Part shown: positions 1-64,000 of the stretch, one piece after another | How positions within the stretch are numbered: position 1 is the first letter of the stretch | Layout of the letters: every line of letters begins with the position of its first letter | Source of the DNA: Streptomyces yatensis | GTDB taxonomy: Bacteria; Actinomycetota; Actinomycetes; Streptomycetales; Streptomycetaceae | Direction: 5' to 3' | Assembly (NCBI RefSeq): GCF_018069625.1 | Contig: NZ_CP072941.1 | Coordinates: 7,316,001 to 7,380,000, forward strand | DNA: 64,000 nucleotides | Program-made: the position numbers and the translations under genes | The notes under the pieces: generated by a model | Told to the model about the DNA's origin: nothing | What the model saw: only the letters and a program-made list of their open reading frames with translations | The model's database searches: none

Positions 1-88
1 CTTGTGCCGCTTGGTGGTTCGGTGATGTTATGGAGGCGCCCACCCCGTGGCAAGGGGTCACACCCTGATTCGCACTGGAGGTCAGCCG

Positions 89-1315
89 TTGAGCACGCCC
101 GCCCCCGCCGCCCCACCGCCCCTGCTCGACGGCATCCGGGTCCTGGACCTGACCAATGTCCTCGCCGGGCCCTTCGCCGGATACCAGCTGGCCCTGCACG
201 GCGCCGACGTCCTCAAGGTCGAGCTGCCGGGGGCCGGGGACCTGGCGCGCCAACTGGGCGCCGACCGGCGGCTGAGCGAGGAGCTGCTGGGCGCGTCGTT
301 CCTCGCCCAGAACGCCGGAAAGCGTTCGCTGACCCTGAACCTCAAGGAGGAGAAGGGGCGCGAGGCCCTGCTGCGCGCGGTGCGGGAGTCCGACGTCCTC
401 CTCGAGAACTTCCGCCCCGGGGTGATGGACCGCCTGGGCGTCGGCCGGGAGGTCCTCATGCGGGAGAATCCTCGGCTGGTCTACTGCGCCGTCTCCGGCT
501 TCGGCCAGACCGGACCACTGCGCGCCCGGCCCGCGTACGACCAGATCGTGCAGGGCCTCTCCGGCATGATGAGCGTGACCGGCACCCCCGAGGTCAGCCC
601 GCTGCGGGCCGGTTTCCCGGTCGCCGACACCCTGGGCGGGATGGCCGCCGCCTTCGCCGTGGCGGCGGCGCTGGTGCGCCGGGAGCGCACCGGGAGCGGC
701 GCGTATCTGGACGTCTCCATGCTGGAGGCCGCGCTCACCGCGATGGGCTGGGTGACCTCCAACTATCTGATCACCGGCCGCCCGCCGCGGCCCATGGGCA
801 ACGAGAACTTCACCGCCGCGCCGTCGGGGACGTTCCGCACCGCGGACGGATGTCTCAACATCGCGGCCAATCGCCAGCAGCAGTTCGCCACCCTGTGCCG
901 GCTCATCGGCCGTGCGGAGCTGCTGGTGGACGAGCGGTTCGCGCATCCCGCGGACCGCAAGGCCCACCGCGAGGAGCTGCGCGCCGAGATCGAGAAGGGG
1001 CTGGTCGAGCGGACCGCCGGGGAGTGGGAGGAGATCCTCGCCGACGCCGGGGTGCCGGCCGCGCGGGTGCTGTCCGTACCCGACGCGCTGGGCCTGGAGC
1101 AGCTCGCGGAGCGGGACTTCGTCCGCACCCTGCCCTTCCCGGACGGGCGCGAGCGCGAGCTGCGCGTTCTGGGCAGCCCGTTCCGGGTCGACGGCGAACC
1201 GGTGGCCGCCACCGCCCCGCCACCACTGCTGGGCCAGCACACCGAACAGGTCCTGGCCGAACTCGGCTACCGACCCGAGGAGATCGACGCGATGAAGGAG
1301 CGTGGTGCGATATGA
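89..1315 (+). CDS. CaiB/BaiF-type CoA-transferase (family III)
   Basis: A 408-residue family III CoA-transferase, which moves CoA between carboxylic acids in the cytosol. The N-terminal signature (RVLDLTNVLAGPFAGYQL) begins near residue 17, and the PAYDQIVQGLSG segment carries the probable catalytic aspartate near residue 151. Length is typical of the family. I chose the TTG start because GGAGG lies seven bases upstream; a GTG at 47 would add 14 residues without a good ribosome site. The stop overlaps the next start (ATGA), so it is probably translationally coupled to the citrate-synthase-fold enzyme. The pair could activate and then cleave or form a branched hydroxy-acid CoA thioester. Family confidence is high; the substrate is unknown. 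Confidence 0.9.
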   Translation: MSTPAPAAPPPLLDGIRVLDLTNVLAGPFAGYQLALHGADVLKVELPGAGDLARQLGADRRLSEELLGASFLAQNAGKRSLTLNLKEEKGREALLRAVRESDVLLENFRPGVMDRLGVGREVLMRENPRLVYCAVSGFGQTGPLRARPAYDQIVQGLSGMMSVTGTPEVSPLRAGFPVADTLGGMAAAFAVAAALVRRERTGSGAYLDVSMLEAALTAMGWVTSNYLITGRPPRPMGNENFTAAPSGTFRTADGCLNIAANRQQQFATLCRLIGRAELLVDERFAHPADRKAHREELRAEIEKGLVERTAGEWEEILADAGVPAARVLSVPDALGLEQLAERDFVRTLPFPDGRERELRVLGSPFRVDGEPVAATAPPPLLGQHTEQVLAELGYRPEEIDAMKERGAI

Positions 1316-2280
1316 CCCGCCGGTCCGGAGACGAGGACGTGACGACTTCTCAGGACGTCACGCCTCCGCAGCACCTCATGGATCCGCGCGAGGTCACCGA
1401 CTGGTGGTCCACCGGCGTCAGCCGGATCCGGCCGGGCGAGATCCTGCTGCGCGGCTACCCGGTCGAGCAGCTGATCGGCCGGCTGTCCTTCGCCGAGACC
1501 ATCTGGCTGATGCTGCGCGGTGAGTTGCCCACCCGCACCCAGGGCCGGTTGCTGGAGGCCGCGCTCGTCGCCGCCGTCGACCACGGGCCGCAGGCCCCGT
1601 CGATCGCCGCCGCCCGCATGGCGGCCACCTGCGGCCTGGGCCTGAACAACGCGGTGGCCACCGGGGTGAACCTCCTGGGGGACGTCCACGGCGGGGCCGG
1701 TCAGCAGTGCATGCGGGTGCTGACCGAGCTGGAGCGGGCCGTGGCCGAGGGGGCGGACGTCGACGACGCCGCGAAGGACCTGGTGGCGGAGTACCGCGCC
1801 ACGGGCTCCCATGTCCCTGGATTCGGCCACCGGTTCCACCCGTACGACCCGCGCCGCAGCCCCCTGCTCGACCTGGTGGGCGCGGCGGTGGCGGACGGCG
1901 AGGCGCCGGGCTGGGCGCTGCGCGCCGGGACGGCCCTGGAGCGGGCGCTGGCGGAGGGCCGCAGCCGCCCCGTGCCGATGAACATCGACGGCGCCACCGC
2001 CATCGTCTACAGCGAACTCGGCTTTCCGCCCGAGCTCGGACGCGGGCTGTTCGTGCTCTCCCGCAGCGTGGGCATCCTCTCCCACGCCTGGGAGGAGAAG
2101 TCCGGTGGAGCCAGGATCAAGGGCCCCATTCCCCGGCGGCTGTTGCCCTCCTACGAGGGCCCGGCGCCCCGGGACCTCATCCGGCCGGAGGGCGGGGAGG
2201 GGGAGAAGAGCGAGAAGAGCGGGGAGAGCGAGAAGGGCGAGGAAAGCACGAACAGCCCGGACGGCGCGGAGGGCGCGTGA
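1312..2280 (+). CDS. citrate synthase-fold enzyme (citryl-CoA lyase-like)
   Basis: A 322-residue protein of the citrate synthase superfamily, shorter than a housekeeping citrate synthase (about 430). The catalytic triad appears conserved: His126 in DVHGGAG, His173 in GFGHRFHP and Asp226 in MNIDGA. Short members of this family include citryl-CoA lyases and uncharacterised 2-hydroxyacyl-CoA synthases or lyases. Its ATG overlaps the CoA-transferase stop, so the two probably act on the same CoA ester. The last 30 or so residues are a Glu/Lys/Ser-rich low-complexity tail unrelated to the fold. It ends three bases from the convergent IclR gene, leaving no room for a terminator. The direction of the reaction cannot be told from sequence. 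Confidence 0.85.
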   Translation: MTRRSGDEDVTTSQDVTPPQHLMDPREVTDWWSTGVSRIRPGEILLRGYPVEQLIGRLSFAETIWLMLRGELPTRTQGRLLEAALVAAVDHGPQAPSIAAARMAATCGLGLNNAVATGVNLLGDVHGGAGQQCMRVLTELERAVAEGADVDDAAKDLVAEYRATGSHVPGFGHRFHPYDPRRSPLLDLVGAAVADGEAPGWALRAGTALERALAEGRSRPVPMNIDGATAIVYSELGFPPELGRGLFVLSRSVGILSHAWEEKSGGARIKGPIPRRLLPSYEGPAPRDLIRPEGGEGEKSEKSGESEKGEESTNSPDGAEGA

Positions 2281-2283
2281 GCG

Positions 2284-3054
2284 TCAGCCGCTCTCGCCGA
2301 GGAACCGCAGCTCCGACAGCCGCCTCGCGGCCTCGGCCAGCGCGGGGCGGAACGACTCGACGCGCTCCTCGGTGAAGCGGCTGGTGGGGCCGCCGAGGCC
2401 CACCGCGGCGACGACCTGCCCGGCCGCGTCGGTGACGGGGGCGGCCACGGCGGACACCCCGTCCTCGCGCTCACCGTGGCTGACCGCCCAGCCCCGCTGC
2501 GCGGCCAGGCGCGCCCGTTCGGCGAGGACGGAGGCGAAGTCGGGGTCGCGCCCGGCCGCCGAGGCCACTCGGCTCAGGGTCCGGGGCGAGCCGCCGATGA
2601 GCAGGACATGCCCGGAGGCACCGGCCCACAGCGGCATCTCCTCGCCGATGCGCACCACATGGCGCAGCTGCTGGGTGCCCTCGTGCTGGGCCACGCACAC
2701 CCGGGAGGCCCCCTGGCGGATGTAGATCCGCGAGGACTCGCCGCCGGACCGTACCGACAGGACGCGCAGGCACTCCACCGCCTCCGGGGGCAGCCGCCAG
2801 GCGTCCTGGGCGAGCGCCGCCCAGCGCAGCAGCCCCGCACCGGGGGTGAGCCGGCCGTCCCCCCGGCTCCAGAGCAGCCCGCGCTGCTCAAGGGTGGCCA
2901 CCAGGCGGACCACGGTGGACTTGGCCAGTCCGGTGGCGTCGGTCAACTCCCGTACGCTGCGGGAGCGGTGGGACTCGTCGAACAGGGCGAGCAGATCCAG
3001 TGCGCGCAGTACACTCCGTACTCCCTCGCCGCCCTCTCCGGCTGCCGTCCCCAT
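2284..3054 (-). CDS. IclR-family transcriptional regulator
   Basis: A 256-residue regulator with an N-terminal winged helix-turn-helix (about residues 12-75, containing LAKSTVVRLVATLEQRG) and a C-terminal IclR effector-binding domain (about 90-250). The ATG at 3054 is chosen because GAGGAGG lies seven bases upstream; an open frame extends further but lacks a ribosome site. It converges on the CoA-transferase/citrate-synthase-fold pair with a 3-bp gap and is the obvious candidate to control it, since IclR proteins commonly govern CoA-thioester and aromatic catabolism. Its upstream region holds palindromes and a duplicated 13-mer that could be autoregulatory operators. Ligand unknown. Confidence 0.9.
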   Translation of the reverse strand: MGTAAGEGGEGVRSVLRALDLLALFDESHRSRSVRELTDATGLAKSTVVRLVATLEQRGLLWSRGDGRLTPGAGLLRWAALAQDAWRLPPEAVECLRVLSVRSGGESSRIYIRQGASRVCVAQHEGTQQLRHVVRIGEEMPLWAGASGHVLLIGGSPRTLSRVASAAGRDPDFASVLAERARLAAQRGWAVSHGEREDGVSAVAAPVTDAAGQVVAAVGLGGPTSRFTEERVESFRPALAEAARRLSELRFLGESG

Positions 3055-3081
3055 CGCCCGTCCTCCTCGCCGCACCGCGCG

Positions 3082-3131
3082 TAGACCGTCTAACGGTGCG
3101 ACAGTACCACCAGGTAGTACCACCAGGTGGT
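3082..3131. promoter_or_regulatory. candidate IclR operator region with palindromes and tandem 13-mer
   Basis: Just upstream of the IclR gene lie a perfect palindrome TAGACCGTCTA (3082-3092), a tandem duplication of AGTACCACCAGGT (3103-3115 and 3116-3128) and a palindrome ACCACCAGGTGGT (3119-3131). Autoregulation by IclR is inferred from position and symmetry only. Confidence 0.4.
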
Positions 3132-3136
3132 TCGCG

Positions 3137-3568
3137 CTAGCCCGGGATGACGGTGACCAGATCGGCGGGCATCCGGGCCCGCAGATCGTGCCATTCGCCC
3201 TCGCTGATATGGCGTTGCAGGGTCTCCAGGACGGTGTGGACGAGCTGCTCGGTGTCGCCCTGGATCGAGTACGGGAAGTCGTGCCGGATCCGCCGGTAGA
3301 ACTCCTCGCTGTGCATCTTCACGGGCGTCTCCGCCGGTCTCCACCCCTCGTAGTAGATGCCGCGCACCAGCATCGGGAGCTGTGCGCCGAACTGCACGGC
3401 CTCGTCCACCGTCAGCCGGTCCCGCAGCTGGTGCAGGACCGCGCGCAGGGCGGCGTAGGACTGTTTGCGGCGCTCCTTGGGCCAGCCGTACGCGTCCTCG
3501 ATGTCCTTGAGGAGCCGGTTGGTCTTGTCGACCGTCGTGTCGAAGGAGGCAAAGCCTGTGGCAACCAT
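3137..3568 (-). CDS. DUF2267 domain protein
   Basis: A 143-residue protein matching the DUF2267 family: about 140 residues, mostly helical, with the conserved core around residues 30-130 (ERRKQSYAALRAVLHQLRDR and VDEAVQFGAQLPMLVRGIYY). Function is not established; these proteins often sit beside stress, redox or gas-vesicle genes. No signal peptide or membrane segment. The ATG follows GGAGGA by eight bases. It is the last gene of the chaperone cluster, 19 bp after the cNMP/FAD oxidoreductase, so it is probably cotranscribed with it. Confidence 0.8.
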   Translation of the reverse strand: MVATGFASFDTTVDKTNRLLKDIEDAYGWPKERRKQSYAALRAVLHQLRDRLTVDEAVQFGAQLPMLVRGIYYEGWRPAETPVKMHSEEFYRRIRHDFPYSIQGDTEQLVHTVLETLQRHISEGEWHDLRARMPADLVTVIPG

Positions 3569-3587
3569 GGTGTTCGTCCTCCGGTCA

Positions 3588-5501
3588 TCAGGTGGAGCGG
3601 CTGCGCGGCTGTCGCGGCTGCGCAGGGGAAGCGGATACGTGCGGATCAGCGCCCGGATCAACGCCCGGCGCGGCGGACCGGCCGGACGGGGCTGGAGAGG
3701 TTGGAGGGGCTGAAGGGTCGGCGCTCGGATGGGCAGGGGCGGCGGCGGTGCGGGCGAGGCGGTCATGGACGTGGTGGATGGCCATCGCCCCCTCACCGGC
3801 CGCCGAGGCGACCCGCTTGACCGAGCCGCTGCGCACATCACCGGCGGCGAAGACCCCCGGCAGCGTGGTCTCCAGGCCCAGACAGCCGCGGCCGGGGCCC
3901 TCCCGGACGCTGTGCCCCGCCCGGGCCTCGGCCTCGTCGCCGGTGAGCACGAAACCCTGGTCGTCCAGGGCCAGGACGTCGGTGAGCCAGTCGGTGCACG
4001 GCTTGGTCCCGATGAAGACGAACAGGGCGCAGGCGTCCAGGGTGCGGCGCTCCCCGGTGCGGCGGTGCTCCACCACGATCGTCCGCAGGGCGTCCTCGCC
4101 GCGCACCTCGCGGAGCTCGCTGTCCAGCAGCACGCTCACCCGCGGATGGCGCTCGATCTGGTCGACCAGATAGCGGGACATGTTGGCGCCCAGATACGAG
4201 CCCCTGATCAGCAGATACACCCGGGGCACCCATGCGGCGAGGAAGAGCGAGGCCTGGCCCGCCGAATTGCCGCCGCCGACCACGGCGACGGGGGCCGCGC
4301 CGCACTGCCGCGCCTCGTAGACGGTGGCCGCGTAGTAGACGCTCGTCCGCTCCAGCCGGTCCATTCCGGGGACGTCGAGGCGGCGGTAATGGGCGCCGGT
4401 GGCCAGGACGACGGTACGGCACAGCGTTTCGCTGCCGTCGGCGAAGGTGACGCGGTAGTGGTCGTGGCCCGGTTCTAGGGAGGTCGCCTCCGCCGGGATC
4501 CGTACCTGCGTACCGAATTTGCGCGCCTGGAGCATGCCCCGCTCGGCCAGTTCCGAGCCGGGGATCCCGGCCGGGAAGCCGAAGTAGTTCTCGATCAGGG
4601 ACGTGGTGCCCGCCTGGCCGCCGGGGGCCACCGTGTCCACGACCGTGGTGGTCAGCCCGTCGGAGGAGCCGTAGACGGCGGCGGCGATCCCGGCCGGGCC
4701 GGAGCCGACGACCAGCAGGTCGCAGTGGCTGTGCGGGGCCATCGGTGGGGAGAGGCCGATGAGCTGGGCCAGTTCGGCGTTGTCGGGGTTGCGCAGCACA
4801 TGGTGCTCGCGCCAGATGATGATCGGGGTGTCCTCCGGGCTGACCGCGACGCGGCGCAGCAGCGCCTCGGCCTCCCGGTCCGTCTCCAGGTCGATCCAGC
4901 GGTGCGGCAGCCGGTTGCGGGCCGCGAACTCGCGCAGCCGCCGGGTGTCGGGCGAGTAGCGCGAGCCGAGGATGCGGAAGCCGACGCCGCCCCCGACCAG
5001 CTGGGCGCGGCGGCCCAGATAGGCGCGCAGGACGAGGTTGCCCAGGCAGGGGTCACGGGCCAGCAGCGCCTTCAGCCGGTCCACCGGGAGGGCCAGCACC
5101 TCTCCGGCCTCCTGGGCGTGGGCGGTGTAGAAGGCCACCTGCCCCTGGAGCAGGCTCAGTTCGCCGAGGAAGCGCCCCGGGCCGTGCACCCTCAGGAGCT
5201 GCTCGTCCGGGGTGCCGCGGTGCGCGGTGATCGCGACCGAGCCGCTGAGGACGACGAAGAAGTCCGGGGGCGGGCCGCCGTCGTGGATGAGCACCTCACC
5301 GGGCACCACGGAGCGGCGGGTGCCGTGCCGGGAGAGGTGGGCGATCTGCTCGTCCGTCAGCCGCGGATACGCGCCGTGGATATCCGGGGTCTCGTCCGGT
5401 ACGGCTTGTTCCGGTGCGGCGTCCGGTACGGCTCGCTCCCGCACGTCGTCCGGTACGGCTTGCTCCGGTGCGGCGTCCCGGGACCGGTCCTCGTCCGTCA
5501 T
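3588..5501 (-). CDS. cyclic-nucleotide-binding domain fused to thioredoxin-reductase-like FAD oxidoreductase
   Basis: A 637-residue three-part protein. Residues 1-40 are low complexity with a repeated EQAVPD motif. A cyclic-nucleotide-binding (CAP-effector) domain spans about 45-155, including GRFLGELSLLQGQ. A glutaredoxin/thioredoxin-like linker follows (about 165-250), then a thioredoxin-reductase-like module with an FAD motif GSGPAGIAAAVYG (267-279) and an NAD(P)H motif VVGGGNSAGQASL (about 408-420). The redox CxxC of true thioredoxin reductases is absent; that stretch reads SVYYAATVYEA, so electron transfer must differ. The C-terminal 40 residues are Ala/Pro-rich. The ATG lies only 4 bp past the stop of the zinc-finger gene, suggesting coupling. 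Ligand and electron acceptor are unknown. Confidence 0.85.
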   Translation of the reverse strand: MTDEDRSRDAAPEQAVPDDVRERAVPDAAPEQAVPDETPDIHGAYPRLTDEQIAHLSRHGTRRSVVPGEVLIHDGGPPPDFFVVLSGSVAITAHRGTPDEQLLRVHGPGRFLGELSLLQGQVAFYTAHAQEAGEVLALPVDRLKALLARDPCLGNLVLRAYLGRRAQLVGGGVGFRILGSRYSPDTRRLREFAARNRLPHRWIDLETDREAEALLRRVAVSPEDTPIIIWREHHVLRNPDNAELAQLIGLSPPMAPHSHCDLLVVGSGPAGIAAAVYGSSDGLTTTVVDTVAPGGQAGTTSLIENYFGFPAGIPGSELAERGMLQARKFGTQVRIPAEATSLEPGHDHYRVTFADGSETLCRTVVLATGAHYRRLDVPGMDRLERTSVYYAATVYEARQCGAAPVAVVGGGNSAGQASLFLAAWVPRVYLLIRGSYLGANMSRYLVDQIERHPRVSVLLDSELREVRGEDALRTIVVEHRRTGERRTLDACALFVFIGTKPCTDWLTDVLALDDQGFVLTGDEAEARAGHSVREGPGRGCLGLETTLPGVFAAGDVRSGSVKRVASAAGEGAMAIHHVHDRLARTAAAPAHPSADPSAPPTSPAPSGRSAAPGVDPGADPHVSASPAQPRQPRSRST

Positions 5502-5505
5502 CACA

Positions 5506-5769
5506 TCAGGCCATGGCCTCGTGGGCGTAGCACCACCGCCACGTCTCGCCCGGTTCCATGGGCTCGACGATGGGGTGTTGGTCGGCGTACGCGTGCGCAC
5601 GGGCGTGCTTGAGCGGCGAGGAGTCGCAGCACCCGACGTGTCCGCAGGTCAGACAGAGCCGCAGATGGACCCAGGGGGACCCCAGGCGCAGGCACTCCTC
5701 ACAGCCCTCGGGGCTGCGCGGGGCGACCGGCCGCACCATCGACAGGTGTGGATCGGGCTCGATGGCCAT
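5506..5769 (-). CDS. UBP-type zinc finger protein
   Basis: An 87-residue stand-alone UBP-type (ZnF-UBP) domain. Putative zinc ligands are seen in [21 protein letters not shown], then GHVGCCD, HARAH and QHPI, and it ends with a WRWCYAHE motif. In eukaryotes this fold binds the free C-terminal Gly-Gly of ubiquitin; the bacterial role is unknown. It sits 42 bp after clpB and 4 bp before the cNMP/FAD oxidoreductase, so all three are probably in one transcript. Inference: an adaptor or redox sensor that recognises protein termini or partners with the oxidoreductase. Confidence 0.85.
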
Positions 5770-5811
5770 GGCGTTCGTCCTTTCTGGCGGGGGCCCGGGT
5801 CGGCATTGTTC

Positions 5812-8453
5812 TCACGCGGCCTTTCCGAGTTCCGCGGTTTCTGGTTGTCGTTCGTGGGTGACGACGAGTTCGCCGTGTTGGGCGTCGATCTTGATGGTGG
5901 TGCCTTCGTCGATGTCACCGCGGAGCAGGGCGCGGCCGATGAGGGTTTCGACTTCGTGGGAGATGAAGCGGCGCAGTGGGCGGGCGCCGTAGACGGGGTC
6001 GTAGCCTTCGTGGGCGATGACCTGGCGGCCGGCGGGGGTGAGTTCGATGGCGATGAGGCGTTCGGCCAGGCGTTTGCGCAGGTCGTCGAGTTGGAGTTCC
6101 ACGATGCGTTCGATCTGGGCCTCGCCGAGGGCTTGAAGAGGACGATGTCATCGACCCGGTTGAGGAATTCGGGGCGGAAGTGGCCGCGCAGCTCGCTCAT
6201 CACCAGGCCCCGGGCGTCGGGCTTGAGTTCGCCGTCGGTGGTGACGCCGTCCAGCAGGTGCATCGAGCCGATGTTGGAGGTCATGATGATCACGGTGTTG
6301 CGGAAGTCCACCAGCCGTCCCTGGGCGTCGGTGATCCGGCCGTCGTCCAGGACCTGCAGCAGGGTGTTGAACACATCGGTGTGCGCTTTTTCGATCTCGT
6401 CGAAGAGGACGACCGAGTACGGTTTGCGCCGCACCGCCTCGGTGAGCTGGCCGCCCTCCTCGTAGCCGACGTATCCGGGCGGGGCGCCGACCAGCCGGCT
6501 GACGGTATGCCGTTCCTGGTACTCGCTCATGTCCAGGCGGATCATGTTCTCCTCGGTGTCGAAGAGGGCCGCGGCCAGTGCCTTGGCCAGCTCGGTCTTC
6601 CCGACGCCGGTGGGGCCGAGGAAGATGAACGAGCCGATCGGACGGCGCGGGTCCCGGATGCCCGAGCGGGCCCGGATGATGGCGTCGGAGACCAGCTTGA
6701 CCGCCTCGTCCTGGCCGATGACCCGCTCCTGGAGGATCTCGTCCAGGCGCAGCAGCTTCTCCCGTTCGCCTTCCTGCAGGCGGGAGACGGGGATGCCGGT
6801 CCAGGCGGAGACGATGTCGGCGATCTCCTCCTCGGTGACCACTTCGCGCAGCAGCCGGTGCGTGCCCTGTTTGGCGGCCAGTTGTTCTTCCTCGGCGGCC
6901 AGTTTGCGCTGGAGTTCCTGGAGTCGGCCGTAGCGCAGTTCGGCGGCCCGGTTCAGGTCATAGGCGCGTTCGGCCTCCTCGGCCTCGCGGCGTACTTCCT
7001 CCAGCTCCCGTCGCAGGTCCTGCACCCGGCGGATGGACTGCCGCTCGGCCTCCCACTGGGCGTGTTTGGCATCCGCCTCGGCGCGCAGATCGGCCAGCTC
7101 CCGGCGCAGTTCCTCCAGCCGCTGCGCACTGGCCGGATCACTCTCCTTGGACAGCGCGGCCTCCTCGATCTCCAGCCGGGTGACCCGCCGGGTGATCTCA
7201 TCCAGCTCCGCGGGCATGGAGTCGATCTCGGTGCGCAGCCGGGCGCATGCCTCATCGACCAGGTCGATGGCCTTGTCGGGCAGGAACCGGTCGCTGATGT
7301 AGCGGTGGCTGAGGGTGGCGGCGGAGACCAGCGCGGTGTCCTGGATCTTCACCCCGTGGAAAACCTCCAGGCGCTCACGCAGGCCCCGCAGGATGGAGAT
7401 GGTGTCCTCCACACTCGGCTCATCCACCAGCACCATCTGGAAACGGCGCTCCAGCGCGGCGTCCTTCTCGATGTGCCGGCGGTACTCATCCAACGTGGTC
7501 GCGCCGATCATGTGCAGCTCACCGCGGGCCAGCATCGGCTTGAGCATGTTCCCGGCATCCATGGCACCCTCCGCCGCCCCGGCGCCGACCACGGTGTGCA
7601 GCTCGTCCACGAACAGCAGGATCCGCCCCTGAGCGGACTTGACCTCGGTCAGCACCGCCTTGAGCCGCTCCTCGAACTCCCCGCGGTACTTCGCCCCCGC
7701 CACCAGCGAACCCATGTCCAAAGCGAAGATGGTCTTATCGCGCAGCCCCTCGGGCACATCACCGCGCACGATCCGCTGCGCCAGACCTTCCACGATCGCC
7801 GTCTTGCCGACACCGGGGTCGCCGATGAGGACGGGGTTGTTCTTCGACTTGCGGCTGAGGATCTGCGTCACCCGGCGGATCTCCGCGTCCCGGCCGATCA
7901 CCGGGTCCAGCTTGCCGGAACGGGCCTCCAGGACCAGATCCCGGCCGTATTTCTCCAGCGCCTCATACGCCACCTCCGGATTGGCGGAGGTGACCCGCTG
8001 ACTGCCACGCACCTGGGTCAGGGCGTTGAGGAATGCCTCGGGGGTGATGCCGTGCTCCCCCAGCACCCGACCGGCCGCGGTGGCCGGCCCCTCCCGCGCC
8101 AGGGCGAGCACCAGGTGCTCCACCGACACGTATTCGTCCTTCAGCCGCCTGGCCTCCTGTTCGGCAGTGTCCAGCAGACGGGACAGCCGCTGGGTGACGA
8201 AGACCTGCCCCGGCGTGGCCCCGGGGCCGGTGACCTTGGGTTTGCGGGCCACCTCCGCCTCCAGCATGGTGCGCACCGCCTCCGGATCCGCGCCCAACTG
8301 GGAGACCAGCCGGGGCACCAGCCCCTCGGGCTGGTCGAGGAGGGCCAGCAGCAGATGCTCACCGTCGACCTCGCTATGGCCATACCCCTGGGCCCGGGAC
8401 TGGGCATCCTGGAGAGCTTCCTGGGACTTCTGGGTGAGGCGGTTCATGTCCAT
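5812..8453 (-). pseudogene. clpB: clpB disaggregase gene interrupted by a -1 frameshift
   Basis: A ClpB-type Hsp100 ATPase, about 880 residues once one base is restored. It has a Clp N domain (1-145), AAA1 with Walker A GDPGVGKT near 205, the ClpB middle coiled coil (about 410-520), AAA2 with GPTGVGKT near 605, and a D2-small domain. Reading in frame from 8453, the sequence is normal up to [13 protein letters not shown] and then loses homology; the missing C terminus (from [23 protein letters not shown], with [10 protein letters not shown]) resumes in another frame and ends at 5812. Adding one base to the G run at 6129-6131 repairs it. The start overlaps the cbpM stop by 10 bp. ClpB works with DnaK/J/GrpE to dissolve aggregates. 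Either a sequencing error or real decay. Confidence 0.88.
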
Positions 8454-8824
8454 GACGGTTCTTCACTCCTCACGCCACTCCTCGCGCCACCGCGGCGCAG
8501 TGCGGCTTCCAGCAGATCGATACGATCCAGCAGATCCATCACCAGACCGATAGCGGCATAGTTCAGACACAGCCCCGAATGCAGCCGCTCCACACGGCCC
8601 AGCGCCGCCGGAGCGCCCGGGGCGAACACCAACCGCCCCCCGGCGTCGCGCTCGGCGTCGACCAGGCCGAGGACCACGAAGCGCCGGATCAACTCGGGAT
8701 GCAGCCCAGTACGGCTGGCCACCGTCTCCAGGGACAACCTGGGCGCGGGCACCAACTCGTAATGGACGGACGTCACCGGGGCATAGCGGGTGGCCGTAAC
8801 CGTGCCGGAGGTGTGGGTGCTCAT
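8444..8824 (-). CDS. cbpM: CbpM/MerR-like chaperone modulator
   Basis: A 126-residue protein of the CbpM type: a degenerate MerR-like helix-turn-helix ([29 protein letters not shown], about residues 29-57) followed by a helical region ([25 protein letters not shown]). In proteobacteria CbpM binds the J domain of CbpA and restrains it. HspR, the usual Streptomyces partner of dnaK, is also MerR-like, so a repressor role is a second possibility. It lacks the conserved HspR C-terminal tail as far as I can judge. The ATG follows GGAGGG. It lies 43 bp after the J-protein gene and overlaps clpB by 10 bp. Confidence 0.75.
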
Positions 8825-8867
8825 CGCTCCCTCCCGAGTGTGTGAGTGCGCCCAGGTGTGTGCGTGG

Positions 8868-9854
8868 TCATCGTTCGCTCCTGGGGTCGAAGGAGGAAGT
8901 GCGGCCCAGCTCCTCGAACAGCTCCCGCTCCCGGTCGCTGAGGCTGGGCGGCACCATGACACGGATCTCCGCGAACAGATCACCGTCAGGGCCGCGCGGG
9001 TTGGGCATGCCCTCACCGCGCAGCCGCAGCCGGCGGCCGCTGGAGGACCCGGGCGGAACCGTCACCTTCGCCGTGCCCCCAGGCGTGGGCACCGGAACGG
9101 TCGCACCCAGGGCGGCCTCCCAGGGGGCGACCGGGAGGGTGACATGGATGTTCCGGCCCTCCAGCCGGAACCGCGGATGGGGCTGGATCCGCACCCGTAG
9201 ATACAGATCCCCCGCCGGTGCGTCCCCGGTGCCCCGGCCGCCCTGCCCGGCCAGCCGGATCCGCTGCCCGTCCACCACACCCGCCGGAACATCCACCTCG
9301 AACGTGCGCTGCCCCGACGGCCCCGCCAACGTGACCGTACGACGGCCGCCGTGAAAGGCATCCTCCACGGTCAGCGGCAACTCCGCCTCCTGATCGGCCC
9401 CGGGGATATCCACACGCCCACCCGCGCCGCCCGGGCCTGCGCCGCCGCCGAAGAACGAGCCGAACAGGTCCTCGAAATCCACACCCCCGCCCCCGGCGTC
9501 CTCCCCGAAACCACGCGTGAACCGCACCCGCCCCCCCTCCCCGGCGGTCGTCCACCCACGAAAACCACCACCGGCACCCGCACCGGCACCGGCACCGGCA
9601 CCCGCGGCGACGCGTTCCTCCCAGTCCTCGGGGATCTTGCGGAAGTCCTCACCGAACCGGTCATAACGCGCCCGCGCCTTGGGGTCGGACAGCACGCTGT
9701 AGGCGTCGTTGAGCTCCTTGAACCGCTCCTCCGCGTTCGGATCCTTGTTCACATCAGGATGCAGACGCCGGGCCCGGGTGCGGAACGCCTGCTGGATCTC
9801 ATCCTGACTCGCACCCCGTGAAACACCGAGCACCTCGTAGTAATCCCGTGCCAT
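8868..9854 (-). CDS. dnaJ: J-domain co-chaperone of the CbpA type (DnaJ without zinc finger)
   Basis: A 328-residue type II J protein. The J domain covers residues 1-70 with the HPD motif in RRLHPDVNKD. A Gly/Ala/Phe-rich linker follows (about 84-150), including an AG dipeptide run encoded by a hexanucleotide repeat near 9560-9606. The C-terminal peptide-binding domains begin near 155 (ELPLTVEDAFHGGRRTV). There are no CxxCxGxG zinc motifs, so it resembles CbpA more than DnaJ, matching the adjacent CbpM-like gene. It stimulates DnaK ATPase and delivers clients. It starts 7 bp after grpE stops. Confidence 0.9.
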   Translation of the reverse strand: MARDYYEVLGVSRGASQDEIQQAFRTRARRLHPDVNKDPNAEERFKELNDAYSVLSDPKARARYDRFGEDFRKIPEDWEERVAAGAGAGAGAGAGGGFRGWTTAGEGGRVRFTRGFGEDAGGGGVDFEDLFGSFFGGGAGPGGAGGRVDIPGADQEAELPLTVEDAFHGGRRTVTLAGPSGQRTFEVDVPAGVVDGQRIRLAGQGGRGTGDAPAGDLYLRVRIQPHPRFRLEGRNIHVTLPVAPWEAALGATVPVPTPGGTAKVTVPPGSSSGRRLRLRGEGMPNPRGPDGDLFAEIRVMVPPSLSDRERELFEELGRTSSFDPRSER

Positions 9855-9861
9855 CGCCGGC

Positions 9862-10473
9862 TCACTCCCGCCTCGCCACGGCCACCGCCACCGGCCTCAG
9901 CTGGTTCCCGGGATCCCCATAACCAGGACGCAGGACCTGGACCACCGTGCCCGGCTCCGCCTCGGGATCCTCCACCACACCGACCACCTCATGCCTCGCC
10001 GGATCGAACGGCACCCCCGTCTCCCCCTGCCGCTCGTAACCCAGCTGAGCCAGCGTGTTCACCGCCTGCTCACGGATGGCCTTGACACCCTCCACGATCG
10101 AGCCGGGATCCGCCTCGGCATGAGAGAGAGCGAGTTCGAGATTGTCGATCACCGGCAGCAGAGCCGCCGCCGTACGCGCCCGCTCCGCGGCCCGCTCCCG
10201 CTCCACCTCCCTGGCATGACGCTTGCGCAGATTCTCCACATCGGCCACCGCCCGCCGCCAACGGTCCTCCAACTCCGCCAGCGCAGCAGCCTGCTCATCC
10301 GATGCGGCAACGGCAGGGCCACCGGCCGCGTCCGGACCCGGCCCCTCCCCAACCGCCCCCCGCGCCTCCACGGCGCCCGGCGCGGGCAGCCCCTGCCCCT
10401 GCTCCTGCCCCTGCTCCTGCTCCGTCACGGCGCCCTCCGGCACCGGTTCGGGCTGCTGCGGTTGAGTGGACAT
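9862..10473 (-). CDS. grpE: GrpE nucleotide exchange factor
   Basis: A 203-residue GrpE. The first 55 residues are Gln/Glu/Gly-rich and probably disordered. The long helix (LAELEDRWRRAVADVENLRKRH, about 65-95) and the beta domain (GVPFDPARHEVVG, about 155-168) are present. It releases ADP from DnaK. GGAGAGG lies upstream of the ATG. It sits 87 bp after the dnaK stop and 7 bp before the J-protein gene, as expected for one operon. Intact, unlike its dnaK partner. Confidence 0.92.
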   Translation of the reverse strand: MSTQPQQPEPVPEGAVTEQEQGQEQGQGLPAPGAVEARGAVGEGPGPDAAGGPAVAASDEQAAALAELEDRWRRAVADVENLRKRHAREVERERAAERARTAAALLPVIDNLELALSHAEADPGSIVEGVKAIREQAVNTLAQLGYERQGETGVPFDPARHEVVGVVEDPEAEPGTVVQVLRPGYGDPGNQLRPVAVAVARRE

Positions 10474-10560
10474 CGCGGCCTCTCCGTCAGCCTTCCTCTG
10501 CCTTCGCCGTATCGCTCGGGTCAGCCGTATCGGCCGGACCCGTCGTACGGGCCCGGTCGG

Positions 10561-12473
10561 TCAGCCCTTGTCGAACTCGGCGTCGATGACGTCCTCATCG
10601 CCCCCGCCTCCGCCGGCCCCGGCCCCGGCATCCTGGGCGCTGCCCTCACCCGCACCCGCCCCGGCACCGGCGGCTCCGGCTGTCTCGTGGGCGGCCAGGC
10701 CCGCGTAGACCTGCTGGAGCTCGGAGGCCAGTGGCCTGGTCCTGTCGACCCCGGCCTCGTTCCTGACCGCCTCACGGGCATCGTTGACCAGCATCTCGGC
10801 ACGCGACCGCTCATGCGAGGGCACCGCATCACCCAGCTCAGCAAGACGCTTCTCCACCTGATAGGCGATGGCATCCAGCTCATTGCGCGCATCCACGGCC
10901 TCACGCAGCGCCTGGTCCTCACCCCGGTTGCGCTCCGCCTCCTGCACCATCCGCTCGACCTCACCACGGTCCAGGTTGCCGGTCTCGGTGATCTGGATGG
11001 ACTGCTCCTTACCCGTGTCCTGGTCGCGCGCGGTGACGTTCAAGATGCCATTCGCATCGATATCGAAGGTCACCTCGACCTGCGGCTCACCCCGCGGCGC
11101 CGGACGGATACCCGTCAGCTGGAAACGCCCGAGCACCCGGTTGTCCGCGGCCCGCTCACGCTCACCCTGCAAGATCACGATGTCCACCGCCTGCTGATTG
11201 TCCTCAGCCGTGGAAAACGTCTCCGTCCGCCGCACCGGAATCGTGGTATTCCGCTCGATGATCTTCGTCATCACCCCACCACGGGTCTCCACACCCAGCG
11301 ACAACGGCGTCACATCCAGCAGCAGCACATCCTTGACCTCACCCTTGAGCACCCCCGCCTGGATCGCGGCACCCAACGCCACGACCTCATCAGGGTTCAC
11401 GCTCATATTGGGCTCCTTGCCCCCGTCAACCGCCGCACCAGAGCCTGCACCGCCGGAATCCGGGTCGACCCACCGACCAGGATCACCTCGTCGATATCGC
11501 TCTCACCCGCCTTCGCATCCCCCATGGCCTGCTGCACCGGCCCCAGACAACGCTCCACCAGATCCGACGTGATCTGCTCGAACGTCGACCGCATCACCGT
11601 CTCCGTCAGATGCTTCGGCCCGGAAGCATCCGCCGTGATGAACGGCAGACTCACCTGCGTCTGCGTCACCGAACTCAACTCGGTCTTCGCCTTCTCCGCA
11701 GCCTCGAACAACCGCTGCAACGCCTGCGGATCCTGCCGCAGATCAATGCCGTTCTCCTGCTGGAACTTATCCGCCAGATGATCCACCAGCCGCCGGTCGA
11801 AATCATCACCGCCCAGATGACTGTCACCCGCCGTGGAACGGACCTCCACCACCCCGTCCCCCACATCCAGGATCGACACATCGAACGTGCCGCCCCCCAG
11901 ATCGAAGACCAGAACCGTCTCATGACCCTTCTTGTCCAGGCCATAAGCCAGCGCCGCCGCGGTCGGCTCATTGATGATCCGCAGCACCTTCAGACCCGCG
12001 ATCTCACCGGCATCCCTGGTCGCACTGCGCTGAGCGTCGTTGAAATACGCGGGCACCGTGATGACCGCCTCCGTCACCCGCTCACCCAGCTGCTTCCCCG
12101 CATCATCGGCCAGCTTGCGCAACACCTGCGCACTGATCTCCTCCGGCGAATACAGCTTCTCGCGCACCTTGAACCGGGCCAGACCCTGCTCATCCGGCAC
12201 CACGTCATAAGCCACCGCCCTGGCCTCACCGGACACCTCGTCGTAATGCCGGCCGATGAACCGCTTCGCCGAATAGATAGTGCCCTTGGGATTGAGAATC
12301 GCCTGGCGCCGGGCCAGCTGCCCCACCAACCGTTCACCGGTATCGGTGAACGCCACCACCGACGGCGTGGTGCGGCTCCCCTCGGAATTCGGAACAACCG
12401 AGGACTCACCACCCTCCCACACCGCGATCACCGAATTAGTGGTGCCCAGATCAATACCGACTGCCTTGGCCAT
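10561..12473 (-). pseudogene. dnaK: second dnaK (Hsp70) gene interrupted by a -1 frameshift
   Basis: An Hsp70, about 637 residues once repaired. The first part (12473 to 11403) holds most of the ATPase domain: [10 protein letters not shown] at 6-15, [16 protein letters not shown] and [11 protein letters not shown]. It then terminates at LTGARSPI. The remainder resumes at 11406 in another frame as [14 protein letters not shown], with substrate-binding domain and lid, ending in a Gly-rich [11 protein letters not shown] tail. One base added to the five-base C run at 11420-11424 restores [15 protein letters not shown]. The break creates an ATGA stop/start with AAGGAG six bases upstream, so reinitiation is conceivable. 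The sequence differs from the housekeeping Streptomyces DnaK, so this is probably a paralogue. Confidence 0.88.
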
Positions 12474-12644
12474 GGCAACTCCTTCCGGGACGGCCCCGGG
12501 CCGCAGTCAACGCCCGGTCGGCCGCGGGAGCGGATCGGTGAGCAGACCTCTAGACAAAGAGTGACAAATCGGACCACGGCCGGTCCAGTGCCCGGGGGTC
12601 GAATATCGGCGCCCCGAGTGCACCCATGGGACGGGCATCCGCGG
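12474..12644. promoter_or_regulatory. upstream region of the dnaK operon
   Basis: 171 bp between the upstream phosphatase gene and dnaK. I see no CIRCE (TTAGCACTC/GAGTGCTAA) and no HAIR (CTTGAGT/ACTCAAG) element. There is a small dyad GGACC-N6-GGTCC (12571-12586) and a shorter one CTCT-N6-AGAG near 12549-12562, which might be operators. The dnaK ribosome site AAGGAG is clear at about 12480-12485. No confident -35/-10 pair. Confidence 0.35.
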
Positions 12645-15092
12645 TCAGCCCGGGGCGAGGTCCTGCTCGACCCAGATCGTCTTGCCGTCCGGGCCCTGCC
12701 GGGTGCCCCAGCGCGTCGCCAGCTGGGCGACCAGCATCAGGCCGCGGCCGCCCTCGTCGAAGAGCCGGGCCCGCCGCAGGTGGGGCGCGGTGCTGTTGGC
12801 GTCGGAGACCTCGCAGATGAGGCCGCGGTCGCGGATCAGCCGCAGCCGGATGGGCGGACGGCCGTAGCGGATCGCGTTGGTGACCAGTTCGCTGACGATC
12901 AGCTCGGTGGTGAACAGCGTCTCCTCGAGACCCCAGGCGAGCAGTTGCCCGGTGGTGTTCCGGCGGGCCTCGGCGACGGCCGCCGCGTCCGCGGGGATGT
13001 CCCAGGTGGCGACCCGGTCGGAGGCGAGCGGCCGGGTGCGGGCGAGGAGCAGGGCGATGTCGTCGTCGGGACGGACCGGCAGCAGGGCCCGCAGGACGTT
13101 GTCGCAGAGCGCCTCCAGCGACGGGGCGGGCCGGCTCAGGACCTCGCGCAGCGTCTCCAGCCCCTCGCCGATCTCGCGCTCGCGGCCGTCGACCAGACCG
13201 TTGGTGTACAGGGCCAGCAGACTGCCCTCGGGCAGCTCCGTGTCCATGACCTCGAAGGGCAGCCCGCCCAGCCCCAGCGGCGGACCGGTGGGCAGATCGA
13301 GCGGCTCCGCGGCGGCCTCCGGGCCGGCCACCAGCGGTGCGGGATGGCCCGCCGCGGCGATGGCGCAGTGGCGGGAGACCGGGTCGTAGACCGCGTACAC
13401 ACAGGTGGCGCCGAACGGCCCGAAGCTCTCGGGCTTCTGGTCCGCGGACAGCCGGGTGACCAGGTCGTCGAGATGGGTCAGCAGCTCACCGGGCGGCAGA
13501 TCGATATCGGCCAGGATGCGTACGGCCGAGCGCAGCCGTCCCATGGTGGCGGCCGCCTCGACGCCGCGGCCCACCACATCGCCGACCACCACGGCGGCGC
13601 GGGCTCCGGACAGCGGAATCGCGTCGAACCAGTCGCCGCCCACCCCGGCCCAGGCGCCCGCGGGCAGATAGCGCGAGGCGATCTCCAGCGCCGTCAGCTC
13701 GGGCAACTCCTGCGGCAGCAGGCTGCGCTGCAGGGTTTCGGCCGTCCTGCGTTCCCGCAGATAGCGGCGGGCGTTGTCGACACAGACGGCCGCCCGGGCG
13801 GTGAGCTCCTCGGCCAGCATCGTGTCGTCCTCGGTGAAAGGCGCCGATGTGCGGTGGCGGGCGAAGAGGGCCGTACCGAGGGTGACTCCGCGGGCGCGCA
13901 TCGGCGCCACGATCACCGAATGCGCTCCGTGCTCGCGGATCCGGGCGGCCCGGCCGGGGTCCCTGGACTCCCAGTGCGCCAGCAGGGGCTCGTCCACCTG
14001 GTGCCGCGCGGCCCGGCCCTCGATCAGGCACGTCGCCGTGGGGGAGTGCCGGGGATGTGTGGCCAGCTCCCCGACCCCGACCAGCGCCTCCGGGGCGCCC
14101 TCGAGGACGGACCGGTGGGCCGCGCGCCGCAGGGTGACGGGTTCGTGCAGCGGCCCCGCCGGGGGCTCGTCGCCCCGGTGGAGGAAGGTGAGCAGATCGA
14201 CGCTGGCGAAGTCGGCGAACCGGGGGACCGCCACCTCGGCCAGCTCCCGGGCGATCCGGTCCAGGTCCAGGGTGCTGTCCAGCCGCGCGCCCGCCTCGCT
14301 GAGCAGCAGCAGCCGCTGCCGGGCCTCCTGCTCGGCGGTGGTGTCGCGCGCCGCGAAGCACACGCCGCACCGCTCGCCGGTCCCGCCCGCCAGCGGGGCC
14401 AGGGAGACCGACCAGGCGTGCTCATGGCTCTCGCCCGGCCCCCGCAGGTGCGTCTCCAGTTCGAACCGTTCGCCGCTCTCCAGCACCTCCCGCATGGCCC
14501 GCTCGACCCGCTCGCTCTCCCCGCGGCCGACCAGCTCCGTCAGCCGCAGCCCGCGCATGTGGTCCTCGCCGCGGGCGGTGGCGGCCTGCATGTCGGCGTT
14601 GGCCCGCGCCAGCCGCAGCTCGGTGTCGAAGAGCGCCAGGACGCATGGGCACTGGGCGAACGCGCGGTCCGCCGGCGCGCCCGGCTCCTGGGACTCCCGG
14701 CGGGGCGGCTCCTGGGGCGGCGGCTCCCGGGGCGCGGCGCAGACCAGCAGCCAGCCCGCGGATCCGTCGCCCACCGGGCCGCGCTGGGCCAGCAGCTCGA
14801 CCTCCACCCGGTGGCCGTCCCGGTGGCACAGCGCGATCCGTCCGCTCCACCGGGGCTCGTCCGGCGGGCACGGGCCGGTTCCGCACGCCCTGTCCCCGAC
14901 GGTCCTCCCGGCGCGCAGCTCGGCCGCCGCCCGTCCTACGACGTCCTCGGCGCGGTAGCCCAGCAGCCGCCGCGCGCCCTCGCTCCACCCGGTCACCACG
15001 CCGTGCTCGTCGACCGTGGCCGTGGCCAGGTCGGGGGCGCCGGGCGGGGGGTTCGGCCGGACGCGGCGGGTGGCGGGGTCGGGGGGTGTCAT
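12645..15092 (-). CDS. multidomain SpoIIE phosphatase with PAS, GAF and HATPase domains
   Basis: An 815-residue signalling protein: PAS (about 22-130), second PAS-like region (about 150-260), GAF (about 275-425), PP2C/SpoIIE serine phosphatase (about 445-665, with GGDWFDAIPL and VVVGDVVGRG as metal-binding motifs) and a C-terminal histidine-kinase-like ATPase (about 690-810, ELVTNAIRYG and GGRGLMLVAQLA). Such proteins combine an anti-sigma-factor kinase and an anti-anti-sigma phosphatase in partner-switching control of stress sigma factors; Streptomyces carries dozens. No membrane segments, so cytosolic. It starts 19 bp after the next phosphatase stops, so they are probably cotranscribed. It lies upstream of and in line with the dnaK cluster. 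Input signal unknown. Confidence 0.9.
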   Translation of the reverse strand: MTPPDPATRRVRPNPPPGAPDLATATVDEHGVVTGWSEGARRLLGYRAEDVVGRAAAELRAGRTVGDRACGTGPCPPDEPRWSGRIALCHRDGHRVEVELLAQRGPVGDGSAGWLLVCAAPREPPPQEPPRRESQEPGAPADRAFAQCPCVLALFDTELRLARANADMQAATARGEDHMRGLRLTELVGRGESERVERAMREVLESGERFELETHLRGPGESHEHAWSVSLAPLAGGTGERCGVCFAARDTTAEQEARQRLLLLSEAGARLDSTLDLDRIARELAEVAVPRFADFASVDLLTFLHRGDEPPAGPLHEPVTLRRAAHRSVLEGAPEALVGVGELATHPRHSPTATCLIEGRAARHQVDEPLLAHWESRDPGRAARIREHGAHSVIVAPMRARGVTLGTALFARHRTSAPFTEDDTMLAEELTARAAVCVDNARRYLRERRTAETLQRSLLPQELPELTALEIASRYLPAGAWAGVGGDWFDAIPLSGARAAVVVGDVVGRGVEAAATMGRLRSAVRILADIDLPPGELLTHLDDLVTRLSADQKPESFGPFGATCVYAVYDPVSRHCAIAAAGHPAPLVAGPEAAAEPLDLPTGPPLGLGGLPFEVMDTELPEGSLLALYTNGLVDGREREIGEGLETLREVLSRPAPSLEALCDNVLRALLPVRPDDDIALLLARTRPLASDRVATWDIPADAAAVAEARRNTTGQLLAWGLEETLFTTELIVSELVTNAIRYGRPPIRLRLIRDRGLICEVSDANSTAPHLRRARLFDEGGRGLMLVAQLATRWGTRQGPDGKTIWVEQDLAPG

Positions 15093-15111
15093 CCGATATC
15101 GCCTCGACGGC

Positions 15112-16326
15112 TCAGGGATCCGGCGGTCGCCACTCGATCATCAAAATCGTGGCGTCGTCGCTGAGTTGGCTGTGCCCGTGGCCGAGGATGGCGTGGATGA
15201 GCAGCCGGAGCACCTCGGGGGCGTTCTCCCCGGCGGCCGTCGAGCGGATGATGTGGTCGGCGAAGCGCTCCGGGCCGAACTGCTCGCCTGTCTCGTCGCG
15301 CGACTCCACGACCCCGTCGGTGTAGAGCAGGATCCGGTCGCCGGGCTCCAGGACCGTCTCATGGATCCGGCGGGGCGCCGCCGACAGCCGCGGGGGCAGC
15401 CCCAGCGGCGGTTCGGCGGCGCGCTCCAGCTCTATGTCCAGCAGCCGCTGGCGGCGGATGACCAGCGGGGTGGGGTGGCCGCAGTTGGACCAGCGCAGCG
15501 CCCCGCTCGGCATGTGCAGCCGGAGGAAGACGCCCGTGCAGAACTGGTCCGGAAGCCATTTGGCCAGCGCCTCGTCCACGGTGGTGACCAGCTCCGCCAG
15601 GTCGGCGCCGGTGCGCCGGGCATTGCGGCTGCCCGCCATCGCCACGGAGGTGGTCAGCCCGGAGGCCAGATCGTGGCCCATGGCGTCGAGGATCGTGGCG
15701 TGCAGGACGTCCTCGGTGAACGAATGGTCGAAGGCATCGCCGCCCAGCTCGTACGCGGGTTCCAGAACGGCCGTCGAGATCACCCGGCCGGTGCCGATCG
15801 AACGCGGCGGGAGGAAGGCCCGCACCATCTCGGTGGGCAGCTCCATGGCCCGGGTCCGGGTGCGCCGGGCGAAGCTGTCGATGGAGGTGCGCTTGGAGGT
15901 GATGACCAGGGAGAGGAGCGAGGCCAGCGTCCGGCAGCGCCAGAGCGTGAGCGCGTCCAGGGTGTCCATGCACAGTTGCAGCACCCCCAACCGCTCCGCG
16001 CCGTTCGTCAGCGGCAGCCAGACGTCCAGCCCGCCCTGGTCGTCCTCCTTGACCCGCACGGTGCAGGTCCGATACGCGAATCCGGCCAGCGAGTCGTCGA
16101 GGTCCAGACGCGGTACGTCCTCGTCGAGCGGGATCAGCAGCCGCTGCTGGAGGTCGATCAGGAAGACGACCGCATGGCCCATGTGCATGGCCGCGGTGTA
16201 GCGGTCCAGGGCTCCCGGGAGCTCCGCGGGTGAAGCCTCGTGGGACGCCCGGAGCAGCTCGTCCAGCGACTGCTCAGCAGTCTCGGCCGAGGTCGACACG
16301 CTCGCGTCCACCATGCGGTCCACCAT
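15112..16326 (-). CDS. PP2C-type SpoIIE serine phosphatase
   Basis: A 404-residue protein: N-terminal GAF-like sensor region (about 40-165) and a C-terminal PP2C/SpoIIE domain (about 185-400) with ELGGDAFDHSF, LDAMGHDLASG, ILLYTDGVVESRD and LSDDATILMIEW, which hold the expected metal-binding aspartates. It would dephosphorylate an anti-sigma antagonist. Two ATGs (16326, 16315-16313) are possible and neither has a strong ribosome site; I give the first. Cotranscribed with the multidomain phosphatase 19 bp downstream. No membrane segments. Confidence 0.88.
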   Translation of the reverse strand: MVDRMVDASVSTSAETAEQSLDELLRASHEASPAELPGALDRYTAAMHMGHAVVFLIDLQQRLLIPLDEDVPRLDLDDSLAGFAYRTCTVRVKEDDQGGLDVWLPLTNGAERLGVLQLCMDTLDALTLWRCRTLASLLSLVITSKRTSIDSFARRTRTRAMELPTEMVRAFLPPRSIGTGRVISTAVLEPAYELGGDAFDHSFTEDVLHATILDAMGHDLASGLTTSVAMAGSRNARRTGADLAELVTTVDEALAKWLPDQFCTGVFLRLHMPSGALRWSNCGHPTPLVIRRQRLLDIELERAAEPPLGLPPRLSAAPRRIHETVLEPGDRILLYTDGVVESRDETGEQFGPERFADHIIRSTAAGENAPEVLRLLIHAILGHGHSQLSDDATILMIEWRPPDP

Positions 16327-16356
16327 ACGGCGGCGGACCGCCGTACGCCGGGACGA

Positions 16357-17427
16357 TCACGGGGGCGTGGGCACCGGCTCCCGCGCCGACTCGCGCACGG
16401 GGTCCCGCACCAGTTCCCGCACGGGTTCCCGGGGGACGGTGGCGGGCTCGCGCACGGCCTCATCGGGTGCGCGGCTCTCCGGCACGGCTATCTCGCGTAC
16501 GGCCGCGTCGCGTGCGGTGGCCCGCCGTACGGTCGCGGCGGCCTCCCGTACGGCCACGGCGTCCCCGCGCACGTCCGCGCCCGCCTGGGGAGCCCGGGAG
16601 AGCAGGACCACGCCGCGCGCGGCCGCCGCCGCGCCCGCGGCGGCCAGGGCCCAGCCCGCCGGGCCGCCCCGGAAGCGCTCGTCCAGCAGGACGATCCCGA
16701 TGGCGGCGGCCGCCACCGGGTTGGCGAGGGTCAGGGTCGCGAGGGGTGCGCCGAGGCCGCTGCCGTAGGCGCTCTGGGCCAGCAGCAGACCGCTCACCGC
16801 GAAGACCGCGACCAGAACGGCCACGATCACGGCCCGCCAGGACACCAGGGCCGCCCCGGGGACGCGGGAGTCCGCGAGCGCGACCGTGAGGGTCTGGGTG
16901 AGCGCCGAGGCGACGCCGGAGGCGACCCCGGACGCGGTGGCGTGCCGCAGCCCCCGGCCCGGCGTCCCGCGTCCGGTGCGCCCCGGCCGGACGCACAGCG
17001 CGATGAACACCAGGACGACGCCCGCGAGCCCGGCCGCCTGCGGCAGGCTGAGCGTGTCGCGCGGGGTCTCCCCGGCGGTGACCGGCAGCAGGGCGCCGAG
17101 GCCGAGCAGTGCGAGGGCCACGCCCCGCCACTCCTTCCGGGCCACCCGCCGCCCCGCGAGCCGCGCGCCCAACGGCACGGCCGCGACCAGGGTCAGCGCG
17201 CCGAGCGGCTGGACCAGGGTGAGCGGTCCGTACCGCAGCGCGGCCACATGCAGCAGGGCACCGGCGGAGTTGAGGCCGACGGCGCCCCACCAGGCACCGC
17301 GCAGCAGCAGTCCCGGCATGCGGCCCGGCCGCCCGCCGGCGGCCAGCCGCTCCTGGGCCACCGCGGCGGTCGCGTAGGCGACGGCCGAGGCGAGCGCGAG
17401 CGCGACGGCTATGACGGTCGGGTTCAT
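16357..17427 (-). CDS. EamA/DMT-type membrane transporter
   Basis: A 356-residue protein with about nine or ten hydrophobic helices (residues 4-295), laid out as two EamA-like halves as in drug/metabolite transporters; LTLVQPLGALTLVAAVPLGARL and LATLTLANPVAAAAIGIVLLDERF are the equivalent conserved helices. The last 60 residues are a hydrophilic tail of repeated VREP/VRDP units, encoded by a low-complexity stretch at 16370-16480. The ATG at 17427 follows GGAAGG. It is divergent from the TetR gene across a five-site operator array, so TetR probably represses it. Substrate unknown. Confidence 0.85.
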   Translation of the reverse strand: MNPTVIAVALALASAVAYATAAVAQERLAAGGRPGRMPGLLLRGAWWGAVGLNSAGALLHVAALRYGPLTLVQPLGALTLVAAVPLGARLAGRRVARKEWRGVALALLGLGALLPVTAGETPRDTLSLPQAAGLAGVVLVFIALCVRPGRTGRGTPGRGLRHATASGVASGVASALTQTLTVALADSRVPGAALVSWRAVIVAVLVAVFAVSGLLLAQSAYGSGLGAPLATLTLANPVAAAAIGIVLLDERFRGGPAGWALAAAGAAAAARGVVLLSRAPQAGADVRGDAVAVREAAATVRRATARDAAVREIAVPESRAPDEAVREPATVPREPVRELVRDPVRESAREPVPTPP

Positions 17428-17480
17428 CCACCGTGCCTTCCTCTGGGCGCCCATCTGCCTGGCGCCATCGGCACACAAAC

Positions 17481-17554
17481 GTATCGATACGAGAGTGTAC
17501 CGGTTCGGAGCTGTATCGGTACATGGGTGTATCGGTACGAGGATGTGTCGGTAC
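17481..17554. promoter_or_regulatory. five-copy phased palindromic operator array
   Basis: Five 10-bp palindrome-like sites begin at 17481, 17497, 17513, 17529 and 17545, exactly 16 bp apart: GTATCGATAC, GTACCGGTTC, GTATCGGTAC, GTATCGGTAC and GTGTCGGTAC. The consensus is GTATCGGTAC. They lie between the divergent TetR gene and the permease, so TetR is the obvious binder. The filler between sites is not conserved, as expected for separate half-operators rather than a simple tandem repeat. Confidence 0.8.
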
Positions 17555-17601
17555 ACTGCGTGGTCGGGGGTCCGGAGTCCGGTGACCGAGGAGGAGAGCC
17601 G

Positions 17602-18222
17602 ATGGCGACGCAAGGCCCGGAGACGGCCGCGCCGCAGCGCCGTTCAAAGATCAGCCCCGAGCGGGAGCAGGAGTTCTACCAGGCGGTCCTGGACCTGCTC
17701 CAGGAGGGCGGCTACGAGGCCCTCACCATCGAGGCGGTCGCCGCCCGCACCCGCGCCAGCCGCTCCACCCTCTACCGGCAGTGGTGCAGCAAGCCCCAGC
17801 TCGTCGTCGCCGCGCTGCGCTCGTGCAAGCGCCCCTTCGCGCTGGAGGGCATCGACACCGGCTCGCTCGCGGGCGATCTGCGCGCCGTCGCGATGGCGGT
17901 GGGGGAGGCGGGGGAGGTGTGCGGCGGTGACACGGCGCTGGTGTACGCCGTCGGGCACGCCGCGCTGCAGGACCCCGATCTGCTGCAGGCGCTGCGCGCC
18001 GCGCTGATCGAGCACGAGGTGAAGACGATCCAGGCGATGGTCCGCCGGGGCGTGGAACGCGGCGAGGTGGCCGCGGACAACCCCGCCGTCGAGTTCGTCC
18101 CCACCCAGCTGATCGGCGCGATGCGGGTCCGCCATCTGCTGGAGGGCCGGTTCGCCGACCGCGACTATCTGACCCGCTTCCTCGAGGCGTCGGTCTTCCC
18201 CGCCCTCGGGCTGGCGCCGTAG
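17602..18222 (+). CDS. TetR-family transcriptional regulator
   Basis: A 206-residue TetR repressor. The DNA-binding domain covers about residues 20-66 (VLDLLQEGGYEALTIEAVAARTRASRSTLYRQW), followed by a C-terminal ligand-binding/dimerisation domain of the TetR_C type. The ATG at 17602 is set by GAGGAGAG just upstream; the longer open frame through the intergenic repeats is spurious. It is divergent from the EamA-like permease, and five palindromes fill the gap. Probably represses itself and the permease and is released by a small molecule. Confidence 0.92.
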   Translation: MATQGPETAAPQRRSKISPEREQEFYQAVLDLLQEGGYEALTIEAVAARTRASRSTLYRQWCSKPQLVVAALRSCKRPFALEGIDTGSLAGDLRAVAMAVGEAGEVCGGDTALVYAVGHAALQDPDLLQALRAALIEHEVKTIQAMVRRGVERGEVAADNPAVEFVPTQLIGAMRVRHLLEGRFADRDYLTRFLEASVFPALGLAP

Positions 18223-18245
18223 GGGGTGTCCGGCGGGCCCTGGAG

Positions 18246-18381
18246 CCTGCGGCGGGCCGGTCCCCTCCCCGCCCCTTCCCGAAACCGGGGCTTCGCCCCA
18301 GGCCCCGGGGGTCCGGGCGGGCGGAGCCCCTGCCATGCGGCGGAGCCGCATGGCAGTGCGGCGGGAAGGGGCGGCGAGGGG
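18246..18381. terminator. bidirectional terminator / dispersed palindromic repeat
   Basis: Between convergent genes. It contains a perfect hairpin TGCCATGCGGC (18331-18341), loop GGA, then the complementary arm (18345-18355). It is enclosed by a longer imperfect inverted repeat, TCCCCTCCCCGCCCCTTCCC near 18261 against its complement near 18361-18381. The left part (18246-18301) recurs in inverse orientation at 57554-57609, so it is a dispersed intergenic repeat. Confidence 0.65.
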
Positions 18382-18405
18382 AAAATCGGCCGGGCTGCCG
18401 GCCCG

Positions 18406-19290
18406 TCAGATCACGGGCGGGCGGCCCAGTTTGGTCATCCGCCACACCGTGCGCCAGCGCATCGGGCGGCGGCGGCCGCAGGAGGTGCGCAGCCCCTCCA
18501 GGAAGCCGCCCGCCCAGGCCCGCAGCCCCGTCAGTGAGCGGGTGCGGGCGAGTGTGAGCAGCGTCCAGGTGCCGAGGTAGAGCGGGACCAGCGGCAGCGG
18601 CAGATGGCGGCGGGCCAGCCAGACCCGGTTGCGGGCGGTCATCCGGTGGTAGACGGCGTGCCGGGCGGGGGAGGTCCTGGGGTGCTGGAGCAGCAGCTCG
18701 GGGGCGTAGACGACCTTCCAGCGCGCGTCGAGCGCCCGCCAGGCGAGGTCGGTCTCCTCATGGGTGAAGAAGAACGCGTCCGGCCAGCCGCCGATCTGCT
18801 CCAGCATCGCCACCGACAGGGCGTGGCCGCCGCCGAGGAAGGTGGTCACCTCGCCGCCGCGCATAGGATCGGAGGTGCGCAGCCGGGGCACGTGGCGGCG
18901 CTGGGTCTCGCCCGTCTCGTCGGCGATGCGGAAGCTCACGATGCCCAGGCGCGGGTCCTCGGCGTACAGCTCGCGCACCCTGCGGAAGACGTCGGCGTCC
19001 ACCAGCAGCCCGTCGTCGTCGAGGTCGATGACGACGTCCACGTCGCCGAAGTCGCGCAGCCGCCGCCAGGCGACGTTACGGCCGCCCGAGACGCCGAGGT
19101 TCTCCTCCAGTTCGACCGCGGTCACCTCGGCGGGGAACTCCGGGAGCGGGGAGCCGTTGCCGACGACCACGATGCGGGCCGGCGGCACGTCCTGCTTCGC
19201 GACCGACTCCAGCAGGGCGGCCACCTCTCTGGGCCGGTTGCCCATGGTCAGGACGGCGATACCCAGGCGTGGTTCGGGGGCGGCGGACAC
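18406..19290 (-). CDS. family 2 glycosyltransferase
   Basis: A 294-residue GT-A fold glycosyltransferase: nucleotide-sugar binding start (GIAVLTMGNRPREVAALLESV, about 9-29), metal-binding DDD at VVIDLDDDGLLVDADVF (near 92), and an acceptor-side motif FTHEETDLAWRA (near 180). A hydrophobic stretch near 235-250 could touch the membrane. The GTG at 19290 follows GGAG. Probably transfers a sugar to a cell-surface lipid or polymer; donor and acceptor are unknown. No glycan cluster is adjacent. Confidence 0.85.
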   Translation of the reverse strand: MSAAPEPRLGIAVLTMGNRPREVAALLESVAKQDVPPARIVVVGNGSPLPEFPAEVTAVELEENLGVSGGRNVAWRRLRDFGDVDVVIDLDDDGLLVDADVFRRVRELYAEDPRLGIVSFRIADETGETQRRHVPRLRTSDPMRGGEVTTFLGGGHALSVAMLEQIGGWPDAFFFTHEETDLAWRALDARWKVVYAPELLLQHPRTSPARHAVYHRMTARNRVWLARRHLPLPLVPLYLGTWTLLTLARTRSLTGLRAWAGGFLEGLRTSCGRRRPMRWRTVWRMTKLGRPPVI

Positions 19291-19487
19291 GGTGGGACTC
19301 CAGAGCTCGGGTGCGATGCCCGCGATCGTAGCCGTTCACCCGGAAGGACACTTCCGTACGGCTGATGTTCGTCAAGGACCGAGCGGCCGGCCTCGAAGAG
19401 CGAGCGGAACAAAAAGACCGAGCAGAACGACAGGGCGGAACGACAGGGCGGAACGAAGAGACAGGGCAAGAAGACTGGGCGGGGCGA

Positions 19488-20102
19488 TCAGCCGTCGAGC
19501 GCGGCGAGGGCCTTCCTGGCCGCGCTGATGGCGCCCTTACGGATCGCATCGCCGTCGGCGGCCTTGTGGCTCTCGAAGTCGCCGCCGTTGTAGGTCACGG
19601 TGACGGTGGCGTTGTCCTGGTGGACCGTCACCACCGCCTCGCGGATGCCCTGGTCGTCGTCCTTGGTGGTCTTCTCGGTCACCGACGCGTCGTCGCCGAG
19701 GCCGGGCACCGCGCTGCCGCCCTCGCTCCCGCTCGTCTTCCCGGCGGTGCTCTTGACGTCGTAGGCGATGTCCAGCCAGCGGTAGTCGAAGTCGTCCAGG
19801 GCGTGCCAGGAGCAGCCCGTGCGGCGGCCGAGGTCGCTGGACTTCAGCTCGTTCCCGGTCGCCTTGGCACCCGGCACCAGGTCCTTGATCATCGACTCCG
19901 GGAGGGTGGTGCACGCCTCCGCGGGCGGCTTGGCGTAGCGCGGCGCGGCGGCGCCGGTGGCCGGGGCCGAGGTCTGCGGGGAGGGGCCCGCCGGGGTGGC
20001 GCCCGCGTCCGAGTCGTCCGACGTCGTCAGGGCCACCCCCGCGGCGGCGATGACGGCGACGGGCAGCAGACGGGCGACCAAGGTGAGCGGCAGAGAACGC
20101 AC
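19488..20102 (-). CDS. secreted DUF3558-like protein
   Basis: A 204-residue exported protein. An N-terminal hydrophobic signal segment (residues 6-26) is followed by a Thr/Ser/Pro/Ala-rich linker (about 28-56) and a globular domain with two cysteines (CTTLPE and GCSWHA) and a DYRWLDIAYDV motif. This resembles the DUF3558 family of actinobacterial secreted or lipid-anchored proteins, but there is no clear lipobox cysteine, so it may be membrane-anchored or released. GTG start at 20102 after GAAGAGAG. Function unknown. Confidence 0.65.
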   Translation of the reverse strand: MRSLPLTLVARLLPVAVIAAAGVALTTSDDSDAGATPAGPSPQTSAPATGAAAPRYAKPPAEACTTLPESMIKDLVPGAKATGNELKSSDLGRRTGCSWHALDDFDYRWLDIAYDVKSTAGKTSGSEGGSAVPGLGDDASVTEKTTKDDDQGIREAVVTVHQDNATVTVTYNGGDFESHKAADGDAIRKGAISAARKALAALDG

Positions 20103-20353
20103 GGCGGTCTCTCTTCGTTCGGATGGCGGTCGTGGGGCGGTGGTGAAGGGTGTGGCGCGGTGGGAAACGACCCTGCCATATGGAGCGGGCGTCGAACAGT
20201 CCGGGGTGGGAGAGGGCGCCGGTGCGGAGGTGGGTGAGCGGGTGCGTCGGCGGTGGCGGCGGAGCCGCTGTGCCGATGGAGTGAATTGCCCGCATCCTCA
20301 CATTATCTCCACAATTGGAGGGTTATCTAGGACGGGTGACGATCCCTCATCCG

Positions 20354-21127
20354 TCAGCCGCGGCCGATGTACGGCATCGCCGTCGCCATGACCGTCGCGA
20401 ACTGCACGTTGGCCTCCAGCGGCAGCGACGCCATATGCCGCACCGTGCGCGCCACGTCGGCGACGTCCATCACGGGCTCGACCGCCACCTCCCCGTTCGC
20501 CTGCGGTACACCGGCGGACATCCGCTCGGTCATCTCGGTCGCCGCGTTGCCGATGTCGATCTGCCCGCAGGCGATGCGGTACCGGCGCCCGTCCAGCGAC
20601 AGCGACTTGGTGAGCCCCGTGACGGCGTGCTTGGTGGCGGTGTACGCCACGCTGTCCGGCCGGGGCGCGTGCGCCGAGATGGAGCCGTTGTTGATGATCC
20701 GTCCGCCTTGTGGCTCCTGATCCCGCATCAGCCGGAACGCCGCCTGGGCGCACAGGAACGCGCCCGTCAGATTGGTGTCCACGACCGACCGCCAGTCCTC
20801 GTGGGCCAGGTCCGCCAGGGCCACCCCGCGCGGGCCGAAGCTCCCCGCGTTGTTGAACAGCAGATCGAGCCGTCCGAACCGCTCCCGCACCGCCGCGAAG
20901 AGCGCCGCCACCCGCTCCGGCCTGGCCACATCCGTCGGCACCACGGGGGCCGGCGGGCCGCCGCCGGCCAGCCGCGCCGTCTCCGCCAGGGCCTCCTCGC
21001 GGCGCCCCGCCAGCACCACCGACCAGCCCGACTCCAGGAGTTCGAGCGCCACCGCCCGGCCGACCCCGGAGCCCGCGCCCGTCACCACCGCCACTTTCGA
21101 CACCACCGACACACGACCGTCGCTCAT
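20354..21127 (-). CDS. short-chain dehydrogenase/reductase
   Basis: A 257-residue classical SDR. Cofactor motif TGAGSGVG (16-23) and AGRREEAL suggest NADP(H); also the NNAG motif near 91, catalytic Ser in NNGSIS and Y-x-x-x-K in YTATK near 168. The C-terminal [20 protein letters not shown] pattern is typical of bacterial SDRs of unknown substrate. Single gene, divergent from phoD. No strong ribosome site is visible before the ATG. Confidence 0.9.
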
Positions 21128-21151
21128 GGCGCCGCAGCGTACGCCACGTCA

Positions 21152-21179
21152 GTTCGCCCTGTGGACATGTCGATTCGCC
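21152..21179 (+). promoter_or_regulatory. possible PHO box upstream of phoD
   Basis: GTTCGCC at 21152 and ATTCGCC at 21173 resemble PhoP direct-repeat units (GTTCACC). The spacing is 21 bp rather than 22, and the middle unit is poor, so this is tentative. Confidence 0.25.
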
Positions 21180-21300
21180 GCAATGGTCCCTTCCGGCAAC
21201 GGACCTCACCCAGCGGTCATATCGATGTCGTGTGCACGCAAGCGGGCGGCCGTCCCCCGACACTGCAATTCCTCTGACGCCACGAGCCAGGGGAGAGCAC

Positions 21301-22923
21301 ATGGCACACGACTCGCACCAGCAGGCCATACGAGCCGCGGCCGCACGTCTGGGACGCCGCCGCTTCCTCACCGTCACCGGGGCCGCCGCCGCGCTCGCGT
21401 TCACCACCAACCTGCCCAGCGCCCACGCCGCGCAGGTGTCCCCGCGCGCGCTCGCCGACAACCCCTTCACGCTCGGCGTGGCCTCCGGCGACCCGCTGCC
21501 CGGCTCGGTCGTGCTGTGGACCAGGCTGGCGCCCCGCCCGTACGAGCCCGGCAACGGGCTGCCCGAAGAGGGCACCGTCAAGGTCGAGTGGGAGATCGCG
21601 CGCGACGAGAAGTTCACGCGCGTCGCCCGCCGGGGGACCACCTCCGCGCACGCCGAGTTCAACTACACGGTGCACGTGGACGCCAGCGGGCTCGAGCCGG
21701 ACCGCGTCTACTGGTACCGCTTCCGGGCCGGGAACTGGACCAGCCCGGTCGGCCGCACCCGCACCACCCCCGTCCTGGGCGCCAAGGTCCGGGACGTGCG
21801 CTTCGGCCTGGTCTCCTGCCAGGCGTACCACGACGGCTACTTCACCGCCTACCGCCACCTGGCGGACGAGGACCTGGACGCCGTCTTCCACGTGGGCGAC
21901 TACCAGTACGAGTACGCGGTCAACTCCGTCGGCGGCGCCCGGAAGTACACCGACCGCACCCTCCCCGCGGTGTTCAACACCGAGACGATGACCCTCGAGG
22001 ACTACCGGCTGCGGTACGCGCTCTACAAGTCCGACGAGGACCTCCAGGCCGCTCACGCCGCGTTCCCCTGGTTCGTCACCTGGGACGACCACGAGACCGA
22101 GAACAACTACGCCGACGACATCGACGAGAACGGCGGCCCCTCGGACGAGTTCCTGATCCGCCGCGCCGCCGCCTACCGGGCGTACTGGGAGAACATGCCG
22201 CTGCGGATGCCCCAGCAGCCGGACGGCGCCGACATGCGGCTCTACCGCCGCTTCCACTACGGCAAGCTGGCCCAGTTCGACATCCTCGACACCCGGCAGT
22301 ACCGCTCCAACCAGGCGTACGGCGACGGCTGGCAGTACCCCGGCCCGGAGTCCGAGGACCCCGCGCGCACCCTCACCGGCTCCGCCCAGGAGCGCTGGCT
22401 GCTGAGCGGCTTCCAGAGCTCCACCGCCACCTGGAACGTACTGCCGCAGCAGGTCACCTTCTCCCAGCGGAAGAACACCACGGCCGCGCGCTCCCAGCTC
22501 TCCATGGACTCCTGGGACGGCTACCCCGCCTCCCGCGAGCGGATCCTGGCCGGTGTCGAGCAGGCGGGCCTGGAGAACTTCGTGGTGCTCACCGGCGATG
22601 TCCATGTGCACTACGCCTTCGACATCAAGAAGGACTTCGACGACCCGGCCTCCCGGACCCTGGGCGTGGAGTTCGTCGGCACCTCCATCAGCAGCGGCAA
22701 GGACGGCGCCGACAAGCCCGCCAACTGGGCCACCTACATGGCCGCCAACCCGCATATGAAGTTCTACAACGGCCGGCGCGGCTATGTGACGCTCTCGCTG
22801 GACGAGGAGCGGGCACGGGCCGACTACAAGACCGTCTCCGCGGTCACCACCCCGGGCGCGCCGCTCACCACGGCGGCGTCATTCGTCAGCGAGGCCGGGA
22901 ACCCCGGCCTCAAGCAGGTCTGA
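21301..22923 (+). CDS. phoD: PhoD-type alkaline phosphatase
   Basis: A 540-residue PhoD phosphodiesterase/alkaline phosphatase, exported by Tat: the twin-arginine signal RRRFLTV is at residues 19-25 and cleavage is likely after SAHA (about 43). An N-terminal PhoD domain (about 50-145) and the catalytic metallophosphatase core follow, with FHVGDYQYEY, WDDHETENNY and LTGDVHVHYAF as metal-binding segments. It releases phosphate from extracellular organic phosphates. ATG at 21301 after GGGGAGAG. Expected to be PhoRP-controlled; the upstream PHO box is weak. Confidence 0.93.
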   Translation: MAHDSHQQAIRAAAARLGRRRFLTVTGAAAALAFTTNLPSAHAAQVSPRALADNPFTLGVASGDPLPGSVVLWTRLAPRPYEPGNGLPEEGTVKVEWEIARDEKFTRVARRGTTSAHAEFNYTVHVDASGLEPDRVYWYRFRAGNWTSPVGRTRTTPVLGAKVRDVRFGLVSCQAYHDGYFTAYRHLADEDLDAVFHVGDYQYEYAVNSVGGARKYTDRTLPAVFNTETMTLEDYRLRYALYKSDEDLQAAHAAFPWFVTWDDHETENNYADDIDENGGPSDEFLIRRAAAYRAYWENMPLRMPQQPDGADMRLYRRFHYGKLAQFDILDTRQYRSNQAYGDGWQYPGPESEDPARTLTGSAQERWLLSGFQSSTATWNVLPQQVTFSQRKNTTAARSQLSMDSWDGYPASRERILAGVEQAGLENFVVLTGDVHVHYAFDIKKDFDDPASRTLGVEFVGTSISSGKDGADKPANWATYMAANPHMKFYNGRRGYVTLSLDEERARADYKTVSAVTTPGAPLTTAASFVSEAGNPGLKQV

Positions 22924-22987
22924 CGAACGGGCGGGCCCGGCGCGCACCCCAAGCGCCGGGCCCGCCCGGTTCACACCTCACACCCCG

Positions 22988-24001
22988 TCACCCCACGCCC
23001 TCGTCCTCGCCCGGATAGCGCACCCCGAGCCGCTCCCGCGCCGCGTCCAGGGTCCGCATCACCGCCAGCGTGCCGTCCAGCGGCACCAGCGGGGACTCCG
23101 TCTCGCCCGCGCGCAGGCAGCGCATCACCTCCGCCGCCTCCCGCTGGTAGGAGCGCAGCCCGTCCACCGCCGTGATCTCCTCCGGATCCCGGCCGGGCCG
23201 GTGCAGTACGAAGCGCTCGGGGTGGAAGAAGCCGCGCGGGAACTCGATCCGCCCCGCGGTGCCCGTCACCGCCGCCGTCATCGGCGTATCCGCGGTGATC
23301 GAGCAGGAGAGCAGCGCCACCGCCCCGCCGTCCCAGCCCAGCGCCAGGCCCGTGTTCACGTCCACGCCCTCGGGGGAGAGCTGACCCACCGCCCGTATCT
23401 CGTCCGGTGCGCCGAGCAGCAACTGCGCGAAGGACACCGGATAGACGCCGAGGTCCAGCAGGGCGCCGCCGCCCAGCGCCGGATCGCGCAGCCGGTGGTC
23501 CGGGTCGATCGGGCCGGGCAGCCCGAAGTCCGCGTGGATCGCCCGGACCTCACCGATCGCGCCGTCGTGGACCAGCTCGGCCATCCGGCGGACGACCGGA
23601 TCGCAGTACGTCCACATCGCCTCCATCAGGAAGCGGCCCCGGTCCCGGGCCAGGTCCACCAGCTCCTCGGCCTGACGGACATTGAGCGTGAACGGCTTCT
23701 CGCACAGCACCGCCCGCCCCGCCTCCAGGCACAGTCCGGCCGCCTCCCGATGGGCCGAGTGCGGGGTGGCGACATAGATCACATCGATGTCGTCATCGGC
23801 GGCCAGCTCCGCCCAGCCGCCGTAGGCGCGGGATATCCCGAACCGCTCCGCGAATCGCTTGGCCGACTCCGGGCGGCGCGAGCCGACCGCGATGACCTGC
23901 GCGTCCGCCATCTCCAGCAGATCCGTGGTGAACGAGGCGGCGATCCCACCGGTCGCCAGAATCCCCCACCGCACGGCCCTTGACCCGCTTGTCCCGGCCA
24001 T
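22988..24001 (-). CDS. Gfo/Idh/MocA-family oxidoreductase
   Basis: A 337-residue NAD(P)-dependent oxidoreductase. An N-terminal Rossmann fold (VRWGILATGGIAASFTTDL, with SRRPESAKRFAERFG) carries the CEKPF motif near residue 102 (ALCEKPFTLN type), followed by the C-terminal Gfo/Idh/MocA domain with GGGALLDLGVYPV. Usual substrates are sugars, inositols or dihydrodiols. I chose the ATG at 24001, which begins at the Rossmann fold; a longer open frame upstream runs through the divergent promoter region. Divergent from the Bcr/CflA exporter. Confidence 0.9.
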   Translation of the reverse strand: MAGTSGSRAVRWGILATGGIAASFTTDLLEMADAQVIAVGSRRPESAKRFAERFGISRAYGGWAELAADDDIDVIYVATPHSAHREAAGLCLEAGRAVLCEKPFTLNVRQAEELVDLARDRGRFLMEAMWTYCDPVVRRMAELVHDGAIGEVRAIHADFGLPGPIDPDHRLRDPALGGGALLDLGVYPVSFAQLLLGAPDEIRAVGQLSPEGVDVNTGLALGWDGGAVALLSCSITADTPMTAAVTGTAGRIEFPRGFFHPERFVLHRPGRDPEEITAVDGLRSYQREAAEVMRCLRAGETESPLVPLDGTLAVMRTLDAARERLGVRYPGEDEGVG

Positions 24002-24092
24002 TCCGACCCCGTTCCCCCCTGTCCACAGGAGTTCGACCCCATTCGAATTGCTGAGAGCATAGAGACGCATCAACGACTCATGGAAGGTACGC

Positions 24093-25433
24093 ATGCAGCA
24101 GCCCGGCCAACCGGCCGCCGCTCCCACCCGGGCCGACCGTCCCGGAACCTTGTCCCCCGACACCTCCGCCGCCTCCCGCACCTCCGCTGCCGCCCTCCCC
24201 GGGCTCACCGCGCAGCGCCGTACGAGCCTCCTCGTCACCCTGATCCTCGGCGGGCTCACCGCACTCCCGCCGCTGTCCATGGACATGTACCTCCCGGCCC
24301 TGCCGGAGGTCACCGACGGGTTCCACAGCTCGGCCGCCACCGCCCAGCTCACCCTCACCGCCTGCCTGATGGGCATGGCGCTCGGCCAGCTCGCCGTCGG
24401 CCCGATGAGCGACCGGTGGGGGCGCCGCCGTCCGCTGCTCATCGGCATGGTGATCTACGTCATCGCCACCGCCATCTGCGCCTTCGCCCCCACCGCCGGG
24501 CTGCTCATCGGCTTCCGGCTGCTCCAGGGGCTCGCGGGCGCGGCCGGCATCGTGATCGCCCGCGCCGTGGTCCGGGACCTCTACGACGGCATCGCGATGG
24601 CCCGCTTCTTCTCCACCCTGATGCTGATCTCGGGCGTGGCGCCCATCGTGGCCCCGCTCATCGGCGGCCAGATCCTGCGCTTCACCGACTGGCGCGGGGT
24701 CTTCGCGGTGCTCACCGTGATCGGCACCCTGCTCACCTTCGTGGTCTGGCGGTGGCTGGGCGAGACGCTGCCGCCCGAGCGGCGCCAGGACGGCGGGCTC
24801 GGCCAGACCCTGCGCACCATGCGCGGGCTGCTCGCCGACCGCGTCTTCACCGGCTACATGCTCGCGGGCAGCTTCGCCTTCGCGGCGCTCTTCGCCTATG
24901 TCGCCGGGTCGTCCTTCATCGTCCAGGAGATCTACGGCGCCTCACCGCAGACCTTCAGCCTGCTCTTCGGGCTGAACTCGATCGGCCTGATCGCCACCGG
25001 CCAGCTCAACGGCCGGGTGCTGGTCGGCCGGGTCAGCATGGACAAGGTGCTGATGGCCGGGCTGGTCGTGATCACCGTCGCGGCGGCCGTGCTGCTCGTG
25101 CTGGCCTCCGGGGTCTTCGGGAAGGCCGGTCTCGTCCCGGTGGCCGGGAGCCTGTTCGTGCTGATGTCCGCGATGGGCCTGGCCATGCCGAACACCAACG
25201 CCCAGGCCCTGAACCGCACCCCGCACGCCGCCGGTTCCGCCTCCGCGCTGCTGGGCACCTCCACCTTCCTGCTGGGCGCCGTCGCCTCCCCGCTGGTGGG
25301 GATCGCGGGGGAGACCACGGCGGTGCCGATGGCCGTCGTACAGCTCGTCTCCGCACTCGCGGCCATCGCCTGCTTCGTGGGACTCTGCCGTCCGTGGCAG
25401 CGACGTACCAAGCAGAGCGTGACCGTGGTCTGA
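24093..25433 (+). CDS. Bcr/CflA-type MFS multidrug exporter
   Basis: A 446-residue, 12-helix major facilitator protein of the Bcr/CflA (DHA1) subfamily. It shows PLSMDMYLPALPEV in helix 1, the motif A loop (GPMSDRWGRRRPLL, about 106-119) and RAVVRDLYDG. Proton-driven efflux of small hydrophobic drugs is the family role. ATG at 24093 after GGAAGG. It overlaps the start assigned to the serine hydrolase by about 40 bp. Confidence 0.92.
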   Translation: MQQPGQPAAAPTRADRPGTLSPDTSAASRTSAAALPGLTAQRRTSLLVTLILGGLTALPPLSMDMYLPALPEVTDGFHSSAATAQLTLTACLMGMALGQLAVGPMSDRWGRRRPLLIGMVIYVIATAICAFAPTAGLLIGFRLLQGLAGAAGIVIARAVVRDLYDGIAMARFFSTLMLISGVAPIVAPLIGGQILRFTDWRGVFAVLTVIGTLLTFVVWRWLGETLPPERRQDGGLGQTLRTMRGLLADRVFTGYMLAGSFAFAALFAYVAGSSFIVQEIYGASPQTFSLLFGLNSIGLIATGQLNGRVLVGRVSMDKVLMAGLVVITVAAAVLLVLASGVFGKAGLVPVAGSLFVLMSAMGLAMPNTNAQALNRTPHAAGSASALLGTSTFLLGAVASPLVGIAGETTAVPMAVVQLVSALAAIACFVGLCRPWQRRTKQSVTVV

Positions 25434-26497
25434 CCCGGCTGCTGGAGATCGTCAGGGCGCTTCCCGAAGGGGAGCGCCCTTGGTGTTCGGGGGTGGCGCT
25501 GGCCGCCGGGACCGCGTCGGGCCCGCTGGCCGAGGAGTCCTTCGGCTGGGCGGTGCGCTACGCGGCGTACGACGAGCGGGCCGACCGGGGCGTGGAGCTG
25601 CCGCGCGAGCGGTGGGTGCCGGTGCGCCACGACACCCTCTTCGACCTCGCCTCGCTCACCAAGCTGTGCACCACGATCGTGGCGCTGCGGGCCGTCGAGC
25701 GCGGGCTGATCGCGCTGGACGGGCGGGTCGCCGCGTACGCCCCGGAGTGCACGGCCGCCGCCGAGCACGGCATCACCGTGCGGCAGCTGCTCACCCACAC
25801 CTCGGGGCTGGTTCCCGAACTGCCGCTGTACGAGGAGGACGGGGTGCGGCGGCGGTGGGCCCGGCTCGCGGCCGAGCCGCCGGTCACCCCGCCCGGCACC
25901 GCCCGCCGCTACTCCGACCTCAACTTCCTGCTGCTGCAGCGGGTGCTGGAGCGGACCGCGGGGCGGCCGCTGGACCGGCTCGTCCAGGAGACGGTCACCG
26001 GCCCGCTGGGCATGGCAGCCACCCGCTTCACCCCTCCCGCCTCCTGGCTGCCCCGGATCGCGGCCACCGAGGACCAGCGGCGGCCCTGGGGCAAGGCGGA
26101 CCGGGGGATGCTGCGGGGCGTGGTGCACGACGAGAACGCGTGGGCGCTGGGCGGGGTCGCGGGCCACGCCGGGCTCTTCTCGACCGCCGGGGACCTGGCG
26201 GTGCTGTGCCGGGCGCTGCTGGCCGGCGGCGGGCCCGTGCTGTCGCCGGATTCCACCGAGCTGATGCTGAGCGCTCCTGGGCTGGGGTTCGAGGTCGACC
26301 AGCCGTGGTTCATGGGGGAGTTGGCGGGGCGGGGTGCCGCGGGGCACACCGGGTTCACCGGGACGAGTCTGGTGGTGGACCGGGCCCGCGGGGTGTATCT
26401 GGTGCTGCTCGCCACGACGGTGCATCCGCGGAGGCGGCCCGGGGACAGTGGGCCCCGGGCGGCGGCGGGGACGGCGTTGGCGCGGGCGGTGGAGTGA
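25394..26497 (+). CDS. serine hydrolase (class C beta-lactamase family)
   Basis: A 367-residue penicillin-binding-protein/beta-lactamase-fold hydrolase with SxxK as SLTK (about 87-90), YxN-type YSDLN (about 173) and a KTG-equivalent HTG (GHTGFTG, near 318). No signal peptide, so it is probably a cytosolic esterase or peptidase rather than a true beta-lactamase. The start is uncertain: GTG at 25394 overlaps the exporter gene and gives the expected N-terminal helix; later GTGs would truncate it. A strong hairpin (GGGCGCT...AGCGCCC, about 25455-25480) lies inside the early coding region. Confidence 0.82.
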   Translation: MAATYQAERDRGLTRLLEIVRALPEGERPWCSGVALAAGTASGPLAEESFGWAVRYAAYDERADRGVELPRERWVPVRHDTLFDLASLTKLCTTIVALRAVERGLIALDGRVAAYAPECTAAAEHGITVRQLLTHTSGLVPELPLYEEDGVRRRWARLAAEPPVTPPGTARRYSDLNFLLLQRVLERTAGRPLDRLVQETVTGPLGMAATRFTPPASWLPRIAATEDQRRPWGKADRGMLRGVVHDENAWALGGVAGHAGLFSTAGDLAVLCRALLAGGGPVLSPDSTELMLSAPGLGFEVDQPWFMGELAGRGAAGHTGFTGTSLVVDRARGVYLVLLATTVHPRRRPGDSGPRAAAGTALARAVE

Positions 26498-26519
26498 GGG
26501 GCGCCCGCCGCGTGGGGGG

Positions 26520-26585
26520 CTCCGCCCCCTCGACCCCCGCCGGGGCTCCGCCCCGGACCCCGCTCCTCAAACGCCGGAGGGGCTG
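26520..26585. terminator. convergent terminator with dispersed GC repeat
   Basis: Between converging genes. It holds GGGGGCTCCGCCCCC-like hairpins and the motif CTCCTCAAACGCCGGAGGGG, which recurs with one or two changes at about 57168, 57252 and, inverted, 57499. It overlaps the last codons of the Rsm22-like gene. Confidence 0.55.
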
Positions 26586-27589
26586 GATTCCTCCGGTGGC
26601 CAGACGTCGCCCCAGGACACGTCGCGGGCGGCCCGGTACAGCGGGCCCTGACGCTTGGTCACCGTGGTGCGGGCCAGCCCCGCCTCCGGGGCGCACAGGT
26701 CCAGCAGCACCTGGCCCTTGCGGATCTGCGGGCGGCGCACCACCCGCGCGTCGGCGGGCGCGGCGTCGAACCGTACGGCCGCGACATAGCTGAACTTCTC
26801 GTCCTCGTACGGCAGCGAACCGCCCTTGACCTGCCGGTGGAGGGAGGAGCGGCGGACCCGGGCGGCGAAGTGGCACCAGTCGGTGCCGGGCTCGATCGGG
26901 CAGGCCGCGCCGTGCGGGCAGGGGGCGACGAGGCGCAGCCCGGCCGCCAGCAGCCGGTCCCGCGCCTCGCGGATCCGCAGATAGCCGTCCGGGGTGCCCG
27001 GTTCGATCAGCACCACGGCCTCGGCCGCGCGCGCCGCCTCGGCCACCACGGCCTTCCGGTCGGCCTCGGTCAGCTCGCCCAGCACATAGCTGACGGTGAC
27101 CAGGTCGGTCCCGTCCGGCAGTGCGAGCCCGTCCCCTATCGCCCGGCGCTGCCAGCGGGCGGTGCGCAGTGCCTCGGAGGGCGCCTGCCCGGCCAGCTCG
27201 CGGCCGAGGGCCAGCGCGGGCTCGGCCCAGTCCAGGACGGTGGTGGTGTGCCCGTCGCGCGGCCAGGTGGCGGCCACCGCCCAGCTCGCCGCGCCCGTAC
27301 CGCCGCCGATGTCGATATGCGAGGCCGGGGCCCAGCCGGGCGTGCGGGCGCGGAAGGCGGCGAGCGCGGCGCGCACGGCCTCGAAGGTCGCGGGCATCCG
27401 GTACGCGGCGTAGGCGGCGACGTCGGAGCGGTCGCGCAGCACGGGAGCGTCGGTCGGGGTGCGCCCCCGGTAGTGGCCGATCAGCCGGTCGACCGCCTGG
27501 GCCGCCTGGCGGGGCGGCAGACCGTCGAGCAGACCGGCGAGCGCGGTCTGCGGCGTCTCGTCGGTGCGGGTGGCGTCGGGGGCGTGCAT
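26567..27589 (-). CDS. Rsm22-like rRNA methyltransferase family protein
   Basis: A 340-residue member of the Rsm22 family (small-ribosomal-subunit-associated methyltransferase-like). The SAM-binding signature HIDIGGGTGAASWAVAATWP is near 95, with LVTVSYVLGELTEADR near 175. A cysteine cluster CPHGAACPIEPGTDWCHFA (about 235-253) and a C-terminal LLDLCAPEAG match the Fe-S or zinc-binding cysteines reported for this family. The ATG at 27589 lacks a clear ribosome site and may be leaderless. Exact target unknown. Confidence 0.8.
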   Translation of the reverse strand: MHAPDATRTDETPQTALAGLLDGLPPRQAAQAVDRLIGHYRGRTPTDAPVLRDRSDVAAYAAYRMPATFEAVRAALAAFRARTPGWAPASHIDIGGGTGAASWAVAATWPRDGHTTTVLDWAEPALALGRELAGQAPSEALRTARWQRRAIGDGLALPDGTDLVTVSYVLGELTEADRKAVVAEAARAAEAVVLIEPGTPDGYLRIREARDRLLAAGLRLVAPCPHGAACPIEPGTDWCHFAARVRRSSLHRQVKGGSLPYEDEKFSYVAAVRFDAAPADARVVRRPQIRKGQVLLDLCAPEAGLARTTVTKRQGPLYRAARDVSWGDVWPPEESSPSGV

Positions 27590-27985
27590 TCGGCGGATTC
27601 TACCGGCGGGAGGGGCGCCTTCGGCGCCTGGGCCGGGGCCTCTCAACTGGGCCGGGGCCTCTCGCGGGGGCCGCGCTGCCCCCGGGCGGCGCCCTCGCCG
27701 CCTGGGCCGGGATCCTCGCCGCCTGGGCCGGGATCCTCCCACGCGGTCCGCTGCTCCCAGGGCCGCCCCCGCATCGCGGACCGGGGGCTGGGCCGCCCCG
27801 GGGCCGGGGGCCTCACGGGCTCCCGCTGCCCTCAGGGCCGGCCTCATCCAGGGTCGGCCTCGCCGTCCGGATCCAGGGTCGGCCTCGCCTCCGGGCCGGG
27901 TACCTCCCGCGCGGTCCGCCACCTCCCCCGCCGTCCGGGCCGGGCCACCGGTCGGCCCCGTTCACCCACCGCCGTCGGCTGTCGC
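27590..27985. repeat. intergenic low-complexity region with short tandem duplications
   Basis: 396 bp with no credible gene. It contains a perfect 21-bp tandem duplication (27694-27714 and 27715-27735), a 17-bp repeat CTGGGCCGGGGCCTCTC at 27628 and 27647, and an 18-bp repeat TCCAGGGTCGGCCTCGCC at 27848 and 27873. These may form structure or reflect slippage. No promoter stands out. Confidence 0.6.
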
Positions 27986-28888
27986 TCACCTTCCGCCGAG
28001 CGCCCGCGAGGTCCGTACGGGTGTGGAGACCAGCAGGGCCGGTGCGTCCGTGATGATGCCGTCGCACCCCAGCCGCAGCATCCGGTCCCGCTGCGCCGGG
28101 GTGTCCACGGTGTGCGCCCACACCCGCGGTATCCCGGAGGCGACGGCCCGGCGCACGTCCTTGTCGCGCGCCCGGTAGTCGACGTCCAGCAGGTCGACGA
28201 CGCCACGCCAGTCGCGCGGGGTGTCGGTGCGCATCTGCCGGGCGGACCGCCACAGCTGGGTCAGCAGCCCCTCCCGGTGGGCCTGGCGGGCCACCTCGGG
28301 GCGGTTGCTGTTGACGTAGACGGAGTGGACCAGACCCCGGTCGCGGATCATCCGCGCCAGCCGCGGCAGGCTTTCGGGGTCCTTGGCCTCCACCATCAAG
28401 GTGATCCGGCCGCCGAAGCGGTCCAGCGCCTCGGCGACGGTGGGCGGCCGCTCGGGTCGCCAGGTGCCGCGCAGGGAGGGGTCGGGGCGCAGCCGGACGT
28501 CCCGCCACTGGGCGGCGGTCAGAGCCCGTACGGGCCCGGTCCGGTCGGTGGTGCGGTCCAGCGTCGCGTCGTGCATCACCACGAGCGTGCCGTCCCCCAG
28601 CATGCGGGTGTCGAAGTCGAGGACCTGGACGTCATGCCGGCTGAAGGCACTGGCCAGCCCGGACATGCTGTTCTCGGGCACTTCCAGGGCGCCGCCGCGG
28701 TGCGCGGTGTAGACGACGGCGGGCTTGCCGGCCGACGGCGCCGTGAGCGCGGGCTGCAGCCGCGCCGGTTCGCCGGCCGGGGGTATGAGACGTCGTACGG
28801 ACGGACGAGCGGTGGGGTGGGCCGCGACGGCCGCCGGTATGGACAGGCCGAGCACCACGACGGCGGTCAGAAAATGCCTGCTGATCAT
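27986..28888 (-). CDS. secreted glycerophosphodiester phosphodiesterase
   Basis: A 300-residue GDPD with an N-terminal signal peptide (residues 1-23, AVVVLGLSIPAAVAA). The TIM-barrel active site shows HRGG (63-66), PENS (71-74), DFDTRMLGDG and VMHD near 106; HRG, ENS and the second His match catalytic residues of the family. It splits deacylated phospholipids to glycerol-3-phosphate outside the cell. I prefer the ATG at 28888 since it begins directly at the signal peptide; a GTG at 28936 would add 16 polar residues. No good ribosome site for either. Confidence 0.88.
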   Translation of the reverse strand: MISRHFLTAVVVLGLSIPAAVAAHPTARPSVRRLIPPAGEPARLQPALTAPSAGKPAVVYTAHRGGALEVPENSMSGLASAFSRHDVQVLDFDTRMLGDGTLVVMHDATLDRTTDRTGPVRALTAAQWRDVRLRPDPSLRGTWRPERPPTVAEALDRFGGRITLMVEAKDPESLPRLARMIRDRGLVHSVYVNSNRPEVARQAHREGLLTQLWRSARQMRTDTPRDWRGVVDLLDVDYRARDKDVRRAVASGIPRVWAHTVDTPAQRDRMLRLGCDGIITDAPALLVSTPVRTSRALGGR

Positions 28889-29013
28889 AGTTGGAACGCT
28901 AGGGGTGAGATGTCGTGGATGCCCTGATATCGACACCCGGTCGAGGTGGTCTCACCCACCCCGGATGCGGACACCGGCCACTTCCGGAGCAGGATGGTGG
29001 CAGCATTGATCGG

Positions 29014-29058
29014 GTACCGGCCGTACCGCCGGTACCGGCGGTACCGGCGGTGAAGCGA
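29014..29058. repeat. five tandem 9-bp repeats (GTACCGGCG)
   Basis: Five contiguous 9-mers at 29014, 29023, 29032, 29041 and 29050: GTACCGGCC, GTACCGCCG and three GTACCGGCG. They end 8 bp before the start of the primase-like gene and overlap its likely leader, so they could affect transcription or initiation. Confidence 0.7.
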
Positions 29059-29066
29059 GGCGGTAG

Positions 29067-29801
29067 ATGGAACGCAAGGGCAGGTTCTCCCAGTGGCTGC
29101 GTCGGCCGAGGAGCGGAGCGGGCGGCGACCACGACACGGGAGCGGGCGCCGGTGGCGTCCGCGAGGACCTGCTCATGGCCGCCGCGGCGGCGGGATTCCC
29201 GCTCGCGCCGGCCGCCCACCCCTCCGGTTACGGCTGTTCCTGTGACCGCATCGGCTGTCCCACCCCGGGCCGCCACCCCGTCTCGTTCGCCTGGCAGACC
29301 CAGGCGACCACCGACCCGGACAAGGTCGCGCAGTGGCTGCGCGCCGATCCGCGGGCCAACTTCATCACCGCCACCGGCATCGTCCACGATGTGCTCGACG
29401 TACCCGCGGACGCCGGGCGGCTGGCCCTGGAGCGGCTGGGCGCGGCCGAGGTCGAGGTCGGGCCGGTGGCCACGAGCAGCGGCGATGTCCAGCAGGGGCG
29501 GATGCTGTTCTTCACCGCCACCCGGGGCACGCCGGATGACGAGGACGAGTGGTGGCCCTGTGAGCTGGACTGCCACCCGGAGACGATGGACGAGCATCCG
29601 GGGCTGCGGTGGCATTGCCGGGGCAGCTATGTGCTGATGCCGCCCGCGAAGCTGCCGGGGGACGGGCATGTGGGGTGGCTGCTGGGGCCTGAGCGGCCGC
29701 TGCCGGATCCGCTGAGCTTGCTTGAGACGCTCACCGATGCGTGTGCCCGCTTCGCGGGCGAGGATCAGGATCATGCGGCCGCTTGGCCCATAGGGCGGTA
29801 G
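29067..29801 (+). CDS. primase/polymerase (prim-pol) N-terminal domain protein
   Basis: A 244-residue protein resembling the N-terminal bifunctional DNA primase/polymerase domain found in actinobacteria. It has GFPLAPAAHPSGYGCSCDRIGCPTPGRHP with a C-x-C-x4-C cluster (near 55-65), then WLRADPRANFITATG and PGLRWHCRGSYVLMPPAK. There is no helicase half, so it is a stand-alone fragment of the longer phage or plasmid proteins, yet it is conserved in Streptomyces chromosomes. Activity is uncertain because the acidic catalytic residues are not obvious. Start after GAGGCGG. Confidence 0.7.
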   Translation: MERKGRFSQWLRRPRSGAGGDHDTGAGAGGVREDLLMAAAAAGFPLAPAAHPSGYGCSCDRIGCPTPGRHPVSFAWQTQATTDPDKVAQWLRADPRANFITATGIVHDVLDVPADAGRLALERLGAAEVEVGPVATSSGDVQQGRMLFFTATRGTPDDEDEWWPCELDCHPETMDEHPGLRWHCRGSYVLMPPAKLPGDGHVGWLLGPERPLPDPLSLLETLTDACARFAGEDQDHAAAWPIGR

Positions 29802-29839
29802 CCCTCGCGGTTTCGTTGTCGGGTGCGGGCCGGTGGCCG

Positions 29840-29911
29840 GGTTGTGCCCACCCGTTCCTCCCCCAGCTACCGCTGGGAGGTGCCCCCTCCGCGGAACGAT
29901 TGCCCACAACC
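29840..29911. repeat. palindromic intergenic repeat (MITE-like)
   Basis: Terminal arms GGTTGTG (29840-29846) and CACAACC (29905-29911) enclose partly complementary GTTCC/GGAAC segments and an inner hairpin CCCAGC-N4-GCTGGG (29862-29877). It sits between convergent genes and likely acts as a terminator. The layout resembles small palindromic repeats scattered in Streptomyces genomes. Confidence 0.55.
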
Positions 29912-29912
29912 A

Positions 29913-30902
29913 TCATTCGCCCTTTGCGGCGGTCACCCCTTCCAGGCGGTTCAGGAAGACCACCTTCGGGTCCGCCGCGTCCTTCGCGGGGACCCGCACC
30001 GCCGACTCCGAAACCCTCGTCAGCGTCACCGCCTTCTTCGCCTCGCCCGTCATCAGCGCCTTGATCCGCGGATCCGGGTTGGGCCGGAACCCCTTCGCCA
30101 TCGTCTGCTTCTGCCGGTGGTGCGAGGAGAAGAACACGATCGCCCCGCCGTCCGAGGTGCGCAGCCCCACCGGGGCGTCCTGCGCGCCCCGCGCCGGGGT
30201 GTCGATGTACTCCGTCCAGAACTTCGGGGTGCGCAGGAACTTCTTCCGGGTGTCCCGCAGCCCCGAGGTCGACTGGCCGTCGGCGAAGACCGAGCCCTCG
30301 CCCGTCATCAGGTAGTCGGTGTACTCCGCGCTCAGCTTGTCCGGCCGGGTCGCCAGCTTCGGGGTCGGCCCCTCGGCCGGGACCGGCTTGGCCCAGCCGT
30401 CCTCGTCGGTCGCGAAGTCCGGCACCTCGTCCTGGCTGAGGATCGACAGATACGCGGCCTTCCAGGGCTCGTCCGCACCGCCGCGGGTGAAGACGAACAG
30501 CCAGCGGTTGTCGTCGCGGTTGCTGTCGGTGTCCGCGACGAAGAACTTCGGCCAGCCCACCTGCTTGGGGATGCGGTAGGTGACGTCGGACAGCTCCAGC
30601 GCCGGGTACTTGGGGTTGCCGTTCGGGGAGCTCGCGTGCTGGGCCTTGAGGTCGGCGGTGGTGATGGCCTCCAGCGGGCCCGTCTCCACCTGGCTCGCCA
30701 CCGCCGGATCCAGCTCCCGGTACGCCTTGTTGTACGCGTCGGTGAACTGCTTCAGCGCCTTGGGCGCCTCAGCCTTGTCCACCGACGGAATGTTCTCCCG
30801 CTCGCCGTGGACCGTCATGCACCCCGTCAGCGTCATCCCCAGCGTCAGCACCACCGCTGCGGTCGGAACTGTCAACTGCCGGCGGGGCGGCCTGCGTGTC
30901 AT
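29913..30902 (-). CDS. lipoprotein linked to the efe operon
   Basis: A 329-residue exported lipoprotein: signal peptide (about residues 9-27) with lipobox LTGC (Cys28). The mature part has no family I recognise; it contains QFTDAYNKAYRELDP, DDNRWLFVFTRGG and FFSSHHRQKQTMAKGFRP segments. The ATG at 30902 lies inside the 3' end of efeU, overlapping by 134 bp in another frame, so translation is probably coupled. Cotranscription with efeU, efeB and efeO suggests a part in ferrous iron uptake at the cell surface, but this is inference. Confidence 0.75.
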   Translation of the reverse strand: MTRRPPRRQLTVPTAAVVLTLGMTLTGCMTVHGERENIPSVDKAEAPKALKQFTDAYNKAYRELDPAVASQVETGPLEAITTADLKAQHASSPNGNPKYPALELSDVTYRIPKQVGWPKFFVADTDSNRDDNRWLFVFTRGGADEPWKAAYLSILSQDEVPDFATDEDGWAKPVPAEGPTPKLATRPDKLSAEYTDYLMTGEGSVFADGQSTSGLRDTRKKFLRTPKFWTEYIDTPARGAQDAPVGLRTSDGGAIVFFSSHHRQKQTMAKGFRPNPDPRIKALMTGEAKKAVTLTRVSESAVRVPAKDAADPKVVFLNRLEGVTAAKGE

Positions 30903-31746
30903 GGGGCTCCGGCTCCCGATTCCTGGGGGCTGCTGTGGACGGCGACACCCTACCGGGACGCAGGAACAGCGCGAGCGTGGGGACCAGATAGAGCGCCCAC
31001 ATCCACACCTGGAGCCAGGTCGGGTCGGGCTGGAAGTTGAAGACGCCCTTGAGCAGCGTGCCGTACCAGGAGTCCGGCGCGATGGTGGAGCTGATGTCGA
31101 AGGCCAGCGAGTGCAGCCCGGGCAGCCAGTCGGCCTCCTGCAGATCGTGGAAGCCGTACGCGAGCACCCCCGCGGCCACCACGACCAGCATCGCGCCCGT
31201 CCAGGTGAAGAACTTCGCCAGGTTGATCCGGAGCGCGCCCCGGTAGAACAGCCAGCCCAGCACCACCGCGGTGACCAGGCCCAGCAACACGCCGATCAGC
31301 GGATCCGCCGTACCGTCGTTGCTCGCCCGCACCGCCGTCCACACGAACAGCGCGGTCTCCAGGCCCTCCCGGCCGACCGCCAGGAAGGCCGTGGCCACCA
31401 GCGCCCCGGTGCCCATCGCGAGCGCCGCGTCCAGCTTGCTGTGCAGCTCGGACTTCAGATGGCGGGCGGTGCGCCGCATCCAGAAGACCATCCAGGTCAC
31501 CAGGCCCACCGACAGGATCGACAGCGAGCCGCCCAGCGCCTCCTGCGCCTCGAAGGTCAGCTCCTGCGAGCCGAACTCCAGCGCCGCGCCGAAGGACATG
31601 CTCAAGCCGACCGCGACGGCGATCCCGAGCCACACCGGGCGCAGCGCGTCCCGGCGCCCGGTCTTGACCAGATAGGCGACCAGGATGCACACCACCAGGC
31701 TGGCTTCGAGCCCTTCGCGCAGACCGATCAGGTAATTGCCGAACAC
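30769..31746 (-). CDS. efeU: EfeU ferrous iron permease
   Basis: A 325-residue FTR1/EfeU permease with seven membrane segments. Both iron-translocating REGLE motifs are present: REGLEASLVV (about 9-18) and REGLETALFVW (about 120). It imports iron across the membrane, receiving it from EfeO/EfeB. GTG start at 31746 after AAGGAAGG. The last 45 or so residues (from about PEPHDTQ) form a charged tail encoded over the signal-peptide region of the next gene; typical EfeU ends nearer residue 280, so the tail may be a read-on extension. Confidence 0.93.
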   Translation of the reverse strand: MFGNYLIGLREGLEASLVVCILVAYLVKTGRRDALRPVWLGIAVAVGLSMSFGAALEFGSQELTFEAQEALGGSLSILSVGLVTWMVFWMRRTARHLKSELHSKLDAALAMGTGALVATAFLAVGREGLETALFVWTAVRASNDGTADPLIGVLLGLVTAVVLGWLFYRGALRINLAKFFTWTGAMLVVVAAGVLAYGFHDLQEADWLPGLHSLAFDISSTIAPDSWYGTLLKGVFNFQPDPTWLQVWMWALYLVPTLALFLRPGRVSPSTAAPRNREPEPHDTQAAPPAVDSSDRSGGADAGDDADGVHDGPRRAGEHSVGGQG

Positions 31747-31819
31747 GGGGTTCGCCTTCCTTGTCGTCGAGGGTCGTCGAGGGTCCTCGAGAGTCGTCGA
31801 GGGTTGTCGCGGGGGTCCG

Positions 31820-33079
31820 TCAGGAGAACAGCGCCCTGCCCCACCAGTCGTCCGCGTCCCGGACGCCCGGCGGGACCGCGAAGATCGCCGAACCCACGTG
31901 CTGGATGTACTCGTTGAGCGCGTCCGTGCGGGCCAGCCGCCGCTGCACCGGTACGAACCCGTCCCGTACGTCGCGCTGGTAGGCGAGGAAGAACAGCCCC
32001 GCGTCCAGCCGCCCCAGACCGTCCGTGCCATCGGTGAAGGAGTAGCCGCGGCGCAGGATCCGCGCCCCGCCGTTGGAGTCCGGATGCGCGAGCCGGACAT
32101 GCGCGGTGGGCAGCATCGCCTTCAGATTCGGCTCGTCGCGCTCGTGCTGCCTGCCCTGCGGTGCGCCCTCGCCCTTGTCCCGGCCGAAGACGTCCTCCTG
32201 CTCCTTGAGCGAGGTGCGGTCCCAGGTCTCGATGTGCATCCGGATCCGGCGTGCCACCAGATACGAACCGCCGGCCAGCCACGCCGGGCCCGCCTTCCCG
32301 CTCACCCACACATGCTTGTCCAGGGCGGCGGTGTCGGTGCCCGCGATGTTCCGGGTGCCGTCCTTGAAGCCCATCATGTTGCGCGGTGTCTGCGCGTCCG
32401 GCGTGGTCGAGGACGTCTTGCCGAAGCCCAGCTGCGACCAGCGGATGGCCACCTTGCCCATGCCGATCCGGGCCAGGTTGCGGATGGCGTGCACGGCCAC
32501 CTGCGGATCGTCCGCGCACGCCTGCACACACAGATCGCCGTCGCTGCGCGCCGCGTCGAGGTTGTCGCCGGGGAAGGCGGGCAGGTCGATCAGCGCCTCG
32601 GGGCGGCGGTCGGCGATGCCGAAGCGGTCCTTGCCCTTCTTGTCCGTGAAGAGCGTGGGCCCGAAGCCGATGGTGAGGGTGAGCCGGGACGCCTTGAGGC
32701 CGAGCGCCTCGCCGGTGTCGTCCGGCGGTGCCTCCGCCAGATCGCTCACCGCGCCGCCGCCGACCGCGTGCCCCTGGGTCATCCGGGCCGCCGCCTTCGT
32801 CCACTCCTTCAGCAGCGCGATCAGCTCGGCGCGGTCGTCGGTGGTGACGTCGAACGCCGCGAAGTGCAGCCGGTCCTGCACCGCCGTGGCGATCCCCGCC
32901 TGGTGCGCCCCGTGGAAGGGCACCGCGGCGCCGCTGTCGGCGACCGTTTCGGTGTCGTCCGCACCGCCGCCCAGCGCGGCCGCGGCGCCGCCGGCTGCCG
33001 CGGCGCCGAGCGCGAGCCCGGCGCCTCCCCAGCCGATCAGCGCCCGGCGCGAGGGTGTGGTGCCGGTCTCGTCGGTCAT
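31820..33079 (-). CDS. efeB: EfeB DyP-type heme peroxidase
   Basis: A 419-residue dye-decolorising-type peroxidase, Tat-exported (SRRALIGWGGAGLALGAAAAG, residues 10-30). The GFKDGTRN motif holds the catalytic aspartate (GxxDG), and the proximal heme ligand is likely the His in RMHIETWDRTS. It oxidises ferrous iron, and has also been proposed to release iron from heme, feeding EfeO and EfeU. It starts 11 bp after the efeO stop, with GAGGGG upstream, and is followed by efeU 73 bp on. Confidence 0.93.
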   Translation of the reverse strand: MTDETGTTPSRRALIGWGGAGLALGAAAAGGAAAALGGGADDTETVADSGAAVPFHGAHQAGIATAVQDRLHFAAFDVTTDDRAELIALLKEWTKAAARMTQGHAVGGGAVSDLAEAPPDDTGEALGLKASRLTLTIGFGPTLFTDKKGKDRFGIADRRPEALIDLPAFPGDNLDAARSDGDLCVQACADDPQVAVHAIRNLARIGMGKVAIRWSQLGFGKTSSTTPDAQTPRNMMGFKDGTRNIAGTDTAALDKHVWVSGKAGPAWLAGGSYLVARRIRMHIETWDRTSLKEQEDVFGRDKGEGAPQGRQHERDEPNLKAMLPTAHVRLAHPDSNGGARILRRGYSFTDGTDGLGRLDAGLFFLAYQRDVRDGFVPVQRRLARTDALNEYIQHVGSAIFAVPPGVRDADDWWGRALFS

Positions 33080-33090
33080 GCCAGGGCCCC

Positions 33091-34224
33091 TCACTTGGTG
33101 ACGACGGCGGCGGCGAGCCGGGAGAGCGGCTCGGCCAGCGCGTTGACCGCGTCGGACAGCTCCTTGCGCTTGGACTCGGTGACGGTGTCGTACGACACGA
33201 AGCCCTCGCCCTCGCGGTACTTGTCCAGCAGCTTCACGACGGCCGCGAACTGCTTGTCCAGCTCCTTGGCCAGCTCCGGGTCGTTGGCGGACGCCACCGG
33301 CTTGAGCAGCTTGTACGAGGTCTCGGCGCCCTCGACATTGCCCTCGAAGTCCACCAGGTCGGTGTGGCTGTAGCGCTCCTCCTCACCGGTGACCTTGCCG
33401 GTCTGCACCTCGTCCAGCAGCTCCTTGGCGCCGTTGGCCATGCCGGTGGGGGTGATGTCGGCGGTGCCGACGCGCTTCTGCCAGTCCTTCAGGTCCTTGA
33501 TGAGCTGGTCGGCGAGGTCATGGTCGGCCGCGGTGATCTTCTTGGTCTGCCACAGCGACTTCTCCAGCCGGTGCCAGCCGGTCCACTTCTGGCCCTTCTC
33601 CAGACCGTCCTCGCGCACATCGACCTTGGGGTCGATGTCGCCGAAGGACTCGGCGACCGGCTCGGTGCGCTCCCAGCCGACGCGCGAGGGGGCGTAGAGC
33701 TTCTTGGCGCCCTCGAGGTCGTCCTTCTTGACCGCGTCGGCGAACTTCTGGGCCACGGGCAGGGTCTCGTCGGCCTGCTGCTGGGTGTAGGCGCGGTACG
33801 CGGCCACCGCCTTGTCCAGCCGCGGATCGCGCTTGGCCGCCGCGCCCTTGCCGGTGGCGGACACCTTCTGCCGGATGCCGTGGCCCTTCATCCCGGGCTT
33901 GCAGGCGATCTCGTACGAACCGGTCTTGATCTCGGCGCTGATCGAGGCGGAGGTGCCGGGTCCGATGTTCTCCCGCTCGGTGACGATCCGGTCGCCCGGG
34001 GCGTAGACGTACACCTCGGTCACCTTGGAGCCCTTGTTCTCCACCGCGAGCTTCACATGCCCGGCGGGGAATGAGGTCTTGGAGACCTCGCACGCGTCGT
34101 CGGAGGCGGTGACCTGGACGGCGTCCGAGTCCTTGGCGTCGGACTTCTGGGCGCAGCCGGCGACGGCGGTGATCGTCGCCAGCGCCGATATCGCGGCGAC
34201 AACGGAGGTGCGAGCGGCTCGCAT
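33091..34224 (-). CDS. efeO: EfeO iron-binding lipoprotein (cupredoxin plus M75)
   Basis: A 377-residue periplasm-equivalent protein: signal peptide with lipobox VAGC (Cys24), an N-terminal cupredoxin-like domain (about 38-130, with CEVSKTSFPAGHVKLAVENKG), and an imelysin/M75 helical domain (about 150-375) carrying the GWHRLEK (HxxE) metal motif. It captures ferric or ferrous iron outside the membrane and hands it to EfeU. First gene of the efeO-efeB-efeU-lipoprotein operon; a weak iron-box-like sequence lies upstream. Confidence 0.93.
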   Translation of the reverse strand: MRAARTSVVAAISALATITAVAGCAQKSDAKDSDAVQVTASDDACEVSKTSFPAGHVKLAVENKGSKVTEVYVYAPGDRIVTERENIGPGTSASISAEIKTGSYEIACKPGMKGHGIRQKVSATGKGAAAKRDPRLDKAVAAYRAYTQQQADETLPVAQKFADAVKKDDLEGAKKLYAPSRVGWERTEPVAESFGDIDPKVDVREDGLEKGQKWTGWHRLEKSLWQTKKITAADHDLADQLIKDLKDWQKRVGTADITPTGMANGAKELLDEVQTGKVTGEEERYSHTDLVDFEGNVEGAETSYKLLKPVASANDPELAKELDKQFAAVVKLLDKYREGEGFVSYDTVTESKRKELSDAVNALAEPLSRLAAAVVTK

Positions 34225-34280
34225 ACGGGCTCCAGACGGAATCAGGACAGGGCGGACAACGGGCGTCGGATAAGGCCGCC

Positions 34281-34299
34281 CTAACTTAACTGAGCCTTG
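34281..34299. promoter_or_regulatory. weak iron-box-like site upstream of efeO
   Basis: CTAACTTAACTGAGCCTTG lies 57-75 bp upstream of efeO. It matches the 19-bp DmdR/IdeR consensus at roughly half the positions. A further dyad, CCTTGC...GCAAGG, spans about 34294-34322. Iron control of the operon is likely biologically, but this site is poor. Confidence 0.35.
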
Positions 34300-34486
34300 C
34301 CTGTGTAGATCCTATGCAAGGTCAAGGAGTGCCCCGTGAATGGCAAAGGTTTGACCAAGGGGGCTGATTTGAGCCAGTTCAGGGGCCAGAGAGGTGCGAG
34401 AACGTGACGCACGCCTCTCAGGGGCGCGGCACCTCCGGCGGCGCGGGCCGCCCGGCCGCCCGTCGCGCGGCGGTGGCGACGGTGCC

Positions 34487-35131
34487 TCAGGCGCTGAGCC
34501 GGAACTCCTCGGCCAACTCCTGGAAGATCCCCGCGTTCAGCGCGTACGCGCGCTTGCACTCCTCCACCACGCGCTGCTTCTCCAGATCGTCCACCGGCAG
34601 CGCGTCCAGCAGCGCGCGGTACTCCCGCTTGAAGGCGGCGGGGTTGCCGATCGACTCGAAGACGTAGAACCGCACCCCGTCGCCCTTGCGGTCGAAGCCC
34701 CAGGTCTTCTCCGCCGTGTCCCGGACGTACTGGCCGCCGGAGAGGTCGCCCATGTAGCGGGTGTAGTGGTGGGCGACATAGCCCGCCGGCCAGTCACGGG
34801 CGCACTCCGCCACCCGCGCCGCGTACGCCGTCGTGGCGGGCAGTGCGGTCAGACCGGCGCGCCAGTCCGGGCCGCCGAGATGGGCGAGATCGCGCTCCAG
34901 CTCGGCCATGCGGGCCAGCTCCGGCCGGAGGAACGGGCCCGCCACGGGGTCAGCCGCGAGTGCGTCGACAGGGGACTCCAGGGCGCGGTAGACGAACCAC
35001 AGCTGTTCGGAGTAGCGGCGGTAGGCCGCCACCCCCAGGCGTCCGCCGAGCAGATCGGTCATGAACGACGAGCTCCCGACGTCCGTGTGCGCTTCCCGCG
35101 AGGCGGTGCGGATCAGGGCGGAGAACTCCAC
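34487..35131 (-). CDS. hmuO: heme oxygenase (biliverdin-producing)
   Basis: A 214-residue HmuO-type heme oxygenase. The proximal heme histidine is likely His15 in SREAHTDVGSS, and the distal glycine-rich helix is GDLSGGQYV near 128-136. It opens heme to biliverdin, carbon monoxide and free iron in the cytosol. GTG start seven bases after GGAGG. An excellent iron box overlaps its promoter, so it is expected to be repressed by DmdR/IdeR when iron is sufficient. It stands alone next to the efe operon. Confidence 0.92.
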   Translation of the reverse strand: MEFSALIRTASREAHTDVGSSSFMTDLLGGRLGVAAYRRYSEQLWFVYRALESPVDALAADPVAGPFLRPELARMAELERDLAHLGGPDWRAGLTALPATTAYAARVAECARDWPAGYVAHHYTRYMGDLSGGQYVRDTAEKTWGFDRKGDGVRFYVFESIGNPAAFKREYRALLDALPVDDLEKQRVVEECKRAYALNAGIFQELAEEFRLSA

Positions 35132-35157
35132 GGTGGACCTCCGGGGGCCGAGGTGTG

Positions 35158-35176
35158 TAGGTTAGGCTTACCTAAG
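35158..35176. promoter_or_regulatory. iron box (DmdR/IdeR operator)
   Basis: TAGGTTAGGCTTACCTAAG is very close to the consensus TTAGGTTAGGCTAACCTAA. It overlaps the -10 of the heme oxygenase promoter on the minus strand. Confidence 0.8.
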
Positions 35177-35198
35177 TAGAGGCCGCCGCCTACGTCAA
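35170..35198 (-). promoter_or_regulatory. candidate heme oxygenase promoter
   Basis: Minus-strand -35 TTGACG (35198-35193), 17-bp spacer, -10 TTAGGT (35175-35170). The -10 lies inside the iron box, a typical repression layout. Confidence 0.6.
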
Positions 35199-35279
35199 TA
35201 GCCTTCCCGACAAGCTGTCGGTAAAACGGCCGCCGAAGAATCGGCCCCCAGCACAAGACATTGCGAACCGCTCCAGCCG

Positions 35280-36137
35280 CTACGGCAGGGTGAGGATCTC
35301 CGCCCCGGTCTCCGTCACCACCAGTGTGTGCTCGAACTGCGCCGTCCGCTTGCGGTCCTTGGTGACCACGGTCCAGCCGTCCTCCCACATGTCGTACTCA
35401 TAGGTGCCGAGCGTCAGCATCGGCTCGATGGTGAAGGTCATCCCCGGCTTGATCTCGGTGGTGTGATGCGGGCTGTCGTAGTGCGGGACGATCAGGCCGG
35501 AGTGGAACGAGGAGTTGATCCCGTGGCCCGTGAAGTCGCGGACCACGCCGTAGCCGAAGCGCTTGGCGTACGACTCGATGACCCGGCCGATGATGTTGAT
35601 CCGGCGGCCCGGCTTGACGGCCTTGATCGCGCGGTTGAGGGACTCCCGGGTGCGCTCCACGAGCAGCCGCGACTCCTCGTCCACCTCACCGCACAGATAC
35701 GTGGCGTTGTTGTCCCCGTGCACCCCGCCGATGAAGGCGGTGACGTCGAGGTTCACGATGTCCCCGTCCTGGAGGACGGTGGTGTCCGGGATGCCGTGGC
35801 AGATGACCTCGTTGACCGAGCTGCACAGCGACTTGGGGAAACCGCGGTAGCCCAGCGTCGAGGGGTACGCCCCGTGGTCGCACATGTACTCATGGGCCAC
35901 CCGGTCCAGCTCGTCCGTGGTGACCCCCGGCACGATCAGCTTGGCGGCCTCCTCCATCGCCCGTGCGGCGATACGCCCCGCGATCCGCATGCGCTCGATC
36001 GTTTCGGCGTCCTGGACCTCGGGCCCGTCATAGGGTGTCGGGCCCGCCTTGCCGACGTACTCCGGGCGCGGGATCGAGGCGGGGACGGGGCGGGTGGGGG
36101 AGAGCGTCCCCGGGACTAGAAGCGACTGGCCAGACAT
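35280..36137 (-). CDS. map: type I methionine aminopeptidase
   Basis: A 285-residue MetAP with the short N-terminal extension typical of the second actinobacterial enzyme ([25 protein letters not shown]). Metal ligands are visible in [20 protein letters not shown] (two Asp), [11 protein letters not shown] (His), FTIEPML (Glu) and the C-terminal [12 protein letters not shown] (Glu). It removes initiator methionine from nascent proteins. ATG at 36137; longer open sequence upstream is not convincing. Confidence 0.93.
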
Positions 36138-36225
36138 ATCAGCGAGTGTATCGGCGGCGCATGGGGCAGCATGGCCGCAAGGGCCCTTCGGGCCACAGGG
36201 GAACGAGCGGAGGCCGGAGGCCGGG

Positions 36226-36450
36226 ATGGCGCTGTTCAAGAGGGGAACCGCCGGCAAGCCCGGTGAGTGGTACTACTGCATCCGGCACCAGAAGGTCGAG
36301 GAGGGCCCGGAGTGCCGCGCCGCCGACCGCCTCGGACCTTACGCCTCGCGCGAGGAGGCCGCCCGCGCGATGGAGACCGCGCGCGAGCGCAATGAGGAGT
36401 GGCAGAACGATCCGCGCTGGCGGGACGACGAGCCCCCGGCGAGGAGCTGA
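36226..36450 (+). CDS. small conserved hypothetical protein
   Basis: A 74-residue acidic/aromatic protein ([26 protein letters not shown], then a helix with [15 protein letters not shown]) ending in a charged tail. It starts five bases after GGAGG, supporting expression. It is divergent from the methionine aminopeptidase gene. I recognise the pattern as a short actinobacterial protein next to map but know no function. No signal or membrane segment; two cysteines only. Confidence 0.75.
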
Positions 36451-36549
36451 GGACGACCGGGGGGTACCCGTCCACAGGTTGCGCGGTGGCCCCCTCCCGC
36501 ACCTCCTGCGCTGTGATGAGGAACCCGACCGGCGTCGACGGGGGTGTCC

Positions 36550-37158
36550 TCACCAGTGCGTCGGCGGCGGCGCCGCCAAGTGTTCGGCCAGCCTGGCCAA
36601 GCGGTCCTGGAAGCGGTGGCGGCGGCCCGGGCGCGGCAGGCTGTTCTCCCCGGCGGCCGCGCTGACCAGGTGCTGGAGGGTGTCGAGGTCGAGCTCGCCG
36701 CCCTCGGGGGTGGAGAGCGCGTCATGGGCCAGGGCGTGCAGCTCGGCGTCGCCGCCGTCGAGGGCGAGCACGGTCGCCCCGCCCCGGCGGGCGTCGTTCA
36801 CCCGCTCCAGCAGCCCGGCCCCGGGGTCGCCCGGCGCGACCACCAGCAGGGTCTCACCGCGGCCCGCCCCCTCCAGCCGCCCCAGCCCGACCGCCAGATG
36901 CGCGGGGACGGCGGTGCCCTCCGGCACCCGGTGGCGGACGAGGGTCGGGGACAGCTCGGGCAGTCCGGACCAGGCGGCCTCGTCGTCGAGATGCGCGGCC
37001 AGATGCCACGGTTCGTAAGCCTCGCTGCCGACGAGCAGCAGTCCGCCCTCGCGCGGTCCGACCGAGGCCCGTAGCGAGCCCGCGAAGCGGCGGGTGGCCT
37101 GGAGCCATTCCGTTCCGGCGAGGACTTCGCGCAGCAGTGCAACCCTTACGGCGTCCAT
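36550..37158 (-). CDS. conserved hypothetical protein
   Basis: A 202-residue protein with alpha/beta character: HLAAHLDDEAAW, LLVVAPGDPGAGLLERV and ATVLALDGGDAELHALAHDAL. The overall pattern could be a SIS- or Rossmann-like regulatory fold, but I do not recognise a catalytic motif. The ATG at 37158 has a weak ribosome site. It is divergent from the sialidase gene. Function unknown. Confidence 0.65.
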   Translation of the reverse strand: MDAVRVALLREVLAGTEWLQATRRFAGSLRASVGPREGGLLLVGSEAYEPWHLAAHLDDEAAWSGLPELSPTLVRHRVPEGTAVPAHLAVGLGRLEGAGRGETLLVVAPGDPGAGLLERVNDARRGGATVLALDGGDAELHALAHDALSTPEGGELDLDTLQHLVSAAAGENSLPRPGRRHRFQDRLARLAEHLAAPPPTHW

Positions 37159-37314
37159 GGCACCCGCATCCTGCCGCGGCCCGCGGCCCCGCGGGCGCGG
37201 TTCGGGCCCGGCTCACCCGTTCGGGGCATATGCGGTGGGCATGCCGTCGACCCGTGCCGCGCCCGGCGCCCACGCGCCCTCCGTTCGCGTCTCCAACTGT
37301 TCATGCGCCGTCTC

Positions 37315-37343
37315 TTGACGCTCTGTAAGGCAAACCCTAAGGT
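37315..37343 (+). promoter_or_regulatory. candidate housekeeping promoter of the sialidase gene
   Basis: -35 TTGACG (37315-37320), 17-bp spacer, -10 TAAGGT (37338-37343), about 75 bp before the ATG. Confidence 0.5.
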
Positions 37344-37419
37344 CGCCGCACACAAGGGACGTCCTACGTCCCATTTTTCTGACTCGGCACTCGATTGCGA
37401 CGGGGCATCGGGAGGTCTG

Positions 37420-38547
37420 ATGGCAGTCGGCACGGGGGCGGCACGCTCGTACGAGGTGTCCGTTCCGTTCCGGGCGGGGACCGAGGGGTATGCGAGCTAC
37501 CGCATCCCGGCAGTGGTGCTGACCCATGCCGGTACGCTCCTCGCCTTCGCCGAGGGCCGGGTGGACTCCTCCGCCGACTACGGCCGCATCGACCTCGTGC
37601 TCAAGCGGTCGGCCGACGGCGGGCGGACCTGGGGCGCCTTACAGCTCGTCGCCCGCAACGGCGATGGCACGGCGGGCAATCCGGCCCCCGTCGTCCTCGA
37701 CGGCGGCCCGCGCGACGGCCGCGTCCTGCTGGTGCACGTCCGCAGTGCCGCCTCCGCCACCGAGGACCGGATCCGGCGCGGCGAGGTGAGCGCGGCCGAT
37801 GGGCGGCGGGTGTGGCTGACGTACAGCGATGACGACGGCGCGAGCTGGAGCGAGGCCCGCGAGATCACCGCGAGCACCAAGCGGCCCGAATGGCGGTGGT
37901 ACGCCACCACCCCGGGCCACGCCCTCCGGCTGCGGTACGGCGCCCACGCGGGCCGGATCGTCGTCGCGGCCAACCACTCCCTGCCCCCGACCGTCCCCGG
38001 CGACGACGGCACCGAGGGGCGGTACAACGGCGGGCACGATCTGCTCAGCGACGACGACGGCGCCACCTGGCGGATCGGGTACGTGGACGACAACCCCGAC
38101 GGCTACGTCAACGTCAACGAGACCACCGCCGCCCAACTCCCCGACGGCCGCGTCTACTTCAACACCCGCACCGACGCGACCGCGCCCGGCACCCGCGCCG
38201 ACGCCCACTCCGGCGACGGCGGCGCCACCCTGGACCTCCCGTTCCGGCCGCAGGCCGGGCTGGTCGCCCCCGTGGTCGAGGGCAGTGTGCTGCACCTCGG
38301 CGAGCCGGACGCGCTGCTCTTCTCCGGCCCCGCCGACCCCGCGTACCGGGCGCTGATGACCGTCCGCACCAGCCATGACGGCGGTGTCACCTGGCGGCCC
38401 ACGCACACCGTGAACGGCCTGCCCGCCGCCTACTCCGATCTGGTCCGACTCGACGACGCCACGGTCGGACTGCTCTACGAGACCGGCGACTTCAGCGCCT
38501 ACTCGACCATCACATTCCGGCGCATTCCGATGGAGGAGCTGGTTTGA
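37420..38547 (+). CDS. sialidase-fold exo-glycosidase
   Basis: A 375-residue six-bladed beta-propeller of the sialidase type. The YRIP motif near residue 28 carries the substrate arginine, and four Asp-boxes are seen: SADGGRTW, SDDDGASW, SDDDGATW and SHDGGVTW. It would remove terminal sialic acid or a related sugar. There is no signal peptide, unlike many secreted bacterial sialidases, so the enzyme may be cytosolic. ATG at 37420 after GGGAGG; the larger open frame upstream is not credible. The TGA stop lies at the junction with the IS element, which may have replaced the last few original codons. A sugar ABC importer lies beyond the insertion. Confidence 0.85.
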   Translation: MAVGTGAARSYEVSVPFRAGTEGYASYRIPAVVLTHAGTLLAFAEGRVDSSADYGRIDLVLKRSADGGRTWGALQLVARNGDGTAGNPAPVVLDGGPRDGRVLLVHVRSAASATEDRIRRGEVSAADGRRVWLTYSDDDGASWSEAREITASTKRPEWRWYATTPGHALRLRYGAHAGRIVVAANHSLPPTVPGDDGTEGRYNGGHDLLSDDDGATWRIGYVDDNPDGYVNVNETTAAQLPDGRVYFNTRTDATAPGTRADAHSGDGGATLDLPFRPQAGLVAPVVEGSVLHLGEPDALLFSGPADPAYRALMTVRTSHDGGVTWRPTHTVNGLPAAYSDLVRLDDATVGLLYETGDFSAYSTITFRRIPMEELV

Positions 38548-38600
38548 CTTCCTCCCCCTCGTGAACGAGAGGGATTCCTACGGCTCGCGCCGTGGGGCTT
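38543..38600 (-). mobile_element. right end of an IS200/IS605-type element with omega-RNA-like hairpins
   Basis: On the minus strand downstream of tnpB: a hairpin ACGGC-GCGA-GCCGT (38580-38593), then AATCCCTCTCG, an imperfect hairpin with CACGAGGG, and the terminal GGAGGAAGTCAA. This matches the layout of IS605-family right ends, where the guide (omega) RNA overlaps the end of tnpB. The exact boundary is at about 38543-38548, within or beside the sialidase stop codon. Confidence 0.55.
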
Positions 38601-39777
38601 CCTGTTTCATCACCGACTGCCCCGTCCGGGAGGACTCCCGTTGAGGTCTTACACCGGCTCCACAGGCCGACACCGCCAGTCCGGCGGCCAGAAGGTTCTT
38701 CGCCGCGTTCACGTCCCGGTCGTGGGTCGTGCCGCAGCCACACGTCCAGGTGCGGACGCTGAGCGGCATCTTCTCCCGCAGGGTGCCGCATACGGAGCAC
38801 AGCTTGGAGGAGGGAAACCAGCGGTCGACCGCGATCACTTCGCGACCGTACCAGGCGGCCTTGTACTCCAGCATGCTCCGGAACTGCGACCATGCCGCGT
38901 CGGAGATCGCCCGGGACAGCTTGCCGTTGCTGAGCATGTTCCGGACGGTGAGGTCCTCGATCACGAGCGTTTGGTTTTCACGCACGAGTCGAGTGGTGAG
39001 CTTGTGCAGATGGTCACGGCGACGGTCGGCGATGCGGGCGTAGACCCTGGCGACCTTGCGGCGTGCCTTGGCCCGGTTGGCGCCGTCGCCCCTGGCCTTG
39101 CGGGCGAGGTTGCGCTGGGCGCGGGCGAGGCGGGCGCGGTCGCGCCGCTCGTGCCTGGGGTTGGTGATCTTCTCGCCCGTGGACAGGGTGAGCAGGTGGT
39201 CGAGCCCGGCGTCGATACCGACCGCCGAGCCGCCGGCGGGAAGCGGCTGGAGGGTGGGGTCCTCGACGAGGAGGGAGACGAACCAGCGCCCGGCCGCGTC
39301 CTGGGAGACGGTCACCGTGGAGGGGACCGCGCCTTCGGGCAGGGGACGCGACCAGACGATGTCCAGCGGCTGATCCATCTTCGCCAGCGTCAGCTTCCCC
39401 TCCCGGAACCGGAACGCGCTGGAGGTGTACTCGGCGGACTTGCCGGACTTCTTACGCGACTTGAACCGCGGGTACTTCGACCGCTTGGCGAAGAACGCGG
39501 TGAACGCCGCCTGGAGGTGCCGCAGGGCCTGCTGGAGCGGAACCGAGGACACATCGTTGAGGAAGGCCAGTTCCTCGGTCTTCTTCCACGCCGTCAACAT
39601 GGCCGATGTCGCGTTGTAGTTGACCCGCTCCTGACGCAACGTCCACGCCTCAGTACGGGCCGCGAGCGCCATGTTGTAGACCTTCCGCACGCATCCGAAC
39701 GTACGCGCCAGCTCCGCTGCCTGCGCATCGGTCGGATAGAAGCGGTACCGATACGCCCGCTTCACGTGATCGGCCAT
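38578..39777 (-). CDS. tnpB: TnpB, RNA-guided nuclease of an IS605-family element
   Basis: A 399-residue TnpB with an intact RuvC triad: Asp189 in GIDAGL, Glu274 in VIEDLTV and Asp355 in HDRDVNAAKN. A zinc-finger cluster lies between the second and third (Cys327, Cys330, Cys346, Cys348). N-terminal wedge and recognition helices are present (residues 1-110). There is no tnpA transposase nearby, so this is a solo TnpB element mobilised in trans or immobile. TnpB cuts DNA next to a target-adjacent motif using an omega RNA from its 3' end. It lies opposite to the flanking sialidase and sugar transporter genes. Confidence 0.93.
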   Translation of the reverse strand: MADHVKRAYRYRFYPTDAQAAELARTFGCVRKVYNMALAARTEAWTLRQERVNYNATSAMLTAWKKTEELAFLNDVSSVPLQQALRHLQAAFTAFFAKRSKYPRFKSRKKSGKSAEYTSSAFRFREGKLTLAKMDQPLDIVWSRPLPEGAVPSTVTVSQDAAGRWFVSLLVEDPTLQPLPAGGSAVGIDAGLDHLLTLSTGEKITNPRHERRDRARLARAQRNLARKARGDGANRAKARRKVARVYARIADRRRDHLHKLTTRLVRENQTLVIEDLTVRNMLSNGKLSRAISDAAWSQFRSMLEYKAAWYGREVIAVDRWFPSSKLCSVCGTLREKMPLSVRTWTCGCGTTHDRDVNAAKNLLAAGLAVSACGAGVRPQRESSRTGQSVMKQEAPRREP

Positions 39778-39810
39778 GGCTCACAAACTAGCACATCGAC
39801 TAGTGATCTC

Positions 39811-39914
39811 CTGACGGGTTGTCAGTGGCGGACGCCGCATCGCCCCAGCGGCGATTCGGCTCCCTCTGCCCCGCTCCGCAGGAGCCCGATCCCTCCCCCG
39901 CCTGAAAGCGGGGG
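39811..39914. mobile_element. probable left-end region of the IS element with three hairpins
   Basis: Upstream of tnpB: CTGAC-GGGTT-GTCAG (39811-39825), CGCCGC-N9-GCGGCG (39833-39853) and CCCCCGC-CTGAAA-GCGGGGG (39895-39914) followed by TTTCCT. The last resembles an IS605 end or an intrinsic terminator, and it sits 18 bp before the transporter ATG, so it may also attenuate that operon. The element boundary is not certain. Confidence 0.45.
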
Positions 39915-39932
39915 TTTCCTCGGAGGTTCCCG

Positions 39933-41330
39933 ATGAACGACACCCCGACCGGTACGAGCGACACTCCGACACGACGGGACACGCGGATGGCCCGACGGAA
40001 CACCTGGATGACCGGCACGCCGCGCCGCGCCGTCCTCGGCGGTGCGGCCGCCGCGGCGGCCGGGTTCGCCCTCGCGGGCTGCGGCTCGGACGACGACGGG
40101 GGCGGGGAACCCAAGGGCCGCAAGAAGGGCGAGAAGATCACCCTGACCTTCTGGTCCTGGGTGCCGGGCATCGACAAGCCCGTCGCCCTGTGGAACAGCA
40201 AGAACCCCGAGGTGCGGGTCAAGGTCGAGAAGGTCTCGGCCGTCGACGGCGCGCAGTACGCCAAGATGCACGCCGCCATCAAGGCGGGCAATCCGCCGGA
40301 CCTCGGCCAGATCGAATACCCGGTCGTGCCCAGCTTCCTCGTCGACAACGGGCTGCTGGATCTGACCAAGTACGGCGTTGCCGAGCACAAGGACATGTTC
40401 ATCGGCTGGCAGTGGCAGCAGTCCGTCTTCGGCAAGGCCGTCTACGCCGTACCGCAGGCGTCCGGTCCGATGGGCCTGTTCATCCGTCAGGACCTGTTCG
40501 ACAAGTGGGGCATAGAACCGCCCACCACCTGGGACGAGTACGAGGCGGCGGCCACCGCGATCCGTAAGAAGGGTGCCTGGATCGAGACCTTCTCGGCCAC
40601 CAACGGCAACCGCTTCGCGGGGCTGGCCTGGCAGGCCGGGGCGAGCTGGTTCGGCACCGAGGGCGACACCTGGACCGTCTCCATCGACGACGAGCCCACC
40701 CGTAAGGTCGCCGACTACTGGTACGACCTGGCCCGGCGGAAGCTCATCAAGACCATTCCGGACCGGCAGAACGCCTGGTACAAGGACGTCCAGACCGGCT
40801 CCATCGCCTCCTGGCTCGGCGCCAGCTGGGGCGACGCCCTGCTGGTCGGCAACGCGCCCAAGACCGCGGGCAAGTGGCGCGTGGTGCCCATGCCGCAGTG
40901 GAAGAAGGGCGACGCCTCCTACGCCAACTGGGGCGGCTCCACCACCGCGGTCTTCGCCAAGACCAAGTACCCCAAGGACGCGCTTGCCTTCGCGATCTGG
41001 CTCAACACCGACCCCGAGTCGATCAAGCTCCTGATCGAGAACGGCTATGGCACCCCGGGCGCCAAGCAGGGGTACACCACCTCCCAGCTCGATGTGCACA
41101 AGGACTTCTTCGGCGGCCAGGCGTACAGCAAGGTCTTCGACGAGGCGAGCAAGGGCGTGGACACCAGCTGGAAGTGGGGCCCCGCCACGGACACCCTCTA
41201 CCAGCGGCTCGGCGACGCCTTCACCGCCGCCATCGGGGACGGGTCCGACTTCCGTTCCGTGCTGAAGAAGGTGCAGGGCGAGACGATCGCCGACCTCAAG
41301 GAAAAGGGCCTCAAGGTGAAGGCCGGGTGA
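39933..41330 (+). CDS. ABC sugar importer, substrate-binding lipoprotein
   Basis: A 465-residue family 1 extracellular solute-binding protein. A Tat-like signal PRRAVLGGAAAAAAGFALAGC carries the lipobox cysteine near residue 50. The mature domain has ITLTFWSWVPGIDKPV at its start and DLFDKWGIEPPTTWDEYEAAA, a typical hinge region of sugar binders. It captures the sugar outside and feeds the two permeases. Start ATG after GGAGG; the insertion element lies directly upstream and may have changed its promoter. Substrate unknown; the sialidase nearby suggests a sialic-acid-like sugar. Confidence 0.9.
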   Translation: MNDTPTGTSDTPTRRDTRMARRNTWMTGTPRRAVLGGAAAAAAGFALAGCGSDDDGGGEPKGRKKGEKITLTFWSWVPGIDKPVALWNSKNPEVRVKVEKVSAVDGAQYAKMHAAIKAGNPPDLGQIEYPVVPSFLVDNGLLDLTKYGVAEHKDMFIGWQWQQSVFGKAVYAVPQASGPMGLFIRQDLFDKWGIEPPTTWDEYEAAATAIRKKGAWIETFSATNGNRFAGLAWQAGASWFGTEGDTWTVSIDDEPTRKVADYWYDLARRKLIKTIPDRQNAWYKDVQTGSIASWLGASWGDALLVGNAPKTAGKWRVVPMPQWKKGDASYANWGGSTTAVFAKTKYPKDALAFAIWLNTDPESIKLLIENGYGTPGAKQGYTTSQLDVHKDFFGGQAYSKVFDEASKGVDTSWKWGPATDTLYQRLGDAFTAAIGDGSDFRSVLKKVQGETIADLKEKGLKVKAG

Positions 41331-42268
41331 GGCGGGTGAGCAAAGCCCCCCGCCGCCTCACCCGGACCGAGGCACGCAGCGCCAGGGCGGCGTCCGGGTT
41401 TCTGCTGCCCTTCCTCGCGCTCTTCCTGCTCTGCTTCATCGCCCCCATCGGCTACGCCCTCTACGAGAGCCTGCTGAAGGTCGAGCGCACCGGGCCGCTC
41501 GGCCTCGGCGGGGAGACCAAGCAGGTGTGGGCGGGCCTGTCCAACTACGCCCACGCCCTGGAGGACGACCGGTTCACCGCGGGCTTCGGCCGGGTGCTGC
41601 TCTTCGGCGCCGTCCAGATCCCGCTGATGATCGCCTTCGCCACCGCGCTGGCGCTGCTGCTGGACGCGGCGTCCGCCCGCTGGGTCGGCTTCTTCCGGAC
41701 CGCCTTCTTCCTGCCGTACGGGGTGCCCGGGGTGATCGCGTCGATCCTGTGGGGCTTCCTCTACGTCCCCGGGATCAGCCCGCTGGTGGAGATGGCCGAT
41801 TCGATGGGCTGGGACGTGGACTTCCTGGGCCGCGGGGCGGTCCTGTGGTCCATCGCCAACATCGTCACCTGGCAGTTCACCGGCTACAACATGCTGGTGC
41901 TGATCGCCCAGCTCAAGGCGGTACCCGGAGAGCTGTACGAGGCGGCGCGGATCGACGGGGCCAATGCCTGGCAGGTCGCCCGGCACATCAAACTCCCCCT
42001 CATCCGGCCCGCGCTCGTGCTCACCACCGTCTTCAGCCTCATCGGCACCCTGCAGCTCTTCGCCGAGCCCAAGGTGCTCAAACCGCTGAGCAATTCCATC
42101 GACTCCGGCTACACCCCCAACCTGGCCGCCTACAACGAGGCGTTCACCAGCAACAACCAGCACATCGCGGCGGCCGAGGCGGTGCTGCTCGCCCTCGTCG
42201 CCTGCGTGCTGTCCTTCGGATTCCTGAGACTCGTGGGCCAGCGGGGGAAGGACGGCGACAACGGATGA
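41327..42268 (+). CDS. ABC sugar importer, permease (MalF-like)
   Basis: A 313-residue binding-protein-dependent transport permease with six hydrophobic segments. The EAA loop EAARIDGANAWQVARHIKLPLIRP (about 205-228) docks the ATPase. GTG at 41327 overlaps the lipoprotein stop (GTGA) and follows AAGG; a second in-frame GTG at 41336 is possible. No ATPase is encoded here, so a shared MsiK-like ATPase is likely to energise it, as is common in Streptomyces. Confidence 0.9.
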   Translation: MRRVSKAPRRLTRTEARSARAASGFLLPFLALFLLCFIAPIGYALYESLLKVERTGPLGLGGETKQVWAGLSNYAHALEDDRFTAGFGRVLLFGAVQIPLMIAFATALALLLDAASARWVGFFRTAFFLPYGVPGVIASILWGFLYVPGISPLVEMADSMGWDVDFLGRGAVLWSIANIVTWQFTGYNMLVLIAQLKAVPGELYEAARIDGANAWQVARHIKLPLIRPALVLTTVFSLIGTLQLFAEPKVLKPLSNSIDSGYTPNLAAYNEAFTSNNQHIAAAEAVLLALVACVLSFGFLRLVGQRGKDGDNG

Positions 42269-43248
42269 ACGAGGCGAACGACCTGGCGGGCGCGGTCGCG
42301 AGCGAGCCCGCGGACGGGGCCGCATCCGGGCAGGTGCGGCCCGAGGCGGTCCCGCCCGATGACCGGCCCGGTGCGGGCCGCCGCGCGGCGAGGCGCCGGG
42401 AGGGGACGGAACCCCCCTTGCGGCACCGGATCATCACCGTCTCGCTGCTCACCGTCGCCGCCATCTACTTCCTGACCCCGGTCTACTGGCTCGTCGTCTC
42501 CTCCACCAAGTCCAGCAGCGATCTCTTCGGCACCTTCGGCTTCTGGTTCCACGACCCGCACCCGCTCGACTATCTGCACCGGGTGCTCACCTACGACGAC
42601 GGCATCTACGTCCGGTGGTTCGCCAACAGCCTGATGTACGCGGGCGTCGGCGCGCTCGCCGCCACCCTGCTGTCGGCCGCCGCCGGCTACGCCCTGGCCA
42701 AGTTCCGCTTCCCCGGCCGGGAGGGCATCTTCAACGTCATCCTGGCCGGAGTGCTGATCCCGGGCACGGCGCTCGCCCTCCCGCTCTATCTCCTCTTCAG
42801 CGAGATCGGCCTGGCCAACACCTACTGGGCCGTGCTGATCCCCAGCATCGTCAGCCCCTTCGGGGTCTATCTGTGCCGGATCTACGCGGCCGCCGCCGTC
42901 CCGGACTCCCTTCTGGAGGCGGCGCGGATCGACGGCGCGGGGGAGGCCCGGATCTTCTCCACGCTGGGGCTGCGGCTGATGACCCCGGCGCTGGTCACCG
43001 TCTTCCTGTTCCAGTTCGTGCACATCTGGAACAACTTCTTTCTGCCGCTGGTCATGCTCTCCGACTCCGATCTCTACCCGATCCAGCTCGGTCTGACGTC
43101 CTGGCAGGGGTACGCGGACCGGCAGCCGGAGCTGTACCAGTACACGGTCGGCGGGGCGTTCCTGTCCGTCCTGCCGCTGATGGTGCTGATGGGCGTACTC
43201 CAGCGGTACTGGCGCACAGGGCTGACGGAGGGGAGTGTCAAAGCGTAA
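42265..43248 (+). CDS. ABC sugar importer, permease (MalG-like)
   Basis: A 327-residue permease: a hydrophilic Ala/Pro/Arg-rich N terminus (1-50), then six membrane segments and the EAA loop EAARIDGAGEARIFSTLGLRLMTP (near 212). ATGA overlap with the MalF-like gene. Completes the membrane part of the importer. Confidence 0.9.
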   Translation: MNEANDLAGAVASEPADGAASGQVRPEAVPPDDRPGAGRRAARRREGTEPPLRHRIITVSLLTVAAIYFLTPVYWLVVSSTKSSSDLFGTFGFWFHDPHPLDYLHRVLTYDDGIYVRWFANSLMYAGVGALAATLLSAAAGYALAKFRFPGREGIFNVILAGVLIPGTALALPLYLLFSEIGLANTYWAVLIPSIVSPFGVYLCRIYAAAAVPDSLLEAARIDGAGEARIFSTLGLRLMTPALVTVFLFQFVHIWNNFFLPLVMLSDSDLYPIQLGLTSWQGYADRQPELYQYTVGGAFLSVLPLMVLMGVLQRYWRTGLTEGSVKA

Positions 43249-43295
43249 GAGACGTCACCATGAAGGTGGCCGCGGTGCGTGACAGGATCACTGTC

Positions 43296-44033
43296 ATGAC
43301 TACTCCTGATGCCCCGAACTCCGCGTCCGACGCCCCCGCGAAGAAGGCCCCCGCCAAGGACCCCTGGGACCTCCCCGATGTGTCCGGCCTGACCGTCGGC
43401 GTCCTGGGCGGCACCGGCGACCAGGGCCGCGGCCTCGCCTACCGGCTGGCCCGGGCCGGCCAGAAGGTCATCATCGGCTCGCGTGCCGCCGAGCGCGCGC
43501 AGACCGCGGCGCGGGAGCTGGGTGGCGCGGAGCTCGGCATCGAGGGCGCGGACAACGCCGAGTGCTCGCGCCGCAGCGACATCGTCATCGTCGCGGTCCC
43601 GTGGGACGGCCATGCCAAGACGCTGGAGTCGCTGCGCGAGGAGCTCAGCGGCAAGCTGGTCATCGACTGCGTCAACCCGCTGGGCTTCGACAAGAAGGGC
43701 GCGTACGCCCTGACGCCGGAGGAGGGCAGCGCGGCCGAGCAGGCCGCCGCCCTGCTGCCGGACTCCCGGGTCACCGCCGCCTTCCACCACCTGTCGGCCG
43801 TGCTGCTGCAGGACCCCGAGGTCGAGCAGATCGACACCGATGTGATGGTGCTGGGCGAGTCGCGCGCCGACACCGACCTGGTCCAGGCGCTCGCGGCCCG
43901 CATCCCCGGCATGCGCGGCGTCTTCGCGGGCCGGCTGCGCAACGCCCACCAGGTGGAGTCCCTGGTGGCCAATCTGATCTCGGTCAACCGCCGCTACAAG
44001 GCCCATGCGGGCCTGCGCGTCACCGACGTCTGA
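43296..44033 (+). CDS. npdG: NADPH-dependent F420 reductase
   Basis: A 245-residue F420:NADP+ oxidoreductase. The cofactor-binding start GVLGGTGDQGRGLAYRLARAG (near 36) and IIGSRAAERAQTAA are characteristic; also DCVNPLGFDKKGAY and AFHHLSAVLL. It moves hydride between F420H2 and NADP+. ATG at 43296 follows AGGA; an ATG at 43260 would add 12 residues with a poor ribosome site. It follows the importer by 47 bp but is probably separate. Confidence 0.92.
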   Translation: MTTPDAPNSASDAPAKKAPAKDPWDLPDVSGLTVGVLGGTGDQGRGLAYRLARAGQKVIIGSRAAERAQTAARELGGAELGIEGADNAECSRRSDIVIVAVPWDGHAKTLESLREELSGKLVIDCVNPLGFDKKGAYALTPEEGSAAEQAAALLPDSRVTAAFHHLSAVLLQDPEVEQIDTDVMVLGESRADTDLVQALAARIPGMRGVFAGRLRNAHQVESLVANLISVNRRYKAHAGLRVTDV

Positions 44034-44136
44034 GGGCGCCGCCGCCCGACCGGCACATCCGGGGCGCCCCGCCCCCGCGGCGGTGCATGGGGGACAATGT
44101 CGGGGAGTGCCACATCCGCCGACAGGAGCCGACCCC

Positions 44137-44337
44137 ATGCCCCGCCTCGCCCTTAGCACCCTGGCCGTCTGCGTCCTCGCGATCGCCGCGGCCGTCGTGT
44201 CCTTCGCGCGGGGGAGCTGGCTCGGGATCATCTGGATCCTGATCGCCGGTATCTCGTCCAACATGGCCTGGTACTACATCCGCAAGGCCCGGGCCGACCG
44301 CGCGGCCGACCGGGAGAGCACGGGCGCCACGAGCTGA
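44137..44337 (+). CDS. small membrane protein, two helices
   Basis: A 66-residue protein with two hydrophobic segments (about 4-26 and 28-48) and a short basic/acidic tail. A good AGGAG ribosome site precedes the ATG. I recognise it as a conserved short Streptomyces membrane protein between npdG and the M50 protease, without assigned function. Confidence 0.75.
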   Translation: MPRLALSTLAVCVLAIAAAVVSFARGSWLGIIWILIAGISSNMAWYYIRKARADRAADRESTGATS

Positions 44338-44396
44338 GGCCACGGCCGCGGGCCGAGGCCGCGGGGGCGGGTAGGGGAAAGCCCGTCCAAGTACCC

Positions 44397-45194
44397 CTAG
44401 GGGCGGAATCCGGCGATATCGGGTTCACCTTGCCAGAAGCGGAAGAACTCCTGGCCCCAGTAGGTGTCCCATTCCGATACGCCCAGGGCCCGCATCACCG
44501 CGTCGATGGCGCCGAAGAACGCCTCGTTGACCTCGGGTATCCACAGGATCCCGAAGACCCCGAGCAGCCCGAACGGGGCGTACGGCTCGACCTGGCGCCG
44601 GACGCGGTGCGACAGCCAGGGCTCGATCACCCCGTACCCGTCCAGCCCCGGCACCGGCAGGAAGTTCAAGATCGCCGCAGTGACCTGCAGCAACGCCAGG
44701 AAGGCGAGGGCGAAGCGGAAGAGCTCCGGCACCCGGTCCGTGGCGTCGAGCCAGAACGGGGCGGTCAGCGCGGCCGCGAACAGCACGTTCGTCAGCGGGC
44801 CCGCGGCCGAGATCAGGCTGTGCTTCCAGCGGCCCTGGATCCGGTGCCGCTCGATGAACACCGCCCCGCCCGGCAGCCCGATCCCGCCCATGATCACGAA
44901 GACCACGGGCAGCACGATGCTCAGCGCCACATGCGTGTACTTCAGCGGGTTGAGGGTCAGATAGCCCTTCGCGCCGATCGACAGATCCCCGCCGTGCAGC
45001 GCGGTGCGCGCATGGGCGTACTCATGCAGGCACAGGGAGACGACCCAGCCGGAGACGACGAACAGGAAGACGGCGAAGCCGGGGCTCGCCGAGTACTCCG
45101 TCCACACGGCCCACGCGGATACGACCATGATCGCGAACAGTCCGAGGAAGACGGGGCTGATGCGCCGCTCGCGGCGGGTGATGGCGGTGGTCAT
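44397..45194 (-). CDS. site-2-type (M50) membrane metalloprotease
   Basis: A 265-residue intramembrane zinc protease with about five or six membrane segments. HEYAH (HExxH, near 57-61) provides zinc ligands, and NFLPVPGLDGYG (near 178) is the second ligand region. It probably cleaves single-pass anti-sigma factors or small membrane proteins; lacking a PDZ domain, it belongs to the minimal group. ATG at 45194 after GGAG. Divergent from the BTAD regulator. Confidence 0.85.
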   Translation of the reverse strand: MTTAITRRERRISPVFLGLFAIMVVSAWAVWTEYSASPGFAVFLFVVSGWVVSLCLHEYAHARTALHGGDLSIGAKGYLTLNPLKYTHVALSIVLPVVFVIMGGIGLPGGAVFIERHRIQGRWKHSLISAAGPLTNVLFAAALTAPFWLDATDRVPELFRFALAFLALLQVTAAILNFLPVPGLDGYGVIEPWLSHRVRRQVEPYAPFGLLGVFGILWIPEVNEAFFGAIDAVMRALGVSEWDTYWGQEFFRFWQGEPDIAGFRP

Positions 45195-45415
45195 CGAGTG
45201 GGGTCTCCATACGGGCTGGTGAGCGCTGACGGGGAAACGTCGAACAGGGGGCGCGGAGTTCCGGGCCAGGGTAAACGGGCGGACGGCCGGGCCGGCGGAA
45301 ACGGGGGAGCGGCCGGGGCCGCGGGGAACGGGAGGATGGCCGGGCCGGGGTCAGCGGGAGAACGGCCGGGGCGGGCGCGGTCGGCCGGGAGACGGGCATC
45401 CATCAGAATGGGGCG

Positions 45416-48400
45416 GTGCGCTACGGCATCCTCGGCACCACCCAGGCCCGCCACGACGACGGCACCCCCGTGGACGTCGGCGGGGCGCGGCTGCGTGCGC
45501 TGCTGGCGGCGCTCGCGCTGGCGCCCGGGCAGGCGCGGACCACCGGGGCGCTGATCGGGGAGATCTGGGTCACCGATCCGCCCGCCGACGGGCACGGCGC
45601 GCTGCAGGCGCTGGTCGGGCGGCTGCGGCGGGCGCTCGGCAAGGACGCCGTGGAGTCCGTCCCGGGCGGGTACCGGCTGAGCGCCGACCCCGACGACGTC
45701 GATCTGCACCGCTTCGAACGGCTCGCGGAGGAGGGCGCCCACGCCCTCGCCGACGGCGATCCGGCCAAGGCGGTCGATCTGCTCGACGCCGCCCTCGCGC
45801 TGTGGCGCGGGCCGGTGCTCAGCGATCTGCCCGACGCCACCGCGCCCGCCGCCCGCGCCGAGGCGCGACGGCTGGACGCGCGGCGCGCCCGGCTCGCCGC
45901 CGACCTCGCCCTCGGCCGCCCCGCCCAGGCCCTCCCCGCGCTCACCGGGCTCTGCGAGGGCCACCCGCTGGACGAGCCGCTGCACGTGCTGCGCATCCGG
46001 GCGCTGCGGGACGTGGGCCGGGTGGCGGAGGCGCTGGCCGCGTACGAGGTGATCCGTACGGAGATCGCCGAGCGGCTGGGCGCGGATCCGGGGCCGGAGC
46101 TGCGGGGGCTGTTCGCCGAGCTGCTGGCGGCGGCCGATGAGGGCTCCCCCGTACCGCCCCGCCCGGCCCCCGCCCCCGCCCCCGCCCCCGTCCGCGGCGG
46201 CGGTGGCAATCTGCGGGCCCGGCTGACCAGCTTCGTCGGCCGCGAGGCCGATCTGGCGACCCTGCGCGGCGATCTGTCCGGCCACCGGCTGATCACCCTC
46301 CTCGGGCCCGGCGGCGCCGGGAAGACGCGGCTGTCGCAGGAGGCCGCCGAATCGTTCGCGCCCGACTGGCCGGACGGGGTGTGGCTGGCCGAGCTGGCGC
46401 CCGTCGACGACCCCGAGACCGTTCCGGAGACGGTGCTCAGCGCGGTCGGGGGGCGCGAGACGGTCCTCCTCGGCCCTTCGCCCGAGGGGCTGCGCGCCGC
46501 GACCGACCCGGCCGTGCGCGATCCGCGCGCCCGGCTCATCGAGCACTGCGCCCCGCGCCGGATGCTGATCGTGCTCGACAACTGCGAACACCTCGTCGCG
46601 GCCGCGGCCCACCTCGCCGAGACCCTGCTCGCCCAGTGCCCCGGGGTCACCATCCTGGCCACCAGCCGCGAACCCCTCGCCGTCCCGGGCGAGTTGGTGC
46701 GTCCCGTGGAGCCGCTGCCCGACCCCGTCGCGCTGCGGCTGCTCCAGGACCGGGGCGCGGCGGCCCGGCCCGGTTTCCGCACCGAGGACGATCCGGCCGC
46801 GTGCGCCGAGATCTGCCGGCGGCTCGACGGACTGCCCCTGGCGATCGAACTGGCCGCGGCGCGGCTGCGGCTGCTCACCCCACGGCAGCTCGCCGACCGC
46901 CTCGACGACCGCTTCCGCCTCCTGACCAGCGGCAGCCGTACGGCGCTGCCCCGGCAGCAGACCCTGCGAGCCGTCGTCGACTGGTCCTGGGACCTGCTCG
47001 ACGCCCCCGAACGCACCGTGCTCGCCCGGCTGTCCGTCTTCGCCGGCGGCTGCGGTCTGACCGAGGCGGAGGCGGTGTGCGCGGACGCGGCCGGGGCGGT
47101 GCGCGGATATCCCGAAGCGGACGCGGAGCACGCGGAGACCGCGGAACACGAACGGCGCGCCGGGCGTGACGGGGCCGTGGAGCCCCGGGACGTGGCCGCG
47201 CTGCTCGGCTCCCTTGTCGATAAATCGCTGGTCGTCACCGCGCCCGGAGCGGGGCCCGGGGCGGACGGGGAGATGCGGTACCGGCTGCTGGAGACCGTCG
47301 CCGAGTACGCGGCCGAGCGGCTGGACGAGTCCGGCGAGCGGGCCGCGGTCGAACAGCGCCATCTGGTCGCCTACCGGGAGGTGGCCCGTACCGCCGATCC
47401 GCTGCTGCGCGGCCCCGCGCAGCGCCACTGGCTGGTCCGGCTGGAGACCGAGCACGAGAATCTGCGCACCGCGCTGCGCCGGGCCGTGGCCGCCCGCGAC
47501 GAGCAGGAGGCGCTGTGCCTGGTGCTCTCGCTCGGCTGGTTCTGGCATCTGCGCGGCCACCGCGGCGAGGCGCGCCACTGGGCGACCGCCGCGGCCGACC
47601 TCGGGCCGAGCCCCTTCGCGCCGCCCGTGGCCCCCGCGCCGCCGCTGTACGTCAGCTGCACGGCCGCCCCGCCGCCGATGGAGCCCGAACTGCTGACGGA
47701 GGCGCGGCGGGGCGTGCGGCTGTACGCGCTGGCCAACATCGACGGCGACCTCCAGGCCATGGTGGGCGACGACACCCAGCGCGAGTTGGAGGGCATCGTC
47801 TCCGCCTACCGGCCGGGGCTGCCCCAGACCTGCCGTCTCCCGGGCATCCTGTGGTTCTTCGCGGTGATCCTCAAGGGGGACTTCGTCCTGCTGCGGGAGA
47901 TGGCCGACGAGGCGGTGCGCACCTGCCGGGAGCTGGACTACGCCTGGGAGCTGGCGTTCACCCTCCAGCTGCGGGCCAAGTTCTACCGGGAGCGGAGCGG
48001 CGAGCACCAGGACGCGACCACCCGCGACGCCGACGAAAGCCTGGCGATCTTCCGCAGGCTCGGTGACGTATGGGGCGAGGCGGAGGCGCTGGCCGGCCGC
48101 GGCGAGACCTGGGAGAAGCGCGGCGAGGGCGCGGCCGCGGCCGCGGACTACCGCGCGGCGATCCGCTGCGCCCAGGAGCTCGGGGCCCATGACCAGGTGA
48201 CGTTCCTGCGGTCCCGGCTGGCCGGGCTGTTCGTGGAGTTCGGCGACGAGGAGAAGGCCGCCGAGGGCGAGCGGATGCTGCGCGAGGTGGTCGAGCAGGG
48301 GCAGCACGCGGGCGCCGAGGCGCTGTCGTACGCCCGGATCCATCTGGCGCAGCGCTACGGCACCACGGGCCGCCTCGCGGAGGCGCGGACCCTTCTGTCC

Positions 48401-48829
48401 ACCCTGCACGGGGAGTTCGAGCACCGGGCGCTGCGGATGTTCGAGGGCATGGTGGAGGGGATGCTGGCCTGGCTGGAGCTGCTGGAGGGACGGCCGGGCG
48501 ACGCCCTGACGACCGTGCGCGGTGCGCTGGCCAAGACCACCGGCCGGATGACGGAGATGGTCGCGCCGTTCATCCCGGTGACCCATCTGCTGACCGCCGC
48601 CGAGGCGCTGAGCGGCCTCGGCGGGGTGGAGCGGGCTCGGGCGGCGCGGCTGCTGGGGGCGTACGACGCGCTGCGCAAGCCCCGGCAGTACCGGGTCTCC
48701 GCCAGTGAGCGGGCGCGCCGGGAGCGGACCGAGGCCGTGGTGCGGGCCGAGCTCGGGGACGCCGCGTACGGGCGGGCCCATGCCGAGGGCGGCGGCCTCA
48801 CCCTGGACGAGGCCATCGCGCTGGTCTGA
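45416..48829 (+). CDS. AfsR/SARP-like BTAD regulator with ATPase and TPR domains
   Basis: A 1137-residue regulator: winged-helix DNA-binding domain (about 1-90), bacterial transcriptional activation domain (about 95-240), an NB-ARC-like ATPase with P-loop LLGPGGAGKT near 297 and Walker B ILIVLDNCEH-like motif near 386, and a long helical TPR-like C terminus (about 620-1110). It resembles AfsR, a pleiotropic regulator of secondary metabolism. GTG start at 45416 has no strong ribosome site. It is followed on the opposite strand by an ABC exporter; no biosynthetic enzymes are near, so it may act globally. Confidence 0.88.
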   Translation: MRYGILGTTQARHDDGTPVDVGGARLRALLAALALAPGQARTTGALIGEIWVTDPPADGHGALQALVGRLRRALGKDAVESVPGGYRLSADPDDVDLHRFERLAEEGAHALADGDPAKAVDLLDAALALWRGPVLSDLPDATAPAARAEARRLDARRARLAADLALGRPAQALPALTGLCEGHPLDEPLHVLRIRALRDVGRVAEALAAYEVIRTEIAERLGADPGPELRGLFAELLAAADEGSPVPPRPAPAPAPAPVRGGGGNLRARLTSFVGREADLATLRGDLSGHRLITLLGPGGAGKTRLSQEAAESFAPDWPDGVWLAELAPVDDPETVPETVLSAVGGRETVLLGPSPEGLRAATDPAVRDPRARLIEHCAPRRMLIVLDNCEHLVAAAAHLAETLLAQCPGVTILATSREPLAVPGELVRPVEPLPDPVALRLLQDRGAAARPGFRTEDDPAACAEICRRLDGLPLAIELAAARLRLLTPRQLADRLDDRFRLLTSGSRTALPRQQTLRAVVDWSWDLLDAPERTVLARLSVFAGGCGLTEAEAVCADAAGAVRGYPEADAEHAETAEHERRAGRDGAVEPRDVAALLGSLVDKSLVVTAPGAGPGADGEMRYRLLETVAEYAAERLDESGERAAVEQRHLVAYREVARTADPLLRGPAQRHWLVRLETEHENLRTALRRAVAARDEQEALCLVLSLGWFWHLRGHRGEARHWATAAADLGPSPFAPPVAPAPPLYVSCTAAPPPMEPELLTEARRGVRLYALANIDGDLQAMVGDDTQRELEGIVSAYRPGLPQTCRLPGILWFFAVILKGDFVLLREMADEAVRTCRELDYAWELAFTLQLRAKFYRERSGEHQDATTRDADESLAIFRRLGDVWGEAEALAGRGETWEKRGEGAAAAADYRAAIRCAQELGAHDQVTFLRSRLAGLFVEFGDEEKAAEGERMLREVVEQGQHAGAEALSYARIHLAQRYGTTGRLAEARTLLSTLHGEFEHRALRMFEGMVEGMLAWLELLEGRPGDALTTVRGALAKTTGRMTEMVAPFIPVTHLLTAAEALSGLGGVERARAARLLGAYDALRKPRQYRVSASERARRERTEAVVRAELGDAAYGRAHAEGGGLTLDEAIALV

Positions 48830-48935
48830 TCCGGCCGGTGAGCGGGTCCGGGAAGCACGGGGAGCGAGGACACGACGACCGGCCGGGCGCCCCCCCGTAG
48901 GGCGCGCCCGGCCGGTGGCTCGAGACCGTGGACCG

Positions 48936-49760
48936 TCAGGTGGTCTTGTTGCGGAACTTGCGCACCGCGAGCGGCGCCACGAGCACCGTGATGGCCACCG
49001 TCCAGCTCAGGGTCACCGTCACCGGTTCGGCTATCGCGCCATGGCCGCTGGTCAGCGCCCGTGCGGCGTCCGCGAGGCGGGACAGCGGGTTGTAATCGGT
49101 GAAGGACCGCAGCCAGTCCGGCATGGTGGCGGTCGGGGCGAAGATGGACGAGCCGAACTGCAGGGGCATGATCACCAGGAAGCCCATGCCGCTGACCGCC
49201 TGCGGGGTGGGCAGCGACATGCCCAGCAGCATGAAGATCCAGGTGAGCGAGGATCCGAAGAGCACGGCCAGCGCCACCGCGGCCAACAGCTCCAGCGGCC
49301 CGGTCTTGAGCTCGAAGCCCATGATGAAGCCCATGATCAGCAGGATGATGGTGGACACCAGCATCCGGCCGCACTCCACGACCAGCTTGGCGATCAGCAC
49401 CGAGGAGCGGGCGATCGGCAGCGTGCGGAAGCGATCCATGACGCCCTTGTTGAAGTCGTCATTCACACCGCTGCCGATCGACATCGCGATGTTGAGTCCG
49501 CCCATCGCCATCAGGCCGGGGATGAAGTAGTTGACGTACTCGGAGCGGTTGCCGCCCGTCATCGCGCCGCCGAAGACATAGGTGAACAGCAGCGCGAAGA
49601 CGATCGGCATCAGCAGGGCGTCGAACATCGCGAACGGTTCGTACCTGATCTGCAGGGTGTTGCGCCGCACCAGCGCGCCGATGTGGCGCAGATTGGCGCG
49701 GAGGCCGATCCGGCCGTCGCTCTTTCCCCGTACGGGCGCGGTCATCGTGGCCGTACTCAC
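48936..49760 (-). CDS. ABC-2 exporter permease (DrrB-like)
   Basis: A 274-residue ABC-2 transporter permease with six membrane segments (about 48-270). VFGGAMTGGNRSEYVNYFIPGLMAM and GVMDRFRTLPIARSS are hallmarks of DrrB-type daunorubicin-resistance permeases. Its GTG overlaps the ATPase stop (GTGA). Together they would export a drug or lipid-like substrate. No terminator hairpin is obvious between it and the convergent BTAD gene. Confidence 0.9.
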   Translation of the reverse strand: MSTATMTAPVRGKSDGRIGLRANLRHIGALVRRNTLQIRYEPFAMFDALLMPIVFALLFTYVFGGAMTGGNRSEYVNYFIPGLMAMGGLNIAMSIGSGVNDDFNKGVMDRFRTLPIARSSVLIAKLVVECGRMLVSTIILLIMGFIMGFELKTGPLELLAAVALAVLFGSSLTWIFMLLGMSLPTPQAVSGMGFLVIMPLQFGSSIFAPTATMPDWLRSFTDYNPLSRLADAARALTSGHGAIAEPVTVTLSWTVAITVLVAPLAVRKFRNKTT

Positions 49761-50767
49761 GCGGCGACCTCTTCCAGCGTCTTGTCGTCCTGCGGTGCGG
49801 ACGCCTTCCGGCCGGTGATGGCCAGGAAGACCTCGTCCAGGCTGGGCATATGGGTGTCGATCCCGGCGATCGCGAAACCGCGCTCACCGAGCAGACCGAT
49901 CAGGGCGGTCAGCTGCTCGTCGCTGACGATGGGCACACTGACCTGGCCCTCCTCCACATCGGCGGTCGCGTTGCCGATGCCGTCGAGACCCGCCTGGGTG
50001 ATGGCACCGACCATGCGGTGCACCTCGCCGGGGTCGGACGGGCGGATCTGCAGCGTGCGGCCGCCGACCTTGGCCTTGAGCTCGTGCACCCGGCCTTCGG
50101 CGATGACCCTGCCCCGGTCGACCACCGTCAGGTTGTCGGCGAGCTGCTCGGCCTCCTCCATGTACTGCGTGGTCAGCAGCACGGTGGCCCCGTCGGAGAC
50201 CATCCGCCGGACCTCGTCCCACACCTCGTTGCGCGAGTGCGGGTCCAGACCGGTCGTCGGCTCGTCCAGATAGAGCACCGAGGGCCGGCCGATCATGGAC
50301 GCGGCCAGGTCGAGCCGACGGCGCATACCGCCGGAGTAGGTGCGCACGCGCCGCTTGCCGGCCTCGGTGAGCGAGAACCGCTCGAGCAGGGCGTCCGCCC
50401 GCGCCCGGGCCTCCTTGCGGGAGAGATCGAGCAGCCGCCCGATCATGTAGAGGTTCTCCCAGCCGGGGAGCTTCTCGTCGACCGAGGCGTACTGCCCGGT
50501 CAGCCCGATGGTGCGGCGCAGCTGCCGGGGCTGGCGCACCACGTCGTACCCGGCCACCACCGCGGTGCCGGCGTCCGGCACCAGCAGGGTGGACAGACAG
50601 CGGACAAGCGTCGTCTTACCAGCGCCATTGGGGCCCAGCACACCGAGGACGGTGCCCTCCGGCACGTCCAGATCCACTCCGTCGACGGCCTTGGTGTCAC
50701 CGAAGTGCTTGACCAGCCCCCGTACTTCGACGGCGTTGCCGTCCCTGATCCTCTGTTCCCGCGTCAT
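49757..50767 (-). CDS. ABC exporter ATPase (DrrA-like)
   Basis: A 336-residue ATPase: Walker A GPNGAGKTT (about 45-53), signature YSGGMRRRLDLA (near 144) and Walker B VLYLDEPTTGLD (near 165), with the C-terminal DrrA-type extension ending in DEVFLAITGRK. Pairs with the permease next to it. ATG at 50767. Confidence 0.92.
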   Translation of the reverse strand: MTREQRIRDGNAVEVRGLVKHFGDTKAVDGVDLDVPEGTVLGVLGPNGAGKTTLVRCLSTLLVPDAGTAVVAGYDVVRQPRQLRRTIGLTGQYASVDEKLPGWENLYMIGRLLDLSRKEARARADALLERFSLTEAGKRRVRTYSGGMRRRLDLAASMIGRPSVLYLDEPTTGLDPHSRNEVWDEVRRMVSDGATVLLTTQYMEEAEQLADNLTVVDRGRVIAEGRVHELKAKVGGRTLQIRPSDPGEVHRMVGAITQAGLDGIGNATADVEEGQVSVPIVSDEQLTALIGLLGERGFAIAGIDTHMPSLDEVFLAITGRKASAPQDDKTLEEVAA

Positions 50768-50791
50768 GCGCCCAGGATGACAGCCGCCACC

Positions 50792-50849
50792 GACAGACCG
50801 CCGACAAGCGGCAGACAGCCCGCCGACGGGGGAAGATCGGCGGGCTGTC
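50792..50849. terminator. panB terminator hairpin and direct repeats
   Basis: GACAGCCCGCCGA (50814-50826), a 10-base loop and the perfect complement (50837-50849) form a 13-bp stem just after panB on the minus strand. A related GACAGACCGCCGAC lies 22 bp away at 50792, so the region could also be an operator for the exporter. Confidence 0.6.
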
Positions 50850-50914
50850 GTTGTACCGCAGTGGCTCGTGGTGGCCGGTGGTCGCTGGTGCCTGGTGCCT
50901 GGTGGCCGTGGTGC

Positions 50915-51775
50915 CTAGTGGAAGGAGTGCTCCTCGGCCGGGTAGGCCCCGCCGACGACGTCCTCCGCGAAGGCCCGTGCCGCGTCGCCCAGGCCCTGGC
51001 GCAGCTGTGCGTACTGCTTGACGAAGCGCGGCACCCGGCCGTCGGTCATGCCCGCCATGTCCGTCCACACCAGGACCTGGGCGTCGCATTCGGACCCGGC
51101 GCCGATGCCGATGGTGGGGATGTGCAGCGAGCGGGTCACCTCGGCGGCCAGCTCGGCCGGGACCAGCTCCAGGACGACCGCGAAGGCGCCCGCGTCCTGG
51201 ACCGCCTTGGCGTCCCGCAGCAGCTGCTGGGCCGCCTCCTCGCCGCGCCCCTGGACCGGATAGCCGCCGTAGGCGTTGACGGACTGCGGGGTCAGGCCCA
51301 CATGCGCCATGACCGGGATGCCGGACTGGACCAGCAGCTCGATCTGCTGGGCCGAGCGCTCCCCGCCCTCCAGCTTCACCGCGCCCACGCCCGCCTCCTT
51401 GACCAGGCGGGTGGCGTTGCGCAGCGCCTGCACCGGGCCCTCCTGGTACGAGCCGAAGGGCAGATCGCCGACGACCAGGGCGCGCCGGGTGCCGCGCACC
51501 ACGGCGGCGGAGAGCAGCGCGATCTCGTCCATGGTGACGGGGACGGTGGACTCATAGCCCAGGTGGCAGTTGCCCATCGAGTCGCCGACCAGCAGCACCG
51601 GGATGCCCGCCTGGTCGAAGACGGACGCGGTCATCGCGTCGTAGGCGGTGAGCATCGGCCACTTCTCGGCGCGCTCCTTGGCGGCCGCGATGTCACGGAC
51701 GGTGATGCGGCGGGAGCTCGTGCCCCCGTAGAGGGCCTTCTCGGACTGCTTCTGCGCAGGACTGACGTGCGTCAT
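50915..51775 (-). CDS. panB: 3-methyl-2-oxobutanoate hydroxymethyltransferase
   Basis: A 286-residue PanB. It transfers a hydroxymethyl group from methylene-tetrahydrofolate to ketoisovalerate, the first step of pantothenate and hence CoA synthesis. The conserved segments LVGDSMGNCHLGYESTVPV (Mg2+ binding Asp), VKLEGG (Glu and Lys) and HVGLTPQSVN are present. ATG at 51775 after AGGAG. Divergent from the DHA2 exporter. Confidence 0.95.
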   Translation of the reverse strand: MTHVSPAQKQSEKALYGGTSSRRITVRDIAAAKERAEKWPMLTAYDAMTASVFDQAGIPVLLVGDSMGNCHLGYESTVPVTMDEIALLSAAVVRGTRRALVVGDLPFGSYQEGPVQALRNATRLVKEAGVGAVKLEGGERSAQQIELLVQSGIPVMAHVGLTPQSVNAYGGYPVQGRGEEAAQQLLRDAKAVQDAGAFAVVLELVPAELAAEVTRSLHIPTIGIGAGSECDAQVLVWTDMAGMTDGRVPRFVKQYAQLRQGLGDAARAFAEDVVGGAYPAEEHSFH

Positions 51776-51977
51776 CGCTACGGCTCCTGTTCATCATCTC
51801 GAGGCGCCCTGACGGCGTCCCCGGACCAACCCCATGCTGGCACGGCTCCTGCCGGGGCGAAAGTGGGCCCGGATCCCCCGGGCGGTGGCCTTGACCACCT
51901 TTTCGCGGGCCCCCTCTCCGGGCCCCCTCCCCGGGCCCCTTCTCCGGCCGTCGGCCAAAAGCCTCGCAAAGATCTTC

Positions 51978-52005
51978 CAATACGATACGGTCTCGTATCG
52001 TATTG
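51978..52005. promoter_or_regulatory. 12-bp-arm palindromic operator of the DHA2 exporter
   Basis: CAATACGATACG (51978-51989), four bases GTCT, then the exact complement CGTATCGTATTG (51994-52005). It lies 18 bp before the exporter ATG, likely overlapping its promoter. The TetR regulator encoded downstream in the same operon is the likely binder. Confidence 0.75.
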
Positions 52006-52022
52006 CGCCTAGCCTGGGCGGC

Positions 52023-53648
52023 ATGGCCTCCCCATCCAGCACCCAGGGCGCCCCGGACGGGTCCGGCGTCCCCGAGGCGATCTACCGCAGACGCTGGGCG
52101 ATCCTCGTCGTCCTGATGTTCAGCGTCCTGGTGGTCGTCCTCGACAACTCGATACTCAACGTGGCGATGAAGACCATCGCCTCGCCCAAACCCACCGGGC
52201 TCGGGGCCACCCAGAGCCAGCTCGAGTGGGCGATCAACTCCTACACGCTGGTCTTCGCCGGGCTGCTGTTCACCGCGGGCATCCTCGGCGACCGGATCGG
52301 CCGTAAGAAGGTCCTGCTCGGCGGGATGGTGGTGTTCGGCGCGGGCTCGGTGCTCGCCGCCTTCTCCGGTTCGCCCGGTGAACTCATCGGCTTCCGGGCG
52401 CTCATGGGCCTCGGCGCCGCCTTCGTGATGCCCGCGACCCTCGCCATCCTGGTCAATGTCTTCGAACGCGAGGAACAGGCCAAGGCCATCGGCATCTGGG
52501 TCGCCGCGGTGGGGCTGGCCATCGCCATCGGCCCGATCACCGGCGGTCTGCTGCTGGAGCACTTCTGGTGGGGCTCGGTCTTCTTCGTCAATGTGCCGAT
52601 CGTGATCGTCGGACTGATCGCGATGGTGCTGCTCGTCCCCGACTCCAGGGACCCCGCGCCCGGCCGGGTCGACCCACCGGGCGTGCTGCTGTCCGTCGTC
52701 GGGCTCGTGCTGCTGGTCTACGGCATCATCAAGGGCGGCCAGCTCGCCGACTTCACCGACGCCCAGGTGCTGGGCTCCATCGCCGCCGGGCTCGCCGTCC
52801 TGGTCCTGTTCGTGCTGCACGAGAAGCGCAGCGACCACCCGGCCATCGACATCGGCTACTTCCGCAACCCGGCCTTCTCCGCCGCCATCGGCGCCGTCGC
52901 CCTGGTCTTCTTCGCCCTCATGGGCGTGACCTTCTTCATGGTCTTCTACACCCAGAGCGTGCGCGGCTACAGCGCGCTCGAATCCGGGCTGCTGATCCTG
53001 CCGCTGGCCGTGGCACAGCTGATCTTCGCCCCCCGCGCCCGGCTGGTCGTCGAGCGGTTCGGCGCCCGTGCGGTGTGCACCGGCGGCATGCTGCTGGTGG
53101 CCGCCACCATGTCGGGGTTCCTGCTGCTGGGCGTGGACACCCCGATCGTCGTGCTCGAGCTGCTGTTCTTCGCCCAGGGCGCCGGAATGGCGCATATCAT
53201 GCCGCCGGTGACCACCGCGATCATGCAGGCGCTGCCGCGCCAGAAGGCCGGCTCCGGCTCGGCGCTCAACAACACCTTCCGGCAGGTCGGCGGCGCGCTC
53301 GGGGTCGCCGTGCTCGGTTCGGTGCTCTCCTCCACCTACCGCGAGGGCATCCGGGACACCCTGGCCGCCGTGCCCGGACTCCCCGACTCCGTACGGGCCT
53401 CGGCGGGCGAGTCCGTCGAGGCCACGCTGGGGGTCGCCGAGAAGCTGGGGCCCAGGGGCCAGGAGCTGGTGGGCCCCGCGCAGGACGCCTTCGTCCACGC
53501 CATGCATGTCACCGCCCTCGGCTCGGCGGGCGTCGCCCTCTTCGGCGCGCTGGTGGTCCTCGCCTTCCTGCCCGGCAAGGGCGCCTCCGGCGAGGCCCCC
53601 GACAGCGGGCGGCCGCATCCGCGGAAGGAGGCGTCGGCCGACCGATGA
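52023..53648 (+). CDS. DHA2-type MFS drug exporter (EmrB/QacA)
   Basis: A 541-residue, 14-helix MFS exporter. Helix 1 carries [13 protein letters not shown], and the motif A loop is [13 protein letters not shown] (near 85); [16 protein letters not shown] is the motif C-like helix. Effluxes drugs or quaternary ammonium compounds by proton antiport. ATG at 52023 after GGGCGG; a weak ribosome site. The TetR gene overlaps its stop (ATGA). A palindromic operator lies just upstream. Confidence 0.92.
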
Positions 53649-54253
53649 CCGCACCGGAGAGCTCCGCGCCCAGACTTCGCGGACGCCCCCGCAGCCCCGC
53701 CGCCGACGCCGCGATCATCGAGGCCGCGCTGCGGCTGCTGGAGGAGGGCGCCTCGGTCGGCGGGCTGTCGATCGAGGGGATCGCCCGCGAGGCGGGTGTC
53801 GGCAAGGCCACCGTCTACCGCCGCTGGCCCGGTAAGGACGCGCTGATGCTCGATGTGCTGCGCTCCCTGGAGGAGCCCAGCCCCGAGCCGGCCGGGGTCT
53901 CGGTGCGTGACGACCTCGTCACCGTCCTGGAGTTCATGCGCCGCCGCGGGCTCGCCAAGCGCCACTCCGCCCTGCTGCGCAATGTCATCACCCAGATGCA
54001 CGCGCACAAGGAGCTGTGGCGGGCCTACGACGAGAACGTCATAGCGGCCCGCCGCGCGACCCTGCGCGCCGTGCTGCGGCGGGGGCGGGAGAGCGGTGAG
54101 ATCCGCGCCGATGTGGATCTGGAGCTGCTCGCCGACCTCTTCACCGGCCCCATGCTCGCCCGCGCCATGCTCCACGAGTGGAAGGAACTCCCCGACGGGC
54201 TGGCCGAGCGGATCGTCGACACGGTCCTGGAAGGGGTCTCCCCACGCGGCTGA
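53645..54253 (+). CDS. TetR-family regulator of the DHA2 exporter
   Basis: A 202-residue TetR repressor: DNA-binding domain about 15-65 ([25 protein letters not shown]), followed by a TetR_C_11-like ligand domain. Its start overlaps the exporter stop; AGGAGG lies 13 bp before. Cotranscription with the exporter and the palindrome upstream indicate autoregulated control of both. Confidence 0.92.
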
Positions 54254-54265
54254 GCGGTTTGTGCC

Positions 54266-54280
54266 TGTTGTGTCACAACA
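54266..54280. promoter_or_regulatory. perfect palindrome TGTTGTG-T-CACAACA
   Basis: Seven-base arms around a single T, 12 bp after the TetR stop. The one-base centre makes a hairpin unlikely, so it looks like a protein-binding site for the downstream phosphatase gene. Confidence 0.4.
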
Positions 54281-54426
54281 CCCCCTCCCGCGCCGGGATG
54301 TGGAACTCCCGGCCGCCGACCCGACGTCCTCGGACGCGAGACGCCCCCGGGGGCGTCCGGAAAAGCCCTGGTCATCACCTAGGGTCGTAGCCAAGGCGCG
54401 GCAGTTGAGGCAGTGAGGGACGACGA

Positions 54427-55452
54427 ATGACGCAGGCGTACACGCAGGAGACGGGACAGCTCGGGGACGCGCCCGGGCGATCGGGATCCCGGATCGGCCG
54501 CCTGCTCGACCGGTTCCGGGACGATCGCGGCATCTGGCGGCGCGGACTGGTGCTGGCGGCGATCGCGATCCTGCTCGCCCTGGTCATGATCTTCCACGCC
54601 GACATCCCCAACCGGGTGGGCAACCTCGGCTCCCTGCTGGAGACCTTCCTGCCGTGGCTGGGCCTGGCCCTGCCGGTGCTGCTGGTGCTCGGTCTGGTGC
54701 GGCGGTCGGCGAGCGCCGTGCTCGCGCTGGTGCTGCCCGTCGCCGTCTGGCTGAACCTCTTCGGCGGGCTGATGTTCTCCGACAAGTCCGGCAGCGGCGG
54801 TGAGCTGACCGTCGTCACCCACAACGTCAACGCGGAGAACCCCGACCCGACCGGCACCGCCGAGGACGTGGCCGGCTCGGGCGCCGATGTGGTGGCCTTG
54901 GAGGAGCTGACGGGCGATGCCGTGCCCACGTACGAGCGGGCCCTGGCGGGGACTTACCGCTACCACACCGTGCAGGGCACGGTGGGGCTGTGGAGCAAGT
55001 ACCCGCTGTCCGGCACCAAGCCCGTGGACATCAAGCTGGGCTGGACGCGGGCGCTGCGCACCACCGTCGCCACCCCGCGCGGTGAGGTCGGTGTCTATGT
55101 GGCCCATCTGCCCTCGGTGCGCGTGAAGTTCAACGCGGGTTTCACCGCCGGGCAGCGCGACGCCAGCGCCGAGGCGCTGGGCCAGGCCATCTCCCGGGAA
55201 CGGCTCCGCAAGGTGATCCTGCTCGGCGATCTGAACGGCACGATGAACGACCGGGCGCTGGCCCCCGTCACCGCGCAGATGCGGTCCGCCCAGGGCGCGG
55301 CGGGCGACGGCTTCGGCTTCAGCTGGCCGGCCTCGTTCCCGATGGCGCGGATCGACCAGATCATGGTGCGGGGCGTGGATCCGGTCGCGGCGTGGGCGCT
55401 GCCCAAGACCGGCAGCGATCACCTTCCGCTGGCGGCGTCGGTCGACTACTGA
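54427..55452 (+). CDS. membrane-anchored EEP-family phosphatase (VanJ-like)
   Basis: A 341-residue protein with three N-terminal membrane segments (about 39-57, 70-90, 95-117) and an extracellular endonuclease/exonuclease/phosphatase domain: VVTHNVNAENP, VALEELTGD, VAHLPSVR, LLGDLNGTMNDRA and a C-terminal GSDHLPL catalytic His. The layout is that of VanJ, which gives teicoplanin resistance in Streptomyces, and it may act on lipid-linked wall precursors. Single gene. Not proven to be VanJ; other EEP membrane proteins share this plan. Confidence 0.82.
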   Translation: MTQAYTQETGQLGDAPGRSGSRIGRLLDRFRDDRGIWRRGLVLAAIAILLALVMIFHADIPNRVGNLGSLLETFLPWLGLALPVLLVLGLVRRSASAVLALVLPVAVWLNLFGGLMFSDKSGSGGELTVVTHNVNAENPDPTGTAEDVAGSGADVVALEELTGDAVPTYERALAGTYRYHTVQGTVGLWSKYPLSGTKPVDIKLGWTRALRTTVATPRGEVGVYVAHLPSVRVKFNAGFTAGQRDASAEALGQAISRERLRKVILLGDLNGTMNDRALAPVTAQMRSAQGAAGDGFGFSWPASFPMARIDQIMVRGVDPVAAWALPKTGSDHLPLAASVDY

Positions 55453-55561
55453 GCCGTGAGCCCCTTGGCGGGCGGGTGACTCAGCTCACGGCCCATCCGG
55501 CGAGATCTTACGTGCCGTTCATCTTGAGGATCTCCTCGGGAACATCCGGCGTGAGAGACTT

Positions 55562-55578
55562 TGTTCAGCTAGAGAACA
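55562..55578. promoter_or_regulatory. candidate operator before the MFS gene
   Basis: TGTTC, seven bases, GAACA: a short dyad 44 bp upstream of the exporter start. Low information content. Confidence 0.25.
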
Positions 55579-55621
55579 TACGCATCCTCTGCACGTTTCT
55601 CCTTCGTTTGAAAGGTCTCTC

Positions 55622-56827
55622 ATGCCCCTGGCCCTGCTCGCCCTTGCTGTGAGCGCCTTCGGCATTGGTACTACCGAGTTCGTGATGATGGGCTTGCTGC
55701 CCAATGTCGCCGGCGATCTGGACACCTCGGTGCCCACCGCCGGATACCTCGTCTCCGCCTATGCCATCGGGGTCGTGGTGGGCGCTCCGCTGCTGACCGC
55801 CCTCGGTTCCCGGATCCCGCGCAAGCGGATGCTCGTGTTGCTCATGGCGCTCTTCACGGTGGGCAACCTCGCCTCCGCCCTCGCCCCCAACTTCGGGCTG
55901 CTGATCGCGGGCCGGGTGCTCGCCGGGCTGCCCCACGGCGCGTTCTTCGGCGTCGGCGCGGTGGTCGCCTCGCGGCTGGTGTCCGAGGACCGGCGGGCCC
56001 GCGCGGTCGCCACCATGTTCCTCGGGCTGACCATCGCCAATATCGTCGGCGTCCCGGTGGCCACGCTGCTCGGCCAGAACCTCGGCTGGCGTGCGACCTT
56101 CCTCGTGGTCTCCGCGATCGGCGTGGTCGCGATGGCCGCGCTCGCCCGGCTCGTCCCGCAGGTCTCCCATGAGCAGCACGGCGGCCTGCGCCAGGAGCTC
56201 GGCGCGCTGCGCGACCGGCAGGTCATCCTCGGGCTGCTCACCGCCGTCTTCGGCTTCGCCGGCGTCTTCGCCGTCTACAGCTACCTCGCCTCGATGATGA
56301 CCGAGGTCACCGGGTTCGGTGAGTCGACGGTCACCCTGGTGCTGGCGCTGTTCGGCATCGGCATGACGCTGGGCGCCCTGGTCGCCGGTCCGCTGACCGA
56401 CCGGGCACTGCGCCCGACGCTCTACGGCTCGCTGGCGGCACTCGCGGTCACGCTCGTGGCCTTCGACTTCACGGTGCATGTGAAGTGGGCGGCGCTGGTG
56501 TCGGTCGTGGTGCTGGGTGCGGTCGGCTTCATGACCACCACCCCGCTGCAGATGCTGGTGATGAACAAGGCCCAGCACGCCCCGACGCTGGCCTCCGCCT
56601 CCAACCACTCCGCGTTCAACCTGGCCAACGCCGGTGGCGCGTGGCTGGGCGGCGTCGCCATCGCGGCGGGCTGGGGCTGGACCTCCCCGACGCTGGTCGG
56701 CGCGGTGCTCGCGGTGATCGGTCTCGCGATAGCGCTGATCGCGGGGCGGACCGACCGGGCTCCGGCGGGTGGCTCGCGGGTTGTTGCGAGCAGTGAGTCG
56801 ATGCCGCAGATGTCCGAGGTGCGCTGA
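55622..56827 (+). CDS. MFS exporter (Cmx/AraJ type, DHA1)
   Basis: A 401-residue, 12-helix MFS transporter of the arabinose-efflux/chloramphenicol-exporter group. Helix 1 ends with FGIGTTEFVMMGLLPNVAGDL, followed by the loop GSRIPRKRMLVLLM (motif A) and AGLPHGAFFGVGAVVASRL (motif C region). Likely drug or sugar efflux. ATG after GAAAGG. It is followed by a long hairpin array rather than another gene. Confidence 0.9.
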   Translation: MPLALLALAVSAFGIGTTEFVMMGLLPNVAGDLDTSVPTAGYLVSAYAIGVVVGAPLLTALGSRIPRKRMLVLLMALFTVGNLASALAPNFGLLIAGRVLAGLPHGAFFGVGAVVASRLVSEDRRARAVATMFLGLTIANIVGVPVATLLGQNLGWRATFLVVSAIGVVAMAALARLVPQVSHEQHGGLRQELGALRDRQVILGLLTAVFGFAGVFAVYSYLASMMTEVTGFGESTVTLVLALFGIGMTLGALVAGPLTDRALRPTLYGSLAALAVTLVAFDFTVHVKWAALVSVVVLGAVGFMTTTPLQMLVMNKAQHAPTLASASNHSAFNLANAGGAWLGGVAIAAGWGWTSPTLVGAVLAVIGLAIALIAGRTDRAPAGGSRVVASSESMPQMSEVR

Positions 56828-56839
56828 GCGACGGGGGTC

Positions 56840-57680
56840 CGGCGGATCTTTCCCCCACCCCGCCCCTCCCCGAACCCGGGGGCCGCCCCCGGCCCCCGCC
56901 CGGGGCTCCGCCCCAGGACCCCGCCCGGGGCTCCGCCCCAGGACCCCGGCCGGGGCTCCGCCCCAGGACCCCGGCCGGGCTCCGCCCCAGGACCCCGGCC
57001 GGGGCTCCGCCCCAGGACCCCGGCCGGGGCTCCGCCCCAGGACCCCGGCCGGGGCTCCGCCCCAGGACCCCGGCCGGGGCTCCGCCCCAGGACCCCGCCC
57101 GGGGCTCCGCCCCAGGACCCGCCCGGGGCTCCGCCCCAGGACCCGCCCGGGGCTCCGCCCCAGGACCCCGCTCCTCAAGCGCCGGAGGGGCTGATTGGTT
57201 CCGCCCCGGCCGGGGCTTGGCCCCAGACCCCGGCCGGGGCTCCGGCCCAGGACCCCGTTCCTCAAGCGCCGGAGGGGCTGGTTGGTTCCGCCCCGGCCGG
57301 GGATTCGCCCCGGGGGGCCTGGCTGCGGCCCCCGGCCGGGGCTTGGCCCCGGACCCCGACTGGGGCTTCGTGCTGGATCCCGGGGCCGGGGCTCCGCCCC
57401 CGACTTCGGAACTGGGGCTCCGCTCGGCCCCGGAATTGCGGCTCCGCCCCCGACCCGGGGCCCCGGGCGGGAAACCCCTGCGACTCGGCCGAGCCAATCC
57501 AGCCCCTCCGGCGCTTGAGGAGCGGGGTTCAGGGGCGGAGCCCCGGTCGGGGGCTGGGGCGGAGCCCCAGTTTCGGGAAGGGGCGGGGAGGGGAACAGCC
57601 CGCCGCAGGCGTCACGCCCCGTCGCACACCCCTAAGCGCCCGCTGGACACGTTGCCGGGGCAGACCGCCCCGGATCCCGT
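56840..57680. repeat. long GC hairpin array
   Basis: No gene. From 56901 to about 57175 there are 11 copies of a 25-bp unit whose core is GGGGCTCCGCCCC, separated by AGGACCCCGGCC-type spacers, and each copy can fold. Then follow more degenerate copies, two CTCCTCAAGCGCCGGAGGGG motifs (about 57168 and 57252), one inverted (57499-57527), and an inverted copy of the repeat also found at 18246-18301 (57554-57609). It will act as a strong terminator and recombination-prone sequence. Confidence 0.8.
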
Positions 57681-57685
57681 CTCGC

Positions 57686-57716
57686 TTGACTTTGACACCC
57701 ATGTGAGGCTTTAGCG
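57686..57716 (+). promoter_or_regulatory. MerR-type promoter with 19-bp spacer
   Basis: -35 TTGACT (57686-57691), 19-bp spacer containing the dyad CAC-N4-GTG, -10 TTAGCG (57711-57716). The overlong spacer with dyad is the layout of promoters activated by MerR-family proteins. No merR gene is nearby. Confidence 0.5.
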
Positions 57717-57754
57717 TCCCGGTCATCAGCCGCGAGACGTAAGGACACCACCCG

Positions 57755-58537
57755 ATGACCAGCACCTCACCCCTCGCCCGCATCGTCCGGGGCGCCGGCC
57801 CCGGGCTGTTGCTCGCCCACGGCGGGACCGGCTCCATCGACGGGAACTACGGCCCGATCCTGGACGGCCTCGCCGAGCGCCACCGCGTGGTCGGCCCCGA
57901 CTACCCCGGCTCCGGCCGCACCCCGCGCGCGAGCGGGCCGCTGGATCTGGACACCCTCGCCGACCAGCTGGTGGCCGCCGCCGTGGAGCAGGGGCTGGAC
58001 ACCTTCGCCATCGCCGGATATTCGCTCGGCGGCCCGGTCGCCCTGCGTGCCGCCACCCGCCATCCGGAGCGGGTCACCGCCCTGGTCCTGACCGCGACCT
58101 TCGCCCAGCCCAGCGCCCGGATGCGGCTCCTGGTCGAGGACTGGCTGCGCCATCTGCGCTCGGACGACCAGGAAGCGACCGCCCGCTGGGCGGCGCTCAT
58201 CGGGGCGGGCGCGCCCTATCTGGACCGGATGACGCCCGACCAGCTCGCCATGGTGATCAAGGGTGCCCGCGCCTCCGTACCGCCCGGCGCGATCGACCAG
58301 GTCGAACTGGTCGGCCGGGTCGACGTCCGCGAGGACCTGGGCCGGATCCGGGTGCCCAGCCTGGTGATCTCCACGACCCTGGACACGATGGCCACGCCGT
58401 ACCACCACCGCCAGGTCGCGGACGGGATCCCCGGCGCCCGCTTCGCCGAGCTGGAGTCCGGTCACCTGCCGTTCGTGGAGGCGCCCGATGAGTGGCTGGG
58501 GCTGATCAGGACGTTCCTGGACGCCCAGCATGCGTAG
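57755..58537 (+). CDS. alpha/beta hydrolase
   Basis: A 260-residue alpha/beta hydrolase. Oxyanion segment LLLAHGGTGS (about 21-30), nucleophile elbow IAGYSLGG (Ser near 91), acid residue likely in VISTTLDTM and the catalytic His in SGHLPFVEAP near 243. Substrate unknown. Start after AAGGA. A MerR-type promoter upstream suggests induction by a toxic compound, with the hydrolase as a detoxifying enzyme. Confidence 0.9.
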   Translation: MTSTSPLARIVRGAGPGLLLAHGGTGSIDGNYGPILDGLAERHRVVGPDYPGSGRTPRASGPLDLDTLADQLVAAAVEQGLDTFAIAGYSLGGPVALRAATRHPERVTALVLTATFAQPSARMRLLVEDWLRHLRSDDQEATARWAALIGAGAPYLDRMTPDQLAMVIKGARASVPPGAIDQVELVGRVDVREDLGRIRVPSLVISTTLDTMATPYHHRQVADGIPGARFAELESGHLPFVEAPDEWLGLIRTFLDAQHA

Positions 58538-58582
58538 CCCACAGGGCAGCTCCTGCTCACTGGGCCCCGCCCCCTCACCGGC

Positions 58583-60337
58583 TCAGGTGCGCTCGCGCCA
58601 GCGGTTGGTGATGGGCAGCCGGCGGTCCTTGCCGAAGCCCTTCGCGGAGATCTTCGTGCCCGGCGGGTACTGCCGGCGCTTGTACTCGGCCGTGTCCACG
58701 AGCCGCAGGATCCGGGTCACCAGCGGATCGTCGTACCCCGCCGCCACGATGTCCTGACGCCCCTGGTCACGGTCGACGTACAGCTCCAGGATCCGGTCGA
58801 GGATCTCGTAGTCGGGAAGCGAGTCGGTGTCGACCTGACCGGGGCGCAGCTCGGCGCTCGGCGGCTTGGTGATCGAGTTCTCGGGGATGGGCGGGGTCTG
58901 GCCCCGCTCTTCCGCCGCGCGGTTACGCCATTTCGCCAGGCGGAAGACCGACGTCTTGTAGACGTCCTTGATCGGGCCGTACGCGCCGACCGAGTCCCCG
59001 TAGAGCGTGGAGTAGCCGCAGGCCAGCTCGGACTTGTTGCCCGGGGCGAGGACGATATGGCCCTCCTGGTTGGAGATCGCCATCAGCATCGTGCCGCGCA
59101 GCCGCGACTGCAGGTTCTCCTCGGCCAGCCCGGTGAGCTGCAGGGAGCCCATATAGGCGTCGAACATCGGGGCGATCGAGACCGTGCGGAAGTTGAGCCC
59201 GGTGCGCCGCGCCAGCTCGGTGGCGTCGGCGACGGAGTGCTCGGAGGAGTAGCGCGAGGGCATCGCGACGCCGTACACGTTCTGCGCGCCGACCGCGTCA
59301 CAGGCGATGGCGGCCACCAGCGCGGAGTCGATGCCGCCGGAGAGCCCGATCAGCACACTGCTGAAGCCGTTCTTCGCCGCGTAGGCCCGCAGCCCCACGA
59401 CCAGCGCCGTGTAGACCTCCTCGTCGTCGCCGAGCCGCTCGGCCTCGCCGCCCGCGAGCTCCGGTTCGTAAGCGGGCAGCGGGTCGGCGGAGAGGGTGAC
59501 ATGGTCGATGCGCAGCCCGTCGTCCACGACCCCCTCGGGGACGGAGTCCGGGTCGGCGGCCGGCAGCTCGAGGTCGAGCAGCACACAGCCCTCGGCGAAC
59601 TGCGGGGCGCGCGCGATGACTTCGCCATCCCGGTCCACCACGATCGAGTCGCCGTCGAAGACCAACTCGTCCTGGCCGCCGATCATCGCCAGATACGCGG
59701 TGGTGCAGCCCGCCTCCTGGGCCCGCTTGCGCACCAGGTCCAGCCGGGTGTCGTCCTTCTCCCGCTCGTACGGCGAGGCGTTGATCGACAACAGCAGCCC
59801 GGCCCCGGCCGAACAGCTGGCCGGCACCCGGCCGCCGTCCTGCCACAGGTCCTCGCAGATGGCGAGCGCGACGTCGATGCCGTGGACGCGCACCATGGGC
59901 AGGGAGTCGCCGGGCACGAAGTAGCGGAACTCGTCGAAGACGCCGTAGTTCGGCAGATGGTGCTTGGCGAAGGTCAGGGCGACCGTGCCGCGGTGCAGCA
60001 CGGCTCCCGCGTTCTGCGGTGAGCCGGCCGGCTGGCCGTAGCGCCGGGCGCGCTCGCTGCGGTCGAGATAGCCGACGACCACCGGCAACTCGCCAAGACC
60101 CTCGGCGTTCAGCCGCTCGGCGAGCGCGTGCAGCGCCGCGCGCGACGCCTCGACGAAGGACGAGCGCAGCGCCAGGTCCTCGACGGGGTAGCCGGTCAGC
60201 ACCATCTCGGGGAACGCCACCAGATGGGCGCCCTGCTCGGCGGAGTGCCGGGTCCAGTGGAGTATCGACTCGGTGTTGCCGTCGAGGTCTCCGACGGTCG
60301 AGTCGATCTGGTTCAGAGCGAGGCGAAGTTGAGGCAC
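58583..60337 (-). CDS. nadE: glutamine-dependent NAD+ synthetase
   Basis: A 584-residue enzyme. The N-terminal nitrilase-type glutaminase domain (1-260) has the triad Glu44, Lys125, Cys161, and the C-terminal NAD synthase domain carries the ATP pyrophosphatase P-loop LSGGIDSALVAA near 340. It makes NAD from deamido-NAD with glutamine. GTG at 60337 starts directly at MPQLRLALNQ; the ribosome site is weak. A 17-bp minisatellite lies upstream. Confidence 0.95.
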   Translation of the reverse strand: MPQLRLALNQIDSTVGDLDGNTESILHWTRHSAEQGAHLVAFPEMVLTGYPVEDLALRSSFVEASRAALHALAERLNAEGLGELPVVVGYLDRSERARRYGQPAGSPQNAGAVLHRGTVALTFAKHHLPNYGVFDEFRYFVPGDSLPMVRVHGIDVALAICEDLWQDGGRVPASCSAGAGLLLSINASPYEREKDDTRLDLVRKRAQEAGCTTAYLAMIGGQDELVFDGDSIVVDRDGEVIARAPQFAEGCVLLDLELPAADPDSVPEGVVDDGLRIDHVTLSADPLPAYEPELAGGEAERLGDDEEVYTALVVGLRAYAAKNGFSSVLIGLSGGIDSALVAAIACDAVGAQNVYGVAMPSRYSSEHSVADATELARRTGLNFRTVSIAPMFDAYMGSLQLTGLAEENLQSRLRGTMLMAISNQEGHIVLAPGNKSELACGYSTLYGDSVGAYGPIKDVYKTSVFRLAKWRNRAAEERGQTPPIPENSITKPPSAELRPGQVDTDSLPDYEILDRILELYVDRDQGRQDIVAAGYDDPLVTRILRLVDTAEYKRRQYPPGTKISAKGFGKDRRLPITNRWRERT

Positions 60338-60383
60338 GCGCCCAGTGTAATCGTCTGTCTGACGCGATAGCCGGGGGTGTCTG

Positions 60384-60572
60384 CCTTCTCACGCCTGCGG
60401 CCTGGTCGCGCGCCGCCGGCCCTCTCGCGCCTGCGGCCCTCTCGCGCCTGCGGCCCTCTCGCGCCTGCGGCCCTCTCGCGCCTGCGGCCCTCTCGCGCCT
60501 GCGGCCCTTTCGCGCCTGCGGCCCTCTCGCGCCTGCGGCCCTCTCGCGCCTGCGGCCTTCTCGCGCGCCGCC
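60384..60572. repeat. 17-bp minisatellite upstream of nadE
   Basis: Eight contiguous copies of CCCTCTCGCGCCTGCGG from 60420 to 60555 (the sixth has CCCTTT), with a degenerate copy on each side (60384-60400 and 60556-60572). It lies in a 357-bp gap between the multicopper oxidase stop and the nadE start. No gene or promoter is visible in the rest of the gap. Confidence 0.9.
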
Positions 60573-60694
60573 GGTCTTCTCCTGGGCCGTCCGCTTCCTC
60601 GCGCGCCGCCGGCCTCCCCGCGCCGGACGGCCGCGCCGGGGCGGATCCCGCCCGGCCCCTCGCCTCCGGGGCCGGGCCGTCCCGGACGCCGCGG

Positions 60695-62368
60695 CTACTT
60701 CTGGTAGCCGAGGATGGTCATCATCCCGGACTCCGAGTGGTAGACGTTGTGGCAGTGGACCATCCACAGCCCCGGATTGTCGGCGTCGAGATCCACGTTC
60801 ACCTTGTGGTGCGGCCGCAGGATCGTGGTGTCCTTACGGGGGCCGCCGTCCGGCAGCCCGAAGGTGTGGCCGTGCAGATGCATCGGATGCCACATGTCGG
60901 TGCCGTTGATGAAGGAGATCCGCACCCGCTCACCGGCCCGCACCGGATAGCGCTGCGTGGGGTCGTACGGCCGGCCGTTGATCGCCCAGTCGAAGCGCCG
61001 CATCGAGCCGGTGAGCCGCATCCGGATGATCCGGTCGGGCTCCTTGGGCGTCAGGCGCACGTCCTCCGCCGCCTTCAGCCGGTCCGCGGTGAGCAGCTCG
61101 CCGTCCAGCTCCTTGGGGCGGGGGAACTTCACCGGGCTCTTGCCGCGGGTGCGCAGCACCGCCATCGCGGAGCGCCCCTTGCCCTCGGCGAGGACGGCGA
61201 GCGGGAAGATCCCGTCCTTGACGGTCACCAGCACGTCGTAGCGCTCGCCCATGCCCAGCAGCAGCGCGTCCGTCTTGGCCGGTACGACGGGGTAGCCGTC
61301 GGTGTGGGTGACGGTCATCCGGTGGCCGCCGAGGGCGACGCGGAAGGCGGTGTCACCGCCCGCGTTGATGAGGCGGATGCGGATCCGGTCGCCGCGCTTG
61401 GCGCGGAAGACCTGCGGGGACTCCGGGCTGCGCCCGTTGACCAGGTAGTAGGGGTAGGTGACATTGCCCGCGTGGCCGCCCAGCAGCTCGCTCTCCATGG
61501 GCGCGGCGGGCGCGGCCTTCTTGGGCGCCGCGGGCCGGGACAACGGTCGGGCCGCGGCGCGCTTCGCGGCGCCCGCCGCCGTGCCTTTGGCCGCGCCCTT
61601 GGCGGCTCGGTCGCCGCCGTCGCCCATGGAGCCCATGGAGTGGCCGCCCTTGCCGCCCTTGCCGCCGTTCAGCCGCTCGAGCTCCGTGTCCGGAGTGCGG
61701 CCGCCCACTCCGTCGAGCCAGTCGTCGAGGACGACGACCCACTCCTTGTCGTACTTCAGCGGCTCCTGGGGATCCTCCACGATCAGCGGTGCGTACAGCC
61801 CCCGGTCCAGCTGGGCGCCCGAGTGCGGATGGACCCAGTAGGTGCCCGGGTAGAACGCGGTGAAGCGGTAGTCGAAGGCGGCGCCGGTCTTGACCGGGCG
61901 CTGGGTCACCCCGGGGACGCCGTCCATGTCGTTGCGCAGCCGGATGCCGTGCCAGTGCAGCGTGGTGGGCTGTGGCAGGTTGTTGGCGAGGGTGAGGGCG
62001 ATCGTGTCGCCCGCGGTCACCCGGATCTCCCGGCCCGGCACCTGGTCCTCGTACGCCCAGGACGCCACCTTGCGGGCGCCGATGTCCAGGGTGGTCGCGG
62101 TGGCGGTCAGCCGGAACGTCCGCACGGGGCCGGGGCCCCGACGCTGCTCGGTCGCGGCGACCTCCGGGCCGTGCGGGGAGATGTACTCCGCCGGGGCGTC
62201 CTCCGCGGGGGCGCCGGCCCGGGCGGGGGCGCCCATCGCGTTGCTGTCCATTCCGTCGTGGCCCGCGGTCCGGGGGTGGGGGCCGGGGGAGCCACAGGCC
62301 GCGAGCAGACCGCTGCCCGCGGCGGCGATGCCCGTGCCGAGCACGGCACGGCGAGTCTTTTCGTGCAT
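60695..62368 (-). CDS. multicopper oxidase, Tat lipoprotein
   Basis: A 557-residue laccase-like oxidase. N-terminal twin-arginine signal (KTRRAVLGTG) ends in a lipobox with Cys25, so it is lipid-anchored outside. Copper ligands: HWH (138-140), HPH (180-182), and the C-terminal HPMHLHGH and HCHNVYHSESGM. A Gly/Lys/Ala-rich insert (about 231-290) separates the second and third domains and is unusual. It probably oxidises Cu(I) or phenolics. ATG at 62368. A CsoR-like copper operator is found about 206 bp upstream. Confidence 0.93.
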   Translation of the reverse strand: MHEKTRRAVLGTGIAAAGSGLLAACGSPGPHPRTAGHDGMDSNAMGAPARAGAPAEDAPAEYISPHGPEVAATEQRRGPGPVRTFRLTATATTLDIGARKVASWAYEDQVPGREIRVTAGDTIALTLANNLPQPTTLHWHGIRLRNDMDGVPGVTQRPVKTGAAFDYRFTAFYPGTYWVHPHSGAQLDRGLYAPLIVEDPQEPLKYDKEWVVVLDDWLDGVGGRTPDTELERLNGGKGGKGGHSMGSMGDGGDRAAKGAAKGTAAGAAKRAAARPLSRPAAPKKAAPAAPMESELLGGHAGNVTYPYYLVNGRSPESPQVFRAKRGDRIRIRLINAGGDTAFRVALGGHRMTVTHTDGYPVVPAKTDALLLGMGERYDVLVTVKDGIFPLAVLAEGKGRSAMAVLRTRGKSPVKFPRPKELDGELLTADRLKAAEDVRLTPKEPDRIIRMRLTGSMRRFDWAINGRPYDPTQRYPVRAGERVRISFINGTDMWHPMHLHGHTFGLPDGGPRKDTTILRPHHKVNVDLDADNPGLWMVHCHNVYHSESGMMTILGYQK

Positions 62369-62412
62369 GAGTCAGTACCCCAATGCTGATGTGTGCCGGA
62401 TGCGTGAGGGTC

Positions 62413-62456
62413 GGCGCGTCCGCCGCCCCGCCGGAAGGGCGGGCGGCCGACGCGCC
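62413..62456. other. long hairpin in the multicopper oxidase leader
   Basis: Arms GGCGCGTC (62413-62420) and GACGCGCC (62449-62456) enclose a GCCGCCC/GGGCGG inner stem. It would fold strongly in the leader mRNA, 45 bp before the ATG. Confidence 0.5.
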
Positions 62457-62518
62457 GCTCTATGCGACGCATCAGCGGTCGGCTGTGGGGTGAGGGGCCT
62501 TGGTGCACCGCCGCCTCC

Positions 62519-62588
62519 ATCTGACCGTTCAGATCATCATCTGACCGTTTGATCATCGTGATAGTCGGCACCCTACCCCCAAGGGGTA
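62519..62588. promoter_or_regulatory. CsoR-like copper operator and 11-bp direct repeats
   Basis: TACCCCCAAGGGGTA (62574-62588) matches the CsoR site pattern TACCCC-N3/4-GGGGTA. Beside it, ATCTGACCGTT occurs at 62519 and 62539, 20 bp apart, suggesting a second regulator. The region lies between the divergent oxidase and glnA2 genes. Position favours copper control of the oxidase, but the site could also serve glnA2. Confidence 0.5.
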
Positions 62589-62796
62589 TGGAGCTCCCGC
62601 AGGCGCCACGGTGGGCACGGAACGTCCGGGGCCGGGACCGGCCGGGTGAAAGTACGATGCACACATCGTGGTGCGGCTGAGGGAAGACCGGAGAGCCCGG
62701 ACGAAACCTCCGTGTAATCCCGCCGCGTGATACTGGGCTGCGGAAGGTGCCCCGCGCCCGCAAAAAGAGCCGTTTGACCTGCAAGGATAGGGGACC

Positions 62797-64000
62797 ATGG
62801 ATAAGCAGCAGGAGTTCGTGCTCCGCACGCTCGAAGAGCGCGACATCCGGTTCGTGCGGCTCTGGTTCACCGATGTGCTCGGCTTCCTGAAGTCCGTGGC
62901 CGTCGCGCCGGCCGAACTCGAGGGCGCCTTCGACGAAGGCATCGGCTTCGACGGCTCCGCGATCGAGGGCTTCGCCCGGGTCTACGAATCCGACATGATC
63001 GCCAAGCCGGACCCCGGGACGTTCCAGATCCTGCCCTGGCGCGCCGAGGCCCCCGGGACCGCCCGGATGTTCTGCGACATCCTGATGCCGGACGGCTCAC
63101 CGTCCTTCGCCGACCCCCGCTTCGTCCTCAAGCGCATCCTCGCCAAGACCTCCGACCTCGGGTTCACCTTCTACACCCACCCCGAGATCGAGTTCTTCCT
63201 GCTCAACCAGAAGCCGGTGGACGGCAGCCGCCCGGTGCCCGCCGACTCCTCCGGCTACTTCGACCACACCCCGCAGAACATCGGCATGGACTTCCGCCGC
63301 CAGGCGATCACCATGCTCGAATCGATGGGCATCTCGGTCGAGTTCTCCCACCACGAGGGCGCCCCCGGCCAGCAGGAGATCGACCTGCGCTACGCCGACG
63401 CGCTCTCCACCGCCGACAACATCATGACCTTCCGCCTGGTCATGAAGCAGGTCGCGCTGGAGCAGGGCGTACAGGCCACGTTCATGCCCAAGCCGTTCTC
63501 CGAATTCCCCGGCTCCGGCATGCACACCCACCTCTCCCTCTTCGAGGGCGACCGCAACGCGTTCTACGAGTCCGGCTCCGAGTTCCAGCTCTCCAAGGTG
63601 GGCCGCTCCTTCATCGCGGGGCTGCTCCGCCACGCCGGGGAGATCTCCGCCGTGACCAACCAGTGGGTCAACTCCTACAAGCGCATCTGGGGCGGCTCCA
63701 AGCGCACCGCCGGCGCGGGCGGCGAGGCCCCCTCCTACATCTGCTGGGGCCACAACAACCGCTCCGCCCTCGTCCGCGTCCCCCTCTACAAGCCCGGCAA
63801 GACCGGCTCCACCCGCATCGAGGTCCGCTCCCTGGACGCCGGCGCCAACCCCTACCTGGCCTACGCGGTGCTGCTCGCGGCCGGGCTCAAGGGCATCGAG
63901 GGCGGCTATGAACTCCCGGCCGGCGCCGACGACGACGTCTGGGCCCTCTCCGACGCCGAGCGCCGCTCACTGGGCATCGAGCCGCTGCCGCAGAACCTGG
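62797..64000 (+). CDS. glnA2: glutamine synthetase-like GlnA2 (partial)
   Basis: The first 401 residues of a type I glutamine synthetase-family enzyme; the 3' end lies beyond the window. The N-terminal beta-Grasp domain shows RFVRLWFTDVLGFLKSVAVAPAELEG, with FDGSAIEGF following, and the catalytic domain has the metal-binding HPEIEFFLL and GSGMHTHLSL and NPYLAYAVLLAAGLKGIEGG. The sequence matches my memory of Streptomyces GlnA2, reported to be a gamma-glutamylpolyamine synthetase rather than a housekeeping glutamine synthetase. ATG at 62797 after GGATAGGGGA. It may be regulated by the upstream sites. Confidence 0.88.
   Translation, partial: MDKQQEFVLRTLEERDIRFVRLWFTDVLGFLKSVAVAPAELEGAFDEGIGFDGSAIEGFARVYESDMIAKPDPGTFQILPWRAEAPGTARMFCDILMPDGSPSFADPRFVLKRILAKTSDLGFTFYTHPEIEFFLLNQKPVDGSRPVPADSSGYFDHTPQNIGMDFRRQAITMLESMGISVEFSHHEGAPGQQEIDLRYADALSTADNIMTFRLVMKQVALEQGVQATFMPKPFSEFPGSGMHTHLSLFEGDRNAFYESGSEFQLSKVGRSFIAGLLRHAGEISAVTNQWVNSYKRIWGGSKRTAGAGGEAPSYICWGHNNRSALVRVPLYKPGKTGSTRIEVRSLDAGANPYLAYAVLLAAGLKGIEGGYELPAGADDDVWALSDAERRSLGIEPLPQNL

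Follow-up and report, generated by a model that had tools for sequence, protein, structure and literature searches.

The window, a 64,000-nucleotide stretch of the Streptomyces yatensis genome (contig NZ_CP072941.1, positions 7,316,001 to 7,380,000), contains five GTAYCGRTAC-like cores of 10 bp that recur with a 16-bp period between a tetR gene and a divergent permease gene (17481..17554, no strand assigned). This array probably serves the adjacent TetR-family autorepressor as its operator region, and dimers of this protein would tile the divergent promoter. Among relatives, the spacing of the sites is constant while their number varies. TetR-family autorepressors with multiple operators are already known, and the new aspect of the locus is a gapless, phase-locked array of varying length. 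No description of this array was found in the open-access literature that was searched, although one may exist elsewhere.

The five cores begin at positions 17481 (GTATCGATAC), 17497 (GTACCGGTTC), 17513 (GTATCGGTAC), 17529 (GTATCGGTAC) and 17545 (GTGTCGGTAC). A preliminary description of this DNA had reported five GTATCGGTAC-like sites between the two genes, and each start is indeed exactly 16 bp from its neighbour. One core is palindromic at five of five positions, three are palindromic at four of five, and the last core at fewer. Self-matching of the region reaches 0.64 at a lag of 16 and 0.68 at a lag of 32, and is at most 0.38 at all other lags from 5 to 39. The five 10-mers have an average pairwise identity of 0.84, compared to a maximum of 0.68 in dinucleotide-preserving shuffles of the whole window scanned at periods 12 to 25, and none of the 100 shuffled windows reaches the self-similarity of the array. 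Identities of 0.84 or more are also reached by two simple tandem repeats elsewhere in the window, one at approximately 56.9-57.1 kb that scores at periods 25 and 12 and another at 60.4 kb that scores at period 17. Thus, repetition by itself is not unusual in this stretch. Likewise, single GTATCGGTAC sites with at most two mismatches are not enriched, with 33 in the window versus a shuffled mean of 24, and with 7 of 100 shuffles reaching 33. The distinctive features of the array are its phasing and the conservation of this phasing, rather than the single sites or their repetition. The first of the two tandem repeat regions (56875-57311) consists of approximately 12 copies of the GC-rich 25-bp repeat CCCGGGGCTCCGCCCCAGGACCCCG, running on into related repeats, and the second (60383-60566) has 10.7 copies of a 17-bp unit with 90% matches.

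A sixth, degenerate unit (CCATCGGCAC) is located in phase at 17465. The same position carries CTATCGGCAC in some close relatives and CTATCGGTAC in locus L014. When the 10.36-Mb genome was scanned for phased pairs with at most three mismatches, the window array (including the unit at 17465) was recovered together with one other place, which has three mismatches, and the reversed control pattern produced one match per strand. At C1:8795574, the genome has one other pair of closely spaced cores (15 bp), which was dropped, as it resides inside an open frame for a repeated peptide.

Comparative analysis began from tetR matches (E ≤1e-30, paralogues included). Of the 295 genomes searched in the genus, 273 contain one, and the matches lie at no fewer than 150 places. 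The 99 loci examined, including that of the window, comprise 30 loci, 60 of the 120 other tetR matches listed, and nine of ten named loci, all from Streptomyces except L047 (Streptacidiphilus). The 60 were chosen down the match list, with some skipped, while their upstream DNA was unseen, and the overall sample leans towards better-scoring orthologues. Locus L048 (29% identical) is left out of all counts, and counts given for 97 loci omit L039, which is on the same contig as L012, and L047. Phased sites are present upstream of tetR in 98 of the 99 loci, the exception being L047, where there is no array. Within these 98 loci, 380 of 410 distances between neighbouring matches are exactly 16 bp. 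The remaining 30 are either longer or arise from overlapping matches (6 or 10 bp) or, in six loci, from a degenerate outer site at 15 bp. With degenerate ends counted, four cores are present in 18 loci, five in 53, six in 20, seven in five, and eight in one (n = 97), and therefore the five sites emphasized initially are not a special number. The different spacing without a conserved motif that the preliminary description had also contemplated was not encountered among these relatives, which retain both the 16-bp phase and the motif. Because the loci share kinship, such counts overstate the number of independent events. The lead from the array to tetR, measured to a homology-derived start, varies by more than 100 bp.

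Scans with fewer constraints gave the same periodicity. With the gap between cores left free from 0 to 20 bp, matches were found in 97 of the 199 genomes scanned from the genus, and 143 of the 150 matches listed have the 6-bp gap that corresponds to a period of 16. The other seven have gaps of 2, 8, 10 or 13 and come from five places, and the reversed control yielded two matches, both in one genome. Class-wide, a perfect phased pair is present in 19 of 394 genomes, corresponding to 19 of 40 in the genus of the window and 0 of 354 others, with no match for the reversed control. A draw of nearer relatives contains the perfect pair in 41 of 73 genomes of the genus, in 0 of 15 from other families of the order, and in 0 of 32 from elsewhere in the class; within the family, both draws covered the genus of the window alone. 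The lack of a perfect pair does not equate to the lack of an array, since arrays without one exist, for example in genomes G013 and G087. In all 19 genomes from the class-wide scan, this tetR and the permease gene are found within the same 3-kb locus and, as judged from sequence, the array belongs to the adjacent tetR. Perfect GRTAC-N6-GTAYC sites occur outside the array at nine places in the S. yatensis genome versus 14 for the reversed control, and thus there is no sign of a regulon elsewhere in this genome. One isolated perfect GATAC-N6-GTATC site is present at 51984-51999 of the window, and genome-wide this kind of site is no more frequent than the reversed control.

The tetR gene (17602..18222, plus strand) codes for a protein of 206 amino acids with a predicted recognition helix at residues 54-63. 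Its product matches PF00440 (TetR_N helix-turn-helix) with 38.8 bits (cut-off 24, E 7.9e-10) and PF16859 (TetR_C_11) with 68.8 bits (cut-off 32, E 6.3e-19). It therefore has both the N-terminal helix-turn-helix and the helical ligand and dimerization domain of the TetR family (PF00440), to which it belongs. A structure model built from 43 sequences is all-helical with a pLDDT of 80.5, and the model from the single sequence is poor (pLDDT 55.7). Foldseek searches with the TetR model returned moderate matches, with best TM values of about 0.5-0.6 and with Ms6564, 2fq4 and SCO0332 among the first. On the other side of the array, the divergent gene (16357..17427, minus strand) encodes a 356-residue permease of the DMT family (NF038012 DMT_1, 58 bits, cut-off 50) and is the probable target. 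Profile matches thus support both of the flanking genes as they were named in the preliminary description.

In 96 of 99 loci, the DNA upstream of tetR includes a permease homologue, and in 82 of 99 (for example L033) a gene for a PAP2-family membrane phosphatase (PF14378) is located between the array and the permease gene. This arrangement suggests that the probable target in these loci is a PAP2-permease operon. A tblastn search places the PAP2 gene on the minus strand, pointing away from tetR, in 82 of the 82 loci that have it, and the possibility that the gene at this location is encoded on the plus strand was rejected on this evidence. In the clade of the window, there is no PAP2 gene at the locus and the array abuts the permease gene. 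The S. yatensis genome carries PAP2 relatives only elsewhere, and these are weaker matches (35-41% identity). The absence of PAP2 in this clade would represent the loss or replacement of one target gene.

The 10-bp palindromes that were originally proposed as operators are present, but they are probably not the operators themselves. The cores are more likely seams between adjoining 16-bp operators whose register is displaced by 8 bp. The likely operator is a 16-bp GRTAC-N6-GTAYC element that abuts its neighbours without a gap and has its dyad in the spacer. This register is favoured because of the manner in which arrays decay at their ends, the poor conservation of the spacer centre, and the layout of the operator of DarR. 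In inner units, which were chosen by consensus match, G1, T2, C5, G6 and C10 are invariant and the flanks are palindromic, whereas little information content is seen at the two central positions of the spacer. The DarR operator, TAGATACTCC-GGAGTATCTA, has the form GATAC-N6-GTATC, and so has the same half-sites and spacing as GRTAC-N6-GTAYC (PMC10636190).

It is unlikely that the same TetR instead reads the cores, with one dimer on each 10-bp GTAYC-GRTAC palindrome (14 bp if the flanks are included) and five separate operators with 2-bp gaps in the window. The near-palindromic cores, the invariant CG at their centre in the aligned units, and the extension of their symmetry by the flanks are all consistent with that arrangement. 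However, the half-site centres would be only 5 bp apart, which is too close for recognition helices that are separated by 39 Å in DarR (PMC10636190). The two registers also predict different decay at array ends. At 130 of 194 ends, the next core beyond the last perfect one retains a perfect inward half without a perfect outward half; at 21 ends the reverse applies, and at 43 neither half is perfect, a distribution that argues against the core register. Upstream ends (n = 97) have the inward half alone in 57 cases, the outward alone in six, and neither in 34, and downstream ends (n = 97) have 73, 15 and nine, respectively. If distinct end sequences are counted once (n = 70), there are 37 inward, five outward and 28 neither. 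The ends of the window array depart from this pattern, with neither half retained upstream and the outward half retained downstream, and the latter observation agrees with the core register. The outward half at this end may be held by a −10 box. Runs of perfect halves follow the spacer dyad in 57 loci, the core dyad in 16, and are mixed in 24 (n = 97). The core register also gains from the weakness of the end pattern when one mismatch per half-site is allowed, in which case the corresponding numbers are 27, 16 and 54 (n = 97). A comparison of inward and outward mismatches in terminal cores was set aside as a measure because it selects on the inward half.

In the spacer register, the window would contain a weak first operator, O1 (17470..17485, GGCAC-ACAAAC-GTATC), with one mismatch in the left half-site and none in the right. 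Putative operators O2 (17486..17501, GATAC-GAGAGT-GTACC) and O4 (17518..17533, GGTAC-ATGGGT-GTATC) have two perfect half-sites, whereas O3 (17502..17517, GGTTC-GGAGCT-GTATC) and O5 (17534..17549, GGTAC-GAGGAT-GTGTC) each have a single mismatch, in the left and right half-site, respectively. The series would end with O6 (17550..17565, GGTAC-ACTGCG-TGGTC), a single half-site with no mismatches on its left and three on its right. No strand is assigned to these elements. Among relatives, the number of spacer-centred operators, counted as runs in which all half-sites but at most one are perfect, is two in four loci, three in 30, four in 56, five in three, and six in four (n = 97). Positions 2 and 15 are asymmetric in 282 of 328 perfect operators. 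The first operator of an array mostly has one orientation and the last before tetR mostly the opposite, as would be expected if operators overlap two divergent promoters.

Candidate promoter elements are located within these operators. Outward-facing TACACT boxes are present on both sides of the array, inside end operators. The putative −10 box for the permease gene is within O2 (17494..17499, minus strand) and that for tetR is within O6 (17552..17557, plus strand), and a bound dimer would cover these boxes. The register of TACACT was defined by a start at core position 8 or its mirror. Of the outward TAnnnT matches in this register, the one farthest out reads TACACT in 81 of 97 arrays towards tetR and in 75 of 97 towards the permease gene. 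Some TAnnnT is present on both sides in 97 of 97 arrays, but the TA comes from the operator itself. In the last strong unit, 81 of 97 arrays have TAnnnT at the TACACT phase, and a different phase is seen in a single case. A scan with the sigma-70 consensus returned no promoter and no −35 element was identified.

From these features we infer a mechanism in which TetR dimers would bind end-to-end to 16-bp pseudo-palindromes of the form GRTAC-N6-GTAYC. The end operators would hold the −10 boxes of two divergent promoters, and the inner operators would cover the DNA between them. Without inducer, stacked dimers would exclude RNA polymerase from both promoters and keep tetR and the permease gene silent, and a ligand would presumably release the dimers. 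In most of the relatives examined, the silenced target would be the PAP2 phosphatase gene followed by the permease gene. Several observations count against this mechanism, namely the ends of the window array, the weaker end pattern with one mismatch allowed, the asymmetry at positions 2 and 15, the lack of a sigma-70 consensus promoter, the absence of TACACT from the operators inspected in a sister clade, and the lack of an array at L047. The components of this mechanism differ in their certainty. Binding of the array by the adjacent TetR is very likely and repression of both tetR and the permease gene is quite likely, whereas cooperativity has about an even chance of being correct, with only the fixed phase arguing for it. 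A step of 16 bp corresponds to 1.52 turns, so the angle between neighbouring dimers would be about 189 degrees, with alternate dimers on nearly the same face. This geometry agrees with the alternating helix faces envisaged in the preliminary description. More tentatively, and perhaps with one chance in three, the dimers form a gapless stack on alternating faces, with roughly four to six in the window and more in some relatives, that buries both −10 contacts and whose steepness is tuned by gain or loss of whole 16-bp operators while the phase is frozen.

Arrays of repressor sites with a fixed phase and varying length represent a natural series for relating operator number to the steepness and noise of a switch, and dozens of related genomes offer different array lengths for the same repressor, as well as a sister clade whose operator and recognition helix differ jointly at a constant phase. 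The packing of TetR dimers where neighbouring operators share no spare base pair is a further question to which the array is relevant.

It is also conceivable, but rather improbable, that tandem duplication of a promoter piece produced the repeats as by-products, with one or two sites that matter and the others carried as passengers. The number of sites is labile, with at least 23 changes in core number among the group A rows on a FastTree phylogeny. Moreover, S. rugosispiralis (L040) has one unit more than its near relatives, and inner operators are often oriented like an end operator. However, within arrays the cores are 86% identical versus 37% for the spacers, which suggests that the copies are old and that contact positions have been kept, although picking cores by consensus inflates the former value. 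In addition, a 17-bp spacing is absent among matches with at most two mismatches, and 15 bp occurs only at the outer degenerate site in six loci. Functionless tandem duplication as the sole cause was rejected because the spacers differ while the consensus-picked cores are alike.

Several characterized regulators resemble the proposed autorepressor in part; the comparisons that follow reflect the sections of the cited papers that were consulted. SCO7222 of S. coelicolor, a TetR-family regulator with a divergent gene, binds three palindromic operators that are nearly identical (TGGAACGNCGTTCCA) and share an intergenic region of 146 bp, forms three gel-shift complexes, and has a negative effect on a reporter of the divergent gene (PMC3511530). 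The use of several sites, which the preliminary description had considered uncommon for TetR regulators, is therefore already represented by this published case. Unlike the tiling proposed for the array, the SCO7222 sites are footprinted separately, two of the three closer to the regulator gene and the third closer to the target, and not as one block tiled end to end, and the divergent gene SCO7223 encodes a monooxygenase instead of a permease (PMC3511530). The TetR-tetO system also has divergent repressor and transporter genes and, as proposed for the window locus, operators for both promoters, but there are two of these and they are 15 bp long (PMC3511530). EthR of Mycobacterium tuberculosis is a TetR-family autorepressor that binds as a cooperative octamer in a divergent intergenic region and represses both genes (PMC5403819, citing Engohang-Ndong 2004). 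The pertinent account in PMC5403819 describes no periodic array of varying copy number.

DarR has one operator with two overlapping dimers that touch, whereas the window has several abutting putative operators; for several other TetR-family proteins, a dimer-of-dimers without significant direct contact is described (PMC10636190). Residues K44 and G45 of the DarR recognition helix align with residues 54 and 55 of the window TetR, although the fold similarity is only distant. BldC of Streptomyces also binds cooperatively to repeats of varying number, but it is a MerR-like protein that recognizes head-to-tail direct repeats rather than palindromes (PMC5859096). Membership of the BldC family was rejected for the window protein, which has a TetR_N domain and inverted half-sites.

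A different binder, such as a sigma factor reading the repeated TACACT or another regulator, is very unlikely to account for the array. The commonest oriented operator, GGTACACTGGCGTATC, does contain the −10-like TACACT. However, TACACT is often missing from inner units, and the class-wide scan never found the array away from this tetR (19 of 19). Furthermore, in a sister clade (clade B) the array sequence differs together with the TetR recognition helix while the phase is unchanged. The tetR genes of clade B are 49-58% identical to that of the window and have the same neighbours, with the permease gene in 13 of 14 loci and PAP2 in 14 of 14. Their operators, GAGAC-N6-GTCTC and GATAC-N6-GTCTC, repeat at 16 bp, with GTCTC/GAGAC half-sites and an unchanged gap of 6 bp. 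In the clade B stretches that were inspected, the operators contain no embedded TACACT. With the gap left free (0-14 bp), the clade B pattern is found at 15 places in 291 genomes. Fourteen of these have a 6-bp gap and a tetR gene. The other one, at L171, has a gap of 13 bp and lacks a tetR gene within its locus, and is left out of the clade B count.

The clade B recognition helix is TKCGKATLYRQW in 14 of 14 loci, with K51 and A55 in all 14, whereas S55 is found in all 98 group A rows and R51 in 98% of them. By our own line-up on the conserved helix motif, residue 55 aligns with Gly45 of DarR, which contacts the T of the TXC motif (PMC10636190), and this T is the base that is replaced in clade B operators. 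Groups A and B also differ at residues other than 51 and 55. Group C (L133-L155 except L136, L141, L152 and L154) has A55 together with a third operator, and so residue 55 alone does not set specificity. On the tree, two changes suffice between A, B and C (support 72 for the A branch and 100 for B and C), which makes the operator switch between A and B a single event. The group C paralogues have no adjoining permease or PAP2 gene in the loci fetched. Upstream of them is the palindrome ACGAAACNGTTTCGT, which occurs twice in 16 of 19 loci. The two copies are separated by 41-57 bp (by 46-48 bp in 11 of these loci), and the group C member in the S. yatensis genome (L151, G000:C1:4304991-4305584) has one ACGAAACNGTTTCGT site.
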